From assembly GCF_003097315.1 (NCBI RefSeq), contig NZ_QDDL01000002.1, forward strand, positions 372,001 to 436,000: a stretch of DNA of 64,000 nt. The letters are read 5' to 3'. Both the position numbers and the translations under genes were made by a program. This document shows positions 1 through 64,000 of the stretch, piece by piece. The stretch is from Pelagibaculum spongiae. GTDB taxonomy: Bacteria; Pseudomonadota; Gammaproteobacteria; Enterobacterales; Pelagibaculaceae. How positions within the stretch are numbered: the stretch's first letter is position 1; each line of letters opens with the position of its first letter. A model generated the notes under the pieces. It made no database searches. It was not told the origin of the DNA and saw nothing but the letters and a program-made list of their open reading frames with translations.

Positions 1-123
1 TGAAATTAATGAATTATTCAGTATGATGTTTCTAAAAGATGGGACTGCCCATACGGCTAAGATACCTAGCACAGCAATCGTCATCATAATTTCTGTCAGC
101 GTAAATCCCCGCATTTGTTTCAT
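1..123 (-). CDS. FimT/GspH-type minor pilin (N-terminal part only)
   Basis: This is the first 41 codons of a gene that runs off the left edge. The product starts MKQMRGFTLTEIMM: a six-residue leader ending in Gly, then Phe+1 and Glu+5, which is the prepilin peptidase (PilD) cleavage site. A hydrophobic helix follows. The Val-Pro-Ser-Phe-Arg-Asn stretch after the helix is typical of FimT/FimU/GspH pseudopilins, which prime type IV pilus assembly in the inner membrane. An AGGAAG ribosome binding site lies 7 bases upstream of the ATG. It lies on the same strand as the PilE-like and PilY1 genes and is separated from them by a small gene on the opposite strand. The C-terminal domain is not visible, so the exact paralogue cannot be decided. 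Confidence 0.85.
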   Translation of the reverse strand, partial: MKQMRGFTLTEIMMTIAVLGILAVWAVPSFRNIILNNSLIS

Positions 124-345
124 AGGTCTGCTTCCTAGCGTAACAATGCAACAAAAAATAACCTGCTAATGCAAATATTAGAAAAGGCTAGTGAAATAGA
201 TAGCCAATAAATGGAGAACTTTTCACGGTTTAAGTCGCTACAGTGCGTTATTCAGACAACTGGCGGCGGTGCAGAAACAAACGGATCAATTTGTAAAGAT
301 ATTTTTTTCTGACCCCATAAAAAAAACTATTCACAGGGAAATGTG

Positions 346-567
346 ATGAATAAAACTGCTTATCCCGCTACGGGCATATATTTAAGCGAAGTCATGCCGG
401 GTATTGAAGTTAATATCAAAAAACTGTCTAGAAGCCCTTCTAGGGGGTTTTTAATATTCCTGGAAATATCAGATAGGGATGAAGCTATGGAAATGGATCG
501 TGAGGAGTGGCAAGCGCTTGTCGATGACTGGATGCTCTATAAGACAGGGAGCCTAGCTGAAGCATAA
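346..567 (+). CDS. Small acidic hypothetical protein
   Basis: A 73-residue product that I do not recognise. I chose the ATG at 346 because AGGGA lies 7 bases upstream; a GTG at 343 in the same frame is the alternative. The protein has no signal peptide and no membrane segment. Its C-terminal half is acidic, with an EAMEMDREEW segment and several Asp/Glu-Trp pairs, and would be expected to be soluble. It points against the flanking pilin genes and its stop lies just before the terminator hairpin of the pilE-like gene. Being short and without a recognised family, it could still be a chance ORF, but start signal and composition favour a real gene. Confidence 0.5.
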   Translation: MNKTAYPATGIYLSEVMPGIEVNIKKLSRSPSRGFLIFLEISDRDEAMEMDREEWQALVDDWMLYKTGSLAEA

Positions 568-570
568 AAA

Positions 571-600
571 CTGCAGAGTGCTATTACCAGCACTCTGCAA
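571..600 (-). terminator. Rho-independent terminator of the pilE-like gene
   Basis: A hairpin with arms CTGCAGAGTGCT and AGCACTCTGCA around a six-base loop is followed on the minus strand by five T. The stem includes the stop codon and last codons of the pilE-like gene, so the terminator overlaps the coding end. Confidence 0.75.
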
Positions 601-1018
601 CTGAACCTGTACCACTGATCCCTCGAGTTCGTGCCTGATTCAAGGTAAAATTGGCACATATCGTATCGCTTGTTTGCGTCCCTTGGGGGGTTGCCGTCAG
701 AGTATAAGCTGTAGCTGTTGCATTAACCGTAACTCTATACAGCTTTTCAGCAGAATCATACGGGAAAAAACCGGTACAATTTGCGTGATTAAACGCATAA
801 TAATCAGAGTAGCAACGCTGCAAAAACTGAGCCGCTTCATTAATTCCAGTTATTGCATCAGTTCTGCGTGTCTGCATAACTTGGCGATTATATGATGGAT
901 AAGCAATTGCGGCCAAAATTCCAACAATTGCAATCACAATCATTAGCTCAACTAAAGTGAATCCTTTTGAGCGACGGGATCTGTTGCCAAGCATCCCACT
1001 TACTGTTTTCTGCTCCAC
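584..1018 (-). CDS. pilE: Type IV pilin-like protein, PilE family minor pilin
   Basis: The 144-residue product has the class III signal: a basic leader to Gly19, then [24 protein letters not shown] with Phe+1 and Glu+5 (Glu24), followed by the N-terminal pilin helix. The C-terminal globular part contains two cysteine pairs (CYSDYY...NC and ICANF...ECW) that could form the usual disulfides. It starts with GTG two bases after the pilY1 stop; the AGGAGAA ribosome binding site lies inside the last pilY1 codons, so translation is probably coupled. Order pilY1-pilE matches the fimU-pilV-pilW-pilX-pilY1-pilE operon of Pseudomonas. It is expected to be a minor pilin of the tip complex rather than the major subunit. 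An internal ATG at codon 9 is a possible alternative start. Confidence 0.88.
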
Positions 1019-1020
1019 GC

Positions 1021-4000
1021 TTATTCTCCTTCAATCCAGAAGGTTCTCTGGCCAAGAGGTCCAAAATCAAGATCATCAAGTACTTTCTCACCACCGACAA
1101 GCACTACAGGGTCACCCCCATCAGGAAACAAGACAGTCGGCGCCGGAGGGATTACTTGACTAGCTAACGACAGCCGACGATCATCAGTATCCGGTGCGAT
1201 AGATAGATCTCCATCTACATCGATAACTGGCGCCCCGGTATCAACACTAAAGGCATAGATTCTTGATGTACCACTTCCAGCAGAGCAACTAATTGCTGAG
1301 GCAGATGGTTCATAGGTAGTAAATAATACTTGGTTATTGACAGTTCTTGCTTGTGACAGCGCCTTCTCCCCATCGTCTTCAAGCTGAATATAAAAACCTT
1401 TTGTAGTGGCAGCATTTAAGTTTGCACTGCTGCTTTCTGTTCCTTTTCCGATCAAATTATCTGTTGCATCATACAGAGTAGATTCAGTTAAAGTTGCCGG
1501 ATATGTTGAAGGAATATTAGAAACATTATTATCGCGAATAATATATAACCGGTCATTTACCACATCATCCAAAGGATGGCTTCTCCAACCAGAACCGATC
1601 GAAAGTGTTAATCGATTATTGTTCAAAGAAACATCTGGCGCATAAAAGAATCTACGGTTATTTGCTGCTGTAGTGCCCGATACACTTGCCATTATATGAC
1701 CCGTTACCAACGTTGACGCTGGCTGGCCATTTTTAATATCAAACCGCCAAACCTGCCCCCCCATATCACCAAAATAAATTCGGTCAGCTAAACCATCAGC
1801 AGAAGTGTCTAACACTGATAATTTAGATGGTATAGAATAATCCATTCCAGTGAACGTTTGCGTCATACCAGCCGCACTAGCAGAACCACCAGCCCAAAGC
1901 TTATCTCCAGTTTCAGCATCCACAATATAAATTGCACGCCCTTGACCATCAGCTGACTTAGTTGTCGCAGTATCTTGAGAAGTGTCGTAACCCGCGCCAA
2001 AAATTAATACATCTTTAGTTTCTGTACCAATAAGGATTTTGGTAATAATCGGCTGCGACCAACTCTGTCCTATTTCAGTATAATCACCAACGCCGCCTGA
2101 AATCCGCCACATATGAGCAGGAGCAGATCTATTAGTCACATCCAGTGCGTAGTAGTCATTACCACCACGCCGTAACCCGAAATATAAATAAGCCCTATCA
2201 GCTGCCCCGGAAATTACTCCATTATTATTTCCATCTACAACCCAACTAGTAATCTGACCATCTACACCGTATGGAATAGAATCTCCTATCTGGTTTTCTT
2301 TTAATATTTTTAATTTAGAGAGTAATCCATTAGGTAAATATGAAAAATGCTCGGTACCGTCGTCTGCATCAAATGCATGCAATAAACCATCATTAGTTCC
2401 GACAAAAATTGATTCGTCATTTTCACCATAACTAATTACGACTGGCTCGCCATGCAACGGTGCACCTATATAAGGCCTGATATCGCTAGTAGACGTGTCA
2501 CTATCAGCATCATTAACATCAATACCTCTAGCCCAGCGAAGAATATCTGATCTATCCGCAGCGTCATCTGCTCCTAATGCTGCGATAGTAATCGTCGAAT
2601 TATTTTCAGAAATAGTATTACTAGCATCAGAAAGAGCATCGCTAGAAATCCTAGAGTAAACCTTCCTTCCAGTTAGTGATAACTCACCACTTGCACCGCC
2701 TAAAGTTACTTCATTGCCATCAACGCTATCGCTCCAATAACTTTTACTGGTCGCTCTGAAAAAACCTGTCGATGCATCCATTGCTTCATTGCCATTAGCA
2801 TCCGCTATCTCACCAGTAGCTGAATCAACTCGATATTTTTTTAAATTTCCTAGCCATTGAGGGCGGTCATCCGGGCGGAATAAACTGAAGTACAAATCTT
2901 CATTATGAGAAAGGCGACTAAATTGATTAACTGAAATACCTGCGCCGGCAAATGCTGCGCCAGTAGTAGCAACTCCACCGATGATCTGTTCAAATACATC
3001 AACTAATGCATCCGCTTCTGATTCAGCAAAATAAGAACCTAATCCAGCTGCAGCTAAACCACTTAAATAAGTACTGCTAAAATCAAACCCAACGGTAAAA
3101 GTTCGAACAACCTGCATACCAGTTTCGCTAGATGATTGGTCAGTTGTTGCCATATACGAAAGCAATTGGCTGCCACATACACCACCACCAGATCCGGTAC
3201 AAGCATTACCCCCGCCAACCAAGGCCTGTATATCAGCTTGGCTATTATTTATCCCTGTTGGTGCTCCATCGGTAATTAAAACGTTATAGCTTTGCTGGCA
3301 TTGATGTGCGATAGGTGAAATGTACGCTGGACTTCCAGAAATTAATTCATTAGCACAAGCAATATTATTTAAATCATCTGCAGAGCAGCCTGCAGGCTGG
3401 GTTAATGTACCGCCAGTATATGACGCAGGATGCGACACCCGGAAGAAGCGTTTCTCATCTGCTATTGCAGGTGTTCCTTCTTCAGTCTCACTATTACGCG
3501 TTTTACCAAAACCTACAGGGCCACCAGACCAATATTGCTGCGCTTCATAAAACGTTTCAACAATTGGTGTGCCTTCATTTAAATTATCTGAATTAATATT
3601 ACTAACAATTTGTTTTAATCTTTGTCGAACTGTTGTCGTTTCAGGATCATTCGTTCCTTTAAAACGTACAGTTAATCTAGGCCTTACTGCAGCGCTTACC
3701 GAACTGTAAATACGATTTCCTGTTGTAACATTTGGAGATAATATCAAGGATAAACTGTTTCCACTTGCCCAGCCAGATCGAGAAACAACCGCTTCAACGA
3801 CACTCTCTAAATCAGGACTTACATGACTTTCACCACCTACTGTTTGGTTAGGAAGATCCCAGGTCACGCTACTACTCGTTGTTGAACGGTTAGAAATAGT
3901 GGCTATGGATGCATTAATAAATCCTGCTGAATTATCGGTATTTTCCCCCTTAATTATTACCGATGCAGCTGAAGTACCTTTAGAGGGGCATGCAGAAGGA

Positions 4001-5253
4001 TCAATAATAACGCATTCAATTCCATAGTTTGGATCAATCGCCTGCTCATCAACTGGCAAAGCATCAAAACTGGTCACCAACCTTAAATCACTGGATACAA
4101 TATCAGTACCCTGGGGAATTGTTACATTTTGAAATCTAAAGCCCAATATCGAATTTGTGTTTCTACCTTCATCTCTGGGTGTATTCAAGCTGCCATCTGA
4201 AGAATGAACATAACCATTAGCTTCGGATGCATTAGAAGAGCTAACATATTCTTCAGCGTCATCAGGTTCATTTACACCATAAAAGACCCTTTCAATTTCC
4301 TGGCAACCCGTAGCCCCAGATCGGTCATAGGTTATATCCAAGCTAGGCTCAAAAGCATCATTCGCGTTAAATGAAATCAATTCTCTTAAATCTGATCCCG
4401 CATCAATTTTTATAAATACCGCAATATCATTTCCACCACACCAACCCGAATCATTAATTAACGACTGAATATTGGTGGTAATTGAGGGTGACGTGACCGC
4501 TTGTGTAGTAGACCATTCTTCTGTTGACGGCACAGACCAATCAGGGCCTGACCCTGATGCCCAGCGCGTAGCCATTGCTGTACCTCCCTGCGAACCATCA
4601 GGAAGATCATCAGGCGTTGGATCTTGCTCAATACGAATTTGGTAAGTAGTTTCTACGCTGGTTGTTGTTGATGTGCCAGCATGAAAAACTAGCTCTGCTG
4701 CATTGATTGTAGCTCCCTGAGGAACCGCAACATTTCTGAAAACCAGACCAATTTGCCGCTCATATTGCGTAAGCCCAGGAGCTCGAGCTAATGTTGTTGA
4801 AGAACTCGATGCGAAATTTGATGCGATTATAAATGCTTCAGTGTCGTCAGCACCGGTCTGAATAGGCGTTGTAACAAGTTGGCCACCAGACCCACCACCA
4901 CAATTCCCTTCTATATCACAAGCCAGCGCATCAACATCTGCCACCGGAAACAATATAGCCCCACCAGGATTGGTAAAGCGCATTATCCCCATATTAACGT
5001 CAGCAGATGCATCCAAGATGGTATCAAGTGCGTCTTTAAGTATATTTAAGCGGGATCTCATCAATGAATCGGTAACAACCGTTTCAGTCATGGATTTTGA
5101 TGTGTCCAGAATAATTAATACATTAGGATTTACCGAAGAGCTACTTTGAGTAAAAACTTCAGTATCATCTGCCATTACTGCCGAAATCAGCAACGCTGTC
5201 AGTAGAAAACTTGCAGCGGTAGATCTGGATAATTTTAGAATAACCTGCAACAT
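1021..5253 (-). CDS. pilY1: PilY1-type type IV pilus tip adhesin
   Basis: A 1410-residue secreted protein. Residues 1-28 form a signal peptide ending near VMADD. A von Willebrand A fold begins near residue 43 with the MIDAS motif DTSKSM and resumes near residue 650 with [11 protein letters not shown]. The C-terminal third (about 920-1390) is the PilC/PilY beta-propeller, with [28 protein letters not shown] and a calcium loop DTSADGLAD followed by [13 protein letters not shown], matching the loop needed for PilY1 function in pilus extension and retraction. Between the two VWA halves sit two similar beta-rich segments (about residues 150-310 and 340-545). A GGAGGAAGG ribosome binding site precedes the ATG. 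PilY1 sits at the pilus tip and acts in adhesion, surface sensing and pilus priming. Confidence 0.93.
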
Positions 5254-5408
5254 CAGCCTTCCTCCGTGACGGCAAAAAGATGTCCCTAATCACCGAAAGC
5301 ATAGAAGTGCTGCAAGCAAAATGACTCTGTCTGACCATTTTTTTTTATGTTTGCCGTCATTCGGTGTTAAAACACCGATCAACGAAGAAGCCATTGAAAA
5401 ATAAGCAA

Positions 5409-5430
5409 TAAAAAAGCCGCAGTGCGGCTT
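5409..5430 (-). terminator. Terminator of the CsrB-like RNA
   Basis: On the minus strand AAGCCGC-ACT-GCGGCTT forms a 7-bp stem with a three-base loop followed by a run of T. The A-run is only on the left side of the plus strand, so it serves minus-strand transcription, matching the orientation of the hairpin array. Confidence 0.85.
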
Positions 5431-5748
5431 GATTAGATTACTTCGAACTTAAATTGCAGCTAGCCCATCCTTGGGCACTTTGTTTAAAAGTTCTGCATCC
5501 TGCAGATACTGCTTCTGGCCAATGTGCACATCCTGTGCTGCGGCATCCTGCCGATTTGTCCAAGAACATCCTGTCCCAAGCATCCTGCTGTTAGCGCTTC
5601 CTGCGCCTATGGTCTTCCTGTTCTTCCTTGATAGTACATCCTGTACCTAGTAAACCAGTCGCTTCATGCGAAACACTTCCTGTGTTTATGCTTCCTGCAC
5701 TCAGACTTACTATTTCTTCCCTGACGGCTAGCGTCCTGCCAACCGCTA
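5409..5748 (-). ncRNA. csrB: CsrB/RsmZ-like CsrA-sequestering small RNA
   Basis: Read on the minus strand, this intergenic stretch holds 13 AGGA motifs in about 300 bases, 11 of them in the CsrB repeat form CAGGANG (six CAGGATG, four CAGGAAG, one CAGGACG). Most sit in the loop of a short perfect hairpin: examples are CTGC-AGGAT-GCAG, GCAC-AGGAT-GTGC, GGC-AGGAT-GCC, GCGC-AGGAA-GCGC, GTAC-AGGAT-GTAC and ACAC-AGGAA-GTGT. The array ends in a Rho-independent terminator at 5409-5430. The length, about 340 nt, is close to CsrB (369 nt in E. coli). Such RNAs bind many CsrA/RsmA dimers and relieve their control of motility, biofilm and carbon storage. The 5' end is an estimate: a weak TAAATT -10 lies at 5755-5760. 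No GacA box (TGTAAG-N6-CTTACA) was seen upstream. No open reading frame competes for the region. Confidence 0.88.
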
Positions 5749-5910
5749 TTGATGAATTTAGCAAAGAACTGGATTACAACAAGCTGTCATAATTTAGAAA
5801 CTTTCCAGCAAGGTAGTACAGATCATTCAGCTAGCACACAAAAAATCATAAATAACAACAGGTTAAATAATAACCTTCAATAAAAAGACAACCGAGATGA
5901 CTTTAAAATT

Positions 5911-5926
5911 TATGATATTTATCACA
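5911..5926. promoter_or_regulatory. CRP/Vfr-like operator candidate
   Basis: The palindrome TATGATATTTATCACA resembles the CRP consensus TGTGATCTAGATCACA in both half sites (TATGA and TCACA, 6-base spacer). It lies about 150 bases upstream of folE and about 160 bases upstream of the estimated csrB start, in a 330-base gene-free stretch (5749-6078) that otherwise shows nothing clear. A Vfr/CRP homologue is encoded at 18.8 kb. This is a by-eye match only. Confidence 0.35.
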
Positions 5927-6078
5927 AACAGGGTGCAATGACTGGCAAACACAATGGTCAATGTCGCAAGCCACCTTTTAGCCCATCTTAAACTGGCCAA
6001 AAGTTCCTGTTGCGGTGCTTTATGTTAGTCTTGGCGCAAAAGAACACCGCTTAGACCCTTCTGCTTAAGGAATTAGAA

Positions 6079-6633
6079 ATGACCGACCAAATTGCTGATC
6101 ACTACCTGAAAATCCTTTCAGCCATTGGAGAAGATACAACTCGCGATGGATTAAAGGATACTCCCCAGCGTGCTGCAAAGGCCTTTAAGTATTTAACCAA
6201 GGGTTATGATCAATCACTGGATGAAGTGGTAAATGGTGCTATTTTCGAATCTGACAATGATGAAATGGTAATTGTCAGAGATATCGAACTCTATTCGATG
6301 TGTGAACACCACCTATTACCATTCATTGGCAAGGCTCATGTTGCCTATATACCCACGGGTAAAGTAATTGGTCTTTCCAAGATTGCTCGAATCGTTGACA
6401 TGTTTGCCCGTCGCCTGCAAATTCAAGAACAGTTAACCAAACAAATTGCTGACAGCATTATGTCAGTGACTGGTGCCAGGGGCGTTGGTGTCATAGTCGA
6501 AGCTAAACACATGTGCATGATGATGCGTGGCGTTGAAAAACAGAACTCATCCATGACTACATCTATGATGACCGGATTATTCAGAACCGACCCACGCACC
6601 CGCTCGGAGTTCTTAAAACTAACTAACCGGTAA
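6079..6633 (+). CDS. folE: GTP cyclohydrolase I (type IA)
   Basis: Converts GTP to 7,8-dihydroneopterin triphosphate, the first step of tetrahydrofolate and pterin synthesis, in the cytosol. The 184-residue product has the zinc and substrate motif CEHHLLPF (Cys75, His77, His78), a later zinc-ligand Cys in [11 protein letters not shown], and the C-terminal [10 protein letters not shown] segment, all as in the family. Length is normal. An AAGGA ribosome binding site lies 8 bases before the ATG. folX follows after 7 bases, so the two are almost certainly one transcript and probably feed a pterin branch such as tetrahydromonapterin. Confidence 0.96.
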
Positions 6634-6640
6634 AATAATA

Positions 6641-6997
6641 ATGATCAGGGTTAAAATTCAAAATTTGCGACTGCGTACTTATATTGGATTCAATGAAGCC
6701 GAACAAAAAAACCGGCAAGATGTAGTTATTAATATTGAATTTTGTTACCCGAAGAATGATGCTCGTTTTAGCGATGACGTAACCGATGCGGTCAATTATC
6801 GAACCATTAGTAAACAGGTGATTACACTGGTAGAAGATGGTCGCTTTATGCTGCTGGAAAAGCTATGCCAGAGTATTCTTGATCAGGTTCAGGACAATCC
6901 TGGTATCACCAGCGCCCGAGTTGAAGTTGAAAAGCCTCATGCTCTCAGGTTTGCTGATTCCGTATCAGTTGCCCTTGAATACCAGAATCAGGCTTGA
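6641..6997 (+). CDS. folX: Dihydroneopterin triphosphate 2'-epimerase
   Basis: A 118-residue member of the FolB/FolX tunnelling fold. It resembles E. coli FolX more than FolB: NLRLRTYIG, NRQDVVINI, AVNYRTISK, RFMLLEKL and KPHALRFADSVS line up along the full length. It would epimerise dihydroneopterin triphosphate to the monapterin form, the branch towards tetrahydromonapterin, used by phenylalanine hydroxylase in Pseudomonas. It starts 7 bases after folE. No strong ribosome binding site is visible, suggesting coupling to folE. FolB aldolase activity cannot be excluded from sequence alone. Confidence 0.88.
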   Translation: MIRVKIQNLRLRTYIGFNEAEQKNRQDVVINIEFCYPKNDARFSDDVTDAVNYRTISKQVITLVEDGRFMLLEKLCQSILDQVQDNPGITSARVEVEKPHALRFADSVSVALEYQNQA

Positions 6998-7108
6998 CAG
7001 CCAGCGACTGCCGGGCAAGATTGAATTCTTTGCCCGGCATGCAGTCTTACAGTTTCATCCAGCCTTGCTATCCTGTAACTCAGGCTCTGAAGCTCAGGAA
7101 CCCTTTCT

Positions 7109-9178
7109 ATGATAAAACGCTCTCTGCTCCTCGCAGCTGTAATCTTTTCCAGCTTGCCTGTATTAAGCCAGGCCAAGCCGCTTGATATCGATGACTGGGT
7201 CAGCGATTTAAAGCCAAACCAGCGCTATTCTCAGTCCAGCCGGGAAGTGCTCCAGCTATTACGTCGCAATCATTTTGTAAATTTTGATCTTGATGACAAA
7301 CTTTCTCAGCAAGCATTCGACGCTTACATCAAATCACTCGATGGCAGCCGTTCGTACTTTCATCAGAATGACATCAAGCAATTGTCAGCCTGGAGAAGCG
7401 AGCTAGATAATCAGCTCAGTCGAGGAAAGCTCGAACCCGCCTTTGAAATATTTAACCGTTATCGCAGACGCGTTGCTGAAAGACTGATTTTTTCGATTGA
7501 TCTATTAGAAAACCAGTTCGATAAAATCGATTTCAAAAAAGATGAATCTTTAGTCATCGACCGATCAGAAGCCCCATGGGTTGCCAATAAATCTGAACTG
7601 CAAGATATCTGGCGCAAGCTGATTAAAAATGACATTTTGAGCTTGAAGCTATCTGGAAAGAAAAATAGTGAAATTCCAGAGCTATTAACCAAGCGCTATA
7701 AAAATCAATTAAAAAATAACAAACAATATCGAAGCGACGACGTCTTCGGCACTTTTATCAATGCCGTTACTCAAAGTGTCGATCCCCACACCAGCTATAT
7801 GTCACCACGGCAATCAGAGCAATTCGACATCAGCATGAGTCGATCGCTGGAAGGCATTGGTGCCGTTCTTCAAAAAGACAACGAATTCACTAAGGTTATC
7901 CGGCTAGTTACTGGCGGTCCTGCAGATAAAGCCGGTGAATTAAAGCCAGGCGATAAAATCATTGCTGTCGGCCAAGGTAACGACGGTAAATTAATCGACG
8001 TAATTGGCTGGAGATTGGATGACGTTGTTCAGTTAATTCGTGGCAAGCGAAATACCATTGTTAGCCTACAAGTTACTGGCAGTGATACTACCCAGCCTCC
8101 CAAGCAAATTAATATTACGCGTAAAAAAGTTGAACTCGCAGACCAGATAGCCAAGAAAAAAATTATCACCGTCACTGGCGATGATAATCAGCAATACAAA
8201 ATTGGCGTGATCGACGTTCCCACCTTTTATCACGATTTTGAAGCTTATAGAAAGGGTGACCCAAACTACCGAAGCACCACCCGCGATGTTCGCCGTCTAC
8301 TCAACGAACTAAAGAAAGAAAAGGTTGATGGTTTAATTGTTGATCTTCGAAATAACGGCGGCGGATCACTAAACGAAGCCAACAGTCTTACCGGTTTGTT
8401 TATCCCTAAAGGCCCGACCGTTCAAATCAAAACCGAAAATGGTCGCGTGGAACAGCTACAAGATAACGATCGCAATGAAATCGCTTGGCGCAATGGCATG
8501 GCAGTATTAGTTAATCGGTTAAGTGCTTCTGCTTCTGAAATATTTGCCGGTGCGATTCAAGATTACAATCGCGGCTTGATTATTGGTGGCCAAACATTTG
8601 GCAAGGGCACCGTTCAACGGCTTGAACCATTAAAGAGCGGTACTTTGGGTCGGTTAAAACTCACCAATGCAAAGTTCTATCGTATCTCTGGTGATAGCAC
8701 TCAGCACCGAGGCGTTTTACCTGACATAGCTTTCCCATCATTGTTTGATAAAACTGAAGTCGGTGAAAGCTCTCTGCCTTACGCACTGCCTTGGGATAGA
8801 ATTAATCATTTATATTATATAAAACAGCCTCCACTGAAGCCTTTATATAGCCTGCTAAATAAAAAACATGAATCTCGAGTCAATGACGACCCAGATTTTC
8901 AGTATGTAGTTAACTTCATAGAATATGATCACAAACAGCGTAATCGGAAAGTATTATCACTAAATGAAAGCCAGCGGCAGACTGAAAGTGATTCTCGTAC
9001 CGACTTCCAGCTTGAGTTAGAAAATACTCGACGCTCTGCTTTAGGTTTGAAAACACTAAAAACTATTGATGACATTGATAAAGATGATGACCGAGATCCT
9101 TACTTAAAAGAAACCGGTAATATTTTGGTCGACATGATTATTTTACAACGGCAACAATTCGCTGCGACCAATTCGTAA
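7109..9178 (+). CDS. prc: Tail-specific periplasmic protease Prc (C-terminal processing peptidase, S41A)
   Basis: A 689-residue secreted protease. Residues 1-22 are a signal peptide (SLLLAAVIFSSLPVLSQAKP). An N-terminal helical region is followed by a PDZ domain (about 235-325, starting at SRSLEGIGAVL) and the S41 catalytic domain with DLRNNGGG, the nucleophile in SASASEIFAGA (about Ser476) and the general base in FGKGTVQ (about Lys499). The C-terminal DUF3340-like extension is present, so it is the full Prc/Tsp form. Prc trims lipid-anchored and peptidoglycan-remodelling proteins in the periplasm, for example MepS and FtsI in E. coli. AGGAA lies 9 bases upstream. The gene ends at a strong terminator shared with the convergent gene. 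Confidence 0.95.
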   Translation: MIKRSLLLAAVIFSSLPVLSQAKPLDIDDWVSDLKPNQRYSQSSREVLQLLRRNHFVNFDLDDKLSQQAFDAYIKSLDGSRSYFHQNDIKQLSAWRSELDNQLSRGKLEPAFEIFNRYRRRVAERLIFSIDLLENQFDKIDFKKDESLVIDRSEAPWVANKSELQDIWRKLIKNDILSLKLSGKKNSEIPELLTKRYKNQLKNNKQYRSDDVFGTFINAVTQSVDPHTSYMSPRQSEQFDISMSRSLEGIGAVLQKDNEFTKVIRLVTGGPADKAGELKPGDKIIAVGQGNDGKLIDVIGWRLDDVVQLIRGKRNTIVSLQVTGSDTTQPPKQINITRKKVELADQIAKKKIITVTGDDNQQYKIGVIDVPTFYHDFEAYRKGDPNYRSTTRDVRRLLNELKKEKVDGLIVDLRNNGGGSLNEANSLTGLFIPKGPTVQIKTENGRVEQLQDNDRNEIAWRNGMAVLVNRLSASASEIFAGAIQDYNRGLIIGGQTFGKGTVQRLEPLKSGTLGRLKLTNAKFYRISGDSTQHRGVLPDIAFPSLFDKTEVGESSLPYALPWDRINHLYYIKQPPLKPLYSLLNKKHESRVNDDPDFQYVVNFIEYDHKQRNRKVLSLNESQRQTESDSRTDFQLELENTRRSALGLKTLKTIDDIDKDDDRDPYLKETGNILVDMIILQRQQFAATNS

Positions 9179-9194
9179 ATATTTCATGTTAAAA

Positions 9195-9223
9195 TAAAAA
9201 CCCGCTAATTAGCGGGTTTTTTT
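9195..9223. terminator. Bidirectional terminator
   Basis: CCCGCT-AATT-AGCGGG at 9201-9216 is flanked by an A-run on the left and T7 on the right. It serves prc from the left and the GGDEF-EAL gene from the right, and overlaps the stop codon of the latter. Confidence 0.9.
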
Positions 9224-12056
9224 ATGCAATATTAGCGTCATCTGCAATTAACGATTGAAGACTATATCGGCATATAGGTGTTGGCTGAGGCCTACCGATA
9301 TAATAGCCCTGCACATAATCTACTCCAATCTGTCGAAGCAACTCTAATGTTGCTTTATCTTCAACATATTCAGCGACTGTTTTCTTGCCGAAACCTCTGG
9401 CCACTTCCACCAACGCTCTTACCAAAGCCTGATCTTCTCGACTTGATGTGAGCTGGCGAATAAATGCCCCATCAATTTTTACATAATCTAGTGGAAGCTG
9501 CTTGAAGTAATAAAATGAAGAAAAACCAACTCCGAAGTCATCTAGCGCGAACTGACAACCAAGCGCGTTGATCGCTTCCATCATTTCTCTTGCAGATTCG
9601 ATATTAGCTACTGCAGCAGTTTCTGTTAATTCAAAAATTAAACGCGAAGGATTTATCGATAACCGTGCCATTTCTTTTTTTAACAACGGCAGTAATTCAG
9701 GGTCTTGAATTGAATGCGCAGATAAATTAAGCGCAAGCCGTTTCGGCTCATCATATTTTCCTAGCCAATCTAGCGCTAGCTTTAACATATAATGATCCAG
9801 TTTACTGATCAGGCCACTTTGCTCTGCAGCAATAATTAAAGGCCCCGGAGGAAGAATTTGCCCATTTTCATCTTTAACTCGCATGAGTGCTTCGTAATGC
9901 AAAGGCAAATGACTAGCCAACGGCAGTATCGGTTGGAAATACAACATGATCCGATTTTGTTCCATCGCATTATGTAGTTTTTCTTTCCAAAACATTCTTT
10001 GTTGAATTTGTTCACGGCCCTGCTCACGGTGGTCAAATAAATGCCAGCGACCTCGCCCATTATGCTTAGCCTGATACATTGCAATATCAGCATGCGACAT
10101 TAAATCTTGCACCGTTTCCCCATGCTGAGGAAACATCACAACACCAAGGCTACAAGACACTCTCAATTGAGGCCCCGCTTCAATCTGCTCGATGCCTTTA
10201 AGTATTTCTTCTGCAGTTTGCCCAGCGGCAGCGATTGTTGTTTCTTGAATAACTAAAGCAAATTCATCGCCACCGAGACGAGCAATTAAATCACTTTTTT
10301 TCGATTTACTCTTTAATAAATCTGCAACCTGACGCAGCAACAAATCACCTGTGTGATGACCGCAACTATCATTAATTTCCTTAAACTGGTCTAAATCAAA
10401 AACCAGTAAAGCGCCAATATGGTTATAACGCAGTGCGATTGCTAAACATCGCTCTAACTCTTCTTCAAAACGCCGCCGATTCATTAAGCCCGTTAAACTA
10501 TCGTGACTGGCTAACCAGGCAATTTCTTCGCGAGCTTGTTTGCTTTCGGTAACATCGCGGCCAATTGATAATAACTGAGCACCATCCGCCATCGCCCAGG
10601 ACAACCGAACATGTTGCCAAGAGATTAAACGGTTACCCAATTGAGGATGTATTACCTGACATTCATGTTCATATTGGCTACTTTGGTCTCGTAATAAGCG
10701 TTGTAATTTACCTGGCAACATTGAATCTGGCTGAGCCATTAATTCAATAAACAAGCGCCCTTCAATCTCTTTGCTCGACAATCCTGATAGTCGCTCAACA
10801 AAATGATTCGCTTGGATAATTCGCCCTGAAGCATCTTGCGCCAGTATCGCGAAAGGTGCTGAGTCCAATATCCCGTTAATAAAACGTTTTTGTCGCTTGA
10901 ATCTTTGCCTTTGCTTGGAAGCTCTGGAAACATGCCGATACAACCGGCCATGCAACAGATTCATTCGATTAGTCAACTCGTTGGCAGCACCTAACAATAG
11001 ATCTGATTCATCTTTAAAAGCCCCTTGATTGGCTCGACTTTCAGTGACTCGATCTAGCAGTTCGGTTTTTCCTTTAGTTAAATCGGTAATCAGTAGCGAT
11101 ATTTCCGAAATTCTGGCTAAAGGCCGCCATAACAGCAAAACCAACAAAATAAGTGAAATAGATCCCGCAGCAAGAACTGTTAACAGACTCACTAGCAAGT
11201 TTTGCTTTAAGCGACCAAATTGTTCAGTGACATCGTCGATGAGCAACAACCAGCCTTCACCTTTTTCAAAGCCAGGCAGCGGGAAACGGTGGATGTTATA
11301 GGTACGATTATCTTTCCAGTAATAGCTGCCTTTATCCAAATTAGATGCTTGCGGCCATTGATGACTGACTTCCAACAATAATGGCAGGGTGTGATGCTGG
11401 TGGGTCAAGCCAATTACTGACGCTTTCCAGCTAGAGAGTTCTCGACCAGTTGCTGCAGTGTCATCTACTAGCAGCACTAAATCTTCACTGAGTGTTTGCT
11501 GTAATTCCAACACCATCGACGTTAATGGCGAACCTAATAACATGACAATTTGCCGACCATCAGGCAATAAAAGTGGTATGGCTCCATAACGAAAACAACT
11601 GGCCTGACAAGCAATCCGACTCACTACCGATTCGCTTTCAGCCGCTTGATTGAGTATTTTTTCCAATTGCTGGTTAGCCATAGAATGGCTTTCTCCGGTC
11701 CATGCGAGCAGCTGGTTTTTCCGGTCATAGACAGATAACCAACTCAGCCCCATATGAAGCTGTAGATCCATCCAGTTATTCTGCAATACATCATTTGCCG
11801 CAGAAACATCTTTGCCTAATAAATTGGAGAGGCCATCAATTTTGGCGACTAGCGGGGCAAGCTGTTGAAAATCATTTGCCGGTGCTTTAAAAATTCGCTC
11901 AGCTTGTCGCCAGCTAGCAATTAGCTTTTGTCTTTGGCTGCTATGTACTTGCTCTGACAACCGCTGATTGTGGTGATACCCCAGCACCGATGCCAAACAG
12001 AGCATCAAAACACCAGTAATAATTAAGGCCTTCCATTTGAGACTAAAAATTGGCAT
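9222..12056 (-). CDS. Membrane-bound GGDEF-EAL c-di-GMP sensor with PAS domain
   Basis: A 944-residue bifunctional c-di-GMP enzyme candidate. Order: membrane helix (about 7-25), periplasmic sensor region (to about 275), second membrane helix (VSLLTVLAAGSISLILLVLLL), HAMP-like linker, a PAS domain (about 390-510, INGILDSAPFAILAQD), GGDEF domain with intact RLGGDEF (about residue 595) and EAL domain with intact YEALMR (about 721), DDFGVGFSS and KIDGAFI. The inhibitory I-site position reads KKSD instead of RxxD. Both catalytic signatures being intact, it could make or degrade c-di-GMP. It starts 10 bases after the stop of the PstS-like gene, so the two form an operon in which the secreted protein may supply the ligand signal. 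Confidence 0.92.
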   Translation of the reverse strand: MPIFSLKWKALIITGVLMLCLASVLGYHHNQRLSEQVHSSQRQKLIASWRQAERIFKAPANDFQQLAPLVAKIDGLSNLLGKDVSAANDVLQNNWMDLQLHMGLSWLSVYDRKNQLLAWTGESHSMANQQLEKILNQAAESESVVSRIACQASCFRYGAIPLLLPDGRQIVMLLGSPLTSMVLELQQTLSEDLVLLVDDTAATGRELSSWKASVIGLTHQHHTLPLLLEVSHQWPQASNLDKGSYYWKDNRTYNIHRFPLPGFEKGEGWLLLIDDVTEQFGRLKQNLLVSLLTVLAAGSISLILLVLLLWRPLARISEISLLITDLTKGKTELLDRVTESRANQGAFKDESDLLLGAANELTNRMNLLHGRLYRHVSRASKQRQRFKRQKRFINGILDSAPFAILAQDASGRIIQANHFVERLSGLSSKEIEGRLFIELMAQPDSMLPGKLQRLLRDQSSQYEHECQVIHPQLGNRLISWQHVRLSWAMADGAQLLSIGRDVTESKQAREEIAWLASHDSLTGLMNRRRFEEELERCLAIALRYNHIGALLVFDLDQFKEINDSCGHHTGDLLLRQVADLLKSKSKKSDLIARLGGDEFALVIQETTIAAAGQTAEEILKGIEQIEAGPQLRVSCSLGVVMFPQHGETVQDLMSHADIAMYQAKHNGRGRWHLFDHREQGREQIQQRMFWKEKLHNAMEQNRIMLYFQPILPLASHLPLHYEALMRVKDENGQILPPGPLIIAAEQSGLISKLDHYMLKLALDWLGKYDEPKRLALNLSAHSIQDPELLPLLKKEMARLSINPSRLIFELTETAAVANIESAREMMEAINALGCQFALDDFGVGFSSFYYFKQLPLDYVKIDGAFIRQLTSSREDQALVRALVEVARGFGKKTVAEYVEDKATLELLRQIGVDYVQGYYIGRPQPTPICRYSLQSLIADDANIA

Positions 12057-12066
12057 TAGCTAATCA

Positions 12067-12540
12067 TCAATCCTCAGGTAGGCCGGCGAAATCGAGACTT
12101 AATACCAGCACATTCAATTCAGTTCGCTTAAGATCCTGATAACGCGCATACCCAAGTGCACCAGGCGTTTCGCTGACAAACTTCAACAATTCTTGCGGAG
12201 AAACCAGTTTTAAAGGTGGTAAACGACTGCCAGAAAGTAGCTGCCGGTCTTGTAAAAATTTCAGCTGCTGAGGATACAACCGCAGCAATCGCTTACTAAA
12301 ATCTGAGTGCATCTGGCTACGATAATTCAACATAGCCAATTTAACTGGCAAACCATTCGGCCAATGACTTCGCTGCAATCCAAAAAGAGAACGAGCAGCC
12401 GGAAGGGATAGCTGAATAACTTGAGTAGATGGGTGCGCAATTACTGCTACGGGGTCTTGCGCTTGCACATATTCTTCAGCACAAACAACCAGTGGAAGCC
12501 ACAGCAATGCTGCAATAAAGAGAAAGCTAGGTTTCTTCAA
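12067..12540 (-). CDS. Small PstS-like periplasmic binding protein
   Basis: A 157-residue secreted protein: signal peptide to about residue 21 (FLFIAALLWLPLVVCAEE), then a short phosphate-binding-protein-like fold with VIAHPS, LSLPAARSLFGLQRSHWPNG and a closing VSETPGALGYAR. The last two are common in the small PBP-like proteins that sit next to GGDEF/EAL sensors. It is roughly half the size of a true PstS. The only suitable in-frame start is TTG at 12540; no good ribosome binding site is visible. It is co-transcribed with the c-di-GMP sensor downstream and is probably a ligand-sensing partner rather than a transporter component, since no permease genes are nearby. Confidence 0.75.
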   Translation of the reverse strand: MKKPSFLFIAALLWLPLVVCAEEYVQAQDPVAVIAHPSTQVIQLSLPAARSLFGLQRSHWPNGLPVKLAMLNYRSQMHSDFSKRLLRLYPQQLKFLQDRQLLSGSRLPPLKLVSPQELLKFVSETPGALGYARYQDLKRTELNVLVLSLDFAGLPED

Positions 12541-12752
12541 TGCGAATTCATTATTTTTGTAATAATTAAATAAAACTTAACACAAATACATCAATAAACG
12601 AACCTTCAGCAGCATATCCGATTAGCTAGATTAACGATTATTAAACATTGATATTAATAGCCACCTACCCCTTTTGCACCAACAATCAGTTCTTTCACCG
12701 CATTATATTCATGGATATAATACGGCAAACTAACAACAAAGGCAGATTTCAA

Positions 12753-13130
12753 ATGCAGAACATCATGCTTAGCTTCCATCTTGTTACCGTTGTACTCGCA
12801 TTGTTTTTCTTATTATCTGCAACTCTGATTGCCAACAAGAAACCCGCTTGGCTAGACAACTCGCTAATGATCAAACTACCCATGCTAAATAATGGACTAG
12901 TGTTATTATCAGCGATTTTCTTATTTTTCATCTTTAAACAATATCCCTTCGTAAACGATTGGGTCACTGCAAAGCTGATTGCCCTGATATTGTTCATTGC
13001 ACTTGCTGCCATTTTAATGCGCAAGAAAATTTCTGGTAAACCGGGAATGATTGTTGCAGGTTGCGCCGTCGCTTGCTGGCTATATTTATACGCCGTTGGC
13101 AAAACAATGAATCCTTGGGTTTTCTTTTAG
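12753..13130 (+). CDS. SirB2-like small integral membrane protein
   Basis: A 125-residue product with four hydrophobic segments: SFHLVTVVLALFFLLSATLI, LLSAIFLFFIF, LIALILFIALAAIL and MIVAGCAVACWLYLYAVG. The pattern and the K-P-A-W...KLPMLNNG...NDWVTAKL motif order match the SirB2 family, whose function is poorly defined. I use the ATG at 12753, with AAAGG about 10 bases upstream; an ORF extends 35 codons further up but that part lacks family character. The gene stands alone between divergent and convergent neighbours. Confidence 0.72.
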   Translation: MQNIMLSFHLVTVVLALFFLLSATLIANKKPAWLDNSLMIKLPMLNNGLVLLSAIFLFFIFKQYPFVNDWVTAKLIALILFIALAAILMRKKISGKPGMIVAGCAVACWLYLYAVGKTMNPWVFF

Positions 13131-13145
13131 TAATACGAAAACTCA

Positions 13146-15143
13146 TTATTGCGAAGTTGAAGTCTGATCAAAATCGCTAATCGAACGTTCAATGCACTCG
13201 GTTAGCGGCTTTGGTTTGGCAAACAAATACCCTTGTCCACCACCCACACCGATATTCTTTAATGTTCTCCATTCGGTTTCAGTTTCTACTCGTTCACCAA
13301 TAAGCGTAACGCCGAGCCCTTGGGCAATATCTACCAAGGCCTGGATAAAAAACTGGTTATCTCGATTACTCTGAATATCTTTTATATAGCTACTATCCAG
13401 TTTTAAGTAATCGACTTGAATACTGTTTAAGTAGCCAAATGGTGTAAAACCTTGACCAAAATGATCCAACGAAAAACCAACCATTGCAGAATCTATTTGC
13501 CGTTCAGTCTCTCTAAGCTCTTCAATAAAATGTCCCGCAGCATATTCTGTCAATTCAAGAAGAATACGCGGCATATTCACTCTACGCTGCAACTGTCGCT
13601 TCAGCCAATCAACAAAGCAACGATCTGCCAAGGTTTGCCCAGAAATATTAACTACAATTGGAATACTTTTATCCCAATGAACCTGCTCCAGTGTTTGTAG
13701 CAATTGGCTTATAATCAATCGATCTACTTCTGATACCAACCCCATTCGAACTGCCATCGGCATAAATACTGCTGCAGATGCCAGCTTTTCGCTGCCATCC
13801 TCTAATACCAATGGCATTCGCGCAAAAACTTCATAATGCAAAACGCTTTGTTTATTAGCAGCAATTACTGGTTGAGCCACAATCTGCAAGTTTTTCTGTT
13901 CCAGCACTCGAAGTAGTGCACTTCTCCATTGACTACTACCTTGAACTAGACTGGAATCCAGTGTTTTGGCATCGTAACTAAACCAGCCGGAAATACCTTT
14001 TAGTTGGGCAGCTCGCATTGCCATGTCGGCTTCAGACATGATTTGCGTTTCATCAGCACCTTGATTGAACCAGGCTAAGCCTATATGCAATATTTCCTGA
14101 ATATCAAACCCTTCTTTAGGTTCAATAATCGAACTATTTCGAATAATTCTTTCAGCAGTTTTTGCTGCATCATCCGCACTAATATCGACCAGTAATATGG
14201 CAAATTCTGAGCCACCTAAACGTGCAGTCACTGAACGTTCTTGTGGCTTAACTGACTCTGAAATCTGGTCAGCAAGTGCAATCAATAACTGATCGCCTGC
14301 TTCCCGGCCATGGGTTTGGTTGTAGGTTGCTAACTGGTCTAATTGAATCAATAAAACACAGCCACCATCGATGGTTTCTTGTGAACCAATCACGGCAGAT
14401 AATCGACTTTCCCAAAAATTAACATTACCTAAACCAGTGAGTACATCTCGATAAGCTAGCTCGCGCAGTTTCTCTGTCATTCGCACTTCTTCAGAAAGCA
14501 TCTTGCGTACTTTCTGAGCCAGCATATTCATCGCACGTACAATTTGTTTAAGGTCAATGTTGTTTGGCATGTCACTACATGGAGTAAAGTCACGATCAGC
14601 AATAGCAGCAGCTTGTGCCGCAACCATTCTTAATGCTTTTAGCGATCGGTATAGCAGCAATCCTGCTAGCACACTGCCACCAATCCATAGCACCAAAAAA
14701 CTAATTAGCTGCCATCTCAATAATCGCCATAACTCTGCTCTTTCCGCCACGGGCTCAAATAAAAGCTCCAGCGTTTCACCCGAAGAAAGTAAGAGCTGCT
14801 GGCTAATTTGTGGCAATCCTAGGTAGTCCCACCACCATTCTAACTGGCCAACGCCGGGACGAAGATCAACCTCTGCTAAGACCGTGCTATCTGCCTGATA
14901 AAGGCGAACACGGCTGCCGGTTAACATAGGTTCGCTGATATCAACTAACCGAGGGAGCATCGCGACGGGATCAGAGCGATGATTTAGATAACCATTTAAC
15001 CACTCTAATGCCTGGTGGTCTCTTTGATAGGCTTGCTGCTGAAGAAGGGTACGTTCCAAGCGAAAATTTAATACGCCACCGATTACCAAACATAGTGCCA
15101 AGAGCATGGTAAATAACAGCGTTAACTGGCGGGACAACGACAT
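13146..15143 (-). CDS. LapD-like degenerate GGDEF-EAL c-di-GMP receptor
   Basis: A 665-residue inner-membrane protein: helix at about 8-26, periplasmic LapD/MoxY-type domain to about 140, second helix (LISFLVLWIGGSVLAGLLLY), HAMP linker, GGDEF domain and EAL domain. Catalytic signatures are broken: GGDEF reads GGSEF (about residue 310), EAL reads EVF (about 436), and DDFG reads DHFG. This is the pattern of LapD-type proteins, which bind c-di-GMP with a dead EAL domain and pass the signal through the membrane, in Pseudomonas to the protease LapG that releases adhesins. No LapG or large adhesin is in the window, so the partner is unknown. The terminal VGGGQGYLFAKP region is preserved. Confidence 0.85.
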   Translation of the reverse strand: MSLSRQLTLLFTMLLALCLVIGGVLNFRLERTLLQQQAYQRDHQALEWLNGYLNHRSDPVAMLPRLVDISEPMLTGSRVRLYQADSTVLAEVDLRPGVGQLEWWWDYLGLPQISQQLLLSSGETLELLFEPVAERAELWRLLRWQLISFLVLWIGGSVLAGLLLYRSLKALRMVAAQAAAIADRDFTPCSDMPNNIDLKQIVRAMNMLAQKVRKMLSEEVRMTEKLRELAYRDVLTGLGNVNFWESRLSAVIGSQETIDGGCVLLIQLDQLATYNQTHGREAGDQLLIALADQISESVKPQERSVTARLGGSEFAILLVDISADDAAKTAERIIRNSSIIEPKEGFDIQEILHIGLAWFNQGADETQIMSEADMAMRAAQLKGISGWFSYDAKTLDSSLVQGSSQWRSALLRVLEQKNLQIVAQPVIAANKQSVLHYEVFARMPLVLEDGSEKLASAAVFMPMAVRMGLVSEVDRLIISQLLQTLEQVHWDKSIPIVVNISGQTLADRCFVDWLKRQLQRRVNMPRILLELTEYAAGHFIEELRETERQIDSAMVGFSLDHFGQGFTPFGYLNSIQVDYLKLDSSYIKDIQSNRDNQFFIQALVDIAQGLGVTLIGERVETETEWRTLKNIGVGGGQGYLFAKPKPLTECIERSISDFDQTSTSQ

Positions 15144-15229
15144 GGCTCCTCCATGAGCCGTAACATTTCCCTAAGTGTTAACGCTAAAAGCGCCGCTGTC
15201 TAAGTTGAGCATCAATCAAAGCACTAAAA

Positions 15230-16003
15230 CTAGCTTCGAATACCAATCCCACGATTCAGCATCCATAAACACAAGCAAAACATTAATACCGTCAGAAGCG
15301 CAATTAATGACAAAGCCAGATAAGCATTAATATCACTTACCCCTAAAATGCCAAATCGAAATGCATTGACGATATATAACATTGGATTGAAGTGCGATAC
15401 GGTTTGCCAAAAATCCGGCAGCATCTTAATCGAATAGAACACGCCACCCAAGTAGGTTAGTGGCGTCAAAATGAAGGTCGGAACAATCGATATATCATCA
15501 AATTTGTTAGCAAAGGTGGCATTTACAAAGCCACCTAATGAAAACAACATCGATGTCAGCAATAACACCGAAAATGTAATCCCCAGATTATGCACTTGCA
15601 GGTCGGTAAAAAACATTGATACGCCGGTTACAATCAAACCAACCAACAAACCTCGAAAGCAACCACCGGCCATATAGCCCAATAAAATTAAGTAGGCTGG
15701 CATAGGAGAGACAATCAACTCTTCAATATGTTTACCAAACTTGGCACCAAAAAATGACGACACCACATTGGCATATGAGTTGGTTACTACCGACATCATA
15801 ATCAAACCAGGCACAATATATTCGATATATGAAAAACCATCCATTTGACCAATTCTGCTGCCTATCAAATTGCCAAAAATGACAAAATACAGACTCATGG
15901 TAATCACTGGCGGCAACAAGGTTTGTGGCCATATCCTTGTAATTCGATCAATTTCCTTGCGTAACAAGGTTAAAAATGCAGTTAAATTATCTTTAGCATT
16001 CAT
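15230..16003 (-). CDS. yadH: ABC-2 type exporter permease, YadH family
   Basis: A 257-residue permease with six predicted membrane segments and near-identity to E. coli YadH in VPGLIMMSV, SSFFGAKF and DDISIVPTFILTPLTYLGGVFYS. It forms the membrane part of an ABC exporter with the ATPase encoded just upstream; its ATG shares one base with the ATPase stop (TGATG), so translation is coupled. The natural substrate of YadGH is not established. It is the last gene of this two-gene unit. Confidence 0.93.
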   Translation of the reverse strand: MNAKDNLTAFLTLLRKEIDRITRIWPQTLLPPVITMSLYFVIFGNLIGSRIGQMDGFSYIEYIVPGLIMMSVVTNSYANVVSSFFGAKFGKHIEELIVSPMPAYLILLGYMAGGCFRGLLVGLIVTGVSMFFTDLQVHNLGITFSVLLLTSMLFSLGGFVNATFANKFDDISIVPTFILTPLTYLGGVFYSIKMLPDFWQTVSHFNPMLYIVNAFRFGILGVSDINAYLALSLIALLTVLMFCLCLWMLNRGIGIRS

Positions 16004-17061
16004 CAGATTACTTCCTGCCCTTTACCAGAACCATTATCAGAAGTAACCGGCAATGATTCTGCAGCATATTGCTCAGCATCTAGCCCCACCGTGTTATCTA
16101 CGCCCTTCTCTACCAATCGTACAAATAATTCTTCCAATCGATTTGCCTTGTTACGCATACTTAAAATTTCGACACCAGCACGATTCAATTGCTCAAACAG
16201 TGGATTCAATCCGTCTTGCTTTTGAATCTCAACTTCAATGCCATGATCTACTTCAGACCAATTAAAGCCTTTTAATTCAAAGTTATTAGGCAGCGGCGAC
16301 TTGCAGTCGAGTAAAAATACTTCACTATTTAATTTCGAAAGCAGTGTTCTCATTGAAGTGTTTTCAATAATTTCACCCTTGTCGATAATCGCAATATTGC
16401 GACAGAGAGATTCTGCTTCTTCTAAGTAATGAGTGGTCAAAATAATTGTGACACCTTGAGCATTAATACTCTCAAGAAAGCTCCACATCGAACGGCGCAA
16501 TTCAATATCGACACCTGCTGTTGGCTCATCGAGTATCAATAGCTTTGGTTCATGAACTAAAGCTCTAGCAATCATCAAGCGGCGTTTCATACCACCGGAT
16601 AATGCTCTAGAAATATCATCGCGCTTTTCCCACAAACCCAGTTGACGTAAATATTTTTCAGCGTTTTTTAGTGCTTTTTTTCGTGGTAACCCATAATAAC
16701 CAGCCTGGTTAGTGACGATATCGATCACTTTTTCAAACTGATTGAAGTTAAATTCCTGAGGCACTAAACCGAGGCATTTTTTTGCTTTGGACAATTCGCT
16801 ATCGATGCTATGTCCAAAGATTGAAACGCTACCAGCACTTTTATTTACCAGCGAGCTAGTAATACCAATCGTGGTCGATTTACCCGCACCATTAGGTCCC
16901 AGCAAAGCAAAGAAATCCCCTTGGCGTACTACAAGGTCTAGCCCTCGCAAAGCAACAAAGCCATTGGAATAGGTTTTATGTAATCCAGAAATTGATAATG
17001 CAGCAATATCATCCTGGTTAATTTCGGTCTGGTTGGCAGAACCAGAAACAGCAACGGTCAT
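16003..17061 (-). CDS. yadG: ABC exporter ATPase, YadG family
   Basis: The ATP-binding subunit of the exporter. Motifs: Walker A GPNGAGKST, Q-loop VPQEFNFNQF, signature LSGGMKRRLMIARAL, Walker B LLILDEPTAGVD, and switch His in LTTHYLEEAE. It is somewhat longer than E. coli YadG, with a C-terminal acidic tail of about 40 residues. I place the start at the ATG at 17061 because AGGAG lies 5 bases upstream; a GTG at 17067 in frame is the other option. The gene overlaps the yadH permease by one base. Confidence 0.93.
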   Translation of the reverse strand: MTVAVSGSANQTEINQDDIAALSISGLHKTYSNGFVALRGLDLVVRQGDFFALLGPNGAGKSTTIGITSSLVNKSAGSVSIFGHSIDSELSKAKKCLGLVPQEFNFNQFEKVIDIVTNQAGYYGLPRKKALKNAEKYLRQLGLWEKRDDISRALSGGMKRRLMIARALVHEPKLLILDEPTAGVDIELRRSMWSFLESINAQGVTIILTTHYLEEAESLCRNIAIIDKGEIIENTSMRTLLSKLNSEVFLLDCKSPLPNNFELKGFNWSEVDHGIEVEIQKQDGLNPLFEQLNRAGVEILSMRNKANRLEELFVRLVEKGVDNTVGLDAEQYAAESLPVTSDNGSGKGQEVI

Positions 17062-17246
17062 AAGCACTCCTACAAGCAGAAGCGGAATTATACGCTGTGT
17101 AGTGACAATTGTTCATAGATTCGCTGATCCACACCTGAAAAGCATTATTGCAGATTTGCAAACAACAACGACAAACTGCTCAAAGCCATGTTTTATCATT
17201 AACCCTGTATCACACTCGACTAATGCCCCAAATTGAGGTTCAGTGA

Positions 17247-17720
17247 ATGCCCAAACACGCTCAGCTTGGTAACTTTGATCGAAAGATCTTGCAGATAATG
17301 CAGCAATCCAACCGGACAACTTCAAATCAAATCAACTTATCTCCAGCCTCGGTTCAATGGCGAATTAAGCGACTACGTGATCAAAAAGCAATTACGGCGG
17401 ATGTCTCGGCTATCAATCGAAAGATGATTGGTCACGAAGTGACCTTCATTGCTCAGGTCACTCTAGAGCGAGAGTGGGCAGATTTGATTGATTGCTTCAA
17501 AAAAGAAATGAAAGCTAATGCCTGTGTACAGTGATGTTATTGCGTCGCTGGCAGATCAGCTTTTATTCTAATTGTTACTGCAGCAAATATGGCTGGTTAG
17601 GAAGCCTTCACCCAAGAAGCCTTCTTTGGCGACACCAATATTAGAGGCTTTCAAACTAACGTAGTGATCGAACCGATCAAGGTAGGGCTGTCAGTACCGA
17701 TTGATTTGCTGGAAGATTAG
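17247..17720 (+). pseudogene. Lrp/AsnC-family regulator, inactivated by two in-frame stops
   Basis: The first 95 codons encode a winged-helix start of the Lrp/AsnC type (FDRKILQIMQQSNR, then INLSPASVQWRIKRLRDQ). The segment before the recognition helix looks 3-4 residues short of the family pattern. Translation stops at TGA 17532-17534, but the same frame continues with recognisable Lrp ligand-domain sequence (CYCVAG, FILIVTAANMAG), meets TAG at 17598-17600, then continues again (EAFTQEAFFGDTNI, FQTNVVIEPIKVG) to a final TAG at 17718-17720. Two nonsense changes with no frameshift point to a decayed gene. The truncated N-terminal part could still be made. Confidence 0.85.
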
Positions 17721-17726
17721 CAAAAA

Positions 17727-17762
17727 AAAATCGCTCTACCTCGAAAAGGTAAAGCGATTTTA
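17727..17762. terminator. Hairpin between the Lrp pseudogene and tRNA-Arg
   Basis: AAAATCGCT and AGCGATTTT arms pair around an inner CTACCT/AGGT stem, with an A-run before and T-run inside the arm. It would terminate the minus-strand tRNA transcript and plus-strand read-through. Confidence 0.75.
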
Positions 17763-17767
17763 GAATA

Positions 17768-17844
17768 TGGTGCACCCGGCGCGATTCGAACGCGCGACCC
17801 TCGGCTTCGGAGGCCGATACTCTATCCAGCTGAGCTACGGGTGC
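17768..17844 (-). tRNA. tRNA-Arg (anticodon CCG)
   Basis: Minus-strand cloverleaf of 77 nt including an encoded CCA: acceptor GCACCCG paired with CGGGTGC, D-arm GCTCAGCTGGATAGAGT, anticodon loop CTCCGAA giving CCG, T-arm GCGCG-TTCGAAT-CGCGC. It reads CGG arginine codons. No integrase or attachment-site duplication is visible beside it. Confidence 0.95.
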
Positions 17845-18092
17845 AAGCGCGTACAGCAGTACGCGGGCGCTGATAATACTGATCCTGCCCTGTTCTGTCC
17901 AGTGAGCAGACCCTTACCTAAAAGATATTTACCGCTAACATATTCAAGCCCAGCTTTTTAATGGTTATACTCGCACCCCTCAAACTTGACGCCTGTCAAA
18001 CGAAAAGGTCTGCGAACGGGGGAGATCCGCGTCGCAACTTACTGATTCACTCAAAGACCAGGCCGTGTGCCAAGTCATTAAAAGGTAGCGTG

Positions 18093-18515
18093 ATGAAAGC
18101 CAGACTGCTGTATATCCTTGCCGGTTCCCTTGCTATTTCGACTGCGGCATTTGCCGATAACTATCGTGATATGTCTGAAGAAGCTATCAATGCTCGAATC
18201 AAGCCTGTGGGAGAAGTCTACATTGCAGGCGAAAGTGAGCCAGCAGCACCTGTAGTTGCAGCCCCCGCAGCCGCTCGTTCTGGTGATGCTGTCTATAACG
18301 CAAGTTGCTTTGCCTGTCACGGCACAGGCGTAGCGGGTGCACCTAAATTAGGTGATGTTGCAGCATGGGCTCCGCGCATTGAGAAAGGGCTTGAGACCCT
18401 GACAACCAATGCGATTAACGGTATCAATGCCATGCCGCCTCGCGGCACCTGCGCTGATTGTTCAGATGACGAGATTCTAGCGGCTATCGAGCATATGGTT
18501 TCTCAAAGCCAGTAA
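18093..18515 (+). CDS. Cytochrome c5-like monohaem cytochrome
   Basis: A 140-residue periplasmic c-type cytochrome: signal peptide to about residue 21 (YILAGSLAISTAAFADN), an Ala/Pro-rich linker (PAAPVVAAPAAARSG), then one haem c domain with CFACH and the axial Met in AMPPRG. A C-terminal CADC pair gives the extra disulfide typical of cytochrome c5. I start at the ATG at 18093, with AAAGG 8 bases upstream; the longer upstream reading has no signal peptide. Likely an electron carrier to a terminal oxidase. It is a single gene ending before repeat D1 and a strong terminator. Confidence 0.92.
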   Translation: MKARLLYILAGSLAISTAAFADNYRDMSEEAINARIKPVGEVYIAGESEPAAPVVAAPAAARSGDAVYNASCFACHGTGVAGAPKLGDVAAWAPRIEKGLETLTTNAINGINAMPPRGTCADCSDDEILAAIEHMVSQSQ

Positions 18516-18557
18516 GTAAAAAAATAATTGTGTTCTGTGCAAGTTATTTGGGTAAAT

Positions 18558-18683
18558 CGTCATTCCCGCTAGAAAGTGCATGGATGCACTCAGTAAAGCG
18601 AATCAGGAGCCAAAGTCGAGAATGGCTGAACCCAGAGATAGGGAAGTTAAGCTGAGTCCCTTCCTCTCAATACGGGATGACCG
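18558..18683. repeat. Intergenic repeat D, copy 1 (GTCATTCCCG type)
   Basis: A non-coding stretch bounded by inverted ends CGTCATTCCCGC and CGGGATGACCG, the widespread GTCATTCCCG repeat type. A second, shorter member lies at 46130-46208. Confidence 0.55.
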
Positions 18684-18708
18684 CACTCAGCAACAAACCT
18701 TGCAGAAT

Positions 18709-18750
18709 AAAAAAACGCCGCGACTTCATTAGAAGCCGCGGCGTTTTTTT
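18709..18750. terminator. Strong bidirectional terminator
   Basis: CGCCGCG and CGCGGCG arms with extended pairing (ACTTC/GAAGC region) are flanked by an A-run and T7. It separates the convergent cytochrome c5 and CRP-like genes. Confidence 0.9.
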
Positions 18751-18768
18751 ATTTACAGGACAATGCGG

Positions 18769-19464
18769 TTAACGAGTACCGAAAACCACGATCGTCTTGC
18801 CCTTTACTGAAATCAAACCTTCTTGTTCCAGTGCCTTGAGCATTCGGCCAGCTGTTTCACGAGTACAGCCAACAATCTTGCCCAACTCTTGACGGGTAAT
18901 TGAAATTTGCATCCCATCGGGGTGTGTCATTGCATCGGGTTCTTTACATAAATCGAGCAAAGTACGTGCAATTTGACCGGCAATATCTAAAAACGCCAAT
19001 CGCCCAACTTTTCTACTAGCATGGGTTAATCGCTTACTAACTTGAGCACCTAGGTAGAGCAACATATCTTTCTGCTCAGCTAACAACTGCCCTTCCAACA
19101 AATTATGTAAATGCTTGTAACTGATGGATGCGATCACACATGGACTACGAGTTCGAACAGTGACATTGCGCTCTTCATTTTCAATGAAAACACCTGTTTC
19201 ACCTATGTACTCACCTGCATTGATATAAGTAAGAATAAGTTCATTGCCATCATCATCCTCCAACACTACTGCCACTGAGCCTTCTACCACATAAAACAAG
19301 GTGTCGGCTGAATCTCCTGGGCAGATAATATTGGTCTTGTTTGGATACTTACGCTGATGACAAAAGCTGAGAAACTTCTCCAGCCAGTATTCTTGCTGCT
19401 TGAATTGCAACTTTATCATTTTGATTCCGGTCCCGTTTTGCTTCTCTCTCCGGTGTCTGGCCAT
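18769..19464 (-). CDS. vfr: CRP/Vfr family cAMP-responsive regulator
   Basis: A cyclic-nucleotide-binding domain (about 20-130, with GEYIGETGVF at the phosphate-binding cassette) is followed by a winged helix. The C-terminal third, DAMTHPDGMQISITRQELG, IVGCTRETAGRMLKALEQEGL and VKGKTIVVFGTR, matches Pseudomonas Vfr and E. coli CRP almost residue for residue, including the recognition helix. It should bind TGTGA-N6-TCACA sites and act globally on virulence, motility and catabolism. The start is uncertain: ATG at 19464 has AGGAG 10 bases upstream; ATG at 19419 (MIKLQF) has GGAAT 6 bases upstream and is closer to the family length. The phosphate-binding Arg-Ser/Thr of CRP is replaced by a NVTVRT stretch, so cAMP dependence is likely but not certain. 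Confidence 0.9.
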   Translation of the reverse strand: MARHRREKQNGTGIKMIKLQFKQQEYWLEKFLSFCHQRKYPNKTNIICPGDSADTLFYVVEGSVAVVLEDDDGNELILTYINAGEYIGETGVFIENEERNVTVRTRSPCVIASISYKHLHNLLEGQLLAEQKDMLLYLGAQVSKRLTHASRKVGRLAFLDIAGQIARTLLDLCKEPDAMTHPDGMQISITRQELGKIVGCTRETAGRMLKALEQEGLISVKGKTIVVFGTR

Positions 19465-19637
19465 CCCCGGGGAGCTCCTGATGTCAGTTTAGTTATAAAT
19501 CCTGACCTCTCAAATGAATATTCTGATGAGAGCATCAATATTTTTTGTTATAGCACCCCCGATTTTTTAAAAACGGGCATGAGATTGGGCTTTAGAGCGA
19601 ATCAACTAGAAAGTTAGCCAAACATATTGATCGCAAA

Positions 19638-20039
19638 TTATTGAATAATAAATCGAGTAAATAGAATTTCTTCTACTCCGTAAGCTAATCCAGTTTCTTT
19701 TGTAAGCAGCTGTCGAACTTCTGCCAACGCTTGCTTACGCAAAATTTCCTTGCTGCCGGATTGCCTTAGTACGTCTTCACTCTGACCAAAGAGAAAGAAC
19801 GCCAACTGATTTCGAACTAATGGTTTGTTGTCATATACCGTTTGTCTGGCAATTTCTCCTCGAGTCATCAGCGTTACCTGAATCTGCAGGAAATGCAGTC
19901 TGCCATCACCACCCATGTAGTTAGTGGTAAACGGTTCGGTCAATTCAACATAATCAATCTGATCAGTACCCGATTGTTGAGCCGTGACAGGAAGCGCCAA
20001 AGCAATTAGCATTAAGAAAGTCAGCAGTTTTTGCAGCAT
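19638..20039 (-). CDS. FliL-like periplasmic protein
   Basis: A 133-residue protein with a FliL-type C-terminal domain: YVELTEPFTTNYMG, LHFLQIQVTLMTRG, VRNQLAFFLFGQS, then a conserved ending EILFTRFIIQ. It differs from flagellar FliL in starting with what looks like a cleavable signal peptide (MLQKLLTFLMLIALALPVTAQQ), so it is probably periplasmic. I start at the ATG at 20039, where AGAGG lies 5 bases upstream. It is isolated from flagellar genes and sits upstream of the divergent ubiC-ubiA unit, so a role outside the flagellar motor is likely. Confidence 0.8.
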   Translation of the reverse strand: MLQKLLTFLMLIALALPVTAQQSGTDQIDYVELTEPFTTNYMGGDGRLHFLQIQVTLMTRGEIARQTVYDNKPLVRNQLAFFLFGQSEDVLRQSGSKEILRKQALAEVRQLLTKETGLAYGVEEILFTRFIIQ

Positions 20040-20225
20040 GAAAACCTCTAGGGACATCACAATAAAATCTATCAGGAAAAACTTACCTGATCTCCGTTCA
20101 GTCGCAATTTTAAAACTGCATTAGCAGATAAAAATTTGCCCACCGAATCACAACTTCACAAAGGCTATTAACACGCAATCGCCCAACTATATCTCTTTCG
20201 GATCGCAGGAAAAGCTCAGGCGCGG

Positions 20226-20234
20226 TGTTATAAT
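20226..20234 (+). promoter_or_regulatory. Extended -10 promoter for ubiC-ubiA
   Basis: TGTTATAAT gives a perfect TATAAT with a TGN extension, 29 bases before the GTG start of ubiC. No good -35 is visible, which is usual for extended -10 promoters. Confidence 0.55.
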
Positions 20235-20263
20235 CGCCAAACCTTATCTGATTGAGAAAATTT

Positions 20264-20851
20264 GTGACGCTGAATTGCCCTTCGCTGCACCTTGGGCACA
20301 GCCCTGCTGACTGGCGAACTGCAGGTTGCTGGAGCCAGCAGCAACTCCCTGCTCCATTACGAAGCTGGTTGCTGGATAAAGGGTCATTAACCCGGAGACT
20401 ACAAGCTTATTCTGCCTGTGGTTTTAAGGTAATTCTGCTCAGCCAGGCCTGGCAGGGCATACTACAAGATGAGCGGCAAATTCTTGATATTCCACCGCGA
20501 AAGCGGGCTATGGTTCGAGAAGTACTTCTATGTGATGGAGAAAAGCCTTTGGTATACGCCAGAAGCATTATTCCAGATGCAACTTTTCGCGGCCCTGGCC
20601 GTTTTTTAACCAGATTGGGGAGTCGACCTTTAGGTGAAAAATTATTTTCAGATCACTCGGTAATACGCGGCCCTCTATCAGTGACTCGGTGCGATTCACG
20701 GCACAAACAATTTTGGCAAGCATGCTCAGCTGCACCAATTGACTTATGGCCTTCAGAGCTTTGGGGGCGCCGCTCGGTATTTAAATTAAACAATCAGCCA
20801 TTACTTGTCAGTGAATTTTTTCTACCTGAGTTATTAAAAAACCAGGCGTAA
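20264..20851 (+). CDS. ubiC: Chorismate lyase
   Basis: Cleaves chorismate to 4-hydroxybenzoate and pyruvate, the entry step of ubiquinone synthesis. Family motifs include PAPLRSWLLDKGSLTRRL, REVLLCDG, YARSIIP, LGSRPLGE and the C-terminal SVFKLNNQPLLVSEFFLP with the conserved Glu. Length, about 195 residues, is normal. I prefer the GTG at 20264; a TTG at 20252 in frame is the alternative. ubiA follows after 42 bases, so the two form the usual ubiCA unit. Confidence 0.92.
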   Translation: MTLNCPSLHLGHSPADWRTAGCWSQQQLPAPLRSWLLDKGSLTRRLQAYSACGFKVILLSQAWQGILQDERQILDIPPRKRAMVREVLLCDGEKPLVYARSIIPDATFRGPGRFLTRLGSRPLGEKLFSDHSVIRGPLSVTRCDSRHKQFWQACSAAPIDLWPSELWGRRSVFKLNNQPLLVSEFFLPELLKNQA

Positions 20852-20893
20852 ATCGATTTATTTATCGATGTATATCCAGGAGATTTAACAAAA

Positions 20894-21751
20894 GTGCTTG
20901 CAAAGCGAATTATTGCGTATGGTCAGTTAATGCGTTTAGATCGGCCAGTTGGCAGTTTACTTTTATTATGGCCAACTCTGTGGGCACTGTGGATTGCCGG
21001 TAATGGAATGCCAAAAGCCTCAGTAGTTGCGGTATTTATTGCAGGCGTATTTCTGATGCGCTCAGCGGGTTGCGTAATTAATGATTACGCCGACAGAAAA
21101 GTAGACGGCCATGTCGAACGGACCAAAAACCGACCACTTGCTAGTGGTAGAGTGACTGGTACTGAGGCCTTAGTTTTATTCGGTCTGCTTGGATTGTTGG
21201 CATTAATTTTAGTATTTACTCAAAATACGCTAACCATCATTATGGCTTTTGCTGGTGCTGTTTTTGCCACGGTTTATCCATTTTTAAAACGCTACACCAA
21301 CTTGCCACAGCTTGGCCTTGGCATTGCTTTTAGTTGGAGTGTTCCTATGGCCTTTGCTGCAGAAACCGCCACCGTTCCAATGATTGCTTGGTTAGTCTTT
21401 GTGTTAAATCTTATCTGGACCATTGCCTACGACACTCAATATGCCATGGTCGATCGCCCTGACGATTTAAAAATTGGCATTAAATCTACTGCGATCCTCT
21501 TTGGTAATTATGACCGGTTAATTGTGGGTATTTTACAAGCATTAACCCTTGCTGGTTTTTGGTTACTTGGCTGGTTGGAAGGATACGGCATTTATTACAA
21601 CAGCAGCCTATTGCTTGCCAGCACCATGGTGCTATGGCAACAATGGCTAACCCGTCATTGTGAACCCGCTGACTGCTTTCGAGCATTTTTGAATAATAGC
21701 TGGCTTGGCGGTGTTATTTTCTGTGGCTTGATGCTGCAATATCTCGCTTGA
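20894..21751 (+). CDS. ubiA: 4-hydroxybenzoate polyprenyltransferase
   Basis: An inner-membrane prenyltransferase of 285 residues with eight or nine helices. It attaches the polyprenyl tail to 4-hydroxybenzoate. The two Asp-rich motifs are present: NDYADRKVD and DTQYAMVDRPDD, which bind Mg-pyrophosphate. It starts with GTG, preceded by AGGAG about 10 bases upstream. The gene lies directly after ubiC, supplying the next step of the same pathway. Confidence 0.95.
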   Translation: MLAKRIIAYGQLMRLDRPVGSLLLLWPTLWALWIAGNGMPKASVVAVFIAGVFLMRSAGCVINDYADRKVDGHVERTKNRPLASGRVTGTEALVLFGLLGLLALILVFTQNTLTIIMAFAGAVFATVYPFLKRYTNLPQLGLGIAFSWSVPMAFAAETATVPMIAWLVFVLNLIWTIAYDTQYAMVDRPDDLKIGIKSTAILFGNYDRLIVGILQALTLAGFWLLGWLEGYGIYYNSSLLLASTMVLWQQWLTRHCEPADCFRAFLNNSWLGGVIFCGLMLQYLA

Positions 21752-21790
21752 TTTTAAAAGATTAAAGTTTTAGTTATTAGTGAATAAATA

Positions 21791-22984
21791 ATGGTCAATA
21801 AAAAACAGATGTACGATGTGATAGTAATTGGCGCAGGCGCAGCAGGTATGATGTGTGCTGCTACAGCAGCAGAACGCGGCAAAAAAGTTTTAATGATTGA
21901 ACAATCAAAAAAACCTGGCCGAAAAATATTAATGTCCGGCGGGGGGCGTTGTAATTTTACTAACTTGTATACCACCCATGAAAATTTCCTCTGCTCTAAC
22001 CCACACTTTGTTAAATCTGCATTATCACAATTTAATCAATGGGATTTTCAAGCGTTAGTGATTGAAGCAGGAATCAATTGGCACGAACGCGAGCATGGCC
22101 AATTGTTTTGCGACGATACCGCAGCAGATATCGTCAAACTATTGCTAGACCGTTGTGATAAAAGCGGTGTTGAACTGCTCAAAAACTGCACGCTAGAAAA
22201 TGTCTCCGGCCAGCAACCTTTTGTACTTGATACCAACCAAGGTCAGCTAAATGCAAAATCGGTGGTAATTGCTACCGGCGGTTTAACTGTCCCCAGCATG
22301 GATTCAACTGATATCGGCCATCGTATTTTCCGCCAATACGGCCATAAAGTTATTCCACTGCGCCCGGCACTGGTTCCCTTTATTCTGCAAGAAGTTTCCA
22401 ACGGCCCATTAAAAATCTTGGCCGGCATTAGCTTGCCAGTAGCGATTAGCTGCAATAAAAAAAGCTTTTCAGAAGCTCTGCTATTTACCCATAAAGGTAT
22501 TAGTGGCCCTTCAGTACTGCAGATATCTAACTATTGGAACAAAGGAGATAGTATTTCCATTGATTTATTACCAGACGAAAATGCTGCCGATTGGCTAATG
22601 AATGCCAGAGAAACCCACCCTAACCGGATGATCTCCACTCAACTGGCCAAGCAATTTCCCAAGCGATTAGTCGAAGCATTAATGCCGCTGTGGAAAATCA
22701 GCGATGGGCCACTAGGGCAAATGAAAAAGCAGCTACAACAGCAATTAATTGATTGCCTGCAAAGCTGGGAATTAACGCCTACTGGCACCGAGGGCTACCG
22801 CACCGCAGAAGTCACCATTGGTGGTGTCGATACCGACGGCTTCTCTTCAAAAACCATGCAAAGCAAAAAAGCTCCCGGATTATACGTGGTTGGTGAAGTA
22901 CTCGATGTCACCGGTCACCTTGGTGGGTTCAATTTTCAATGGGCCTGGAGTAGCGGCTATGCGGCGGGCATGGCGATCAAATAA
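21791..22984 (+). CDS. NAD(P)/FAD-dependent oxidoreductase, BaiN/YhiN (HI0933) family
   Basis: A 397-residue flavoprotein. The N-terminal dinucleotide-binding motif is VIGAGAAGMMCAATAAERGKK; GRKILMSGGGRCNFTN follows, then VIATGGLTVPSMDSTDIGH, and the C-terminal family signature GLYVVGEVLDVTGHLGGFNFQWAWSSGYAAG. Cytosolic; substrates in this family are mostly unknown. It starts 39 bases after ubiA, close enough to share its transcript, but the pathway link is unclear. The start at 21791 has no strong ribosome binding site. Confidence 0.9.
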   Translation: MVNKKQMYDVIVIGAGAAGMMCAATAAERGKKVLMIEQSKKPGRKILMSGGGRCNFTNLYTTHENFLCSNPHFVKSALSQFNQWDFQALVIEAGINWHEREHGQLFCDDTAADIVKLLLDRCDKSGVELLKNCTLENVSGQQPFVLDTNQGQLNAKSVVIATGGLTVPSMDSTDIGHRIFRQYGHKVIPLRPALVPFILQEVSNGPLKILAGISLPVAISCNKKSFSEALLFTHKGISGPSVLQISNYWNKGDSISIDLLPDENAADWLMNARETHPNRMISTQLAKQFPKRLVEALMPLWKISDGPLGQMKKQLQQQLIDCLQSWELTPTGTEGYRTAEVTIGGVDTDGFSSKTMQSKKAPGLYVVGEVLDVTGHLGGFNFQWAWSSGYAAGMAIK

Positions 22985-23145
22985 TGGTTCGCTCGAAACA
23001 AAAGTAATCCAAGCGACTTCTTTTTCTACCATGCAATGTTCATAGATATTTTCTGGTTCAGTCTTTAGATAAAAATTCTGATATAACAGACCTATCTTTT
23101 GCTGTTGCATAGCAAGTGCAGCCCATTTCAGGGGATAGATTCACG

Positions 23146-24150
23146 ATGAACCAAGCCAATTTTTTTTCTCGTGTTTCACTCGATCGTACTGGAGAGAAAC
23201 GCCATAACCAGCAATGGCTGGTCAAAAAATTACTCGATGAGAAAAGCCTCTTCTATTTATGCCACGGTGAACAATGGCTCGGCATACCTGAAAAAGGTTT
23301 GGTTGCCTGCTTTCATCAGCAAGTAGCTAAATTACTTAAGCATTTAGATAGCTGGGTATTTCTAGGCACCGTTCCTTGTAGCTCTGAAACAGACTGCTGC
23401 CAAGAAGGCGCGCTGAGCAAAGGGGAAATTGCAGAGTTTGCGTTAGACATTTCACATTTAGACCTAAGCGACAGTGAACTGGAAAAACTACCGGGAGAGT
23501 GGTGTTATCCCAGAGAGCTAGCTATGGTCAGCAGCGAACGCCAGGGCAGTTTGCTGGCAATGGCGTCCACGCTTTTACATTGGCACAGACGGCATCAATT
23601 TTGTGGCTGTTGCGGCAACAAAACAACGCTTGAAGCCGGTGGCCATGAAATCCTCTGTAGCAATTTGGACTGCCAACACAAAACCTATCCCAGAATTGAT
23701 CCATCGGTAATTATGTTGGTGCATGATCAAACCAGTTGCTTACTTGGTAGACAAGAACAATGGCAAGCAGGTAGGTTTTCGACCTTAGCAGGTTATGTAG
23801 AGCCAGCAGAAAGTCTAGAGCAAGCGGTTGCTAGAGAGGTGATGGAAGAATCTGGAATAAAAATCATCGATCCGATTTATCATTCTTCTCAACCTTGGCC
23901 ATTTCCTAATTCTTTGATGCTCGCCTTTACCGCTACACCGGTTAGCAGGGATATTACTTTGCATGATCAGGAATTAGCAGAAGCTCGCTGGTTCACCCGC
24001 CAAGAAATCGTCGATCAATTAAACAGCGGTGAATTAAAATTGCCGCCCACCATAGCAGTAGCCCGCCAGCTTATCGAAGATTGGTTTAATCAAGGCTGGG
24101 ATACTTCTCTTTCAAATATTATCCAATCGGTAGAAGCTGAAAAATCATGA
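23146..24150 (+). CDS. nudC: NAD-capped RNA hydrolase / NADH pyrophosphatase
   Basis: Hydrolyses NADH and removes NAD caps from RNA. The product has an N-terminal domain, a zinc ribbon (FCGCCG and CSNLDC), the Nudix box GYVEPAESLEQAVAREVMEESGI with REVMEE core, and the NudC signature SQPWPFPNSLM. The length of about 334 residues is longer than E. coli NudC (257) because of a larger N-terminal domain, as in Pseudomonas. I use the ATG at 23146. The stop overlaps the yheU start (ATGA), so the two are coupled. Confidence 0.93.
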   Translation: MNQANFFSRVSLDRTGEKRHNQQWLVKKLLDEKSLFYLCHGEQWLGIPEKGLVACFHQQVAKLLKHLDSWVFLGTVPCSSETDCCQEGALSKGEIAEFALDISHLDLSDSELEKLPGEWCYPRELAMVSSERQGSLLAMASTLLHWHRRHQFCGCCGNKTTLEAGGHEILCSNLDCQHKTYPRIDPSVIMLVHDQTSCLLGRQEQWQAGRFSTLAGYVEPAESLEQAVAREVMEESGIKIIDPIYHSSQPWPFPNSLMLAFTATPVSRDITLHDQELAEARWFTRQEIVDQLNSGELKLPPTIAVARQLIEDWFNQGWDTSLSNIIQSVEAEKS

Positions 24151-24386
24151 TTCAGATACCTTTGTCACAGATTCCAAAGGAAAATTTATCCAGAATGCTA
24201 GAAGAATTTGTCACGCGCAACGGGACAGATTATGGTATGCAAGAATGGTCACTTATGCAAAAAGTACAGCAAATTGAACACCAGCTACAAACTGGCCTTG
24301 CTGGTATCGTTTTTGACCAAGAAAGCGGCGAAGTTGATATATGGCCAGCGGAACGAATTCCAGCTGAATGGAAGCTGGCTGATTGA
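24147..24386 (+). CDS. yheU: YheU/UPF0270 family small protein
   Basis: A 79-residue cytosolic protein of unknown function. It matches E. coli YheU in the order IP...L...L..LEEFVTRNGTDYG, then QKV..I..QLQ.G.A.IVFD and a closing V-I-P segment. Its ATG overlaps the nudC stop by four bases, indicating translational coupling. Confidence 0.85.
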   Translation: MIQIPLSQIPKENLSRMLEEFVTRNGTDYGMQEWSLMQKVQQIEHQLQTGLAGIVFDQESGEVDIWPAERIPAEWKLAD

Positions 24387-24619
24387 GCAATCTACCAAGT
24401 AAAATGTAAATTCTAAAAATCAGTAGAATTAAGCTTGCTCGATTAAGAAGTGGCGACTAGTTTTAAAAGTCGCTACTCAGTGTGTTTTATACGAATATTG
24501 CTTGAGCGGTATTAAATCTGATGTGCTCATGACGTCAGACAGCAGTAATTCCAGCTTGATCAGTTGCTATTGAGTACTTTTGTAGCGATACAAAAATAAT
24601 AATTAAAAGAATAACAATA

Positions 24620-25552
24620 ATGAAACTAAAAAATTTCGCTGTTGTTGGCTTATTTTTCGGCATGTCGCTTGGGGTTCTGCTGTCACCTCAACCTGCCATT
24701 GCTGGCCAACCCATCATGATCAACAATCCAAGCGATGCTGCTTGTTGGTATAGCGATACTGCTGAAAAAATATTACGACTGGCACTGGAAAAAAGCATCA
24801 GTGAATACGGCGAACCTAACATCCAATACACCCGGGTTTCCTTACCTTTGTCTCGGGCAATGCTTGAGCTGCAATTTAGTGACAAGCTAGATATTCAGGC
24901 AGCTCCAGCTGCAGACCAATGGCCTGCTAGTAGCATCCCGATTCCTATCCCGGTATTTCAAGGGCTCTCTGGCTATCAAAAAATCTATCGCAACAACATT
25001 GGTCCTTCTCTGTCGTGGGTGGATCGTGCTGAACAATTACGTTTAAAAACTACCGCCATGCAAAGTGGTTGTGGAAAATTACTCGGCGATTTATTGGTCA
25101 GAAATGGGCTAAAAGTGCGGCGAGTTTCTGCTGGTGCTTCACTCAAATCAATGGTTGAGCTACAAAGAGTAGATTTAGTTGTCAGCCCTGCCATTGTTCC
25201 AGCTATGACTACAAAAGTAGATATAACCCATACATCGCAGGTGATTGCCGACCCTAAAATTATGCTTTATCTGCCTATGCCCATTTATTTTTATGTCAGC
25301 CAAGAAAAACCTGAACTAGCTAAACGTGTCGCACTAGGCATGCAGCGAGCATTGCAAGATGGATCAATGGATCGATTATTATCGCCATTACGCCAACAAA
25401 TCATTAAAGATTTAAATGGCCGAAGATTGATTTCCATGAAGAATATAAATGCACCTGAAAACTTACAAATAACTGGTTCTGCGCTACCCGGCTTAAAACC
25501 AGAAAAAAGCCAAAGCGGATATTCACAATATGCGCACTATGACAAAATGTAA
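24620..25552 (+). CDS. Secreted substrate-binding-like protein (SBP_bac_3 type)
   Basis: A 310-residue periplasmic protein. The signal peptide covers residues 1-28 (VLLSPQPAIAGQP). The body has the two-lobe solute-binding pattern: YTRVSLPLSRAMLELQFSDKLDIQAAP in lobe 1, RLKTTAMQSGCGKLLGDLLVRNG at the hinge, and a C-terminal KPELAKRVALGMQRALQDGSMDRL segment typical of the amino-acid-binding-like family. No permease or ATPase is adjacent, so it may be a stand-alone sensor-type protein. The upstream gap 24387-24619 holds a weak hairpin (24450-24478) and nothing else clear. Confidence 0.75.
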   Translation: MKLKNFAVVGLFFGMSLGVLLSPQPAIAGQPIMINNPSDAACWYSDTAEKILRLALEKSISEYGEPNIQYTRVSLPLSRAMLELQFSDKLDIQAAPAADQWPASSIPIPIPVFQGLSGYQKIYRNNIGPSLSWVDRAEQLRLKTTAMQSGCGKLLGDLLVRNGLKVRRVSAGASLKSMVELQRVDLVVSPAIVPAMTTKVDITHTSQVIADPKIMLYLPMPIYFYVSQEKPELAKRVALGMQRALQDGSMDRLLSPLRQQIIKDLNGRRLISMKNINAPENLQITGSALPGLKPEKSQSGYSQYAHYDKM

Positions 25553-25747
25553 TTAAATTTTTTAATCTAAAATAAATAAATTTGTAATCGACTTATCTGA
25601 CTAAAGAAATTTTAACACTAAAAATTTCAACAGATTTCTAACTATACGGCCCGCCAAACCATTATTAGAAGATAAAACAGACCCACGACGATCTCATTGA
25701 TTTCTGCTACTCTGCTGCCTTTGCTTTAGCCAGTCAATTACCTGTTT

Positions 25748-28699
25748 ATGAAGCCTTCAATACTTGATTCCGACCTCACTCGCTACGCCGGTAAGCCCCG
25801 GTTAGATCACGCTCGCCGTGAAGCCCCTAATCTAACAATTCAACTAGATGAGTGGGATGATGAAGAACAGCTTATGCTGTCGGAAGTGGTCGAGAAGGGA
25901 CAAACTTTTGAACAGGATATCCGTTTTATCAAGGTTCCAGACGGCTGGCATTTTGAAGCAGAGTGCAGTTGCCCAATAGAGGTTAAATGCCTGCACATTG
26001 TGGCGGCCATTCTCGCTTTTTCCGGTGATAGCAAACCAGCACCAGTGACTAGCTCAGCAGCCGAGCCATCAACACCAGAAACTGCCATCGTAGAAAAGCC
26101 TGCACCGACCATGCAGCTTAAGGCTAGGCCGAGCGAAGTCGAACCTGATTGGGTAGCGCTATGGAAGCAAAATCTTCAACAACGTAAGCCAGATGGCGGG
26201 CTAGATAACCAGCCCAGAACCGCAGAATCAATTGTTTATATCTTGCACCAGCAGCGAGACCGAAACGGACGCAGCCTAGAATTTAAATGTTATAGCGCCA
26301 AAAGAATGAAAGCAGGTGGCTTCGGCAAGCCACGTCCATTCGATTTAAGCTCGATTATTGCTCGACCCAACCATATGGCAACGCCATTAGATTATCGAAT
26401 TGCCCGCTGTGCATTATTACTCGATAAGAATATGACCATCGCAGGCCATCAAGGCCGCGAGCTGATTCGGCTGATGTTATTAAGCCAGCGGTTACATTTG
26501 GAAAACCCGCTCAATCCCTGCTTACAGCAAGGCGGCTCAATTATCGGCAAGCTGGCATGGCAAACCAACCCCCAGGGAAAAGTCGCGCTAGTTCCTGAGC
26601 ACAAACCTGCTAGTTTTGTGTTGCCGACTGAACCACCGATTTATATCGACCAGCAAAATTTAACCTGCGGAGAAATGATCTCAGCACCCGGTTCAGCTGA
26701 AGCAGAACAATTGGAAGGTGATTTAATTGCGCTATTAACTAATTTACCGCCAGTTCCAGCTAGCCATCAGCCAGCATTAGAAAAAATGCTGCAATCACAA
26801 TTAGCTGAAAAATATTCTCGCTTATTTTCTAAGCAGCAAGCATCGCGCAAGAAAATCGACCGGATTCAATTTCAGTTATTCGATGGTGATGACGCTGCTC
26901 CGAACACTTTTGATTTAGCATTAATTGCAGAGTTAGATGGACAACAACAAGATTTATTGCCAGCGATTCAGTCATGGATTGAAAATGAAGAAGTCAACGG
27001 CCAACCACTTGTGCTGGATATGGGGCAAGGCAATCTGGCAGAAATTGCACTGGATATGGTTGAGCCGTTAGCCGCAACGCTAGTCGAGCTGTACAGTCGA
27101 AATGGCGACTACTCGACCACCAACCGGCTTTCGATGGATTCCCGTGATGCGGGCCGACTCGCCGATTTACAAAATCTGGCGCAGCAAAATAACCTGGCAA
27201 TTGATTTACCTGAAAATCATTCAATGTTTGATTTAGCAAACAAATTGAAAGATTTTACAAAAATCCAGCCGACCAAAAAACCTAAAGGTTTATTAGCAGA
27301 TTTACGTGATTATCAGCAGCAAGGTTTAAACTGGCTACAGTTTATCCGACAAAATGGGTTTTGCGCTATTTTGGCTGACGATATGGGCTTAGGTAAAACC
27401 TTACAAACCCTATCACACTTACTCATAGAACATTGGGCTAAACGATTAAAGCAACCTGCATTAATTGTTGCACCCGCCAGTTTGTTACAAAACTGGAAGC
27501 GAGAAGCTGAAAAATTTAGTCCTGATTTATCAGTGTTAGTCTGGCATGGCGCGAATCGTGAAAAACAACGACAAAAATTAAAATCTCAACAAATCATTGT
27601 CACCACCTACGCCACCCTTACTCGCGATATCGATAGCTTCTCAGCAGAGCAATTTAGCTGGCTAATTCTTGATGAAGCACAGAACATTAGAAACCCTGAC
27701 GCTCAAATGACACGAGCGATTAAATCATTAGGAATTAAAAATAAACTTTGTTTGACCGGCACTCCAATGGAAAACCATTTAGGTGAATTATGGAGTTTAT
27801 TCGACTTCTTAATGCCTGGCTTTTTATATTCCAGAACACAGTTTGATCAGTTGTATCGTCAACCGATCGAGAAAGCCGCCGATCAAGTTCGATTCAACGC
27901 TCTGACTAAACGAATTGCACCTTTTATGCTGCGTCGTACCAAGCAACAGGTAGCAACAGAGCTTCCACCAAAAACAGAAATATTGCGCTCGGTTCCTTTA
28001 GAGCCAGAACAGCAGAAACTCTATTCGGCATTACGCGCCAGTACCGAAAAGCAAGTAGGCGAATTGCTACAAAGCCTTGGCTTAGGCCGTAGTAAAATTC
28101 AAGTGTTAGATGCCTTAATGAAACTGCGCCAAGTTTGCTGCGACCCTAGATTATTAAAAAATGCTGCAGTCACTACCAGCCAATCTGCCAAGATGACCAT
28201 GCTATTAGAAATGCTGGATGAAATGCTAGCGGAGGGACGCAAAGTTCTACTGTTTTCCCAGTTCACATCAATGCTTGATTTAATCGAACAAGCACTAGAA
28301 GCACGCAAAATTCGCATGTGTAAACTAACCGGTGCCACCCGTGACCGACAGGGCCAAGTAGATAAATTCCAAAATGGTGAAGCAGAAGTATTCTTGATCA
28401 GCCTAAAAGCCGGTGGTACAGGATTAAACCTAATTGCCGCTGATACGGTAATTCATTACGATCCATGGTGGAACCCAGCGGCAGAAGCACAAGCCACCGA
28501 CCGAGCCTATCGAATTGGCCAAGACAAACCGGTGTTTGTTTATAAGTTGATTACCGAAGGTACAGTAGAAGAACGGATTGTTGCACTTCAACAACAAAAG
28601 CAGCAACTGGCAGAAGGCGTACTGGCCGGCGGTGAATTAGCCGCTAAAGGCTTGGCAGGCAGCCTTGATCAACAAACCATCCAAGACTTACTTGCTTAA
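25748..28699 (+). CDS. SNF2-family DEAD/DEAH helicase with SWIM zinc finger
   Basis: A 983-residue ATPase. An N-terminal SWIM motif (CSCPIEVKCLH, about residues 74-84) is followed by a long middle region, and the SNF2 core begins near 510 with LRDYQQQGLNWLQF. Helicase motifs: I DDMGLGKTLQ, II LDEAQNI (DEAQ form), III LTGTPMEN, IV/V LISLKAGGTGLNL and VI QATDRAYRIGQ. This matches the bacterial HepA/RapA-like SWIM helicases of unknown target. The start ATG has no strong ribosome binding site. A terminator follows directly. Confidence 0.92.
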   Translation: MKPSILDSDLTRYAGKPRLDHARREAPNLTIQLDEWDDEEQLMLSEVVEKGQTFEQDIRFIKVPDGWHFEAECSCPIEVKCLHIVAAILAFSGDSKPAPVTSSAAEPSTPETAIVEKPAPTMQLKARPSEVEPDWVALWKQNLQQRKPDGGLDNQPRTAESIVYILHQQRDRNGRSLEFKCYSAKRMKAGGFGKPRPFDLSSIIARPNHMATPLDYRIARCALLLDKNMTIAGHQGRELIRLMLLSQRLHLENPLNPCLQQGGSIIGKLAWQTNPQGKVALVPEHKPASFVLPTEPPIYIDQQNLTCGEMISAPGSAEAEQLEGDLIALLTNLPPVPASHQPALEKMLQSQLAEKYSRLFSKQQASRKKIDRIQFQLFDGDDAAPNTFDLALIAELDGQQQDLLPAIQSWIENEEVNGQPLVLDMGQGNLAEIALDMVEPLAATLVELYSRNGDYSTTNRLSMDSRDAGRLADLQNLAQQNNLAIDLPENHSMFDLANKLKDFTKIQPTKKPKGLLADLRDYQQQGLNWLQFIRQNGFCAILADDMGLGKTLQTLSHLLIEHWAKRLKQPALIVAPASLLQNWKREAEKFSPDLSVLVWHGANREKQRQKLKSQQIIVTTYATLTRDIDSFSAEQFSWLILDEAQNIRNPDAQMTRAIKSLGIKNKLCLTGTPMENHLGELWSLFDFLMPGFLYSRTQFDQLYRQPIEKAADQVRFNALTKRIAPFMLRRTKQQVATELPPKTEILRSVPLEPEQQKLYSALRASTEKQVGELLQSLGLGRSKIQVLDALMKLRQVCCDPRLLKNAAVTTSQSAKMTMLLEMLDEMLAEGRKVLLFSQFTSMLDLIEQALEARKIRMCKLTGATRDRQGQVDKFQNGEAEVFLISLKAGGTGLNLIAADTVIHYDPWWNPAAEAQATDRAYRIGQDKPVFVYKLITEGTVEERIVALQQQKQQLAEGVLAGGELAAKGLAGSLDQQTIQDLLA

Positions 28700-28712
28700 A
28701 TTAGATCCAATT

Positions 28713-28747
28713 AAAAAGGCTTCAGTATTGCTACAGAAGCCTTTTTA
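28713..28747. terminator. Bidirectional terminator
   Basis: AAAAAGGCTTC and GAAGCCTTTTT arms pair around AGTATTGCTACA. It separates the convergent SNF2 helicase and VCBS/FG-GAP genes. Confidence 0.85.
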
Positions 28748-28767
28748 ACCAACTTATTTTAAAAATA

Positions 28768-31041
28768 TCAATCTTTCTGTGAACGCTGTTGGTAAATTTT
28801 AAACCAAACAAAGACTCCAAAAATAAAAATAAATAGCAACATCATATTTCCTCCACCTGAACTGGTATGTGCGTCAACCTGCGTGTTTTCATCAGGATTT
28901 AGAGGCAACGGTGTTCCTTGTGGATTGATAAAACTAGACAAACCGTCAGCTTCTGTTGATGCTGCGATAATATCGGGATACCCATCAGCATTGATATCTG
29001 CAACGGTGAACTTGCTTTTTTCAGGTAATAAAAAAGCGAAATCACTAAATGCTAAAGAACCAGAATTATTAGTAAATACAAACGCCATATCTTCGGTTGT
29101 TGAAATGATTATATCGCTGTCAGTATCGGTATCAAAATCTGCTATTTCAATACCGGTGATTGGTTGAGTTTCAATCATCAAACTCGGTGTTGCGGCCAAC
29201 CAAGGGTTAGCACCGACATTAGTAAATAGATTAATGCGGCCAGACTGATGAATATCAGCAGAATCAGAATCTAGCCCATGAATCGGATCAGTAGTGGCAC
29301 TTGTAATAATTAGATCTGAATAAATATCACCATTCAGATTTGCAGCAATTGCAAACTGGTCAATTCCCGATGCATTTAATGTCAAAGGCTCTGCTGCCAA
29401 AGATGTTAAAGCATTGCTATTTCCATTATTAAACAACACTTCTGGCGTATCAAAACGACGTGGGAAAACAGCGTCAATTTGATTGTCATTATTAAAATCA
29501 GCTAAGGCGACTGAATAACTATCTAGTTGAGAAGTTATGGTCGATGAGGCTGCTTGCAATACACCGTTCTGATTTTCGAAAATAACCCCTCGAGCAAAAA
29601 AACCTGCAGCGGTTACTAATTCAGGATAATTGTCATTATTTAAATCAGCCAATTGAGCATTTCGAATCGTATTCGATATTGCGACCCCGACGCCCCACTC
29701 TGCAATTGAGCTTTGCAAAATATAGCGATTATTCTGTCGCTGATATTGTTGAACAGCACCATCATCAGCAACCAATAATATTTCAGCAATATCATCATTA
29801 TTCAGATCGCCAACAACAATTTTTTGAGTTTTTTGATAGCCAGCCAGAGGTTCTCCCTGCGTCAAAATGCCCTGCCCATTATTGATATACCAAGTTGCTT
29901 GCCCGAAACCTTCAGGTGCCACAAGAATATCTAGGTCACCATCCCCATCGGCATCCGCACTAGCAATACTCGATGCCGCTGTTCGGGTAATTTGTTGCGA
30001 AGCAGTCTGTGCTGCAGCCGCAATCACATGAATTATTTTTTGGTTTTGATTGTTACTAGAAAGCGCTTCTCCTGAAACATTTGGGATCACCAGAGAGCTT
30101 TCAATCGGACCCGTTGAAGCAGGTGTTATTGTGATCGTTACCGGATCTGAACCAAGCGTCTCGGCAGGCGTACAGCGAATAGTTACTTGACCAGACTGTT
30201 GCCAAATGTGATCAGGAAGAACGGGGAGACAACCACCTGCAATACTAGTGATACTAAAATCACCTTTAAGCGTAATTTGTAATTGCTGGGTAGTCACGCT
30301 AGTAGATCCGTACAATTCACTTTGCGGATATTGATAACTTAAGCGAACAGGTTGGCCGCTTGCTGCATAGGCTGGAACAGTTTGGATAGCAATTCGATCT
30401 GCTACTGCGCCATGACTATCTACATAAAATGGATAATTCCTACCAATCCCTAAAGAGCCGTCCAGAAATAATACATTTCCTCTATGTCGACCCACTGAAT
30501 TGTTGGTAAATGTCAACTCATAACCAGACACTGAAGAAGTAGAAAAACCATCTATCGCTTGGAATATTAGTGGTCTCGGGTTTTCTCCATCAGCATCATT
30601 TGCCGCAAGGATATAGCTTGCTTCAACATTTTGCTGTGTAATGAATACTGGCAATGATTCCGTCAAAATAACCGGGTCATCGACGGCATTTACAGTAACC
30701 TGAACTGTACCATTACCAGTATTCCCGCTTGAGTCTGAAATTTGATAGGTCAGCGTATCATTGCCATTAAAATTTTGATTCGCTTGGTAAACGATCTTCC
30801 CATTCTCGATAGCAGCGTAGCCACTACCCGGTGCATCTAAAATAGAGAGAGTTGCTGTTATCAGTGATGAGCCAGCTTGTGGCACATCATTCTCTAACAC
30901 GTCTAGAATTGCGGGCGTATCTTCAAAGACTATAACTTGATCTGCAGTAACTGATATTGCATAGCTATGGGTTGATGCTGCAGCTAAAAGCAGCACTAAC
31001 AACTTGGTAGTACTGATGTTTTTTGAAAAAAACTGAAACAT
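28768..31041 (-). CDS. Secreted FG-GAP/VCBS-repeat protein with C-terminal anchor
   Basis: A 757-residue surface or secreted protein. A signal peptide (LLVLLLAAASTHSYA) is followed by a cadherin-like/Big_9 type domain (about 34-120: VFEDTPAILDVLENDVP, NGNDTLTYQISDSSGN), a middle beta region, then repeated calcium-type loops of FG-GAP/VCBS repeats (DADGDGDLDI, DLNNDDIAEI, DLNNDNYPEL, DFNNDNQIDA, DFDTDTDSDI, DINADGYPDI). It ends with HTSSGGGNMM, a hydrophobic stretch (LLFIFIFGVFVWF) and a basic tail (KIYQQRSQKD), a layout like GlyGly-CTERM sorting signals. Ribosome binding site CAGGAAA. The neighbour at 31.3 kb has a similar tail. Confidence 0.85.
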   Translation of the reverse strand: MFQFFSKNISTTKLLVLLLAAASTHSYAISVTADQVIVFEDTPAILDVLENDVPQAGSSLITATLSILDAPGSGYAAIENGKIVYQANQNFNGNDTLTYQISDSSGNTGNGTVQVTVNAVDDPVILTESLPVFITQQNVEASYILAANDADGENPRPLIFQAIDGFSTSSVSGYELTFTNNSVGRHRGNVLFLDGSLGIGRNYPFYVDSHGAVADRIAIQTVPAYAASGQPVRLSYQYPQSELYGSTSVTTQQLQITLKGDFSITSIAGGCLPVLPDHIWQQSGQVTIRCTPAETLGSDPVTITITPASTGPIESSLVIPNVSGEALSSNNQNQKIIHVIAAAAQTASQQITRTAASSIASADADGDGDLDILVAPEGFGQATWYINNGQGILTQGEPLAGYQKTQKIVVGDLNNDDIAEILLVADDGAVQQYQRQNNRYILQSSIAEWGVGVAISNTIRNAQLADLNNDNYPELVTAAGFFARGVIFENQNGVLQAASSTITSQLDSYSVALADFNNDNQIDAVFPRRFDTPEVLFNNGNSNALTSLAAEPLTLNASGIDQFAIAANLNGDIYSDLIITSATTDPIHGLDSDSADIHQSGRINLFTNVGANPWLAATPSLMIETQPITGIEIADFDTDTDSDIIISTTEDMAFVFTNNSGSLAFSDFAFLLPEKSKFTVADINADGYPDIIAASTEADGLSSFINPQGTPLPLNPDENTQVDAHTSSGGGNMMLLFIFIFGVFVWFKIYQQRSQKD

Positions 31042-31271
31042 ACCGATTTCCTGAAATATTGTTAAATTTTGAGCCTTGATAGATAAGCTAGCTCAGTTTA
31101 TCCAGGAAGATGGCATTAGATTTTGTATTTGTGCTATTAGCCACATTGAATATTAATTGTTTTTTTAGTCTGTGCGCAAAGAACATTTAACGGCAGTTTA
31201 GCCTTGCTTCAGATGCAAGAGATTTTAGATAAAAAACTATCATTAAGAAACAATAAGCTTAACTTGCTAAA

Positions 31272-31610
31272 TTAATGATTTTTTCTTTTATTACTGATTA
31301 ATTTTATAAACACCATCACAGTTAGCATTAAAATAAAAAACAACAAAACATTACCTATCACGCCACCACCAGTTATTGGCCCATTCTTCTTTTGAACTAC
31401 ACCTTGATTTTTCTGCTTTTCTCTCAAAGTTTGGGCAGTTTGTTCTAGAATCGCTTGATCGTTTTCTGCGCTAGCATCACCCGGATATGCCTGACTCAAA
31501 GCCTCGGGAGCAGCTTGGGCGTGAACACTGAACGACAATCCAAGGTTGATTGTTAGTGAGAACATAATCAAACAGGCTAGCGCCATGTCAGTCAACTTGC
31601 TTCCATGCAT
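31272..31610 (-). CDS. Small secreted protein with GGG-transmembrane-basic tail
   Basis: A 112-residue protein I do not recognise. An N-terminal signal (MALACLIMFSLTINLGLSFSVHAQA) is followed by a charged, Gln/Glu-rich segment of about 45 residues, then PITGGGVIGN, a hydrophobic stretch (VLLFFILMLTVMVFIKLI) and SNKRKNH. That tail has the same design as the C-terminus of the FG-GAP protein encoded downstream on the same strand. I use the ATG at 31610; a TTG at 31652 extends it by 14 residues. The two genes are 230 bases apart and may share a transcript. The role is unknown. Confidence 0.65.
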   Translation of the reverse strand: MHGSKLTDMALACLIMFSLTINLGLSFSVHAQAAPEALSQAYPGDASAENDQAILEQTAQTLREKQKNQGVVQKKNGPITGGGVIGNVLLFFILMLTVMVFIKLISNKRKNH

Positions 31611-31690
31611 AGTTAATGTCTGTTGAATTGAAGTTAATAGCAATATAGCCAAAGTAATTTCAGATGCAGCATCTTCAAGTGATCAAACAC

Positions 31691-31720
31691 AAAAACGGCC
31701 AGCTTGAAGCTGACCGTTTT
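31691..31720. terminator. Terminator downstream of the 2OG oxygenase gene
   Basis: AAAACGGCCAGCTT and AAGCTGACCGTTTT arms form a long stem with a minimal loop and both A- and T-runs. It separates the oxygenase from the small secreted protein on the same strand. Confidence 0.8.
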
Positions 31721-31755
31721 GATTCGTGTTAATCAAAATTCATAAGGAACTGAAA

Positions 31756-32595
31756 TTAAATTACACCCAACTCTCGTAGCCGTTCTTTCAAATAAGCATC
31801 GGCGGTATACCGATCAGATAGCTTGACCGCTGGACGAGGATGCAAAAATAACGGTAACGAAATTCTAGAGCGATTATGGTTGGCACCTTGCGGGTTAATC
31901 ACTCTGTGGGTTGTAGAAGGGAAATAACCGCCAGATGCTTCTTGCAGCATGTCGCCAATATTCACAATTAAATTGCCAAAATCGCAGGGTACATCTAACC
32001 AGCCACCTTCTTTGTTCTTTACCTGTAAGCCGGGTTCGTTTGCTGCAGGCAAAATGGTAATCAGGTTGATATCTTCATGGGCCGCTGCTCGAATAGCACT
32101 GGCATCTTCATCACCTATCAGCGGTGGATAATGTAACACTCGCAGCAAAATTTGATCACTGTCTTTAATCATTCCCGACAAAGGCTCGTCATATAAATTG
32201 GCAACTTCCGCAGGAGAATGTTTTTCGATCCAACCAAGTAAGGTCGCAGCAAATGCAGAAGTTTGCTGATAATAAGTATCTAATTGCTGGCGTAAATGCT
32301 CTGGGCACTGGCCCCAGCCGTAGTAATGGAAGTATTCCTTGATGTCTTTAACGCTCTGCCCTTTAGCCGTTTCAGAAACTTCTGCAGGAAAAAAACCATC
32401 CTGAGTGCCTTTGTTATACACAAAATCATGCTTGGCAGTACTGTCAAAAAATGCTTGCCAATTTTGGTAAATCGCATCAACTATCTCTTGTGAAATCGGA
32501 TGATTTTTTAGTACTCCAAAACCCGTATTTCTCAATGATTCAACAAAATTTTTTTCAGCATTCTTTGAGGTGAAATCTACAGCTTTAAGTTGCAT
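31756..32595 (-). CDS. 2-oxoglutarate/Fe(II)-dependent oxygenase, isopenicillin-N-synthase family
   Basis: A 279-residue cytosolic oxygenase. The jelly-roll metal ligands are visible: HEDINLITIL (H-x-D) and STTHRVINP (distal His), with the 2-oxoglutarate-binding RISLPLFLHP (R-x-S). The N-terminal FGVLKNHPIS and Q..Q...YF....K segment is typical of the DIOX_N domain. Substrate cannot be predicted. AGAAAGAGA precedes the start. It stands alone between gene-free stretches. Confidence 0.88.
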   Translation of the reverse strand: MQLKAVDFTSKNAEKNFVESLRNTGFGVLKNHPISQEIVDAIYQNWQAFFDSTAKHDFVYNKGTQDGFFPAEVSETAKGQSVKDIKEYFHYYGWGQCPEHLRQQLDTYYQQTSAFAATLLGWIEKHSPAEVANLYDEPLSGMIKDSDQILLRVLHYPPLIGDEDASAIRAAAHEDINLITILPAANEPGLQVKNKEGGWLDVPCDFGNLIVNIGDMLQEASGGYFPSTTHRVINPQGANHNRSRISLPLFLHPRPAVKLSDRYTADAYLKERLRELGVI

Positions 32596-32995
32596 AACAA
32601 TGTCTCTTTCTAAATTTAATTATTGTCTAGTGAAAATATTCTAATCAGCAGAAAAACGCGCTTTCTGCTGTTACAAAGCTAATGCCGAATACTGAAAATA
32701 CTCGATAGCAGCTAATTTACACTAACCCTGCTTGCTTACCTAAAACAACGCGGGATTTAGCCAATCTAGCAAAGAGATGTTTTGATCTCTAGCACTTAAC
32801 AAGCAAGTCTTTGACCAACGGACTAGCGCATGCTTTATAAGGACAATTATTGATCATAGGACTTATCAAGCAAAGCTGTGGATAACTCGGGGATAGCCCT
32901 GTCAGCAAAAGATCACTGACAGGTTAACTATCTGTATTTACACAGCTAGATCGGCTTTACTTCAACTGATCAAAATTCAACCAAACGGTTCAGTA
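32596..32995. other. Gene-free stretch between oxygenase and amidase genes
   Basis: About 400 bases with no convincing reading frame. A hairpin CCTGTCAG...CTGACAGG lies near 32898-32921 and could mark the end of the amidase transcript, but no T-run follows. The promoter of the oxygenase gene should lie in the first 100 bases. Confidence 0.4.
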
Positions 32996-34540
32996 TTAAC
33001 TCGCCACCGACTGCTGAACCTGCGCACACTGATGTGATTGAAACAGCGGAGAAACCTGATCAAACCAAGGCTGTGCCTGCTCTAGCTGATGCGCCACACT
33101 AAATAACAACCCTTCGTTATTTACAGCGGCCATCAATTGCACACCGATCGGCGTATTATTTTGATTCCAATATAAAGGCACTGACATCGCTGGCGCACCA
33201 GTCAAATTAGAGAGCTGGGTAAAAGGTGCTTTGCTCAGCGCGTCATAAGACATCTGCTCTAGCAATCCAGCTTTAATTGCTAGTCGTGGAATACCGGGAA
33301 TTGCCAATAATTTCATCGAGAGTTCTTCGGCCTTTGACGGATATAAACTGCCTACCGGCTGTGGAGCATCACCCAAAGTAGGGGTTAATAACAGATCATA
33401 TTCTTGATGGAATTGGCCCATTTTTCGGCCCAACAAATTCCAACCATTAATTGCCGTGACATATTCACCAGCAGTTACCGTTTCACCTAATCGTGCTAGG
33501 GCTCTGGTAGTAGGTTCTAAATCGAGCTGCGAGGCAGGCAAATTAAATTGCTGGCTTAATCTGCGCACTTCTGCTGCCATTTGCCCCATATACATCGTCA
33601 AATAACCATTACGAATTAAATCACCATTAATATCTGGCTCAACTAACTCGACATGATGGCCGAGGGCTTGCAACAACTTTGCAGTGTGCTCCACTGCATC
33701 AATACAATCTTTAGCCACCGGGCTGCCAATCGGCGATGTAACGGAAAAGCCTATCTTTAACTGCTTTGGCGGCGTTCCCATTGCTGCCCGCCAGCTATCA
33801 GGCCGTATTGCAGTAGGCCAACCATCGCCAGCGCAGCTAGCAGCAGAAATATCTAACATCGCTGCGCTATCTCGAACCGAGCGTGTCAGCACATGCTCGA
33901 CCGCTGCGCCCTCCCAGATTTGACGAAAATCTGGACCAGTTGGAATCAAGCCTCGACCCGGCTTAAAACCAAATAAACCACAACAACTGGCAGGAATGCG
34001 AATCGAGCCACCGCCATCACCACCCGACGCCATCGGTAAAATACCACTGGCAACTGCCGCTGCAGAACCGCCGCTAGAACCACCTGGGGTTAATGACAAA
34101 TCCCACGGATTACGACAAGCACCAAAAGCCTTTGGCTCAGTAATCCCCATCAAACCCATTTCTGGGGTATTGGTTTTGCCGAAAATAATCAGTCCAGCCT
34201 GTTGCCAGCGCTTAACTAGATCTGAGCTATGGCTACTTTGAAAGTTTTTTAATGCATTACTACCATTGGTAATCGGGGTGCCTTTCAGTTGAGCCAACAG
34301 ATCTTTCAACAGAAAAGGAACGCCACTAAAAACACTACTTTGATTAGTTTGCGGCAATGCATTTAACGACTGGCTAGCAAACTCCGGCAAGTCACGAATA
34401 ATGGCATTAATTTTCGGATTAACCTGAGCAGCACGAGCGCGTGCTTCATTCAACAATTCTGCTGCAGTGATCTGCTTTTTGGCAATCAATTGTGCAAGAC
34501 CGATAGCGTCATACTCGGTATATTCTGCAAAGCCAGTCAT
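32996..34540 (-). CDS. Amidase-signature family hydrolase
   Basis: A 514-residue amidase of the Ser-cisSer-Lys type. Visible residues: the Lys in PFLLKDLLAQ, the Gly/Ser signature GGSSGGSAAAVASG, and the nucleophile in GGDGGGSIRIPASCCGLFGFKPGRG. The C-terminal PAMSVPLYWNQNNTPIGVQLMA is typical. Hydrolyses a carboxylic amide of unknown identity. It is not GatA: no gatB or gatC is nearby, and the family resemblance is to 6-aminohexanoate/general amidases. AAGGAA lies 7 bases upstream of the ATG. Confidence 0.92.
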   Translation of the reverse strand: MTGFAEYTEYDAIGLAQLIAKKQITAAELLNEARARAAQVNPKINAIIRDLPEFASQSLNALPQTNQSSVFSGVPFLLKDLLAQLKGTPITNGSNALKNFQSSHSSDLVKRWQQAGLIIFGKTNTPEMGLMGITEPKAFGACRNPWDLSLTPGGSSGGSAAAVASGILPMASGGDGGGSIRIPASCCGLFGFKPGRGLIPTGPDFRQIWEGAAVEHVLTRSVRDSAAMLDISAASCAGDGWPTAIRPDSWRAAMGTPPKQLKIGFSVTSPIGSPVAKDCIDAVEHTAKLLQALGHHVELVEPDINGDLIRNGYLTMYMGQMAAEVRRLSQQFNLPASQLDLEPTTRALARLGETVTAGEYVTAINGWNLLGRKMGQFHQEYDLLLTPTLGDAPQPVGSLYPSKAEELSMKLLAIPGIPRLAIKAGLLEQMSYDALSKAPFTQLSNLTGAPAMSVPLYWNQNNTPIGVQLMAAVNNEGLLFSVAHQLEQAQPWFDQVSPLFQSHQCAQVQQSVAS

Positions 34541-34744
34541 AGTGGGTTCCTTAGAATTATTTTTGGAAACTGAGACAGATTATGCCGCAAAACGCATCGA
34601 TTGAATTGACCGATTTGTTAAAAAATACTCATTTTATTTTTACTGCCCATATGTGCATCAAATTTATAAAACCCGTAGGACATGAGACTGCCCAGACTCA
34701 AATCGTTATACTTGGCAGCATTCAATATTAGAGTTTTTCCAGAT

Positions 34745-35443
34745 ATGCCACAGCTTATTTTTCAGCATGACGATTTCTATCTATTTCACAAGCCTCACAA
34801 CCTGTCATTCCATCAAGATGGTGATGTATCAGGCATGTGCCAATTGGTAAATCAACTCACTAACGAAGCCTTGCTTCCAGTACACCGGTTAGACCGAATG
34901 ACCTCTGGCCTCGTTTTATTTGCCCGCAATAAAACTGCTGCTGCCGCACTTTCAAAAGGCTTTGCAGAGCGCACAGTTAAAAAATGTTATCTAGCAATTT
35001 CTGATAAAAAGCCCAAGAAAAAACAAGGACTGGTAAAAGGAGACATGGCGGCGGGTCGTCGTGGTGATTACAAGCTATTACGCGCTCAAGACAACCCGGC
35101 AATTACCCGTTTTGAAAGTAGCTCGATAGACGAAGGCACTCGGCTATATCTGCTGAAACCGGAAACTGGCAAAACGCATCAACTTCGGGTGATGATGAAA
35201 AGCATCGGCGCACCAATTCTGGGCGACAACCGCTACTATCCACAAACCGAGCAATCAGCACCCACAACACCAACAGATCGGGGATATTTACATGCCTGGA
35301 TGCTGCAATTTGAATTTGCCAGTCAGCCATGGCAATTTTTCTGTCGACCACTAGCTGGCCAAAAGTTCTCAACCGAAACTTCAATTCAGAAAATTGATAG
35401 CTGGCAAGAGCAGTTAGCCGAAGCTAACGCCCGGATTTTTTAA
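34745..35443 (+). CDS. RluA-family pseudouridine synthase
   Basis: Isomerises uridine in RNA. The product, about 232 residues from the ATG at 34745, begins FQHDDFYLFHKPHNLSFHQDG and has the catalytic motif HRLDRMTSGLVLFAR (Asp nucleophile), then KKCYLAI, TRLYLLKPETGKTHQLRV and GDNRYY. It lacks an S4 domain and is close in size to the short RluA-like group (TIGR01621). An in-frame ATG at 34682 extends it by 21 residues; AGGA there is too close to the ATG to be a good ribosome binding site. The target RNA cannot be assigned. Confidence 0.88.
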   Translation: MPQLIFQHDDFYLFHKPHNLSFHQDGDVSGMCQLVNQLTNEALLPVHRLDRMTSGLVLFARNKTAAAALSKGFAERTVKKCYLAISDKKPKKKQGLVKGDMAAGRRGDYKLLRAQDNPAITRFESSSIDEGTRLYLLKPETGKTHQLRVMMKSIGAPILGDNRYYPQTEQSAPTTPTDRGYLHAWMLQFEFASQPWQFFCRPLAGQKFSTETSIQKIDSWQEQLAEANARIF

Positions 35444-35565
35444 AGAAATTGTTTCTAATCAGGTGATGGGAAATCTTTGATTGATTCCTAGACTAGCGAT
35501 AACGATTATAAAGCCACTCGCAACTTAACAACGATTGCCTGACTAAGAGCAACGGAAACATCACC

Positions 35566-35943
35566 ATGTCTCAACTAGATACTACAACGACATCAAAGCG
35601 AGCCCTGTGGCTATTTCTGCCAGTGGTTTTGAACTTTGTAATTATTGCGGCACACTTTTTACGCAGCGGAACACTCTGGATGTCAGCATTGCTGCTAGCT
35701 TGCCCGTTAATGCTGTTGATTCGACATTGGCTAGCCGCCCGATTCATTCAACTGATGCTGTTACTAATTTCTTTCGACTGGTTGCTAACTACTGCCTATA
35801 TCGTTAACGAACGCATATCTTTTGGTTCGCCATGGCAGCGAGCGGCAATGATCCTGGTTGGCGTTGCTTTATTCTGTTTCTTATCTTGTTTTGTTTTTAT
35901 CAATCGATCGCTAAAAGCGCGTTATGGCTTAGGTCGCAGTTAA
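35566..35943 (+). CDS. Small four-helix membrane protein
   Basis: A 125-residue integral membrane protein of unknown function, with hydrophobic segments LWLFLPVVLNFVIIAAHFL, LWMSALLLACPLMLLI, FIQLMLLLISFDWLLTTAY and AAMILVGVALFCFLSCFVFI and basic loops between them. CGGAAACA lies upstream of the ATG. It stands alone, convergent with the LysR gene. Confidence 0.7.
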   Translation: MSQLDTTTTSKRALWLFLPVVLNFVIIAAHFLRSGTLWMSALLLACPLMLLIRHWLAARFIQLMLLLISFDWLLTTAYIVNERISFGSPWQRAAMILVGVALFCFLSCFVFINRSLKARYGLGRS

Positions 35944-35969
35944 AAATTTATTATTAAATACGACTAATA

Positions 35970-36012
35970 CTCAAGCACTTTAATATATAGCCATAATATT
36001 AAAGTGCTTGAG
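35970..36012. terminator. 17-bp perfect inverted repeat, probable bidirectional terminator
   Basis: Arms CTCAAGCACTTTAATAT at 35970-35986 and its exact complement at 35996-36012 pair around nine bases. It lies between the convergent membrane-protein and LysR genes. There is no long T-run, so termination is inferred from position. Confidence 0.6.
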
Positions 36013-36023
36013 AACTTAACAAT

Positions 36024-37046
36024 TTAGCCTTGTAATTCTTCAACTATATTTTCTGGCACTTCTTCTGGAAAAAAATTAATTTCTGGTTTAAATAAATCTA
36101 CCCAACCACGTAATGGATCTATCGGTTCTGGGGCTTCTTGCAGTGTTTTACGAATTGAATTGCTCATTAAATCCCGTAGCCATTTATGTGCCGGATTGTG
36201 GTGCTGACGACTGTGCCACACTAAATGATAAGCGAAAGGCTCATGGTTAACTGGCGGTTCAACCAGTTTTAATCCGAGTGTTTGTGCTTGTCGTAATGCT
36301 AAGCCACGTGGCATGGTTACGATTAAATCACTATTGGCAGCAATTGAAGGTGCAGCGGTAAAATGCGGCAATCGCAATACAATGTTGCGTTTTAGCCCTT
36401 GCTTGGCCAACTGTAAATCTATGTGGCCACGACGATCATTTCCTGTAGTAATTAAAATATGTCGTGCATCGCAATATTCATTTAATGTTAATTTTTTGCT
36501 TGCCAGTGGATGGTTGTAACGCATCACACAGACAAAGCGATCTTCACCTAAAGTTCGAGCATATATTTCTGCGGGTATCTGTTGGTCTAATGTTGCAAGA
36601 ATCAAATCAACTTGACCTTGTTGCAATTGATCCATCATGTCACTACGACGTGAGACAATCTCAAAATTCATCCCTGGTGCTTCTCGGCTGAGCTCCGACA
36701 TGATATTTGGCATAAAAACCTGAGAACCAAAGTCATTGGTCAGCACTCGAAATGAACCGCGGGCAGTACTTGGATCAAAGGTGGGAGATGCCAACAATTG
36801 CCCCACACTATCAAGTGTTTGCCCCAACTCTCCAACTAATGCTTCTGCCCTAGCTGTCGGCTTTAGGCCTTCGCGAGTACGCACAAAAAGCGGGTCGTTA
36901 AAAGTCGCGCGCAATCGTTGCAAGGTTCGGCTCATCGCCGATTGGGTAATCCCCAATTCAACCGCAGCTTTGGTGACATTATGAGTCTTAAGTAGTGCTT
37001 GTAGAGCAACAAGTAAGTTTAAATCTGTAGTAGCCAGAGGATGCAT
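36024..37046 (-). CDS. LysR-family transcriptional regulator
   Basis: A 340-residue regulator. Residues 5-64 form the winged helix (LNLLVALQALLKTHNVTKAAVELGITQSAMSRTLQRLR) followed by FNDPLFVRTREGLKPTARAE. The ligand-binding domain starts near 95. It is longer than most LysR proteins, with about 25 extra C-terminal residues. TAGGAG lies 5 bases before the ATG. It is divergent from the DJ-1/YqhD/GST genes across an 80-107 base gap and is the likely regulator of that group. Confidence 0.92.
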   Translation of the reverse strand: MHPLATTDLNLLVALQALLKTHNVTKAAVELGITQSAMSRTLQRLRATFNDPLFVRTREGLKPTARAEALVGELGQTLDSVGQLLASPTFDPSTARGSFRVLTNDFGSQVFMPNIMSELSREAPGMNFEIVSRRSDMMDQLQQGQVDLILATLDQQIPAEIYARTLGEDRFVCVMRYNHPLASKKLTLNEYCDARHILITTGNDRRGHIDLQLAKQGLKRNIVLRLPHFTAAPSIAANSDLIVTMPRGLALRQAQTLGLKLVEPPVNHEPFAYHLVWHSRQHHNPAHKWLRDLMSNSIRKTLQEAPEPIDPLRGWVDLFKPEINFFPEEVPENIVEELQG

Positions 37047-37153
37047 AATGACTCCTAATCATCTGGCGAATGATGCTAATGCATTGGGCGAATAATCGAA
37101 AGCCCTTTATGCTGCACACCTGTTAAGTGATTCAACAACAAAAAGGTTGCCGC

Positions 37154-37840
37154 ATGAAAATTCTGATGATCATGACCTCTCATGGCCAGTTAGGAAACAC
37201 TGGAAAAAAGACCGGTTTTTGGTTGGAAGAGTTTGCCGCCCCTTATTATCAATTTATTGATGCTGGCGTCGAAGTTGTTCTGGCCAGCCCTGCTGGTGGT
37301 CAACCACCGGTTGATCCAAAAAGCGTATCAGAAGATCTTCAAACTGACGCAACTCGCAGATTTGAAAAAGATATTGATGCCAGAACCATGCTTTCCAATA
37401 CTCGAAAATTATCTTTAATCGTGCCAGATGCATTCGATGCTGTATTTTTCCCTGGCGGTCATGGGCCACTGTGGGATTTGGCGGATAACCCAGAAACAGC
37501 ACGATTAATAGAATATTTTTATCAGCAGAAAAAACCAATTGGTGTTGTTTGTCATGCGGCAGCTGTTTTATGTCAGGCCATGGATGGCGACCATCCCCTA
37601 GTATCAGGTAAGCGACTGACTGGATTCAGCAATTCTGAAGAAGCTGCTGTTGATTTAACTTCGGTTGTTCCTTTTTCAATTGAAGACCGCTTAATTGAAT
37701 TAGGTGCTAGTTATTTTAAAGCGGATGACTGGACGCCATATGTAGAAGTCGCTGCAGGAATAATTAGCGGGCAAAACCCTGCTTCTTCCGATGTAACTGC
37801 ATCAGTATTAATGGATGCCGTACGTGGAGAAGTTGTTTAA
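37154..37840 (+). CDS. DJ-1/PfpI superfamily protein (type 1 glutamine amidotransferase-like)
   Basis: A 228-residue protein of the HchA/YajL/Hsp31-like group. Start MKILMIMTSH, conserved TGFWLEEFAAPYY, SPAGGQPPVDP, FFPGGHGPLWDL and the catalytic Cys in VVCHAAAVL. Members deglycate or degrade methylglyoxal and other dicarbonyls. I use the ATG at 37154, with AAAGG 8 bases upstream. It is followed by yqhD-like and GST genes, fitting an electrophile detoxification role, which is inference from context. Confidence 0.9.
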   Translation: MKILMIMTSHGQLGNTGKKTGFWLEEFAAPYYQFIDAGVEVVLASPAGGQPPVDPKSVSEDLQTDATRRFEKDIDARTMLSNTRKLSLIVPDAFDAVFFPGGHGPLWDLADNPETARLIEYFYQQKKPIGVVCHAAAVLCQAMDGDHPLVSGKRLTGFSNSEEAAVDLTSVVPFSIEDRLIELGASYFKADDWTPYVEVAAGIISGQNPASSDVTASVLMDAVRGEVV

Positions 37841-37994
37841 ATTCATCAAGTAAAATGAATCTAACATACTGATCGCTATATTTTTAAAATTTCCTAGTGG
37901 AAATGATCGGTAAATTCAGGTTAATTTGTAATTTCAAATACAATTACCTGCTTCGCCTAACCGTAATTTCTGGGCTGTAGTTTTTTGGGTATAG

Positions 37995-39149
37995 ATGAAT
38001 AATTTTCAATTTTATAATCCAACACGTATTTTGTTCGGTGAAGGACAAATCGCCTCTGTTGCAGACAACATCCCCCAGGGGAGCCGTGTTTTGTTTGCTT
38101 ATGGCGGCGGTAGCATTCACAAAAATGGTGTTTATGATCAGGTTAGAAAATCATTAGAACAGTTTGAGTTTTTTGAATTTTCTGGAATAGAAGTAAATCC
38201 TTCTTTTGTCACGTTAATGGAAGCAACTTCTCTAGTTCAGAGAGAAAATATCGATTTCATATTAGCTGTCGGCGGTGGCTCGGTGGTTGATGGCGCTAAG
38301 TTTATTGCAGCTGCATCAGTCTACGAGGGTGATGCTTGGAATATCATGACTAAGCCGAATCAGGTTAAACAAGCACTACCTTTAGGCTGTGTTTTAACCC
38401 TGCCGGCAACTGGCTCAGAAAGTAATGGCAATAGCGTAGTTACTCGCTATGAAACCCATGAAAAGTTAGGTTTTTTCAGCCCATTAGTTTTCCCGCGCTT
38501 TGCAGTACTTGATCCAACCACCACCTTGACCTTGCCGCAGCGCCAGGTAAGCAATGGTGTTGTTGATGCATTTGTTCATGTGATTGAACAGTATTTAACC
38601 TACCCGGTTAATGCACCGATACAAGATGGATTTTCTGAAAGTTTGCTGAAAACCTTAATTAGCGAAGGGCCGAAAGCGCTGGCTAATCCGAATGATATTA
38701 CGGTACGCAGTAATATTATGTGGAGTGCCACTTTGGCACTAAACGGGCTAATCAGTAGTGGCGTGCCACAAGACTGGGCAACCCATATGATTGGCCATGA
38801 GCTGACTGCGCTACACGGCGTTGATCATGCCGTCAGCCTTGCGATTATATTGCCACCACTATTGCAAGAAATGACCGAAGAAAAGCATGCTAAGTTGCTG
38901 CAATACGCAACGAATGTCTGGAATATTGATTCCGGTGACGACGCTTCAAAAATTGCACTAGCCATTGAAAAAACTCGTGATTTTTTTGAATTGATGCAGA
39001 TTAAAACACGTTTGTCAGACTATCAAATCGGCAAACATGATATTCCTGAAATTCTCGGCCAGTTAGAAAAGCACAATATGATGCAACTTGGTGAAAGAGG
39101 CCAAGTAACCTTAGATCGCACTCAAAAGATTTTGTTAAACGCTTTATAA
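37995..39149 (+). CDS. yqhD: Iron-dependent alcohol dehydrogenase, YqhD family aldehyde reductase
   Basis: A 384-residue group III dehydrogenase that reduces short-chain aldehydes with NADPH. It follows E. coli YqhD over the whole length: MNNF.....TRILFG, YGGGSIHKNGVYD, LAVGGGSVVDGAKFIAAA, LTLPATGSESNG, VVDAFVHVIEQY, and metal ligands in GVPQDWATHMIGHELTALHGVDHA. It lies between the DJ-1 and GST genes on the same strand, 24 bases upstream of the GST start, and is probably controlled by the divergent LysR regulator. Confidence 0.93.
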   Translation: MNNFQFYNPTRILFGEGQIASVADNIPQGSRVLFAYGGGSIHKNGVYDQVRKSLEQFEFFEFSGIEVNPSFVTLMEATSLVQRENIDFILAVGGGSVVDGAKFIAAASVYEGDAWNIMTKPNQVKQALPLGCVLTLPATGSESNGNSVVTRYETHEKLGFFSPLVFPRFAVLDPTTTLTLPQRQVSNGVVDAFVHVIEQYLTYPVNAPIQDGFSESLLKTLISEGPKALANPNDITVRSNIMWSATLALNGLISSGVPQDWATHMIGHELTALHGVDHAVSLAIILPPLLQEMTEEKHAKLLQYATNVWNIDSGDDASKIALAIEKTRDFFELMQIKTRLSDYQIGKHDIPEILGQLEKHNMMQLGERGQVTLDRTQKILLNAL

Positions 39150-39173
39150 CTAAGTGCCTATTGGGAGATAAAA

Positions 39174-39791
39174 ATGCTTACTTTGCACCATTTGAATCAA
39201 TCTCGCTCAAAACGCATTATCTGGATGCTAGAAGAGTTAGGTGTTGAATATCAAATTAAAGCTTATCAGCGAGATGCAAAAACATTTTTAGCGCCAGTGG
39301 AATTAAAAGCGATCCACCCATTAGGCAAATCGCCGGTTATTGAAAATAACGATCTGGTTCTGGCTGAATCAGGTGCGATCATAGAATATTTAATCGAAAA
39401 ATTTGACGCAAAAGAAGTTTTCGCTCCAGCCAAGAACTCTAAGGAATATGCCCATTACTTACAATGGTTGCATTTTGCAGAGAGCTCAGCAGCATTTCCA
39501 TTATTAATGGATTATTTTTTAAAGAAAGATGCTTCTCAGTCTGAATTTTTAAATGGCTACGTTGCGATGGAATTAGAAAAAATTCTTAGCTATTTAAGCG
39601 ATCATTTACAGCAACAACCATGGCTAACCGGACAACAATTTACCGGTGCTGATGTATTAATTTCATTTATTTTTGAAATTGCATCATCCATGGGATTATT
39701 AGCAGACTACCCAGTGCTTCAAGATTACTTAGCTCGATTGAAACTGCGACCAGCAGCCATCAAGGCTGAACAAATAGAAGCTGAACACTAG
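39174..39791 (+). CDS. Glutathione S-transferase
   Basis: A 205-residue cytosolic GST. The thioredoxin-like N-terminal domain (LTLHHLNQSRSKRIIWMLEELGVEY) carries the Ser-Arg substrate-binding turn, HPLGKSPVIE and the glutathione-contact ESGAIIEYL. The helical C-terminal domain has FTGADVLISF, the N-capping box region. GGGAG precedes the ATG. As last gene of the DJ-1-yqhD-GST set it may conjugate electrophiles. Confidence 0.92.
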   Translation: MLTLHHLNQSRSKRIIWMLEELGVEYQIKAYQRDAKTFLAPVELKAIHPLGKSPVIENNDLVLAESGAIIEYLIEKFDAKEVFAPAKNSKEYAHYLQWLHFAESSAAFPLLMDYFLKKDASQSEFLNGYVAMELEKILSYLSDHLQQQPWLTGQQFTGADVLISFIFEIASSMGLLADYPVLQDYLARLKLRPAAIKAEQIEAEH

Positions 39792-39895
39792 GTATAAATA
39801 GATATAAACAATCACTAGTGATTGTTACTGAGCATAGCCAGAGCTAAAGGAATAGATCTGGTATAAAAAAAGCAATAAGTGTAAACCCGTCGTGA

Positions 39896-39943
39896 ACCGA
39901 TACTGACTACCCGGCCAGGTAGCTCAGCATCGGTTTTTTTTTG
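39896..39943 (+). terminator. Terminator downstream of the GST gene
   Basis: AACCGATACTGACTACC pairs with GGTAGCTCAGCATCGGTT (imperfect) and is followed by T9, so it acts on plus-strand transcripts. An additional palindrome AACAATCACTAGTGATTGTT lies at 39808-39827, just after the GST stop. Confidence 0.8.
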
Positions 39944-39963
39944 CCTGAAAAATATCTTTAGGA

Positions 39964-40051
39964 TGTAGGTTTGATAAGCCTTCGGCGCAATCAGACATTT
40001 TTGGAATGTACTGCCAGATGTCTGATTTCGTTAACACTCATCAAACCTACA
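39964..40051. repeat. Intergenic repeat A, copy 1
   Basis: An 88-base element with 11-bp perfect inverted ends TGTAGGTTTGA and TCAAACCTACA. Inside are inverted segments AATCAGACAT and ATGTCTGATTTCGTT. The same ends and interior recur at 63100-63231. Confidence 0.75.
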
Positions 40052-40066
40052 CAAACCGCTACAAAT

Positions 40067-42412
40067 TTACGCCGCCTTAGCCAATTCCGGTTGGCTGATT
40101 TCAGCTTTCGACCGAATCAACATCAGCAACAGCGGTGGCAAGAAGATAAAGTCAATGAACAAGGCAATTAAAATAGTCGCTGCAGTAAGAATACCGGCAT
40201 CTGAATTCATACCAAATACCGAGAATGCAAGCACACCAAAATTGGCAACTAGAATAATCGTTGTGACAAACAACGCCACGCCCACTGTCTTAAATGCATA
40301 ACGAATTGCATCGGCAGTATCCAGCCCTTGCTCTCTTTGTGCTCGTAAGAACTTGCTCAAAAAGTGCACCGTATAATCGACCACAATTCCCATGGTGACA
40401 CCGGTTACCATCGACAATCCTAAACCAACTTGACCAAATAACATGCCCCACAAGCCAAAACCAACTGCTATCGGTAGCATATTTGGTAGCAAACTAATCA
40501 AACCAAACTTGGCTGATTTTAAAGCCACTGCCAAAATGGCACTAATCACCAGCATCGCCAGAAAAGCCCCTTCCAACATCGAATACATATTGTTGTAACT
40601 GATGTGAGCAAACATCACATCGGAGCTTGAACCTTCGTGATACATAGTTTTTGGTGCATTTTCATTTAACCAGCTTTTGGCTCGTTCTTGCAGACCTAAC
40701 AATTCAGAAGTAGGCAAATTCTTCAAGGTCGCAGTTAAGCGAATGGATGATTTATCAATGTCTATTTGATTGTTTAAATCCAGGCCAAATGGCAGTGACA
40801 TTTCATACATTAACAAGTACTGAGCGGCTAAATCTCGCTGCTCAGGCAATTGATAATATTCAGGCTGCCCAGCATGCATATTCTGGTTTAACTGCTTAAA
40901 AGTATCAGTAATTGTTTGAACATGAACCACTTCAGACTGACTACGATACCAATCGGTAAAAGCATCAACCGTGGCTAAAAATTCCGGGTTGCTAATGCCG
41001 CCTGATTCACCTGAACTGAGCGAGTACTCGATAGTTGCCAAACCGGTTAAATTCGCTTTGGTGTAATCATTCACCTGTCGAATCAGCAATGATTCATCAA
41101 AATACTCAGCCCAATTATCATAAAGCTTGTTGGCAGGCATAAATGCCACCGTTGCAATAATCAGCACTAGACTTAATGGCAGCAGCTTTTTGCTATGGGC
41201 AATCACCCAATCGGCAAATACTTCCATGGAATGACTAGCTTGTTCATCGCGGCCACTGACTCGAATCGGTAGAATCATCATTAATGCCGGCAGCAGGGTA
41301 ATCGACATCAACCATGCGACGGTCACACCAATCGCTACTGTGTTTCCAAGGTCGTGGAATGGCGGTGTATCAGAGAAATTCAGCGATAAAAAACCAATCA
41401 CTGTTGTGATACTGGTAATAAATACTGGCGAGAAGTTAATCCGCAAACTTTCAGCCATGGCTGCCCTACGATCTTTACCATTTCGCAGCTGCTGAAAAAA
41501 TGCCACCAATATGTGAATACTGTCGGCCACCGCCAAGGTCAAAATCATGGTCGGCGCATTGGCCAGCGGCGGTGTTAGGTACAAACCCATCCAGCCAGCC
41601 ATTCCCATTGCCATGCCGATCGAAACAAAAATAATCGCCAAACTACCTAAAGTACCGCTGATCATGGTGATCCAGCTGGCACCCGAAGCAATAAACATAT
41701 AAACCGCAATACACAAAACAGCCACGGCAAACGCAACCGGAACCAAATGCTTGAGATCCCACATGGTGGCTTCTTTAAAAGCATTATTGTTCATAATCTT
41801 GCCTGTCAGCCGGAACTCAACATCCGGGTATTTGGCAATAAACTGGTCTCGTAATGCCCGACTCGCTTTCACCACTTCTGGCTGCGTCCCGAATTTATCT
41901 TTCTCCGGTAGCTGAACCGTAACCAAAATGGCAGTAATTGATCCCTGCGGATTAATCAATCGCTTGACCAGCAACGGCTCATTGGTTGCGATATTTTTTA
42001 TTTTCTGCAGGTCTGCATCGGTAAGTACTGCCGGGTCGTCAACCAAACTCGCCACATTAAGGTCATCTTCCAATGCCTCGGTATGTTGATAGTTGGTAAT
42101 CGAATCGACACGCAGTGAGTAAGGAATTTGCCATGCAGCATCTGTCAGCTGATGAATAATACTCAAGGTAGGTTTGCTGAAGACCTGATCATCTTTGGGA
42201 GAAATGACAAACAGCAGGGTGTCACTCTTGGTATAGGTCTGCTGCAAATGCTCAAACGCCTGCATCTCTGGATTTTCACTAGAAAAGAACATCCGGTAAT
42301 CGGCGTTTGGAGTCAGTGGAAAACCCCCTAAAGTTGCGGCAAACAGCACCATGCACAGGCCAAGCACGCTATAGCGCCAGCGCAGCACCGTGGATATAAA
42401 AGACTCCAACAT
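40067..42412 (-). CDS. RND/MMPL superfamily exporter
   Basis: A 781-residue inner-membrane exporter with about 12 helices in two repeats, each preceded by a large periplasmic loop. Typical MMPL features: SVADSIHILVAFF-like segment (AVADSIHILVAFFQQL) after the fourth helix, TSITTVIGFLSLNFSDTPPFHDLG, and in the second half GVTMGIVVDYTVHFLSKFLRA. This family moves lipids, hopanoids or small molecules and works without a fusion/outer-membrane partner nearby. No dedicated partner gene is present. The gene ends beside repeat A1. Confidence 0.9.
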   Translation of the reverse strand: MLESFISTVLRWRYSVLGLCMVLFAATLGGFPLTPNADYRMFFSSENPEMQAFEHLQQTYTKSDTLLFVISPKDDQVFSKPTLSIIHQLTDAAWQIPYSLRVDSITNYQHTEALEDDLNVASLVDDPAVLTDADLQKIKNIATNEPLLVKRLINPQGSITAILVTVQLPEKDKFGTQPEVVKASRALRDQFIAKYPDVEFRLTGKIMNNNAFKEATMWDLKHLVPVAFAVAVLCIAVYMFIASGASWITMISGTLGSLAIIFVSIGMAMGMAGWMGLYLTPPLANAPTMILTLAVADSIHILVAFFQQLRNGKDRRAAMAESLRINFSPVFITSITTVIGFLSLNFSDTPPFHDLGNTVAIGVTVAWLMSITLLPALMMILPIRVSGRDEQASHSMEVFADWVIAHSKKLLPLSLVLIIATVAFMPANKLYDNWAEYFDESLLIRQVNDYTKANLTGLATIEYSLSSGESGGISNPEFLATVDAFTDWYRSQSEVVHVQTITDTFKQLNQNMHAGQPEYYQLPEQRDLAAQYLLMYEMSLPFGLDLNNQIDIDKSSIRLTATLKNLPTSELLGLQERAKSWLNENAPKTMYHEGSSSDVMFAHISYNNMYSMLEGAFLAMLVISAILAVALKSAKFGLISLLPNMLPIAVGFGLWGMLFGQVGLGLSMVTGVTMGIVVDYTVHFLSKFLRAQREQGLDTADAIRYAFKTVGVALFVTTIILVANFGVLAFSVFGMNSDAGILTAATILIALFIDFIFLPPLLLMLIRSKAEISQPELAKAA

Positions 42413-42545
42413 ATCTATTGCTCTTATTGTTATTTTTATTGTGGTTGTGTTGTTTTGCAGCGGGCATAAACGAAAATTAATGCACGTGCATTAACCGGCA
42501 TTATTAGGGAGAAGTGTTTTAGGTGCAAGGGATAAGGTAAATTGC

Positions 42546-42892
42546 CAGCGTCGGTTGCACGGAGCATCCGTAGGCGCGACCTGCAACTTGACCATGGTGC
42601 GATAAATACCAGCGGTTGATATTTAGCAAAACCAAATTGACATATTGTTTGCCGGGCATTTATCGCCAACCTCGAAAGAATGAATAAAAGAAGATGATTG
42701 TTTGCCCACGTAGGTTGCACGGAGCAGCCGTAGGCGCGACCTGCAACTTGACCATGGTGCGATAAATACCAGCGGTTGATATTTAGCAAAACCAAATTGA
42801 CATATTGTTTGCCGGGCATTCATCGAAAGCCCCGAAAGTTGCAGGTCGCACCTAGCGCACCTAGCGCACCTAGCGCTCCGTGCAATCTACGT
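42546..42892. repeat. Intergenic repeat B, island 1 (two forward units and one reverse end)
   Basis: Two near-identical 113-base direct copies at 42553-42665 and 42713-42825 (period 160) begin GGTTGCACGGAGCA and include CGTAGGCGCGACCTGCAAC and ATTGTTTGCCGGGCATT. A reversed end (GTTGCAGGTCGC...GCTCCGTGCAAT) at 42836-42891 carries three tandem copies of the 9-mer CGCACCTAG. The 483 bases between the MMPL and DUF2721 genes are essentially all repeat. Apparent reading frames here are produced by the repeat. Confidence 0.85.
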
Positions 42893-42895
42893 ATT

Positions 42896-43327
42896 CTACT
42901 TTTGCAACGCTTTAACCTTTCTTCGCTTACTGCGTAAATCTTTTTCCAGCTCACTGAGTTCTGAGTTGATTGCATTAACTGAGATATGAATTTCCATCAC
43001 CGACAAAGCCAGAGATAGCAATAAAAGCACTAGGCTGAAACCAAATACCCACTCACCTAGCAACGCTTGATCAATGAAAATTAGCAGCATAGTGACCACA
43101 CAAAAGAAAAAGCTCAATGAACCCATCAATTGCATACCACGGATCAGATTAACCCGATAACGCAGTTGTTTAATTTGCTGCAGAACCATTGCCGAGCGAG
43201 TGTCGGTATATTTGTCTTTCAAACTGCGCAACAAGTTGGCAATCGTCAAAAATCGATTGGTGTACGCCAGCAACAGCAGCGAAATAGCCGGGAATAATAA
43301 GGCGGGGGTCGTAACGTTAATCATCAT
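42896..43327 (-). CDS. DUF2721 family membrane protein
   Basis: A 143-residue protein with three hydrophobic segments: TTPALLFPAISLLLLAYTNRF, SLSFFFCVVTMLLIFID and VFGFSLVLLLLSLALSVME. The AYTNRFL..ANL signature, the central YR..L characteristic, and a charged coiled C-terminal end (ELSELEKDLRSKRRKVK) fit the DUF2721 family. Function unknown. It lies between repeat island B1 and an unpaired terminator on the opposite strand. Confidence 0.8.
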   Translation of the reverse strand: MMINVTTPALLFPAISLLLLAYTNRFLTIANLLRSLKDKYTDTRSAMVLQQIKQLRYRVNLIRGMQLMGSLSFFFCVVTMLLIFIDQALLGEWVFGFSLVLLLLSLALSVMEIHISVNAINSELSELEKDLRSKRRKVKALQK

Positions 43328-43354
43328 GGTTTATCAAAAGTCTGTTCTGCAGCA

Positions 43355-43453
43355 ATGATAACCGAGGTTATCTATAAAGACTTTGATCAAATAACCACTC
43401 AGGCTGAGTTGCCAAAACGCAGATTGCAGCTTTATACGAAATTTCGATTTTAA
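43355..43453 (+). CDS. Possible 32-residue small protein followed by a terminator
   Basis: A short frame starting MITEVIYKDFDQITTQ and ending LYTKFRF lies in the gap between two minus-strand genes, directly upstream of a plus-strand terminator. No good ribosome binding site is visible. It may be a small protein, the remnant of a larger gene, or part of a small RNA. The only support is the orphan terminator. Confidence 0.25.
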   Translation: MITEVIYKDFDQITTQAELPKRRLQLYTKFRF

Positions 43454-43461
43454 TTTGAGTA

Positions 43462-43500
43462 ACACCTGTGCTGCCAAAGAAGGCTGTACAGGTGTTTTTT
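43462..43500 (+). terminator. Plus-strand terminator with no obvious gene upstream
   Basis: ACACCTGT and ACAGGTGT arms pair around a loop with a second GCTGCC/GGC pairing and are followed by six T. Both flanking genes are on the minus strand, so the transcript it terminates is unexplained. Confidence 0.7.
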
Positions 43501-43515
43501 GAATAATATGGTTAA

Positions 43516-44205
43516 CTATTTGATGCAATGGTTGCTAATCAATGGCGCTTCATTAATCAAATATTGCAGATCAAAAATAATGTCTGCTGGGAACTCTGAA
43601 AAATCCTTACCCGGCTCTGAATTACTGATGCGAATCTTTAACTCACGAGCACTCAGAGTAGATACCAGTAGCTCCTGAGGCTTACTGACCACTAGTTTCC
43701 GCCAACGATTATGCGTCCAACTGACCAAACCTTGAACTTGCGTTAGCTGACCATCAATAATGAATTCTGTCGTAAACCCATCACCCACCATGCTTCTAAG
43801 AAAGGTATCCGTTTTGCCGTCTTTGCAGTCAAAAACCAATTCGGGCTTGATACGATCTTTATTTTGGCAAAGCACACCGGGGCTTTGGCAATTAGAGTCC
43901 ATTCGACCTTCAAGAACCAGAGACAACCCAACCGAACCATCTGGCTGGTCTTCGCCTAAAATCACCTTGATTGGTGAGGTCAAATTAGCGATTCGACTCT
44001 CTAAATTTTCAAGACGGCTACGCAGTTGGCTATTACTATCCATGAGATTAACCAGCTCAGCTTTATGCTGCTCCAATAGCACTTCACCTGCTTCAATCAC
44101 TTGCTTGTCATTACAAAGTGATCGTTCGCTCCAGCATGTTTGTGCTGTAGTGGCAAAAGATGCTGTCGACAGTAAAAGAATCGCCCCGAGACTTTTCAAC
44201 TTCAT
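43516..44205 (-). CDS. Secreted protein of unknown function with coiled-coil segment
   Basis: A 229-residue protein I do not recognise. The signal peptide is residues 1-21 (LGAILLLSTASFATTAQ). Residues about 38-75 form a predicted coiled coil (EVLLEQHKAELVNLMDSNSQ, then LRSRLENLESRIANL). The rest is beta-rich with six cysteines (CWSERSLC, CQSPGVLC, FDC, HC), suggesting periplasmic disulfides. AGCAGG precedes the ATG. It is isolated; the 317-base upstream gap presumably carries its promoter. Confidence 0.75.
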   Translation of the reverse strand: MKLKSLGAILLLSTASFATTAQTCWSERSLCNDKQVIEAGEVLLEQHKAELVNLMDSNSQLRSRLENLESRIANLTSPIKVILGEDQPDGSVGLSLVLEGRMDSNCQSPGVLCQNKDRIKPELVFDCKDGKTDTFLRSMVGDGFTTEFIIDGQLTQVQGLVSWTHNRWRKLVVSKPQELLVSTLSARELKIRISNSEPGKDFSEFPADIIFDLQYLINEAPLISNHCIK

Positions 44206-44522
44206 AACCTGCTGATGTCCGTGTTATTGCTCATCCAAGTAACTCCAATCATAAACAAATCGCCACCACAAGAAACCCCAGTGAAAGCAGTCTGGCACGA
44301 ATGGATAAAAAAAGTCGGGGGGAGGATCACAAAGAAAGCTAAGCAAAACAAAGCGGATAACAAGTTGTTTTTATTCGTCTAATGATTGGTTTGTTATTTT
44401 TGGGTTTGATATTGCTACGGCTCAATTGATTCGAGCCGTAACACATTATTCGTGGTAATTTGCCGCAAAATGTCTCATTTTCTAACTGGAAAATAGCTGC
44501 ATAGCCATTTACCTAATCTGCA
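44206..44522. other. Gene-free stretch
   Basis: No convincing reading frame. It contains one hairpin, TACGGCTC-AATTGATTC-GAGCCGTA at 44414-44438, without a T-run, and the expected minus-strand promoter of the secreted protein gene at its left end. Confidence 0.4.
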
Positions 44523-45134
44523 TTAAAACAACCAGTTCCAAAAGCCTTGGTTCAAGTCATCCTTACATTTACGATACTGAGCACCGTAAGTGCTGGCTTG
44601 TCTTTTTACCTTCTTGGCCACCTTCACCAGCCAAGGTTTTTTACGATAGCTTTTGTTCTTATAGCCACCCCAACCTTCGTGATAGTTCAGGTATTGACCA
44701 TAAGCGTCCCACTTTGAAACACCGTTTATTTTGTGAGTTTTGTTCATATACCAGCCGACAAAATCCATTGCATCATCAAAGTCATCGCGATCGGCACCCC
44801 AGTTACCAGTTTCTTTCAGATAGTCTGACCATGCGGCACTTTTAACCTGTGCAAAACCATAGGCAGAGCTAACCCGGCCCCATGGAATAAAGCCCAGCAA
44901 GTAATCTTTCGGTGGCAAAGCATCGCCACGAAAGCTCGACTCTTGCTTGATAATCGCCATCGGAATTTGTAACGGCTGACCCCATTTTTTCTGGCTATCC
45001 AGCGCCGCGGCGTACCAGTCTTCATTTTCTTCAAAAATCGTACACAGATTATTCGGGTTACTCGGTCGATAGTTTCCACCACAACCGGTCACCAGCAAAA
45101 CGCAGATAACCAGTATTAGAGAACGCAGCCGCAT
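44523..45134 (-). CDS. SLT-domain lytic transglycosylase lipoprotein
   Basis: A 203-residue protein with a lipoprotein signal (LVICVLLVTGC, Cys18 as lipidation site). The lysozyme-like domain has IPMAIIKQESSF, with the catalytic Glu, then SSAYGFAQVKSAAWSDY and YLNYHEGWGGY. It would cleave peptidoglycan glycan strands from the membrane side. It is shorter than MltC/Slt and lacks accessory domains. GAAGGA lies 7 bases upstream of the ATG. No secretion or flagellar cluster adjoins it. Confidence 0.9.
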   Translation of the reverse strand: MRLRSLILVICVLLVTGCGGNYRPSNPNNLCTIFEENEDWYAAALDSQKKWGQPLQIPMAIIKQESSFRGDALPPKDYLLGFIPWGRVSSAYGFAQVKSAAWSDYLKETGNWGADRDDFDDAMDFVGWYMNKTHKINGVSKWDAYGQYLNYHEGWGGYKNKSYRKKPWLVKVAKKVKRQASTYGAQYRKCKDDLNQGFWNWLF

Positions 45135-45235
45135 ATTGTTTCCTTCGGGGTCTATTCACCACAATTTTTGATTGCCGGAACTGCCAATCAATGAGAGAGT
45201 CAAAACAATTTCACCAATAACAATAATAAAACACA

Positions 45236-46087
45236 ATGAAACACCTCAAGACATTATTCATTCCTTTATATATATCACTCGCTTTTACCGGTTTATTACT
45301 AGCAGGCTGGAAAATCGCTGACACCAGCAGCAGTCTTTTTGCTGCAATGGCCCTTGCCGCCATCGCCGCACTGCCGATAGGTTTTTTCCTTTCGCTTTAT
45401 CTCACGCCTCGCGCTCGAACCGATAGCCAGCTAAAACCCCTACAAACCGCCTCAGTATTATTAACCATTCCGGTGGCAATTTACCCTGACTGGACGATAG
45501 CTTTTGCCGCTGCAGCGATAAATATATCCGGTTATTTATATATTTATTGGTATTCACAGCTAATGCGCCCTCGCCCAGATGTCATTTCTGTTGGTGAAAC
45601 CTTACCTTGGTTTGAACTGACCGATGCTGATGGCAATAAAGTCACCAGTTTACAGCTTGCCAATAAGCCCAGCTTGATGATTTTCTATCGTGGTAACTGG
45701 TGCCCGTTGTGTATGGCGCAAATAAAAGAAGTCGCCAAAGCTTATCAGCAACTTGAATCCATGGGGATTCGAGTGGCCATGATCAGCTCACAACCGGCTA
45801 ACCATACCAAAGTGCTGTCGGAAAAATTCAAAGTAGATTTCGACTGGCTGATTGATAACAATAACCAAGCTGCTCAAACGCTTGGGCTGGTCGATGAAGG
45901 CGGCACACCAGCGGTGTTTCTGCTGCAGGGCCACCGCGCCGATACCGCAATGCCAACGGTGGTAATGACCGATGCAACCGGCAAAGTGATCTTCGCTGAT
46001 CTGACCGATAACTACCGCGTTCGGCCCGAGCCAGAAACCTTTATTGCAATTTTTCAGCAGCATTTGGATGCAGGAAAAGCTGCTTAG
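45236..46087 (+). CDS. Membrane-anchored AhpC/TSA redoxin-domain protein
   Basis: A 283-residue protein with three or four N-terminal helices (LFIPLYISLAFTGLLLAGW, MALAAIAALPIGFFLSLYL, WTIAFAAAAINISGYLYIYW) and a C-terminal redoxin domain starting at DVISVGETLPWFELTDADG. The active site GNWCPLCMAQI has a CxxC arrangement, a thioredoxin/peroxiredoxin-like redox site. The domain may face either side of the membrane; the substrate is unknown. No strong ribosome binding site is visible. Repeat D2 lies downstream. Confidence 0.82.
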   Translation: MKHLKTLFIPLYISLAFTGLLLAGWKIADTSSSLFAAMALAAIAALPIGFFLSLYLTPRARTDSQLKPLQTASVLLTIPVAIYPDWTIAFAAAAINISGYLYIYWYSQLMRPRPDVISVGETLPWFELTDADGNKVTSLQLANKPSLMIFYRGNWCPLCMAQIKEVAKAYQQLESMGIRVAMISSQPANHTKVLSEKFKVDFDWLIDNNNQAAQTLGLVDEGGTPAVFLLQGHRADTAMPTVVMTDATGKVIFADLTDNYRVRPEPETFIAIFQQHLDAGKAA

Positions 46088-46129
46088 GTTTGTAGGTTGC
46101 AGCAAACTGCGGAGTTATTTGCTGGGTAT

Positions 46130-46208
46130 CGTCATCCCGTATAGGGATGGCGGGAATGACCGGTGCCCCAAATTAACCTCGCGGGTGCTTCTGGCGAGAA
46201 TGACGCGC
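46130..46208. repeat. Intergenic repeat D, copy 2
   Basis: CGTCATCCCGTATAGGGATGGCGGGAATGACC and a following CGAGAATGACGCG form GTCATTCCCG-type inverted segments, related to the element at 18558-18683. Confidence 0.5.
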
Positions 46209-46256
46209 GGGCTAGCAACATCAATCGAGTAATAATTTACAAGAAGAGGTACAAAC

Positions 46257-46541
46257 ATGATCCGGGTAATTATTGAACGCTGGGTAGATCCCACTTTAGT
46301 TGAACCACTGCGCCAACAGCTCGTTGAAATTCGTCAGCAGATTGTTAACAAACCCGGCTACCTTTCTGCCGAATCATTCCAAGATATGGATGACCCTGGC
46401 CATTGGATCGTGATGTCTAAATGGTCATCACGCAAAAATTGGCAAGACTGGGCCGACTCCAAACAACGGCAAGAACAACTGGCATTGATTGAAGCGCTAT
46501 TGATAAAGCCAGAGAAAATCACCGTGTTTGAACCGCGTTAA
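46257..46541 (+). CDS. Antibiotic biosynthesis monooxygenase (ABM) domain protein
   Basis: A 94-residue single-domain protein of the ABM ferredoxin-like fold: IERWVDPTLVEPLRQQ, KPGYLSAESFQDMDDPGHWIVMSKW and NWQDWADSKQRQEQ. Such proteins act as small quinol/haem monooxygenases or stress proteins; the substrate cannot be assigned. AAGAGG lies 7 bases upstream of the ATG. It is bounded by repeats D2 and B2. Confidence 0.88.
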   Translation: MIRVIIERWVDPTLVEPLRQQLVEIRQQIVNKPGYLSAESFQDMDDPGHWIVMSKWSSRKNWQDWADSKQRQEQLALIEALLIKPEKITVFEPR

Positions 46542-46562
46542 CTCCACATTTAATTGTTGGGC

Positions 46563-46745
46563 ACGTAGATTGCACGGAGCGCTAGGCGAGACCTGCAACT
46601 TTCGGGGCTGGCGATAAACGCCCGGCAAACAATAGATCGGCTCGGCATTACGGTGGACATATCAACCGTTGGCGTTTGTTGCACCATGGTCAAGTTGCAG
46701 GTCGCGCCTACGGCTGCTCCGTGCAACCTACGCGGGCAAACAATC
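46563..46745. repeat. Intergenic repeat B, island 2 (facing pair)
   Basis: A forward end (TGCACGGAGCGCTAGGCGAGACCTGCAAC) at the left and a reversed end (GTTGCAGGTCGC...GCTCCGTGCAACCTACG) at the right enclose about 90 bases related to the interior of island 1 (GATAAACGCCCGGCAAACAAT, GACATATCAACCG, CACCATGGTCAA). Partial copies of the GGCAAACAAT motif continue to 46812. Confidence 0.85.
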
Positions 46746-46854
46746 ACCTTTCTTCATTCTTTCGGAGCTTTTGATAAACGTTCGACAAACAATATGTCGG
46801 GCAAACAATCATCTTCTTTTCTTCATTTCCTCACAAAAAAACTCAAAAAAATCC

Positions 46855-46881
46855 TAAAGCTTTTACCCCCTTGGCCGTTAA
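46855..46881 (+). promoter_or_regulatory. Sigma-28 (FliA) promoter of the flagellin gene
   Basis: TAAA at 46855-46858, 15 bases, then GCCGTTAA at 46874-46881. This matches the FliA consensus TAAA-N15-GCCGATAA with one mismatch and exact spacing. Transcription should start near 46888, giving a leader of about 64 bases. Confidence 0.85.
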
Positions 46882-46912
46882 CAGGAATGAACCACTTGTG
46901 ATTGTGATTTTC

Positions 46913-46948
46913 CCGGAGCCAGGTCCTCCGGAACCATCGGAGGAAGAA
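46913..46948 (+). promoter_or_regulatory. Flagellin leader with two alternative hairpins over the ribosome binding site
   Basis: CTCCG at 46926-46930 can pair with CGGAG at 46914-46918 (extended to CCGGAG/CTCCGG, 7-base loop) or with CGGAG at 46938-46942, which is part of the ribosome binding site GGAGGAAG. The two pairings exclude each other. Three or four GGA motifs (CGGAGC, CGGAAC, CGGAGGAAG) are potential CsrA contacts. Confidence 0.5.
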
Positions 46949-46951
46949 AAA

Positions 46952-49015
46952 ATGGCACAGGTAATTAATACCAACGTAGGCTCACTGAACGCACAACGTC
47001 AGTTGAACATGTCCCAAAAATCCCAGCAGACTTCTATGGAGCGTTTGTCATCTGGTTTGCGTATTAACAGCGCAAAAGACGACGCAGCTGGCCTGGCGAT
47101 TTCTACCAAGTTTGACTCACAGGTTCGTGGCCTGGAGCAAGCTAACCGTAACGCTAACGACGGTATTTCTGTAGCGCAAACTGCTGAAGGTTCGATGCAG
47201 GAAATGACCAGCATCTTGCAGCGTATGCGTGAACTCGGACTGCAATCAGCGAACGATTCCAACAGCTCTGAAGAACGCGGTTTTATCCAGCAAGAAATGG
47301 ATCAGATGACCGAAGAGCTGGACCGCATCTCTGAAAACACCGAATTTAACGGTGCCAAATTGCTCAACAGCGAACAAACCAAGAGCTTTCAGATCGGTGC
47401 AAACTCTGGCCAAACCATCGATATCGAGCTGAAAGATGTGAGCTCTAAAGCGCTGGGCTTAACCAACACCGATGCCAAGGGTGATTTAAACTCAGGTCGA
47501 GTTGGCGGTGGTGAAATTGGCGCTGGTGATGTCAATCTGAATGGCGTTGCCTTAGGCCCAATTGCAGATATTTCAAAGAATCCGGATGGAACCGATGCAA
47601 CCCAAGGTGTAACTGCTAAACAGGTTGCTGCTGATGTTAACTCCAAGTCTGCCGAAACTGGTGTCACAGCTGATGCTTATAACACAGTAAAAGGTGATAA
47701 GGATGCATCAGGTGTCGTTCGAGGGCTAACCATTAAAGTTGGTGGTAATAATGAAGTTACCATTAATTCAGATAGCAAAGAAGAATTAGTAACTAACATC
47801 AATGAAAAGGTTGCTGGAGTTAAGGCAAGTCTGTCGGATGATGGTGAGCTGGTTCTGAGTAATGATAATGGTGACGACATTAAAATTGGTGGTGGTGTTG
47901 CCGGTTCAGGTTTAACAGAAAAAACAAATCACGGTTATGTCTCACTAACTAGCCAAGATGGCTCTGACATTAAAATGACCACAGGTAAAAGTGGTACTAA
48001 TGCAGACGTTCAAGCACTTGGTTTTAACGTATCGAACGGTGCAGATAAGCTGGAAGGTTCAACTGTCGATGCTAATACATTTACTGCAAAAAAAGACGGC
48101 GTTACTGGCGGTGAAACGTTAACCATTAATGGTGCTTCTATTGGCAGCTCTGTAAATGGTTCTCTGGCTGCAAAAGTTTCTGCAATTAACTCTGCAAGTT
48201 CTGATTCCGATGTGACAGCCGATTTCCGCTCTGAAGCAAAGCTGGATCTGGGAGCGGCAGTCCAAGACAAAACCAATATAAATGGTAAGAAATTTGAAAT
48301 CAATGGCAAGGAAGTCGCATTAAGTAATAATTATCAAACTTCAACCGTTGCTACCGATGCTTCTAACAATGCAATTAGAAAAGCCAACGCTGAGCAGTTG
48401 ATTGAAGATATCAATGGTACTGAAGGTCTGGGCGTTACAGCGACACTCGATGGCAACAGCGTTGTGCTTACTGCTCAAGATACTGGTAAAGAAATCACCC
48501 TGAAAGATGGTGACATTGGCTCTGCAATGAATGCCAATGTTACCGGCACTGCTGCTGGCATAGACGACTTGGCAGCAGAGACAAAATCAGCGCTGGGTTC
48601 AATACAGCTCACCTCAACTAAAGGCGAAGACATTACCATCAAAGGTTCTGAAGATGGGTTAAAAGCTTTTGGTCTAAATGAACAAGGTGGTGACGATACC
48701 CAAGTACAAAGCGGTCTTGATGTGACTTCAGTATCTGGCTCAAACGATGCGATTGACCGTATCGATGCGGCACTGGGCAAAATCTCAGAAGCACGTGCCG
48801 ACCTCGGTGCCAAGCAAAACCGTTTGAACAGCACCATTAATAACAACGCTAACGTTCAGCAAAATTTATCGGCCGCCAACAGCCGAATTAAAGATGCTGA
48901 CTTTGCTAAGGAATCTTCCAACTTGAGCCGTACACAGGTACTGCAGCAGGCTGGTACTTCCATGCTGGCCCAGGCGAACCAATCTACTCAGAGTGTTTTA
49001 TCACTGCTGGGTTAA
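46952..49015 (+). CDS. fliC: Flagellin
   Basis: A 687-residue filament subunit. The N-terminal D0/D1 region ([47 protein letters not shown]) and the C-terminal D1/D0 region ([40 protein letters not shown]) are both intact. The centre is a long variable surface region (about residues 170-600) with repeated beta units of the flagellin_IN type ([33 protein letters not shown]), making it larger than the usual 280-500 residues. I use the ATG at 46952, 6 bases after AGGAAG; the frame extends upstream without a start context. Expression is from the sigma-28 promoter. A single flagellin gene is present here; flaG follows. Confidence 0.95.
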
Positions 49016-49080
49016 TCGGCCGGGTTATAAAATAGCAGATTTGGCCTTGGGCTAAATCGCCAACAAGACCAGATCTGCCA

Positions 49081-49120
49081 ACCAGGCCGGGACCCGAAAG
49101 GGTTCCGGCTTTGGTCGTTT
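49081..49120 (+). terminator. Flagellin terminator
   Basis: GCCGGGACCC-GAAA-GGGTTCCGGC forms a strong stem with a GAAA tetraloop (49086-49109) and outer ACCA/TGGT pairing, followed by CGTTTT. It reduces read-through into flaG. Confidence 0.85.
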
Positions 49121-49168
49121 TAAAAGAACAAATTCATAAACGCTTTTTGGTTTTTTTGAGGTGTAAAA

Positions 49169-49573
49169 ATGGCTTCTGTCGCGGGTGTTTCAGATCTGTC
49201 TTCGTCATTGCATAGTACGGCTTCAGTGGCAGTAAAAATTGCCACGCCACAAAGTGCCCCTGTTGAAAAAACCGAGCCGGTTGAAGCGATCAAAAAAGTT
49301 GAAGTCGCCGATAAAAAACCGGCTGAAATTGATCCAAAAATCCTCGATCAGGCGGTGGAAAAAGCCGATCAATATTTCAGCCAGCAAAAACCTGCATTAA
49401 GCTTTAAAACCCACCAGGATACCGGCCGCACGATTATCAAAGTGACCGATAAAGAAACCGGTGAGTTAATCCGACAAATCCCATCTGAAGAAATGATTGA
49501 GTTAGCAGAAAAGCTAAAAGATATGCAGCACGGCGATAGCGAAAAGGGATTGGTGTTTAATGATTTGGGGTAA
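49169..49573 (+). CDS. flaG: FlaG family protein
   Basis: A 134-residue protein. The N-terminal half is low-complexity and Lys/Val/Pro-rich, and the C-terminal half is the FlaG domain: LSFKTHQDTGRTIIKVTDKETGELIRQIPSEE followed by LKDM. FlaG modulates filament length and is regularly encoded after flagellin in polar-flagellated gammaproteobacteria. GAGG lies 9 bases upstream. The next expected gene, fliD, is absent; repeat island B3 begins immediately after the stop. Confidence 0.92.
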   Translation: MASVAGVSDLSSSLHSTASVAVKIATPQSAPVEKTEPVEAIKKVEVADKKPAEIDPKILDQAVEKADQYFSQQKPALSFKTHQDTGRTIIKVTDKETGELIRQIPSEEMIELAEKLKDMQHGDSEKGLVFNDLG

Positions 49574-49578
49574 TTGCC

Positions 49579-49870
49579 AACCGACCTATCGTTCGTCCGG
49601 CGTTTGTTGAACGCACACCCCGTAGGTTGCACGGAGCTAAAGGCGACCTGCAACTTGACCGCCACGGATGGTGAGAATGCCGAAAAATGTCGGGAACATT
49701 TTTGGTGTCCATGGTGCAATTGATTCCAACGGTTAATGTTCGAATTTATCGAGCAGCAACCGACCTATTGTTTGCCCGGTATTTGTTGAACACCCGGTAT
49801 TTATGGCACGCCCCGAAAGTTGCAGGTCGCGCCTACGGCTGCTCCGTGCAACCTACGCGGGCAAACAATT
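49579..49870. repeat. Intergenic repeat B, island 3 (facing pair with nested element)
   Basis: A forward end at 49621-49652 (CGTAGGTTGCACGGAG...GCGACCTGCAAC) and a reversed end at 49816-49857 (GTTGCAGGTCGCGCCTACGG and GCTCCGTGCAACCTACG) enclose B-family interior sequence (CCATGGTGC, GACCTATTGTTTGCCCGG) and one copy of element C. The outer flank 49580-49616 repeats the interior motif as well. The remaining bases to 50107 hold the dpaL upstream region with no further structure seen. Confidence 0.85.
49677..49705. repeat. Element C nested in repeat B island 3
   Basis: A 29-base palindromic unit (ATGCCGAAAAATGTC, GGGAACATTTTTGG) that matches 26 of 29 bases at 63189-63217, where it is nested inside repeat A2. 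Confidence 0.6.
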
Positions 49871-50107
49871 ATTTTCTGTTGATTGAATAGAATTTACCCA
49901 CCGCAATAAATCGCTATTTCTCATTTAACTTACTAAAAATATCGTATTCTAAAAATATTTGATGACTTTAGTCACTAACTGTCACGTCTCTGCGGTAATT
50001 CATCACTGAATATCGATAAGATAACTTCATCCAATTTTTCTGACTATCAGCGAGGCAAATACCTGCTGGTAGCCAATATCTTTATTTAAGATTCAGTGGA
50101 GCAGGAT

Positions 50108-51310
50108 ATGTTGCAATTAGCCGGAAAACTCACCCATTTTGCCAACCCTAAAGCAGGCGCAGAGCTGGAATACAGCGAAGCACTTCAGCAAATTATTAGT
50201 GTTGCCAAAACCGAAAAGGCCGCTGACGATATTCGTCGTTGGCCTCGTTATGAAGTGACCCCTTTACACACATTGTCTGATATGGCGAAAGACGCGGGCT
50301 TGGGTAAGATTTGGTATAAAGATGAGTCCCAACGCTTCGGTTTAAAAAGCTTCAAAGCCTTGGGCGGCGCTTATGCAGTGGCCTGCCAATTACAAAATAT
50401 TCTTGAGCAAAAACTGGGCGCTCGCCCAAGTATTTCCGAACTGTTGGATGGTGCTCACAAAGAAATTCTCAGCAAACTAACCGTCAGCTGTGCCACCGAT
50501 GGCAACCATGGCCGTTCTGTTGCTTGGGGCTCACAAATGTTTGGCTGCGCTTGCATCATTTACATTCACAAAGATGTATCTGAAGGCCGCAAAGCAGCGA
50601 TGCAATTTTTCGGTGCTGAGGTAATTCGCATTGATGGCAACTACGACGATTCGGTTCGCATGGCCGATAGCGAAGCCAAGAAATTTGACCGGGTGATTGT
50701 TTCCGACACCAGTTATGAAGGCTACATGGAAATTCCTAAAGACGTCGCTTTAGGCTACACCGTGATGCTGGATGAAATTGTCACTCAGTTGGAAGGTGAA
50801 ATCCCAACGCATATCTTTGTTCAAGGCGGTGTTGGCGGTTTAGCTTCAGCAGTGTGTGGCTACTTCTGGGATTTATGGGGAGCAAAGCGCCCACGCTGCG
50901 TGATTGTTGAACCTGAGCTAGCCAACTGCCTGCAAGAAAGTGCTAAAAAAGGTGAAATGGTGACCGTTGAAGGCGACCTTCAAACCTTAATGGCTGGCCT
51001 GGCTTGTGGTGAAGTATCGGTTCTGGCGTGGGATATTTTGGCCACTGGTGGCGATGACTATATGACGGTCAGCGAAGATGCCGTGCCTGAAACCATGCGT
51101 TTATTGGCCGAAGGTTATAAAGGTGATGCTGAAATTGAAGCTGGTGAATCTGCAGTGGCAGGTTTGGCAGCATCTGTAATTGCTGCACAGCAACCTGAAT
51201 TCGCTGAAAAGCTGGGTTTATCTGCCGAGAGCCGTGTTTTGGTCATTGGAACCGAAGGCGCGACTGATCCAGAAGTTTATGAGCAGTTGACCGGTAAAAA
51301 ACCTGCTTGA
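50108..51310 (+). CDS. dpaL: Diaminopropionate ammonia-lyase
   Basis: A PLP enzyme of about 400 residues that converts 2,3-diaminopropionate to pyruvate and ammonia. The PLP-lysine lies in the family motif YKDESQRFGLKSFKALGGAYAV; other features are TDGNHGRSVAWG, the phosphate-binding GGVGGLASAV and VIVEPELANCLQ. The sequence follows YgeX/DpaL of enterics rather than threonine dehydratase. I use ATG at 50108, with GGAG 6 bases upstream; a GTG at 50096 in frame is the alternative. No partner enzyme is adjacent. A terminator follows. Confidence 0.92.
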   Translation: MLQLAGKLTHFANPKAGAELEYSEALQQIISVAKTEKAADDIRRWPRYEVTPLHTLSDMAKDAGLGKIWYKDESQRFGLKSFKALGGAYAVACQLQNILEQKLGARPSISELLDGAHKEILSKLTVSCATDGNHGRSVAWGSQMFGCACIIYIHKDVSEGRKAAMQFFGAEVIRIDGNYDDSVRMADSEAKKFDRVIVSDTSYEGYMEIPKDVALGYTVMLDEIVTQLEGEIPTHIFVQGGVGGLASAVCGYFWDLWGAKRPRCVIVEPELANCLQESAKKGEMVTVEGDLQTLMAGLACGEVSVLAWDILATGGDDYMTVSEDAVPETMRLLAEGYKGDAEIEAGESAVAGLAASVIAAQQPEFAEKLGLSAESRVLVIGTEGATDPEVYEQLTGKKPA

Positions 51311-51317
51311 TTGATCG

Positions 51318-51342
51318 TGCGGGGTGAATAACTCACCCCGCA
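51318..51342. terminator. Terminator after dpaL
   Basis: TGCGGGGTGA and TCACCCCGCA arms pair around ATAAC. There is no clear T-run on either side, so it may act as a 3' stabiliser rather than a full terminator. Confidence 0.6.
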
Positions 51343-51348
51343 TTCCGA

Positions 51349-51418
51349 ACCGACCTATTGTTTGCCCGGTATTTGTTGAACGCTCCGAACGTTGCAGGTC
51401 GCGCCTACGGCTGCTCCC
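51349..51418. repeat. Intergenic repeat B, partial copy 4
   Basis: ACCGACCTATTGTTTGCCCG and GTTGCAGGTCGCGCCTACGGCTGCTCC match the interior and right end of island 3 without a left end, so this is a truncated element between dpaL and rsgA. Confidence 0.8.
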
Positions 51419-51437
51419 AATCAATGTTAAATGGCGT

Positions 51438-52436
51438 TTAACTCTCTGCCCTTAAGGTTTCCATCAGGCTCAAGCAGTTTTTCAATCGTTCTGCTGAAAT
51501 CTCACCTGCTTCTAAAGCGGCTAATAATGCACAGCCTGGCTCATGCTGGTGACTGCAGTTTCTAAAGCGGCAAGCGCCCAGAAAGGGTGCGAATTCTTTA
51601 TAACCATCTGGCACAGCTTCTGGCTCAATATGCCAAATACCAAAGTCACGAATACCGGGAGAGTCAATGATCTCACCGCCTTCTTCAATGTGATATAAAC
51701 GCGCGGTGGTGGTGGTATGTTGGCCCAGTTTGCTGTTGGTTGAAATGGTATTGACTCGAATTTCAACACCCGGTAACAGCGAGTTAACCAATGACGATTT
51801 ACCAACACCTGACTGACCTACAAACACACTGTTTTTACCAATCAGCATTTGCTTGAGATGGTCGAGCCCATTTTCAACATGGGTGCTACAGCTGTGGACT
51901 TCATAACCAATTTTTTGATAAATCGATATTTGCTCCATCGACGCTTCAGCTTCAGGCAAATCGGTTTTGTTCATCAAAATCCAAACCGGAATACCGGTCG
52001 CTTCAGCAGCAACGAGGTAACGATCAATCAACAAGTTTGATGGCGTAGGCAGCGGAGCAATCACCAAAATAATTTGGTCGATATTAGATGCCACCAGCTT
52101 TAGCTGACCGTGCCGGTCTGGCCGAGACAACACCGAAATACGCTCTTCAAGCGCTTCAATAATGCCACCACCGTGGTCTTCATCAGCACGCCAGAGCACG
52201 TTATCGCCGGTGACTAATGAAGGTAAATTTTGTCGCATTCGACAGCGATGAATCTCTCCATCAGCTGCTTCAACATCTAGCTGAACACCAAAGTGCGAGA
52301 TCACTCGCCCAGATTGCGCATCGCCCAGTGAACCATGATCGACTTTATCTTCGCGTTTTTTTGCCCGATCCAATCGTTCTTGCTGGATTTTCTCGGCGCG
52401 CCAAGTTTGGCGACGGTTCAGTTTGCGTTTACTCAT
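51438..52436 (-). CDS. rsgA: Small ribosomal subunit biogenesis GTPase
   Basis: A 332-residue circularly permuted GTPase. An OB-fold N-terminus is followed by G4 LMNKTDLP, G1 GQSGVGKSSL, G3 DSPGIRDFG and the C-terminal zinc knuckle CRFRNCSHQHEPGC. It helps mature the 30S subunit. It is divergent from orn, the usual arrangement in gammaproteobacteria. A basic N-terminal segment (KRKLNRRQTWRAEKIQQERL) is present as in other RsgA proteins. Confidence 0.96.
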   Translation of the reverse strand: MSKRKLNRRQTWRAEKIQQERLDRAKKREDKVDHGSLGDAQSGRVISHFGVQLDVEAADGEIHRCRMRQNLPSLVTGDNVLWRADEDHGGGIIEALEERISVLSRPDRHGQLKLVASNIDQIILVIAPLPTPSNLLIDRYLVAAEATGIPVWILMNKTDLPEAEASMEQISIYQKIGYEVHSCSTHVENGLDHLKQMLIGKNSVFVGQSGVGKSSLVNSLLPGVEIRVNTISTNSKLGQHTTTTARLYHIEEGGEIIDSPGIRDFGIWHIEPEAVPDGYKEFAPFLGACRFRNCSHQHEPGCALLAALEAGEISAERLKNCLSLMETLRAES

Positions 52437-52519
52437 CCGGGGGAATCACTACTCATGCTAGTATCTTGTGAGGACGCAAGCTTACCACTGCCTCAAGCGC
52501 ACACAAGTTGGATATGCCA

Positions 52520-53056
52520 ATGACAGATGATCGACTGATCTGGATCGACCTAGAGATGACTGGGTTAGAGCCACAACAGGACAGAATTATTGAAATTGCC
52601 ACGATTGTCACCGATGCCGATCTGAATACGATCGCTGAAGGGCCGGTTATCGCAGTGCATCAAAGCGATGAAATTCTGAGCAATATGAATGACTGGTGCA
52701 TTGAGCACCACGGCAAATCCGGTTTAACCGAACGGGTTCGCCAAAGCCTTTTTTCTGATGCGCAAGCCGAAGCGAAAACCATTGAGTTTTTGCGCCAGCA
52801 TGTAAAACCCGGTACTTCTCCTATTTGCGGTAACAGCATTGGTCAAGACCGACGTTTTTTATATCGCTACATGCCCGAATTAGAAGCTTACTTCCATTAC
52901 CGTTATTTGGATGTCAGCACGCTAAAAGAATTAGCCAAACGCTGGAAGCCAGAAATTATGGATGGTTTTCACAAATCGGGAAGCCATTTAGCAATGGATG
53001 ATATTCGTGAATCTATCGCAGAATTAAAATATTACCGGGAACATTTTATTAAATAA
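52520..53056 (+). CDS. orn: Oligoribonuclease
   Basis: A 178-residue DEDDh 3'-5' exonuclease that degrades 2-5 nt RNAs and the c-di-GMP breakdown product pGpG. Catalytic motifs: WIDLEMTGL (Asp, Glu), [10 protein letters not shown] (Asp) and HLAMDDI (His, Asp). I start at the ATG at 52520 by comparison with the family; earlier in-frame starts at 52514 and 52508 add a few residues. Its pGpG role links it to the c-di-GMP enzymes at 9-15 kb. Confidence 0.96.
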
Positions 53057-53152
53057 CCGCACCGGCTTCCTGCCTCCTTGCGGAATACATTATGTCCTTA
53101 TAAATAACCGCACCGGCTTCCTGCCTCCTTGCGGAATACATTATGTTCTTAT
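53051..53152. repeat. 51-bp perfect-period tandem duplication downstream of orn
   Basis: Two adjacent copies (53051-53101 and 53102-53152) differ at one base. Each holds CGCACCGG...CCTTGCGG, which forms a weak stem. The first copy includes the end of orn (its stop codon). Confidence 0.85.
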
Positions 53153-53156
53153 AAAT

Positions 53157-53187
53157 AAAAAGACCGGAGTAAAATCCGGCCTTTTTT
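53157..53187. terminator. Terminator between orn and the outer-membrane protein gene
   Basis: AGACCGGA and TCCGGCCT arms pair around GTAAAA, with A-run and T7 flanks. It works for both convergent genes. Confidence 0.85.
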
Positions 53188-53777
53188 TAAAATGCGTATT
53201 TAAAGGTTATTGCGCCACCAGAGCTTCGCATGTCAGCAGATTTGAAATAACCATATTCCCAACCGACGCCCATTCGCTCACCTTTAATCATCAAATCAAG
53301 CTTAGCTTCTGCACCAAACTGATTTTTGATTCCTATCCCCTTGACCGAAGACCCGTCGCTATAACGGATGTCCATCTCAACATCCTGGTAAGCAACGCCT
53401 ATTGAAGGCTTTATATGTAGGCGACGCCAAATTTGAAAAGTTTTACTTCCAAGCAGTGAAATGCGTGATGTATCAACATCTACTTCATCACAAGTTTGGC
53501 CGTTATTAAAAGTAATACAGAATAAACCGCTAAAGGCTTGAGTAATAGCATTGGTCCCTCGCATATAATTTATGCCCAGGGAATAATTATCGGAAAATTT
53601 CCTCTCAAGCCCTATCTTAAAACCTATCGCATTCTCACCATCATCGATAGTAGCTACGGAATTAGAGAAATGGATACCATGGCCAGAAATACCAGAATCT
53701 ACCTGCCATTGATGATCACTTGCAAAAGCAATAACAGGCATCAGACAGAGAATGCCTGACAGTAATTTTGTCTTCAT
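53187..53777 (-). CDS. Small outer-membrane beta-barrel protein
   Basis: A 196-residue protein. The signal peptide is MKTKLLSGILCLMPVIAFA, then about eight amphipathic strands (AIGFKIGLERKF, YSLGINYMRG, HIKPSIGVAYQDVE, GVGWEYGYFK) and the terminal GGAITFKYAF, with C-terminal Phe as Omp85 recognition signal. The fold resembles OmpW/OmpA-like eight-strand barrels, but I cannot assign a family. I use the ATG at 53777; a frame start 5 codons upstream is less likely. Confidence 0.8.
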   Translation of the reverse strand: MKTKLLSGILCLMPVIAFASDHQWQVDSGISGHGIHFSNSVATIDDGENAIGFKIGLERKFSDNYSLGINYMRGTNAITQAFSGLFCITFNNGQTCDEVDVDTSRISLLGSKTFQIWRRLHIKPSIGVAYQDVEMDIRYSDGSSVKGIGIKNQFGAEAKLDLMIKGERMGVGWEYGYFKSADMRSSGGAITFKYAF

Positions 53778-53804
53778 TATATTTAATCCCACCCTGTGTT
53801 TTTA

Positions 53805-54623
53805 TTAAACTTGGCACTTCGAGCAGAAATAAGTATTTCGCTGCCCTAGGCGCACTGTACTTACTTCATTGCCACATTGGTAGCATGGCTGGTCAGCTCG
53901 ACCATACACCAACAATTCTTGGGCAAAATAGCCAGGTTTGCCGTCAGGGGCGTTAAAGTCTTTGAGAGTAGTACCGCCTTGTTCTATTGCTCGTGCTAAT
54001 ACACTCTTAATTGATTTAACAATTAAAGTGGCTTCGCTTTTAGTGATTTTGCTAGATGAGCGCCCGGGATAAACCCCTGACTCGAACAACGCTTCACAGG
54101 CATAAATATTACCAACACCCACCACCACTTGATTATCCATCAATAGCTGTTTGATGCTACAGCGACGTCGCTGGCATAATTCATATAAATATTCAGGGTT
54201 AAACTGTGGATTATCGAGCGGCTCAGGGCCAAGTGAAACCAGCAATGGATGCTGCCCAGGATCGTTTTCAGTCCAGAGCACCGCACCAAACCGACGCGGG
54301 TCGTTTAAACGTAAACAGCGGCTAGATTCCATAACAAGATCGAGATGATCGTGGGGTTTAAGCTCTGTATTAGCAGGAACAATACGCAAATTTCCTGACA
54401 TTCCAAGATGAATCAGCAATGTGCCGTGTTCAAACTCAATCAGTAAATACTTGCCCCGGCGAGATACCGTGCGCACCACTTCACCAACCAGCTGCATGGG
54501 TAAATCTGAAGGAATAGGCCAACGCAAGCGCGGGTTACGCACAATGACATCAACAACAGATTGGTTGACCAGCCAAGGTTCTATTCCTCTACGGCTGGTT
54601 TCGACTTCCGGCAACTCAGGCAT
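53805..54623 (-). CDS. mutM: Formamidopyrimidine-DNA glycosylase
   Basis: A 272-residue base-excision repair enzyme removing 8-oxoguanine. The N-terminus MPELPEVET carries the Schiff-base Pro2 and Glu3. QTKLLMDNQ-like helix (KQLLMDNQVVVGVGNIYACEALF) forms the helix-two-turn-helix, and the C-terminal zinc finger is CYQCGNEV...TYFCSKCQV with the Arg in VRLGQRNT. Length is normal. Confidence 0.96.
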   Translation of the reverse strand: MPELPEVETSRRGIEPWLVNQSVVDVIVRNPRLRWPIPSDLPMQLVGEVVRTVSRRGKYLLIEFEHGTLLIHLGMSGNLRIVPANTELKPHDHLDLVMESSRCLRLNDPRRFGAVLWTENDPGQHPLLVSLGPEPLDNPQFNPEYLYELCQRRRCSIKQLLMDNQVVVGVGNIYACEALFESGVYPGRSSSKITKSEATLIVKSIKSVLARAIEQGGTTLKDFNAPDGKPGYFAQELLVYGRADQPCYQCGNEVSTVRLGQRNTYFCSKCQV

Positions 54624-54754
54624 TTGGCAAACACCGCTTTCGCTATATGGCTTTTAGACCGAGCCATATTAACACCATAAAAAATTGCTTCAGCTGGCAA
54701 AAAGCGCTGACCCGATAGTCGGTTGATATTGCAATAGGCCGTGAAATCCTTCCA

Positions 54755-55603
54755 TTACAACAGCCGCAAACGCGCGGCTAATTGGTCTGACTGAATTAGA
54801 TACAATTGATCCATTAACTCAGCTTGAAAACTACCCGGCCCTTTTGCCTGACTGGCAGCCAACTCACAGGCAACTCCGAGCAAGGCAATTGCCGCTGCAG
54901 TCGCTAACCATGCGTCATCGGTGACCGTTAGGAAAGCACCTACCAATGCACTGGCGGTACATCCCATCGCCGCAACTTGGCTTGAAAGCGCATCACCATT
55001 GGCAACTTTCAACACTCGTTCACCATCAGTGACCAAATGAATATTATCAGTAAGGCCACTAATGCAAAGCACGCTGGAACGACGACTGGCACAAGATAAT
55101 ATTGCGGGTAATAGCTGATCAAGATCGGCCTTAGCCATTTGCGCTGGCGTTAATTCAGGCTCGCAGTCAGCACAAAGTGCAGCAATTTCTTTCAGGTTGC
55201 CACGAATTACCTTAGGAGAAAGTCCTGCTAACTCTTGGCAAGTGTCCATCCGATAGCTACTGATATCTGCACCATCAGGATCTAATACCCAGGGAATATT
55301 ATGCGCTCGAGCGGTCATGGCAGTATCAACCATCGCTTCGGCCCAACCTGAAGACAGGGTTCGAATGTTGATGACTAACGCTTGGGAAATTCGGCAAAGC
55401 TCCGAAGCTTCTTCACGGCTATGCGCCATAATCGGGCTAGCACCCAATGCCAACAGTGCATTAGCAGAAATATTCATCGCCAAATAGTTGGTAATATTAT
55501 GAACCAATGGCTTTTTTGTTCTCACAGCAATTAACAATTCCGATAACTGCTGCTCAACCGGCGATTCAAATGATTGCTGCGGTGAAGTAGAAACTGTCGA
55601 CAT
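54755..55603 (-). CDS. thiM: Hydroxyethylthiazole kinase-like protein
   Basis: A ribokinase-fold protein of about 282 residues. The N-terminal PLVHNITNYLAMNISANALLALGASPIMAHSREE matches ThiM closely. Later motifs diverge: the usual LDPVAVGA reads LDPDGADISS, and the VIRGNASEI loop reads VIRGNLKEI; the AMGCTASALVGAF anion hole is retained. ThiM phosphorylates 4-methyl-5-(2-hydroxyethyl)thiazole in thiamin salvage. I use the ATG at 55603, preceded by GGAGGGG 7 bases upstream. No thiE, thiD or TPP riboswitch is next to it, so thiamin salvage is not supported by context. Confidence 0.82.
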   Translation of the reverse strand: MSTVSTSPQQSFESPVEQQLSELLIAVRTKKPLVHNITNYLAMNISANALLALGASPIMAHSREEASELCRISQALVINIRTLSSGWAEAMVDTAMTARAHNIPWVLDPDGADISSYRMDTCQELAGLSPKVIRGNLKEIAALCADCEPELTPAQMAKADLDQLLPAILSCASRRSSVLCISGLTDNIHLVTDGERVLKVANGDALSSQVAAMGCTASALVGAFLTVTDDAWLATAAAIALLGVACELAASQAKGPGSFQAELMDQLYLIQSDQLAARLRLL

Positions 55604-55907
55604 AGCGCCCCTCCGGATCTCCATTTCTACTTTTAATTCTTGCTTTACAAGCAATTAGTAGAAATGGCTAGTTATTATCAAAAACCATTCATCCGGAGCA
55701 GTAAAAGACGCTCGGGCTATGTTTTGGCTTTTCAGAATCCGAAGTCTAAGCAGGCACCTAACAGTTACAATGATCGAGCGCTAAAAGTATTCAACTAACT
55801 GCTTATTGGTTGTACATTTCGCTGAAAAACTGGCTTCGATAAACTATCTGCAAGCGAATAATACTTAAGTAAGCATATTTTAATCCCTCAGCCTTAAACT
55901 GATAGCA

Positions 55908-56114
55908 CTAATTCACCAATGTTAATAAAAGCGGACGTACCAAGTTCTTCAAGTTTGAACGGCTTTGCATCAACTCGCTGGGGTCTAAATCTCCTTGGTC
56001 CATCATCTGCTGCAAACGATCTCCTTCTATTTGCATGACTACTCGACCATCCTCGGCATCGAGTACCCGCAAACAGGGTTCTCTTCTCTCTAACCAGGCA
56101 TCAATAATAAACAT
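55908..56114 (-). CDS. Conserved-type small hypothetical protein
   Basis: A 68-residue cytosolic protein: FIIDAWLERREPCLRVLDAEDG, then LQQMMDQGDLDPSELM. The W-L-E-R-R...L-D...G pattern is one I have seen in small uncharacterised pseudomonad proteins; no function is known. GAGATAA lies upstream of the ATG. Confidence rests on composition and start signal. Confidence 0.65.
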   Translation of the reverse strand: MFIIDAWLERREPCLRVLDAEDGRVVMQIEGDRLQQMMDQGDLDPSELMQSRSNLKNLVRPLLLTLVN

Positions 56115-56311
56115 TTGAGTTATCTCGTTTGGATTAACTCAAATGAGAATAATTATTATTCGCGTAGATTGCCAGTCATCTCTCTAATATTTTTATCTTC
56201 TATGACATCGCCTTCGCTAATTAGAATTTTCAACATCCTTAATTTCTAATCTAAAAAAAGTTGCCAGTAATATTTTATGGCTGATAGAGTCTGAAACAAA
56301 TAAAAACAACA

Positions 56312-56404
56312 GAGAAAACAGTCATGAACCAAACAAAAAGAGCCATGAACCAAACAAAAACAGTCATGAACCAAACAAAAAGAGCCATGAACCAAACCAA
56401 TGGC
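56312..56404 (+). repeat. 21-bp tandem repeat carrying successive start codons
   Basis: ATGAACCAAACAAAAAGAGCC is repeated from 56324 with units at 56345 and 56366 and a diverged fourth at 56387. Units end alternately in GCC and GTC; the bases just before the first ATG match the end of unit 2. Each unit begins with ATG and is in frame with the gene. Confidence 0.9.
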
Positions 56405-56800
56405 AGCAAACTCATCGTATTACTCAAGACTTCAGTCGTTATGCTTAGCAGCAGCTGCTTATTGTCAATATCTATCTCTGGCACCGCCACTGCTCAAGTT
56501 GAGCTATCCCAAGCTTTCAAACAGCAAATTCTCAAACAATCTGAACAACAAATGCTGCAGTCATGTAAAGATCGAACCTACCTAACTTGCACCGGAATCA
56601 GCGCTAAAACGTGTAGGCAAGTTTCTAAGCAAATTATCAGTCAGTGCTTAAGCCCGATGCTTAACAAAACTGCCACCAGTTTTTCAGAAGAAGGTTCAGC
56701 CAAAGCAGAATTAGAAATGGAAAGCTGTACCGATAAGCTCATTGAGAAATTTTCTTTAAATAAGCAAAAAATGGAACAGTGCGACCCGATTCAACAATAA
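56324..56800 (+). CDS. Secreted cysteine-containing protein with repeated start region
   Basis: The 158-residue reading begins with three copies of MNQTKRA/MNQTKTV and then MNQTNGSKLIVLL, a Sec signal peptide with cleavage likely at ATA-QVEL. From the fourth ATG (56387) it is 137 residues. The mature part has six cysteines (SCKDRTYLTC, KTCRQVSKQ, QCLSPM, SCTDK, QCDP) and is helical; a periplasmic disulfide-bonded protein is likely. I do not recognise the family. Which ATG is used cannot be decided from sequence; each unit has an AAAAGAG or AAAACAG stretch upstream of the next ATG. Confidence 0.7.
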   Translation: MNQTKRAMNQTKTVMNQTKRAMNQTNGSKLIVLLKTSVVMLSSSCLLSISISGTATAQVELSQAFKQQILKQSEQQMLQSCKDRTYLTCTGISAKTCRQVSKQIISQCLSPMLNKTATSFSEEGSAKAELEMESCTDKLIEKFSLNKQKMEQCDPIQQ

Positions 56801-56898
56801 CCTGCGGGCAGCGCTAATCAACAATCATGGATAGATTCGGAAGCATCCAGCTGATTTGTTAGAATGGCCGAATAAATAGTATTTTTAGGCCAGACAAC

Positions 56899-57630
56899 AT
56901 GCGGCTGGATCGTTTTCTCAGCAATCAAACGCCACTAAGCCGCAAGGCTTTACGGATTCAACTAGCCACTGGCCAAGTCTTGGTTAATGGTAAAATTATT
57001 CGTGATGGTCAGTTTGAAATCGACGATTTTTGTACCATCCAGCTAGCTGGCCAGCTATTACCATCGAAACCCGCCATGTACTTCATGCTAAATAAACCGA
57101 TTGGCCATGTTAGCGCCACAACAGACCCGCAGCATCCAACGGTCAATCAATTATTTCCGCCATCATTGGCTAGCCAATTACACTATGCAGGGCGGCTTGA
57201 TCGCAATACTTCGGGGTTAATGCTAATGACCAATGATGGTACTTGGTCGAGAATTTTAACCGAACCCAACAAGAAAATTGCTAAAAAATATTGGGTTGAA
57301 ACTGCCAATCCGATTTGCCAACAAACCCATCAATTATTTGCCGATGGGGTGCATTTAATGCCAGAAGATATCACTACTAGCCCGGCACAATTAGAGCAGA
57401 TCTCAGCCAACCAGGCATGGCTGACTATTTATGAAGGGCGATATCATCAGATAAAAAGAATGTTCGGTAAAATGAATAATCCGGTAATTAAATTGCACCG
57501 GCATTCATTGGGAAATATTCAATTAGATTCATTGCTGGCTGCTAGCGCTTATCGAGCACTCACCTTAAATGAAATACTCGACAGCTTACCAGAACAGCAG
57601 AAGGCGCTTTATACGCAGCTAAGATCGTGA
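56899..57630 (+). CDS. rsuA: 16S rRNA pseudouridine synthase, RsuA family
   Basis: A 243-residue enzyme with an N-terminal S4 domain (MRLDRFLSNQTPLSRKALR), the catalytic motif AGRLDRNTSGLMLMTNDG (Asp nucleophile), KKYWVE and the C-terminal YEGRYHQIKRMFG. It resembles RsuA (U516 of 16S rRNA) more than RluB/RluE because of the short length and the presence of S4. AGGCC lies upstream of the ATG. Confidence 0.92.
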   Translation: MRLDRFLSNQTPLSRKALRIQLATGQVLVNGKIIRDGQFEIDDFCTIQLAGQLLPSKPAMYFMLNKPIGHVSATTDPQHPTVNQLFPPSLASQLHYAGRLDRNTSGLMLMTNDGTWSRILTEPNKKIAKKYWVETANPICQQTHQLFADGVHLMPEDITTSPAQLEQISANQAWLTIYEGRYHQIKRMFGKMNNPVIKLHRHSLGNIQLDSLLAASAYRALTLNEILDSLPEQQKALYTQLRS

Positions 57631-57651
57631 ACCGTTTTACTACAAAACAGC

Positions 57652-58605
57652 TTATAGTCGATTCAATTGATTGCCCATTTTTTGTAAATGTACTTGCACC
57701 GATTTATCGCCAATTAAGTGCCCAGCACCCACTGCAAAGAAGAAGCTTTTGTTTGGCTGCTGCCGCATTTTTTGCGTGATGCGCTCAGCCATGGTTTGGT
57801 TGCGTTGTTCAATCGCAATTCGGTTAAATTTCTTATTAAACTGCTGATTATCACCCTGCCACAATAGCATTTGACGATTTAATTCAGTGGCATCACCAGA
57901 CAGCCAAGCTGTTTCTATTTGAGCAATCGGGTCGATGTTTTTAGATTCAGCTTGGTCTAGAACATCTAAGGTATCTTTCAGCATCTGAATTTGTTCACGG
58001 GTTGATAACCGATCAAAAATTGACAACTGCTCAGCGAATGTTTCCAAGCCATCTGTTTCTTTTCCTGCCGCTTTAGCATCAGTCGCCAGTTTCATATCTA
58101 AGGCCATTAAACCTGGATATTTAAGCTCATCACCAATAGTGACTAAGGTGACTGCAGCAGTCCATATCTTGAATTGGTTAAGAATGTTAGCTGACATTAA
58201 ACTGCTAATTTTCTTCATTCGACTATCTAACTGACGCCATAACTTAGTGGGCAGCAGTTTCTGTAAATTTTGCCCGGCTGGAAGTTGTGTTGCTTGCAAA
58301 GTAGCCGCCAGATCAATTGCATCAAAATCTATTTCTGTCACTAAAACATCAGCATTTTTTATCGCACGATTAACAACAGGCGGTAAATCGTTCACTTGTG
58401 GGCTTCGCACATGAATCGTTCCAAAGACCCAGGAAGGTTTCGCTGAACTAGCCGATTCAATTTTCCACAAAAAAGGCTTGGCTTGCACTGAAAAAGCCAA
58501 CATCACACTTAGTAGGGTTATCCAAACTAGCTTGATCAAATAATCAGATTGCAGTTGCAAAAAAACTGATCGCTGTACAAAAACTAAGCTATTGATTGTC
58601 GGCAT
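57652..58605 (-). CDS. TraB/GumN (TIKI-like) family protein
   Basis: A 317-residue protein (346 from the first ATG) with a membrane or signal segment (LIKLVWITLLSVMLAFSVQAKP), then the family motifs FGTIHVRSP (GxxH), VLVTEIDF and AVGAGHLIGD (GxGH). The motif set fits the TIKI/erythromycin-esterase-like metal-dependent hydrolase fold; function in bacteria is unknown. I prefer the ATG at 58605 because the upstream 29 residues add nothing recognisable; AGAG lies 8 bases before it. Confidence 0.85.
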   Translation of the reverse strand: MPTINSLVFVQRSVFLQLQSDYLIKLVWITLLSVMLAFSVQAKPFLWKIESASSAKPSWVFGTIHVRSPQVNDLPPVVNRAIKNADVLVTEIDFDAIDLAATLQATQLPAGQNLQKLLPTKLWRQLDSRMKKISSLMSANILNQFKIWTAAVTLVTIGDELKYPGLMALDMKLATDAKAAGKETDGLETFAEQLSIFDRLSTREQIQMLKDTLDVLDQAESKNIDPIAQIETAWLSGDATELNRQMLLWQGDNQQFNKKFNRIAIEQRNQTMAERITQKMRQQPNKSFFFAVGAGHLIGDKSVQVHLQKMGNQLNRL

Positions 58606-58812
58606 TACTGTTCTCTTAGAGTTTTCAACTGAACTTAAAATACATTTAAAATATTTATTCAACAAATCTGAATAGTTGTCTGTTATGGCCACGATAGCAC
58701 TGAAGCGCCAATTACTATCTGGCTAGCCAATGATACATATCGCCCACAACAAAACATCTAATGCTAAATTACATCGATCGATTCACTGCTTCAACGACAC
58801 CTTTAATCACTC

Positions 58813-59745
58813 ATGACATCAATTATTCTAGATTGTGACCCAGGGCATGATGATGCCATCGCTATGATTTTGGCGCTGGCCAACCCTCAGCTTAATGTTT
58901 TGGCCGTCACCACTAGCGCCGGTAATCAAACGCCAGATAAAACGCTGCATAATGCGCTGCGCCTGCTTACCTTACTCAATCGATCTGACATTCCTGTAAC
59001 GGGCGGTGCATTAAAACCTTTAGCTAGAGAGTTGATTATTGCGCCAGAAGTACACGGTGAAAGCGGTTTGGATGGCCCAAAATTACCTGAACCAACCTTC
59101 CAACCTCAGAACTGCTCGGCCACCGAACTGATGGCTAAACAAGTTCGTCAGTCTGACCAACCAGTAACGCTTGTACCCACTGGGCCATTAACCAATATCG
59201 CCATTTTTCTAACCGCTCACCCAGAGCTACATAGCAACATTGAGCGGATTGTTTTAATGGGTGGTTCTGCCGGGCCAGGCAACTGGACAGCTGCTGCAGA
59301 GTTCAATATTTATGTTGACCCAGAAGCAGCAGATATCGTATTTAAAGCAGGCATTCCGATTGTCATGTGTGGCTTGGATGTAACCCATCAGGCACAAATA
59401 ATGGATTGCGATATAGAACGTGTCAGGGCAATAAAAAATCCAATTGCCCAATGCGTCGCCGATCTGTTGGATTTCTTTATGATCTATCACCGCAATCCGA
59501 AGTGGGGCTTTGAAGGTGCGCCATTGCACGACCCATGCACCATTGCTTGGTTGCTCAAACCTGAACTATTTCAGTCTGTAGATTGCCACGTAGCGATAGA
59601 GACTAGCAGTGAATTAACGGTAGGAATGACGGTGGCTGACCGATATCAGCTAACAGATAAACCTGCTAACTGCACTTTAGTTACTGATATCGATCGGCAA
59701 GGGTTTGTTGATTTGATTGTGGAAAGCTTGAACAACTACAGCTAG
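58813..59745 (+). CDS. Pyrimidine-preferring nucleoside hydrolase
   Basis: A 310-residue inosine-uridine-preferring hydrolase that cleaves the N-glycosidic bond of ribonucleosides. The calcium-binding motif is [12 protein letters not shown], with [28 protein letters not shown] and the C-terminal Asp in [11 protein letters not shown]. It fits the RihA/RihB group; the specific base preference is not readable here. No strong ribosome binding site precedes the ATG. A terminator follows. Confidence 0.92.
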
Positions 59746-59768
59746 AAACTATCGTTAGCAGTCGATCA

Positions 59769-59803
59769 GGTCACGTCTGAAAAGAAAGGCGTGACCATTT
59801 TTC
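59769..59803 (+). terminator. Terminator after the nucleoside hydrolase
   Basis: GGTCACG and CGTGACC arms pair around a 14-base A-rich loop and are followed by ATTTTT. Confidence 0.75.
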
Positions 59804-59853
59804 CATAGCATCTACATTTAGTCTTAAACAAATGTTATTTCTGGCAAGATGCT

Positions 59854-60541
59854 ATGGGAAAAAAATATATATTTTGGGATATTGATAAAACATTACTTTG
59901 TTTGTCGGGGGTTACTGATACGCTGTCATCGGATCAACAAAAAAACTTATCATCTGATACTACCTCAGTAAAAGTAGGCTGGAATGATCGTTTAAAAACA
60001 GAGATACATGCAAGTTTTCAAGCGCTGTATATTGAAGAACATAAAAGATTTTTTATTTCTATTTTAGAATTATGCAAAAAAGGAAAAGCTGAAGTTAGAA
60101 TATTAACAGCATCAATCTATCCTGAAATTGAAATTCTTTTTGAGTTAAACAATAAATTCTTAACAAAACCTGTACTTGATTTGAGCCAAAAACCTTATAT
60201 TAATCGCAACTCATTGGGTGGTGCGTTTAATATCATGTCTACTGTCGATGACTTACTAGTTGGTGATAATAAATTTTTTTCAAGCCAAAATGAAATATTT
60301 GGAATGGAAAGAGATGGATGTACTATTGAAAATAGCTCCTACCATTTATTATTTACTCACAAACCAATTGGGTATGACACCAGAAAGCATTATCCCGACA
60401 GATATTATTCTGATTGATGATGAACCGACGCATCGTGATTGCATGAGTAAAATGGGTTATCGATCTATTGATTCAACACTACCAAATTATCCTGCAGAGT
60501 TAGTGAAACTACTAGAAGAAATTCGAGCGGTGGATATTTAG
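59854..60541 (+). pseudogene. HAD-superfamily-like protein, split by a +1 frameshift at a T7 run
   Basis: The first frame (59854-60417) gives FWDIDKTLL (HAD motif I, DxDxT) and VRILTAS (motif II). Its end reads as an unrelated tail. A second frame, running to 60541, gives LLTNQLGMTPESI and ILIDDEPTHRDCMSKMGYRSI (HAD motif IV, DD). The frames join cleanly if one T is removed from the T7 run at 60274-60280: AAA TTT TTT CAA then reads on as KFFQAKMKYLEW. The intact product would be about 228 residues. The DNA is more AT-rich than its surroundings. The end overlaps the ccoI stop by four bases. It may be a pseudogene, a slippage-controlled gene or an assembly error. The phosphatase substrate is unknown. 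Confidence 0.75.
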
Positions 60542-63057
60542 CTTTTAAACACCCGCCCCAACCGAGCTGCATTTCCAATCACCACCAAAGAGCTAATCGG
60601 CATTGCTATTGCGGCAAATAAAGGTGTAATTTGCCCAGTCACAGCTAATGGCACTAACACAATATTATATGCCAGTGACAAGCCAATATTTTGTCGAATC
60701 GTAGTCATAGTTGCTTGTGATAGTCTTCTGGCTAGCGGTAAATCAGCTAATCGATTGTGGCTTAAAATAATATCGGCGCAGTCCATAGAAACATCGGTAC
60801 CAGAAGCCAGAGCGACACCGACATCGGCACGCGCTAATGCCGGCGCATCGTTAATACCATCGCCCACCATTACTATCTTTTTACCATTCTGCTGACGTTT
60901 CTTTATTTCCGCATCTTTTTCTGCCGGTAATACTTCGGCAATTACATAGTCCATACCACCGAGTTTTTCAGCTACTGCATCTGCGACTGGCTGACGGTCG
61001 CCACTTAACAAACTCACACTAACTGCCGCCGACTTTAATTGTGATAAAGTCGACTTAGCATCGCTGCGAGGCGTATCACCAATCAGCATTAAACCGACAA
61101 CCCGCTGGTTTTCAACCAACCAAACATCGGTAAGAGCTTGCTGACTAGCTGCTTCAGCTTGTTGCAACATATTATCTGGCAGACTGATATTTTGCTGTAA
61201 CAACCACTTTCTTGAGCCAATTTTCAACTCACTTTCTTTAAAATCAGCACTAACCCCCAAGCCCTGAAAAGACTGAAAATTAGTTAACTCAACATCAATT
61301 AATGATTTTTTTAATTCACTAGCAGCTGCTACCACAGCCTTAGCTAATGGGTGCTCAGATCGGCTTTCTAGCAACCCTGCTTTAGTCAACAACGTGGGTT
61401 TATCGACACCATCTGCGACGATGAACTGATCTAATTTGGGCTCGCCACAAGTTAAGGTGCCGGTTTTATCAAAAATTATTTCATCGGCCGATGCGAGGTA
61501 TTCCAACGCAGCACCGTGTTTAATTAAAATACCGTTTTTGGCACCTAAGCCACTGGCGACAGCAACCGCCATTGGCGTTGCCAAACCAAAGGCACAAGGG
61601 CAAGTAATGATTAGAACTGATACCGAAGCTAATAGTGCAAACTCGACTTCTGCTGCGGTCATATTGCCGCTAAATAACCAAAATGCGAAAGTGGAAAGCG
61701 ACAATAAAAGCGTAACAGCAACAAACCATGGAACAATTTTATCGGCCAGCATCTGGATCGGTGCTTTAGATGATTGGGCTTCTTCTACCAGTGCAATAAT
61801 TTTACCTAATGCGGTGTCTTTTAAAGTGCCAGTAATTTGAACGGTTAAACTGCCAGAAATATTTTGACTGCCTGCAAACACGCTATCGCCTGTTGCTTTG
61901 GTTACTGGCTCAGATTCACCCGACAACATCGATTCATCAATTTGCGCCTGACCATCGACAATCATACCATCGACCGGCACTCTACCACCGGGTTTTACCT
62001 GCACTTTTTCGCCAGCAGATAAAGTGCGAACTGGGCGAATCTGCTCTGAATTATCATCAAGTAAAACACTGGCGACTCTTGGCTGTAAATCCATTAATCT
62101 TTGGCTAGAAACCACCGCATTGCGCCGCGATATAGCTTCTAAATAACGCCCTACCAAAATAATAAATACAAAATTAACTACGGTATCGAAATAAACATCG
62201 CCAGTCGTACTCTGAGTAAAAGTAACAAAACTGGAATAACTCCAGGTGGCCAAAATACCAATAGCGATCGGTAAATCCATGGTTAAGCTAGCGGTTTGAA
62301 TACTGCTCCAGCCGCCACGTAAAAATGGCCAGCCTGAATAAATCATGCACGGCGTGGCTAGCGCAAAACCGACCCAATGGAACAGACTACGAAATTCACC
62401 GTCGTCAGCACCGGCAAATAATGCAATTGATACCCACATTAAGTTCATCATGCAAAAGGCAGCAAAACCTAACCGGAGTAAAAGGGTTTTATTGGCTTTT
62501 TTAATTTGACCTTCAGCTTGTTCCGGATCAAACGGTGTCGCGCTATAACCAATACTGGACAATCGTTTTATAATATTTGATAACTGAGTCTGTGAATTAT
62601 CCCAGCGTAATTTAAGCCGACGGCCACTTAAATTAACCCGTGCCTCAACTACGCCGCCGTCTTTAGACAAGCTTTTTTCAATCAACCACACACACGCGGC
62701 ACAATGAATGCCTTCGACCAACATATTAATTTCACGCTGATCATTCGCACCGTTATCTGTAGTTTTACTATCGACCAGGTAATCCTGCTGAATTTCTTCC
62801 AGATCAAACAACTCGGTATCTTGAGGTGGCTCTGGCGGCGGTGAAAGCAATTCTCCGTCTTGGGTTCGCTGATAAAAACCCTTTAAACCTGACTGGTGAA
62901 TAGCTTGGCAAACCGCACTACAACCATGACAACAAAAAGCACGTGGCTGGTCTTCAATCTTGACTATGATCGGTTGCTTTGGGTTAGGCGAACCACAGTG
63001 AAAGCAGTTTTTAGCTGTTTGAGTAGCGTAATCGAGTGAAACTTCAGGCTTTGGCAT
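60538..63057 (-). CDS. ccoI: Copper-translocating P1B-type ATPase, CcoI/FixI group
   Basis: An 839-residue inner-membrane ATPase that supplies copper for cbb3 oxidase assembly. An N-terminal metal-binding extension (NCFHCGSPNP, FCCHGCSAVC) is followed by an HMA domain with HCAAC, eight membrane helices with the metal site CPC (ITCPCAFGLATP), the phosphorylation motif DKTGTLT, HP motif SEHPLA and GDGINDAPAL. Gene order ccoI after fixH after ccoG on the minus strand is the ccoGHIS cluster. GCGGATT lies upstream of the ATG. The usual small ccoS downstream is absent; a HAD-like gene occupies that place. Confidence 0.94.
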   Translation of the reverse strand: MPKPEVSLDYATQTAKNCFHCGSPNPKQPIIVKIEDQPRAFCCHGCSAVCQAIHQSGLKGFYQRTQDGELLSPPPEPPQDTELFDLEEIQQDYLVDSKTTDNGANDQREINMLVEGIHCAACVWLIEKSLSKDGGVVEARVNLSGRRLKLRWDNSQTQLSNIIKRLSSIGYSATPFDPEQAEGQIKKANKTLLLRLGFAAFCMMNLMWVSIALFAGADDGEFRSLFHWVGFALATPCMIYSGWPFLRGGWSSIQTASLTMDLPIAIGILATWSYSSFVTFTQSTTGDVYFDTVVNFVFIILVGRYLEAISRRNAVVSSQRLMDLQPRVASVLLDDNSEQIRPVRTLSAGEKVQVKPGGRVPVDGMIVDGQAQIDESMLSGESEPVTKATGDSVFAGSQNISGSLTVQITGTLKDTALGKIIALVEEAQSSKAPIQMLADKIVPWFVAVTLLLSLSTFAFWLFSGNMTAAEVEFALLASVSVLIITCPCAFGLATPMAVAVASGLGAKNGILIKHGAALEYLASADEIIFDKTGTLTCGEPKLDQFIVADGVDKPTLLTKAGLLESRSEHPLAKAVVAAASELKKSLIDVELTNFQSFQGLGVSADFKESELKIGSRKWLLQQNISLPDNMLQQAEAASQQALTDVWLVENQRVVGLMLIGDTPRSDAKSTLSQLKSAAVSVSLLSGDRQPVADAVAEKLGGMDYVIAEVLPAEKDAEIKKRQQNGKKIVMVGDGINDAPALARADVGVALASGTDVSMDCADIILSHNRLADLPLARRLSQATMTTIRQNIGLSLAYNIVLVPLAVTGQITPLFAAIAMPISSLVVIGNAARLGRVFKS

Positions 63058-63099
63058 CAGATAATCCGCAGGAAAATCAACAGAAAACAGCTTTGATTA

Positions 63100-63231
63100 T
63101 GTAGGTTTGATAAGCCACGCAATCAGACACTTTTGTAACCTATCGTTAAATGTCTGATTTCGTTGCATGACCCACATATAGGTGGGAAATGCCAAAAAAT
63201 GTCAGGAACATTTTCGGCCTCATCAAACCTA
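63100..63231. repeat. Intergenic repeat A, copy 2 (with nested element C)
   Basis: Inverted ends TGTAGGTTTGATAAGCC and ATCAAACCTA match copy A1 at 39964, with the same interior CGCAATCAGACA and ATGTCTGATTTCGTT. Unlike A1, it contains element C at 63189-63217. It lies between fixH and ccoI, inside the operon. Confidence 0.8.
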
Positions 63232-63258
63232 AATATAGAGGGCTCTCACCCTTAATTC

Positions 63259-63765
63259 TTATTGAACCACTTGAATCCGATAAGGTTGGTTCACCGTAGC
63301 ATCGCCTACTTGTACTTCAGCGATCATGTCCCACAAACCTGGCAGTGAGAAGGTGACATCAACCCGCCATAGGCCGTTATCGGTTTGAGTCATTGGCAAT
63401 TCAAAATCAGCGTTTTTATCTGATGGCCGATAAACAAATAGCACGCCCTTACCGCCTTCTACCATTTGCTGGCTGGCTTTATCCAACAAATTAACCGTGA
63501 TAGTGGCGGGCAGATTCTGTTTTAGCAGCGGTACATTCATTTTTAATAAATAAGGAGACTCTGCTTTAGGCTTTAACAACTCGTCAGAATAGCGCTTACC
63601 GGTTTCATAGAAATCATCGCGAACCAGTCCCGGCGAAGTATTAAATGCCAGGCTGATCATAAAAATATTCACACCTAAAACGGTCAGCAGCAGCCCCATC
63701 CAAAACCATAGCCAAGGACTTTTCCAGGCTGGTAGTCCGCTTTTACTCTTATTTACCGCAGTCAC
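63259..63765 (-). CDS. ccoH: FixH/CcoH family cbb3 oxidase assembly protein
   Basis: A 168-residue protein with one N-terminal membrane helix (WLWFWMGLLLTVLGVNIFMISLAF), the FixH signature NTSPGLVRDDFYETGKRY, and a C-terminal periplasmic beta domain ending GLWDMIAEVQVG. It is needed for maturation of the cbb3-type cytochrome c oxidase with CcoI. Start is GTG at 63763-63765, with AAGGA about 9 bases upstream. It lies between ccoG and ccoI. Confidence 0.93.
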   Translation of the reverse strand: MTAVNKSKSGLPAWKSPWLWFWMGLLLTVLGVNIFMISLAFNTSPGLVRDDFYETGKRYSDELLKPKAESPYLLKMNVPLLKQNLPATITVNLLDKASQQMVEGGKGVLFVYRPSDKNADFELPMTQTDNGLWRVDVTFSLPGLWDMIAEVQVGDATVNQPYRIQVVQ

Positions 63766-63799
63766 AGCAGAGATTCCTTATTAATACGTCAGATACACA

Positions 63800-63826
63800 G
63801 CGGGGTCAGATTATACCTGACCCCGC
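63800..63826. terminator. Hairpin between ccoG and ccoH
   Basis: GCGGGGTCAG and CTGACCCCGC form a perfect 10-bp stem with a 7-base loop. It lacks a T-run on the minus strand, so it may be an attenuator or mRNA stabiliser within the operon rather than a true terminator. Confidence 0.5.
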
Positions 63827-63892
63827 GTGAGACAAAATATTTTTAACCGATCAGCTGTCACTTGCTCATAGTTTGCTTAATTGTTTTGAGCA

Positions 63893-64000
63893 TCAGCGAC
63901 GAGGCCCAGCAAAAATCGAATCGTGGCTTGCAGCTTGCTCTGGTTTACCTTTGGGGTACACCTCAAAAGTAATATCTTGCAGTTGTTCTTTAAAGGCGCT
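63893..64000 (-). CDS. ccoG: C-terminal end of CcoG/RdxA-like ferredoxin (partial)
   Basis: The last 35 codons of a gene entering from the right edge: FKEQLQDITFEVYP and a closing HDSIFAGPRR. The ending resembles the immunoglobulin-like C-terminal domain of CcoG, and its position immediately upstream of fixH fits ccoG-ccoH-ccoI. The diagnostic iron-sulfur motifs lie outside the window, so the identification rests mainly on context. Confidence 0.65.
   Translation of the reverse strand, partial: SAFKEQLQDITFEVYPKGKPEQAASHDSIFAGPRR

Follow-up and report, generated by a model that had tools for sequence, protein, structure and literature searches.

The minus strand of the DNA stretch analyzed here (64,000 nucleotides, hereafter the window) very probably carries, at 5405–5748, the gene for a small RNA of the CsrB type, about 340 nt long, that would titrate CsrA and would most likely be switched on by UvrY and IHF. 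The transcription, start site, CsrA binding, control and affected processes implied by this reading are predictions from sequence; the 5′ end is put at about 5748, and the 3′ end is placed at the terminator. The initial annotation had assigned the segment to the CsrB/RsmZ family. This assignment is borne out by a full-length, sub-gathering match to the Rfam model RF00018, by an excess of both motifs and hairpins, by an intrinsic terminator, and by genes for CsrA, UvrY and a BarA-like kinase in the same genome. The RNA is a divergent member of the well-known CsrB family, otherwise ordinary in kind, that was missed at the default cut-off.

Between 5405 and 5750, the minus strand contains 16 GGA, 13 AGGA, 11 CAGGA and 11 CAGGANG motifs, confirming the thirteen AGGA and eleven CAGGANG counted previously. 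Dinucleotide-preserving shuffles (n = 5000) yielded means of 7.03, 2.75, 0.79 and 0.23, respectively, and none of them reached the observed counts (0/5000). Across the minus strand of the window, the runner-up 340-base stretch contained 7 AGGA, and for CAGGANG the runner-up contained 3.

Most motifs had also been described as lying in small hairpins, and the flanking sequences agree with this. At least two further complementary pairs flank 10 of the 11 CAGGANG cores if G-U pairs are counted (8 of 11 if pairing is restricted to Watson-Crick), and when the flanks were shuffled with the cores held fixed, 10 paired cores were reached in 0 of 5000 cases. The stems differ in sequence yet are complementary (e.g., gtaCAGGATGtac, gcgCAGGAAGcgc, cggCAGGATGccg and gcaCAGGATGtgc), a complementarity among the repeats of one RNA and not covariation across species. 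The first hairpin (5724–5746, minus strand) has the loop AGGAC and 9 pairs, G-U included; it lies 5′ of the Rfam match, and its GGA is unpaired with P = 1.00. The other 10 CAGGANG motifs, together with one CAAGGATG hairpin, are located at 5463–5700 (minus strand) and are presumed CsrA-binding sites. The best stem comprises at least 4 pairs for 12 of the 16 GGA and at most 3 pairs for those at 5720, 5627, 5618 and 5561, and the GGA at 5576 is mostly paired in the ensemble. Ensemble calculations gave a mean probability of being unpaired of 0.75 for GGA bases versus 0.41 for the whole RNA. As a whole, the RNA folds only modestly better than shuffled sequences (z = −1.56, a stability matched or exceeded by 5 of 100 shuffles).

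Scanned with the Rfam defaults, the window yielded nothing but a tRNA. When the covariance models were run on 1.6 kb with an E-value threshold, a check that the initial annotation had suggested, RF00018 (CsrB/RsmB) matched 5691–5405 on the minus strand from end to end of the model (positions 1–356; 51.7 bits, E = 1.1e-12). The score falls below the RF00018 gathering score of 71, which is a reporting threshold set by the Rfam curators, and for this reason the default scan was silent here. Eight other Rfam families gave E-values of 2 to 9.2, i.e., chance level, and CsrB was the best-scoring model of its Rfam clan on this RNA. A search of the whole genome (4,985,720 bases in 21 contigs, 99.9% complete) with RF00018 returned one match only, which was this RNA (E = 8.3e-13; 103 of 121 candidates scored). 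The genome contains 18 pairs of CAGGANG at a spacing of 4 to 34 bases, with 10 overlapping in this RNA and 8 elsewhere; two of these 8 are near each other (C2, 305116–305247) and the rest are single, and a reversed-pattern control gave 0. The rest of the genome showed no CAGGANG array comparable to this one.

The genome also encodes proteins with which such an RNA would be expected to act. A single match to CsrA, whose absence had been named as an argument against the assignment, was found at C3 428370–428528 (92.3 bits); 52 of its residues in one stretch are identical to chain 2bti_A, and csrA adjoins an aspartokinase-type gene. A frame beside csrA (L002, 655–1191) encodes a threefold repeated peptide and may be a tRNA gene array read as protein. 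The UvrY/GacA regulator scored 292.5 bits (cut-off 280) and is followed by uvrC, a BarA-like hybrid kinase with pdxJ nearby scored 861 bits, just under the cut-off of 890, and IHF-alpha (IhfA) scored 162.5 bits (cut-off 111).

The RNA gene is located in a gap of 825 bases, previously estimated at about 800, which separates the pilY1 start (5253) from the folE start (6079). The ORF listing, which covers frames of at least 80 aa, has none within 5254–6078. Downstream, the first gene on the strand of the RNA is pilY1 (1021–5253, minus strand; PF05567, 53.3 bits), which we regard as a neighbor only. The array sits 160 bases upstream of it, and just ahead of the pilY1 start lies the GGA-rich Shine-Dalgarno sequence CACGGAGGAAGG, which could, but need not, be a CsrA site. 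The gene following pilY1 (584–1018) encodes a pilin with a match to ComP_DUS, a minor pilin of DNA uptake (69.8 bits). On the other side, folE (6079–6633, plus strand; PF01227, 264.6 bits) is divergent from the RNA, with about 330 bases between the two and no overlap, so the proposal that the RNA is encoded antisense to folE was wrong. The further neighbors named in the initial annotation are present in the window by Pfam, namely PilY1, two GGDEF-EAL proteins, flagellin and a Crp-family regulator, Vfr being the name used in that annotation.

The intrinsic terminator that had been proposed for the end of the RNA was found at 5414–5430 (minus strand), with a stem of 7 pairs running from 5430 to 5414 and the tail TTTTATT. 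A terminator scan of 5250–6080 (831 bases) gave 2 terminator-like sites versus 0.7 in shuffles; the second site is weaker and lies on the plus strand at 5463–5476. A possible, weak promoter was read by eye at 5755–5782 (minus strand; TTGTTG, 16 nt, TAAATT preceded by TGC) and would put the RNA start near 5748. A sigma-70 scan of 5250–6080 returned no passing site for either the RNA or pilY1, with 1.2 found in shuffles.

The host was the sole representative of its family in the draw of 59 related genomes, and a DNA search with the RNA as query gave no homologue in the remaining 58, which belong to the same order. The same query gave no match in plasmids, and window positions 4500–6700 gave none in phages. 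With the RF00018 model, matches were obtained in at least 203 of the 394 genomes searched in the order; at least 133 of them had one over the cut-off, and 70 of the 203 had none over it. This run, which scored three candidates per genome, did not pick up the RNA of the window itself, and its count of 203 is therefore a minimum. In one family (f8), for which 28 candidates were scored per genome, 14 of 40 genomes had a match, none of them over the cut-off. We observed that the fourteen sub-threshold CsrB-like matches of this family (L118–L131) include two with 18 (L130) and 13 (L131) AGGA in 340 bases, and that five (L118, L119, L121, L122 and L124) lie, by eye, directly before the same small gene. 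No earlier report of the present RNA was found in a limited literature search.

None of the nine genomes reached from folE neighbors had an RF00018 match (for 7 of the 9, part of the candidates were scored). The closest FolE was that of Pleionea sp. CnH1-48 (78%). In 80 other folE loci, some of them with flanks shorter than 5 kb, no such cluster was found, the maximum being 5 CAGGA in 340 bases versus 11 here. Within the loci compared, the position of the RNA next to folE and pilY1 thus shows no conservation. CsrB acts in trans, and the suggestion that nearness to pilY1 and the other genes marks a locus-specific lifestyle switch is unsupported. In one of the folE loci (L053, a Halomonas MAG), 11 AGGA were counted in 340 bases (7731–8070, minus strand); these belong mostly to a GGAGCAA tandem repeat that adjoins a coding end and is not CsrB-like.

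RsmZ, RsmY and PrrB of Pseudomonas, which are shorter and have fewer GGA, function by the same mechanism of CsrA/RsmA titration. The present RNA resembles E. coli CsrB and RF00018 in its length of about 340 nt, in the CAGGA(U/A/C)G motifs in hairpin loops, in the intrinsic terminator and in the end-to-end model match, and, as in CsrB systems, CsrA and UvrY are encoded in the same genome. E. coli CsrB is described as being bound by about 18 CsrA subunits and as carrying CAGGA(U/A/C)G in loops or other single-stranded regions, with 22 GGA in total (PMC7652899), whereas 16 GGA are found here. The Pf1 sRNA of the marine gammaproteobacterium Pseudoalteromonas fuliginea is likewise CsrB-type, with dense GGA and a terminator, and is reported to have little sequence similarity to E. 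coli CsrB (PMC9927453). According to the same report, Pf1 has 21 GGA, a stated GacA-like site and laboratory support (CsrA bound, glycogen changed), in contrast to the present RNA, which is known from its sequence.

Upstream of the RNA, a candidate IHF site was identified at 5838–5865 (plus strand). It consists of an A-rich tract followed by TAACAACAGGTTA at 5853–5865, which agrees at 8 of 9 positions with the IHF consensus that we take to be WATCAANNNNTTR. Sites of this type occurred in 1.8% of 1000 shuffles of the gap, and there are 3 in the 64-kb window. A weak candidate for a UvrY/GacA inverted repeat is located at 5909–5926 (minus strand; 13/18, with at least 13 in 14 of 500 shuffles). 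No clear 18-nt UvrY palindrome was seen here, whereas the repeat is 18/18 in the enterobacterial-type L006, L007 and L010; among the remaining loci of the eight scanned, L033 had 16, L118 13, L119 15, L121 13 and L124 14 of 18. The repeat is overlaid by a CRP-like site, TATGATATTTATCACA (5911–5926, plus strand, 9/10), the sole one in the window at up to one mismatch, with 1.98 expected by chance; the Crp-family regulator gene of the window lies at 18769–19464. The strict GacA box TGTAAGN6CTTACA was matched at 8/12, a level also attained in 400 of 500 shuffles.

With a start at 5748, the candidate IHF site would be centered near −110 and the UvrY/CRP-like repeat near −170. For E. coli csrB, a UvrY palindrome centered at −183/−182 is described, along with a putative IHF site flanked by upstream and downstream UvrY crosslinking sites and an about 10-fold decrease of CsrB upon loss of IHF (PMC4682653). 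The order and spacing of our IHF- and UvrY-like candidates agree roughly with this arrangement, but each site is weak on its own and the tests were post hoc.

A 21-base AT-rich element at 5844–5864 (minus strand) has one further exact copy in the genome (L005, 1505–1525; C4, 33469–33489), directly before a tssA-type gene with the Pfam domains ImpA_N and T6SS_VasJ (type VI secretion). These are the only two sites in the genome at up to 3 mismatches. The element was considered as a special site common to the RNA sponge and type VI secretion, and this view was dropped. It occurs with 1 mismatch in one further genome (G022), and at up to 2 mismatches in 10 of 295 genomes of the order, the host's own included, versus 4 for the reversed pattern; three of the hits (L135–L137) are, by eye, coding sequence of a transposase-like frame. 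A 51-base query matched 350 plasmid records at E up to 1 and 1 phage record. Four of the plasmid matches were inspected and all were intergenic: two beside a TraY gene, one on a small mobilizable plasmid and one between arsH and a gene of arsR type. An A-rich tract with an IHF core of 8/9 is present in the window, L004, L169 and L170, but the core reaches no more than 7/9 in L005, L167 and L168. We infer that the element is a general IHF-type site, a view to which the copy before tssA (7/9) lends the least support.

In the proposed mechanism, the RNA would be transcribed from a promoter near 5750 and end at the terminator at 5414, and its AGGA loops on short hairpins would bind many CsrA dimers, so that bound CsrA would be drawn away from mRNA leaders. 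Phosphorylated UvrY, receiving its phosphate from the BarA-type kinase, would most likely activate the RNA gene, with the help of an IHF-induced bend in the DNA at about −110.

We weighed this proposal against other origins and functions of the array. It is barely conceivable that chance, low-complexity GGA-rich DNA or a relic of coding sequence produced it; the overall fold, which improves only modestly on shuffles, would be in keeping with such an origin, but neither the motif counts nor the flanking complementarity was reached in any of the 5000 shuffles made for each, and the covariance-model E-value of 1.1e-12 argues against it as well. A question within the CsrB-type reading, its chance being included in that of the reading itself, is whether an AGGA-hairpin sponge with the same mechanism arose independently by repeat growth and shares no descent with enterobacterial CsrB. 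The lack of a homologue by DNA search in the 58 genomes of the order or in plasmids and the sub-threshold RF00018 score would fit an independent origin, and for the Pseudoalteromonas Csr RNA, the possibility that it arose de novo is raised in the Pf1 report (PMC9927453). The model nevertheless aligns end to end, and RF00018 matches are spread over the order and f8 (at least 203/394 and 14/40 genomes). Shared descent is therefore the parsimonious view, and we regard independent origin as rather unlikely.

The array could also be a long leader of pilY1, with CsrA acting directly on the pilY1 mRNA as a target in cis. Its place on the same strand 160 bases upstream and the GGA-rich Shine-Dalgarno sequence CACGGAGGAAGG would suit such a leader, as would the failure of the scan to find a separate pilY1 promoter, although the scan does not discriminate between a leader and a free RNA because no promoter was found for the RNA either. 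We judge the leader very improbable, given that a terminator stands between the array and pilY1, that so many arrayed sites represent the layout of a sponge, and that the RF00018 match spans array and terminator together. There is a slim chance that read-through of the terminator supplies pilY1 mRNA with a CsrA site in its Shine-Dalgarno sequence, in which case one transcript would both relieve CsrA control and express the pilus adhesin; if so, the sponge would be coupled by design to the surface-sensing gene pilY1.

As a CsrB-type RNA, the segment would provide the Csr/Gac switch of this lineage with its central RNA; the 59 genomes drawn contained no other member of the host's family. The Rfam cut-off for CsrB passes over likely members, with 133 genomes over the cut-off among the at least 203 that have a match. 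If expressed, the RNA is likely to be the main antagonist of CsrA in its host, in which a single CsrA and a single RF00018 match turned up in our searches.
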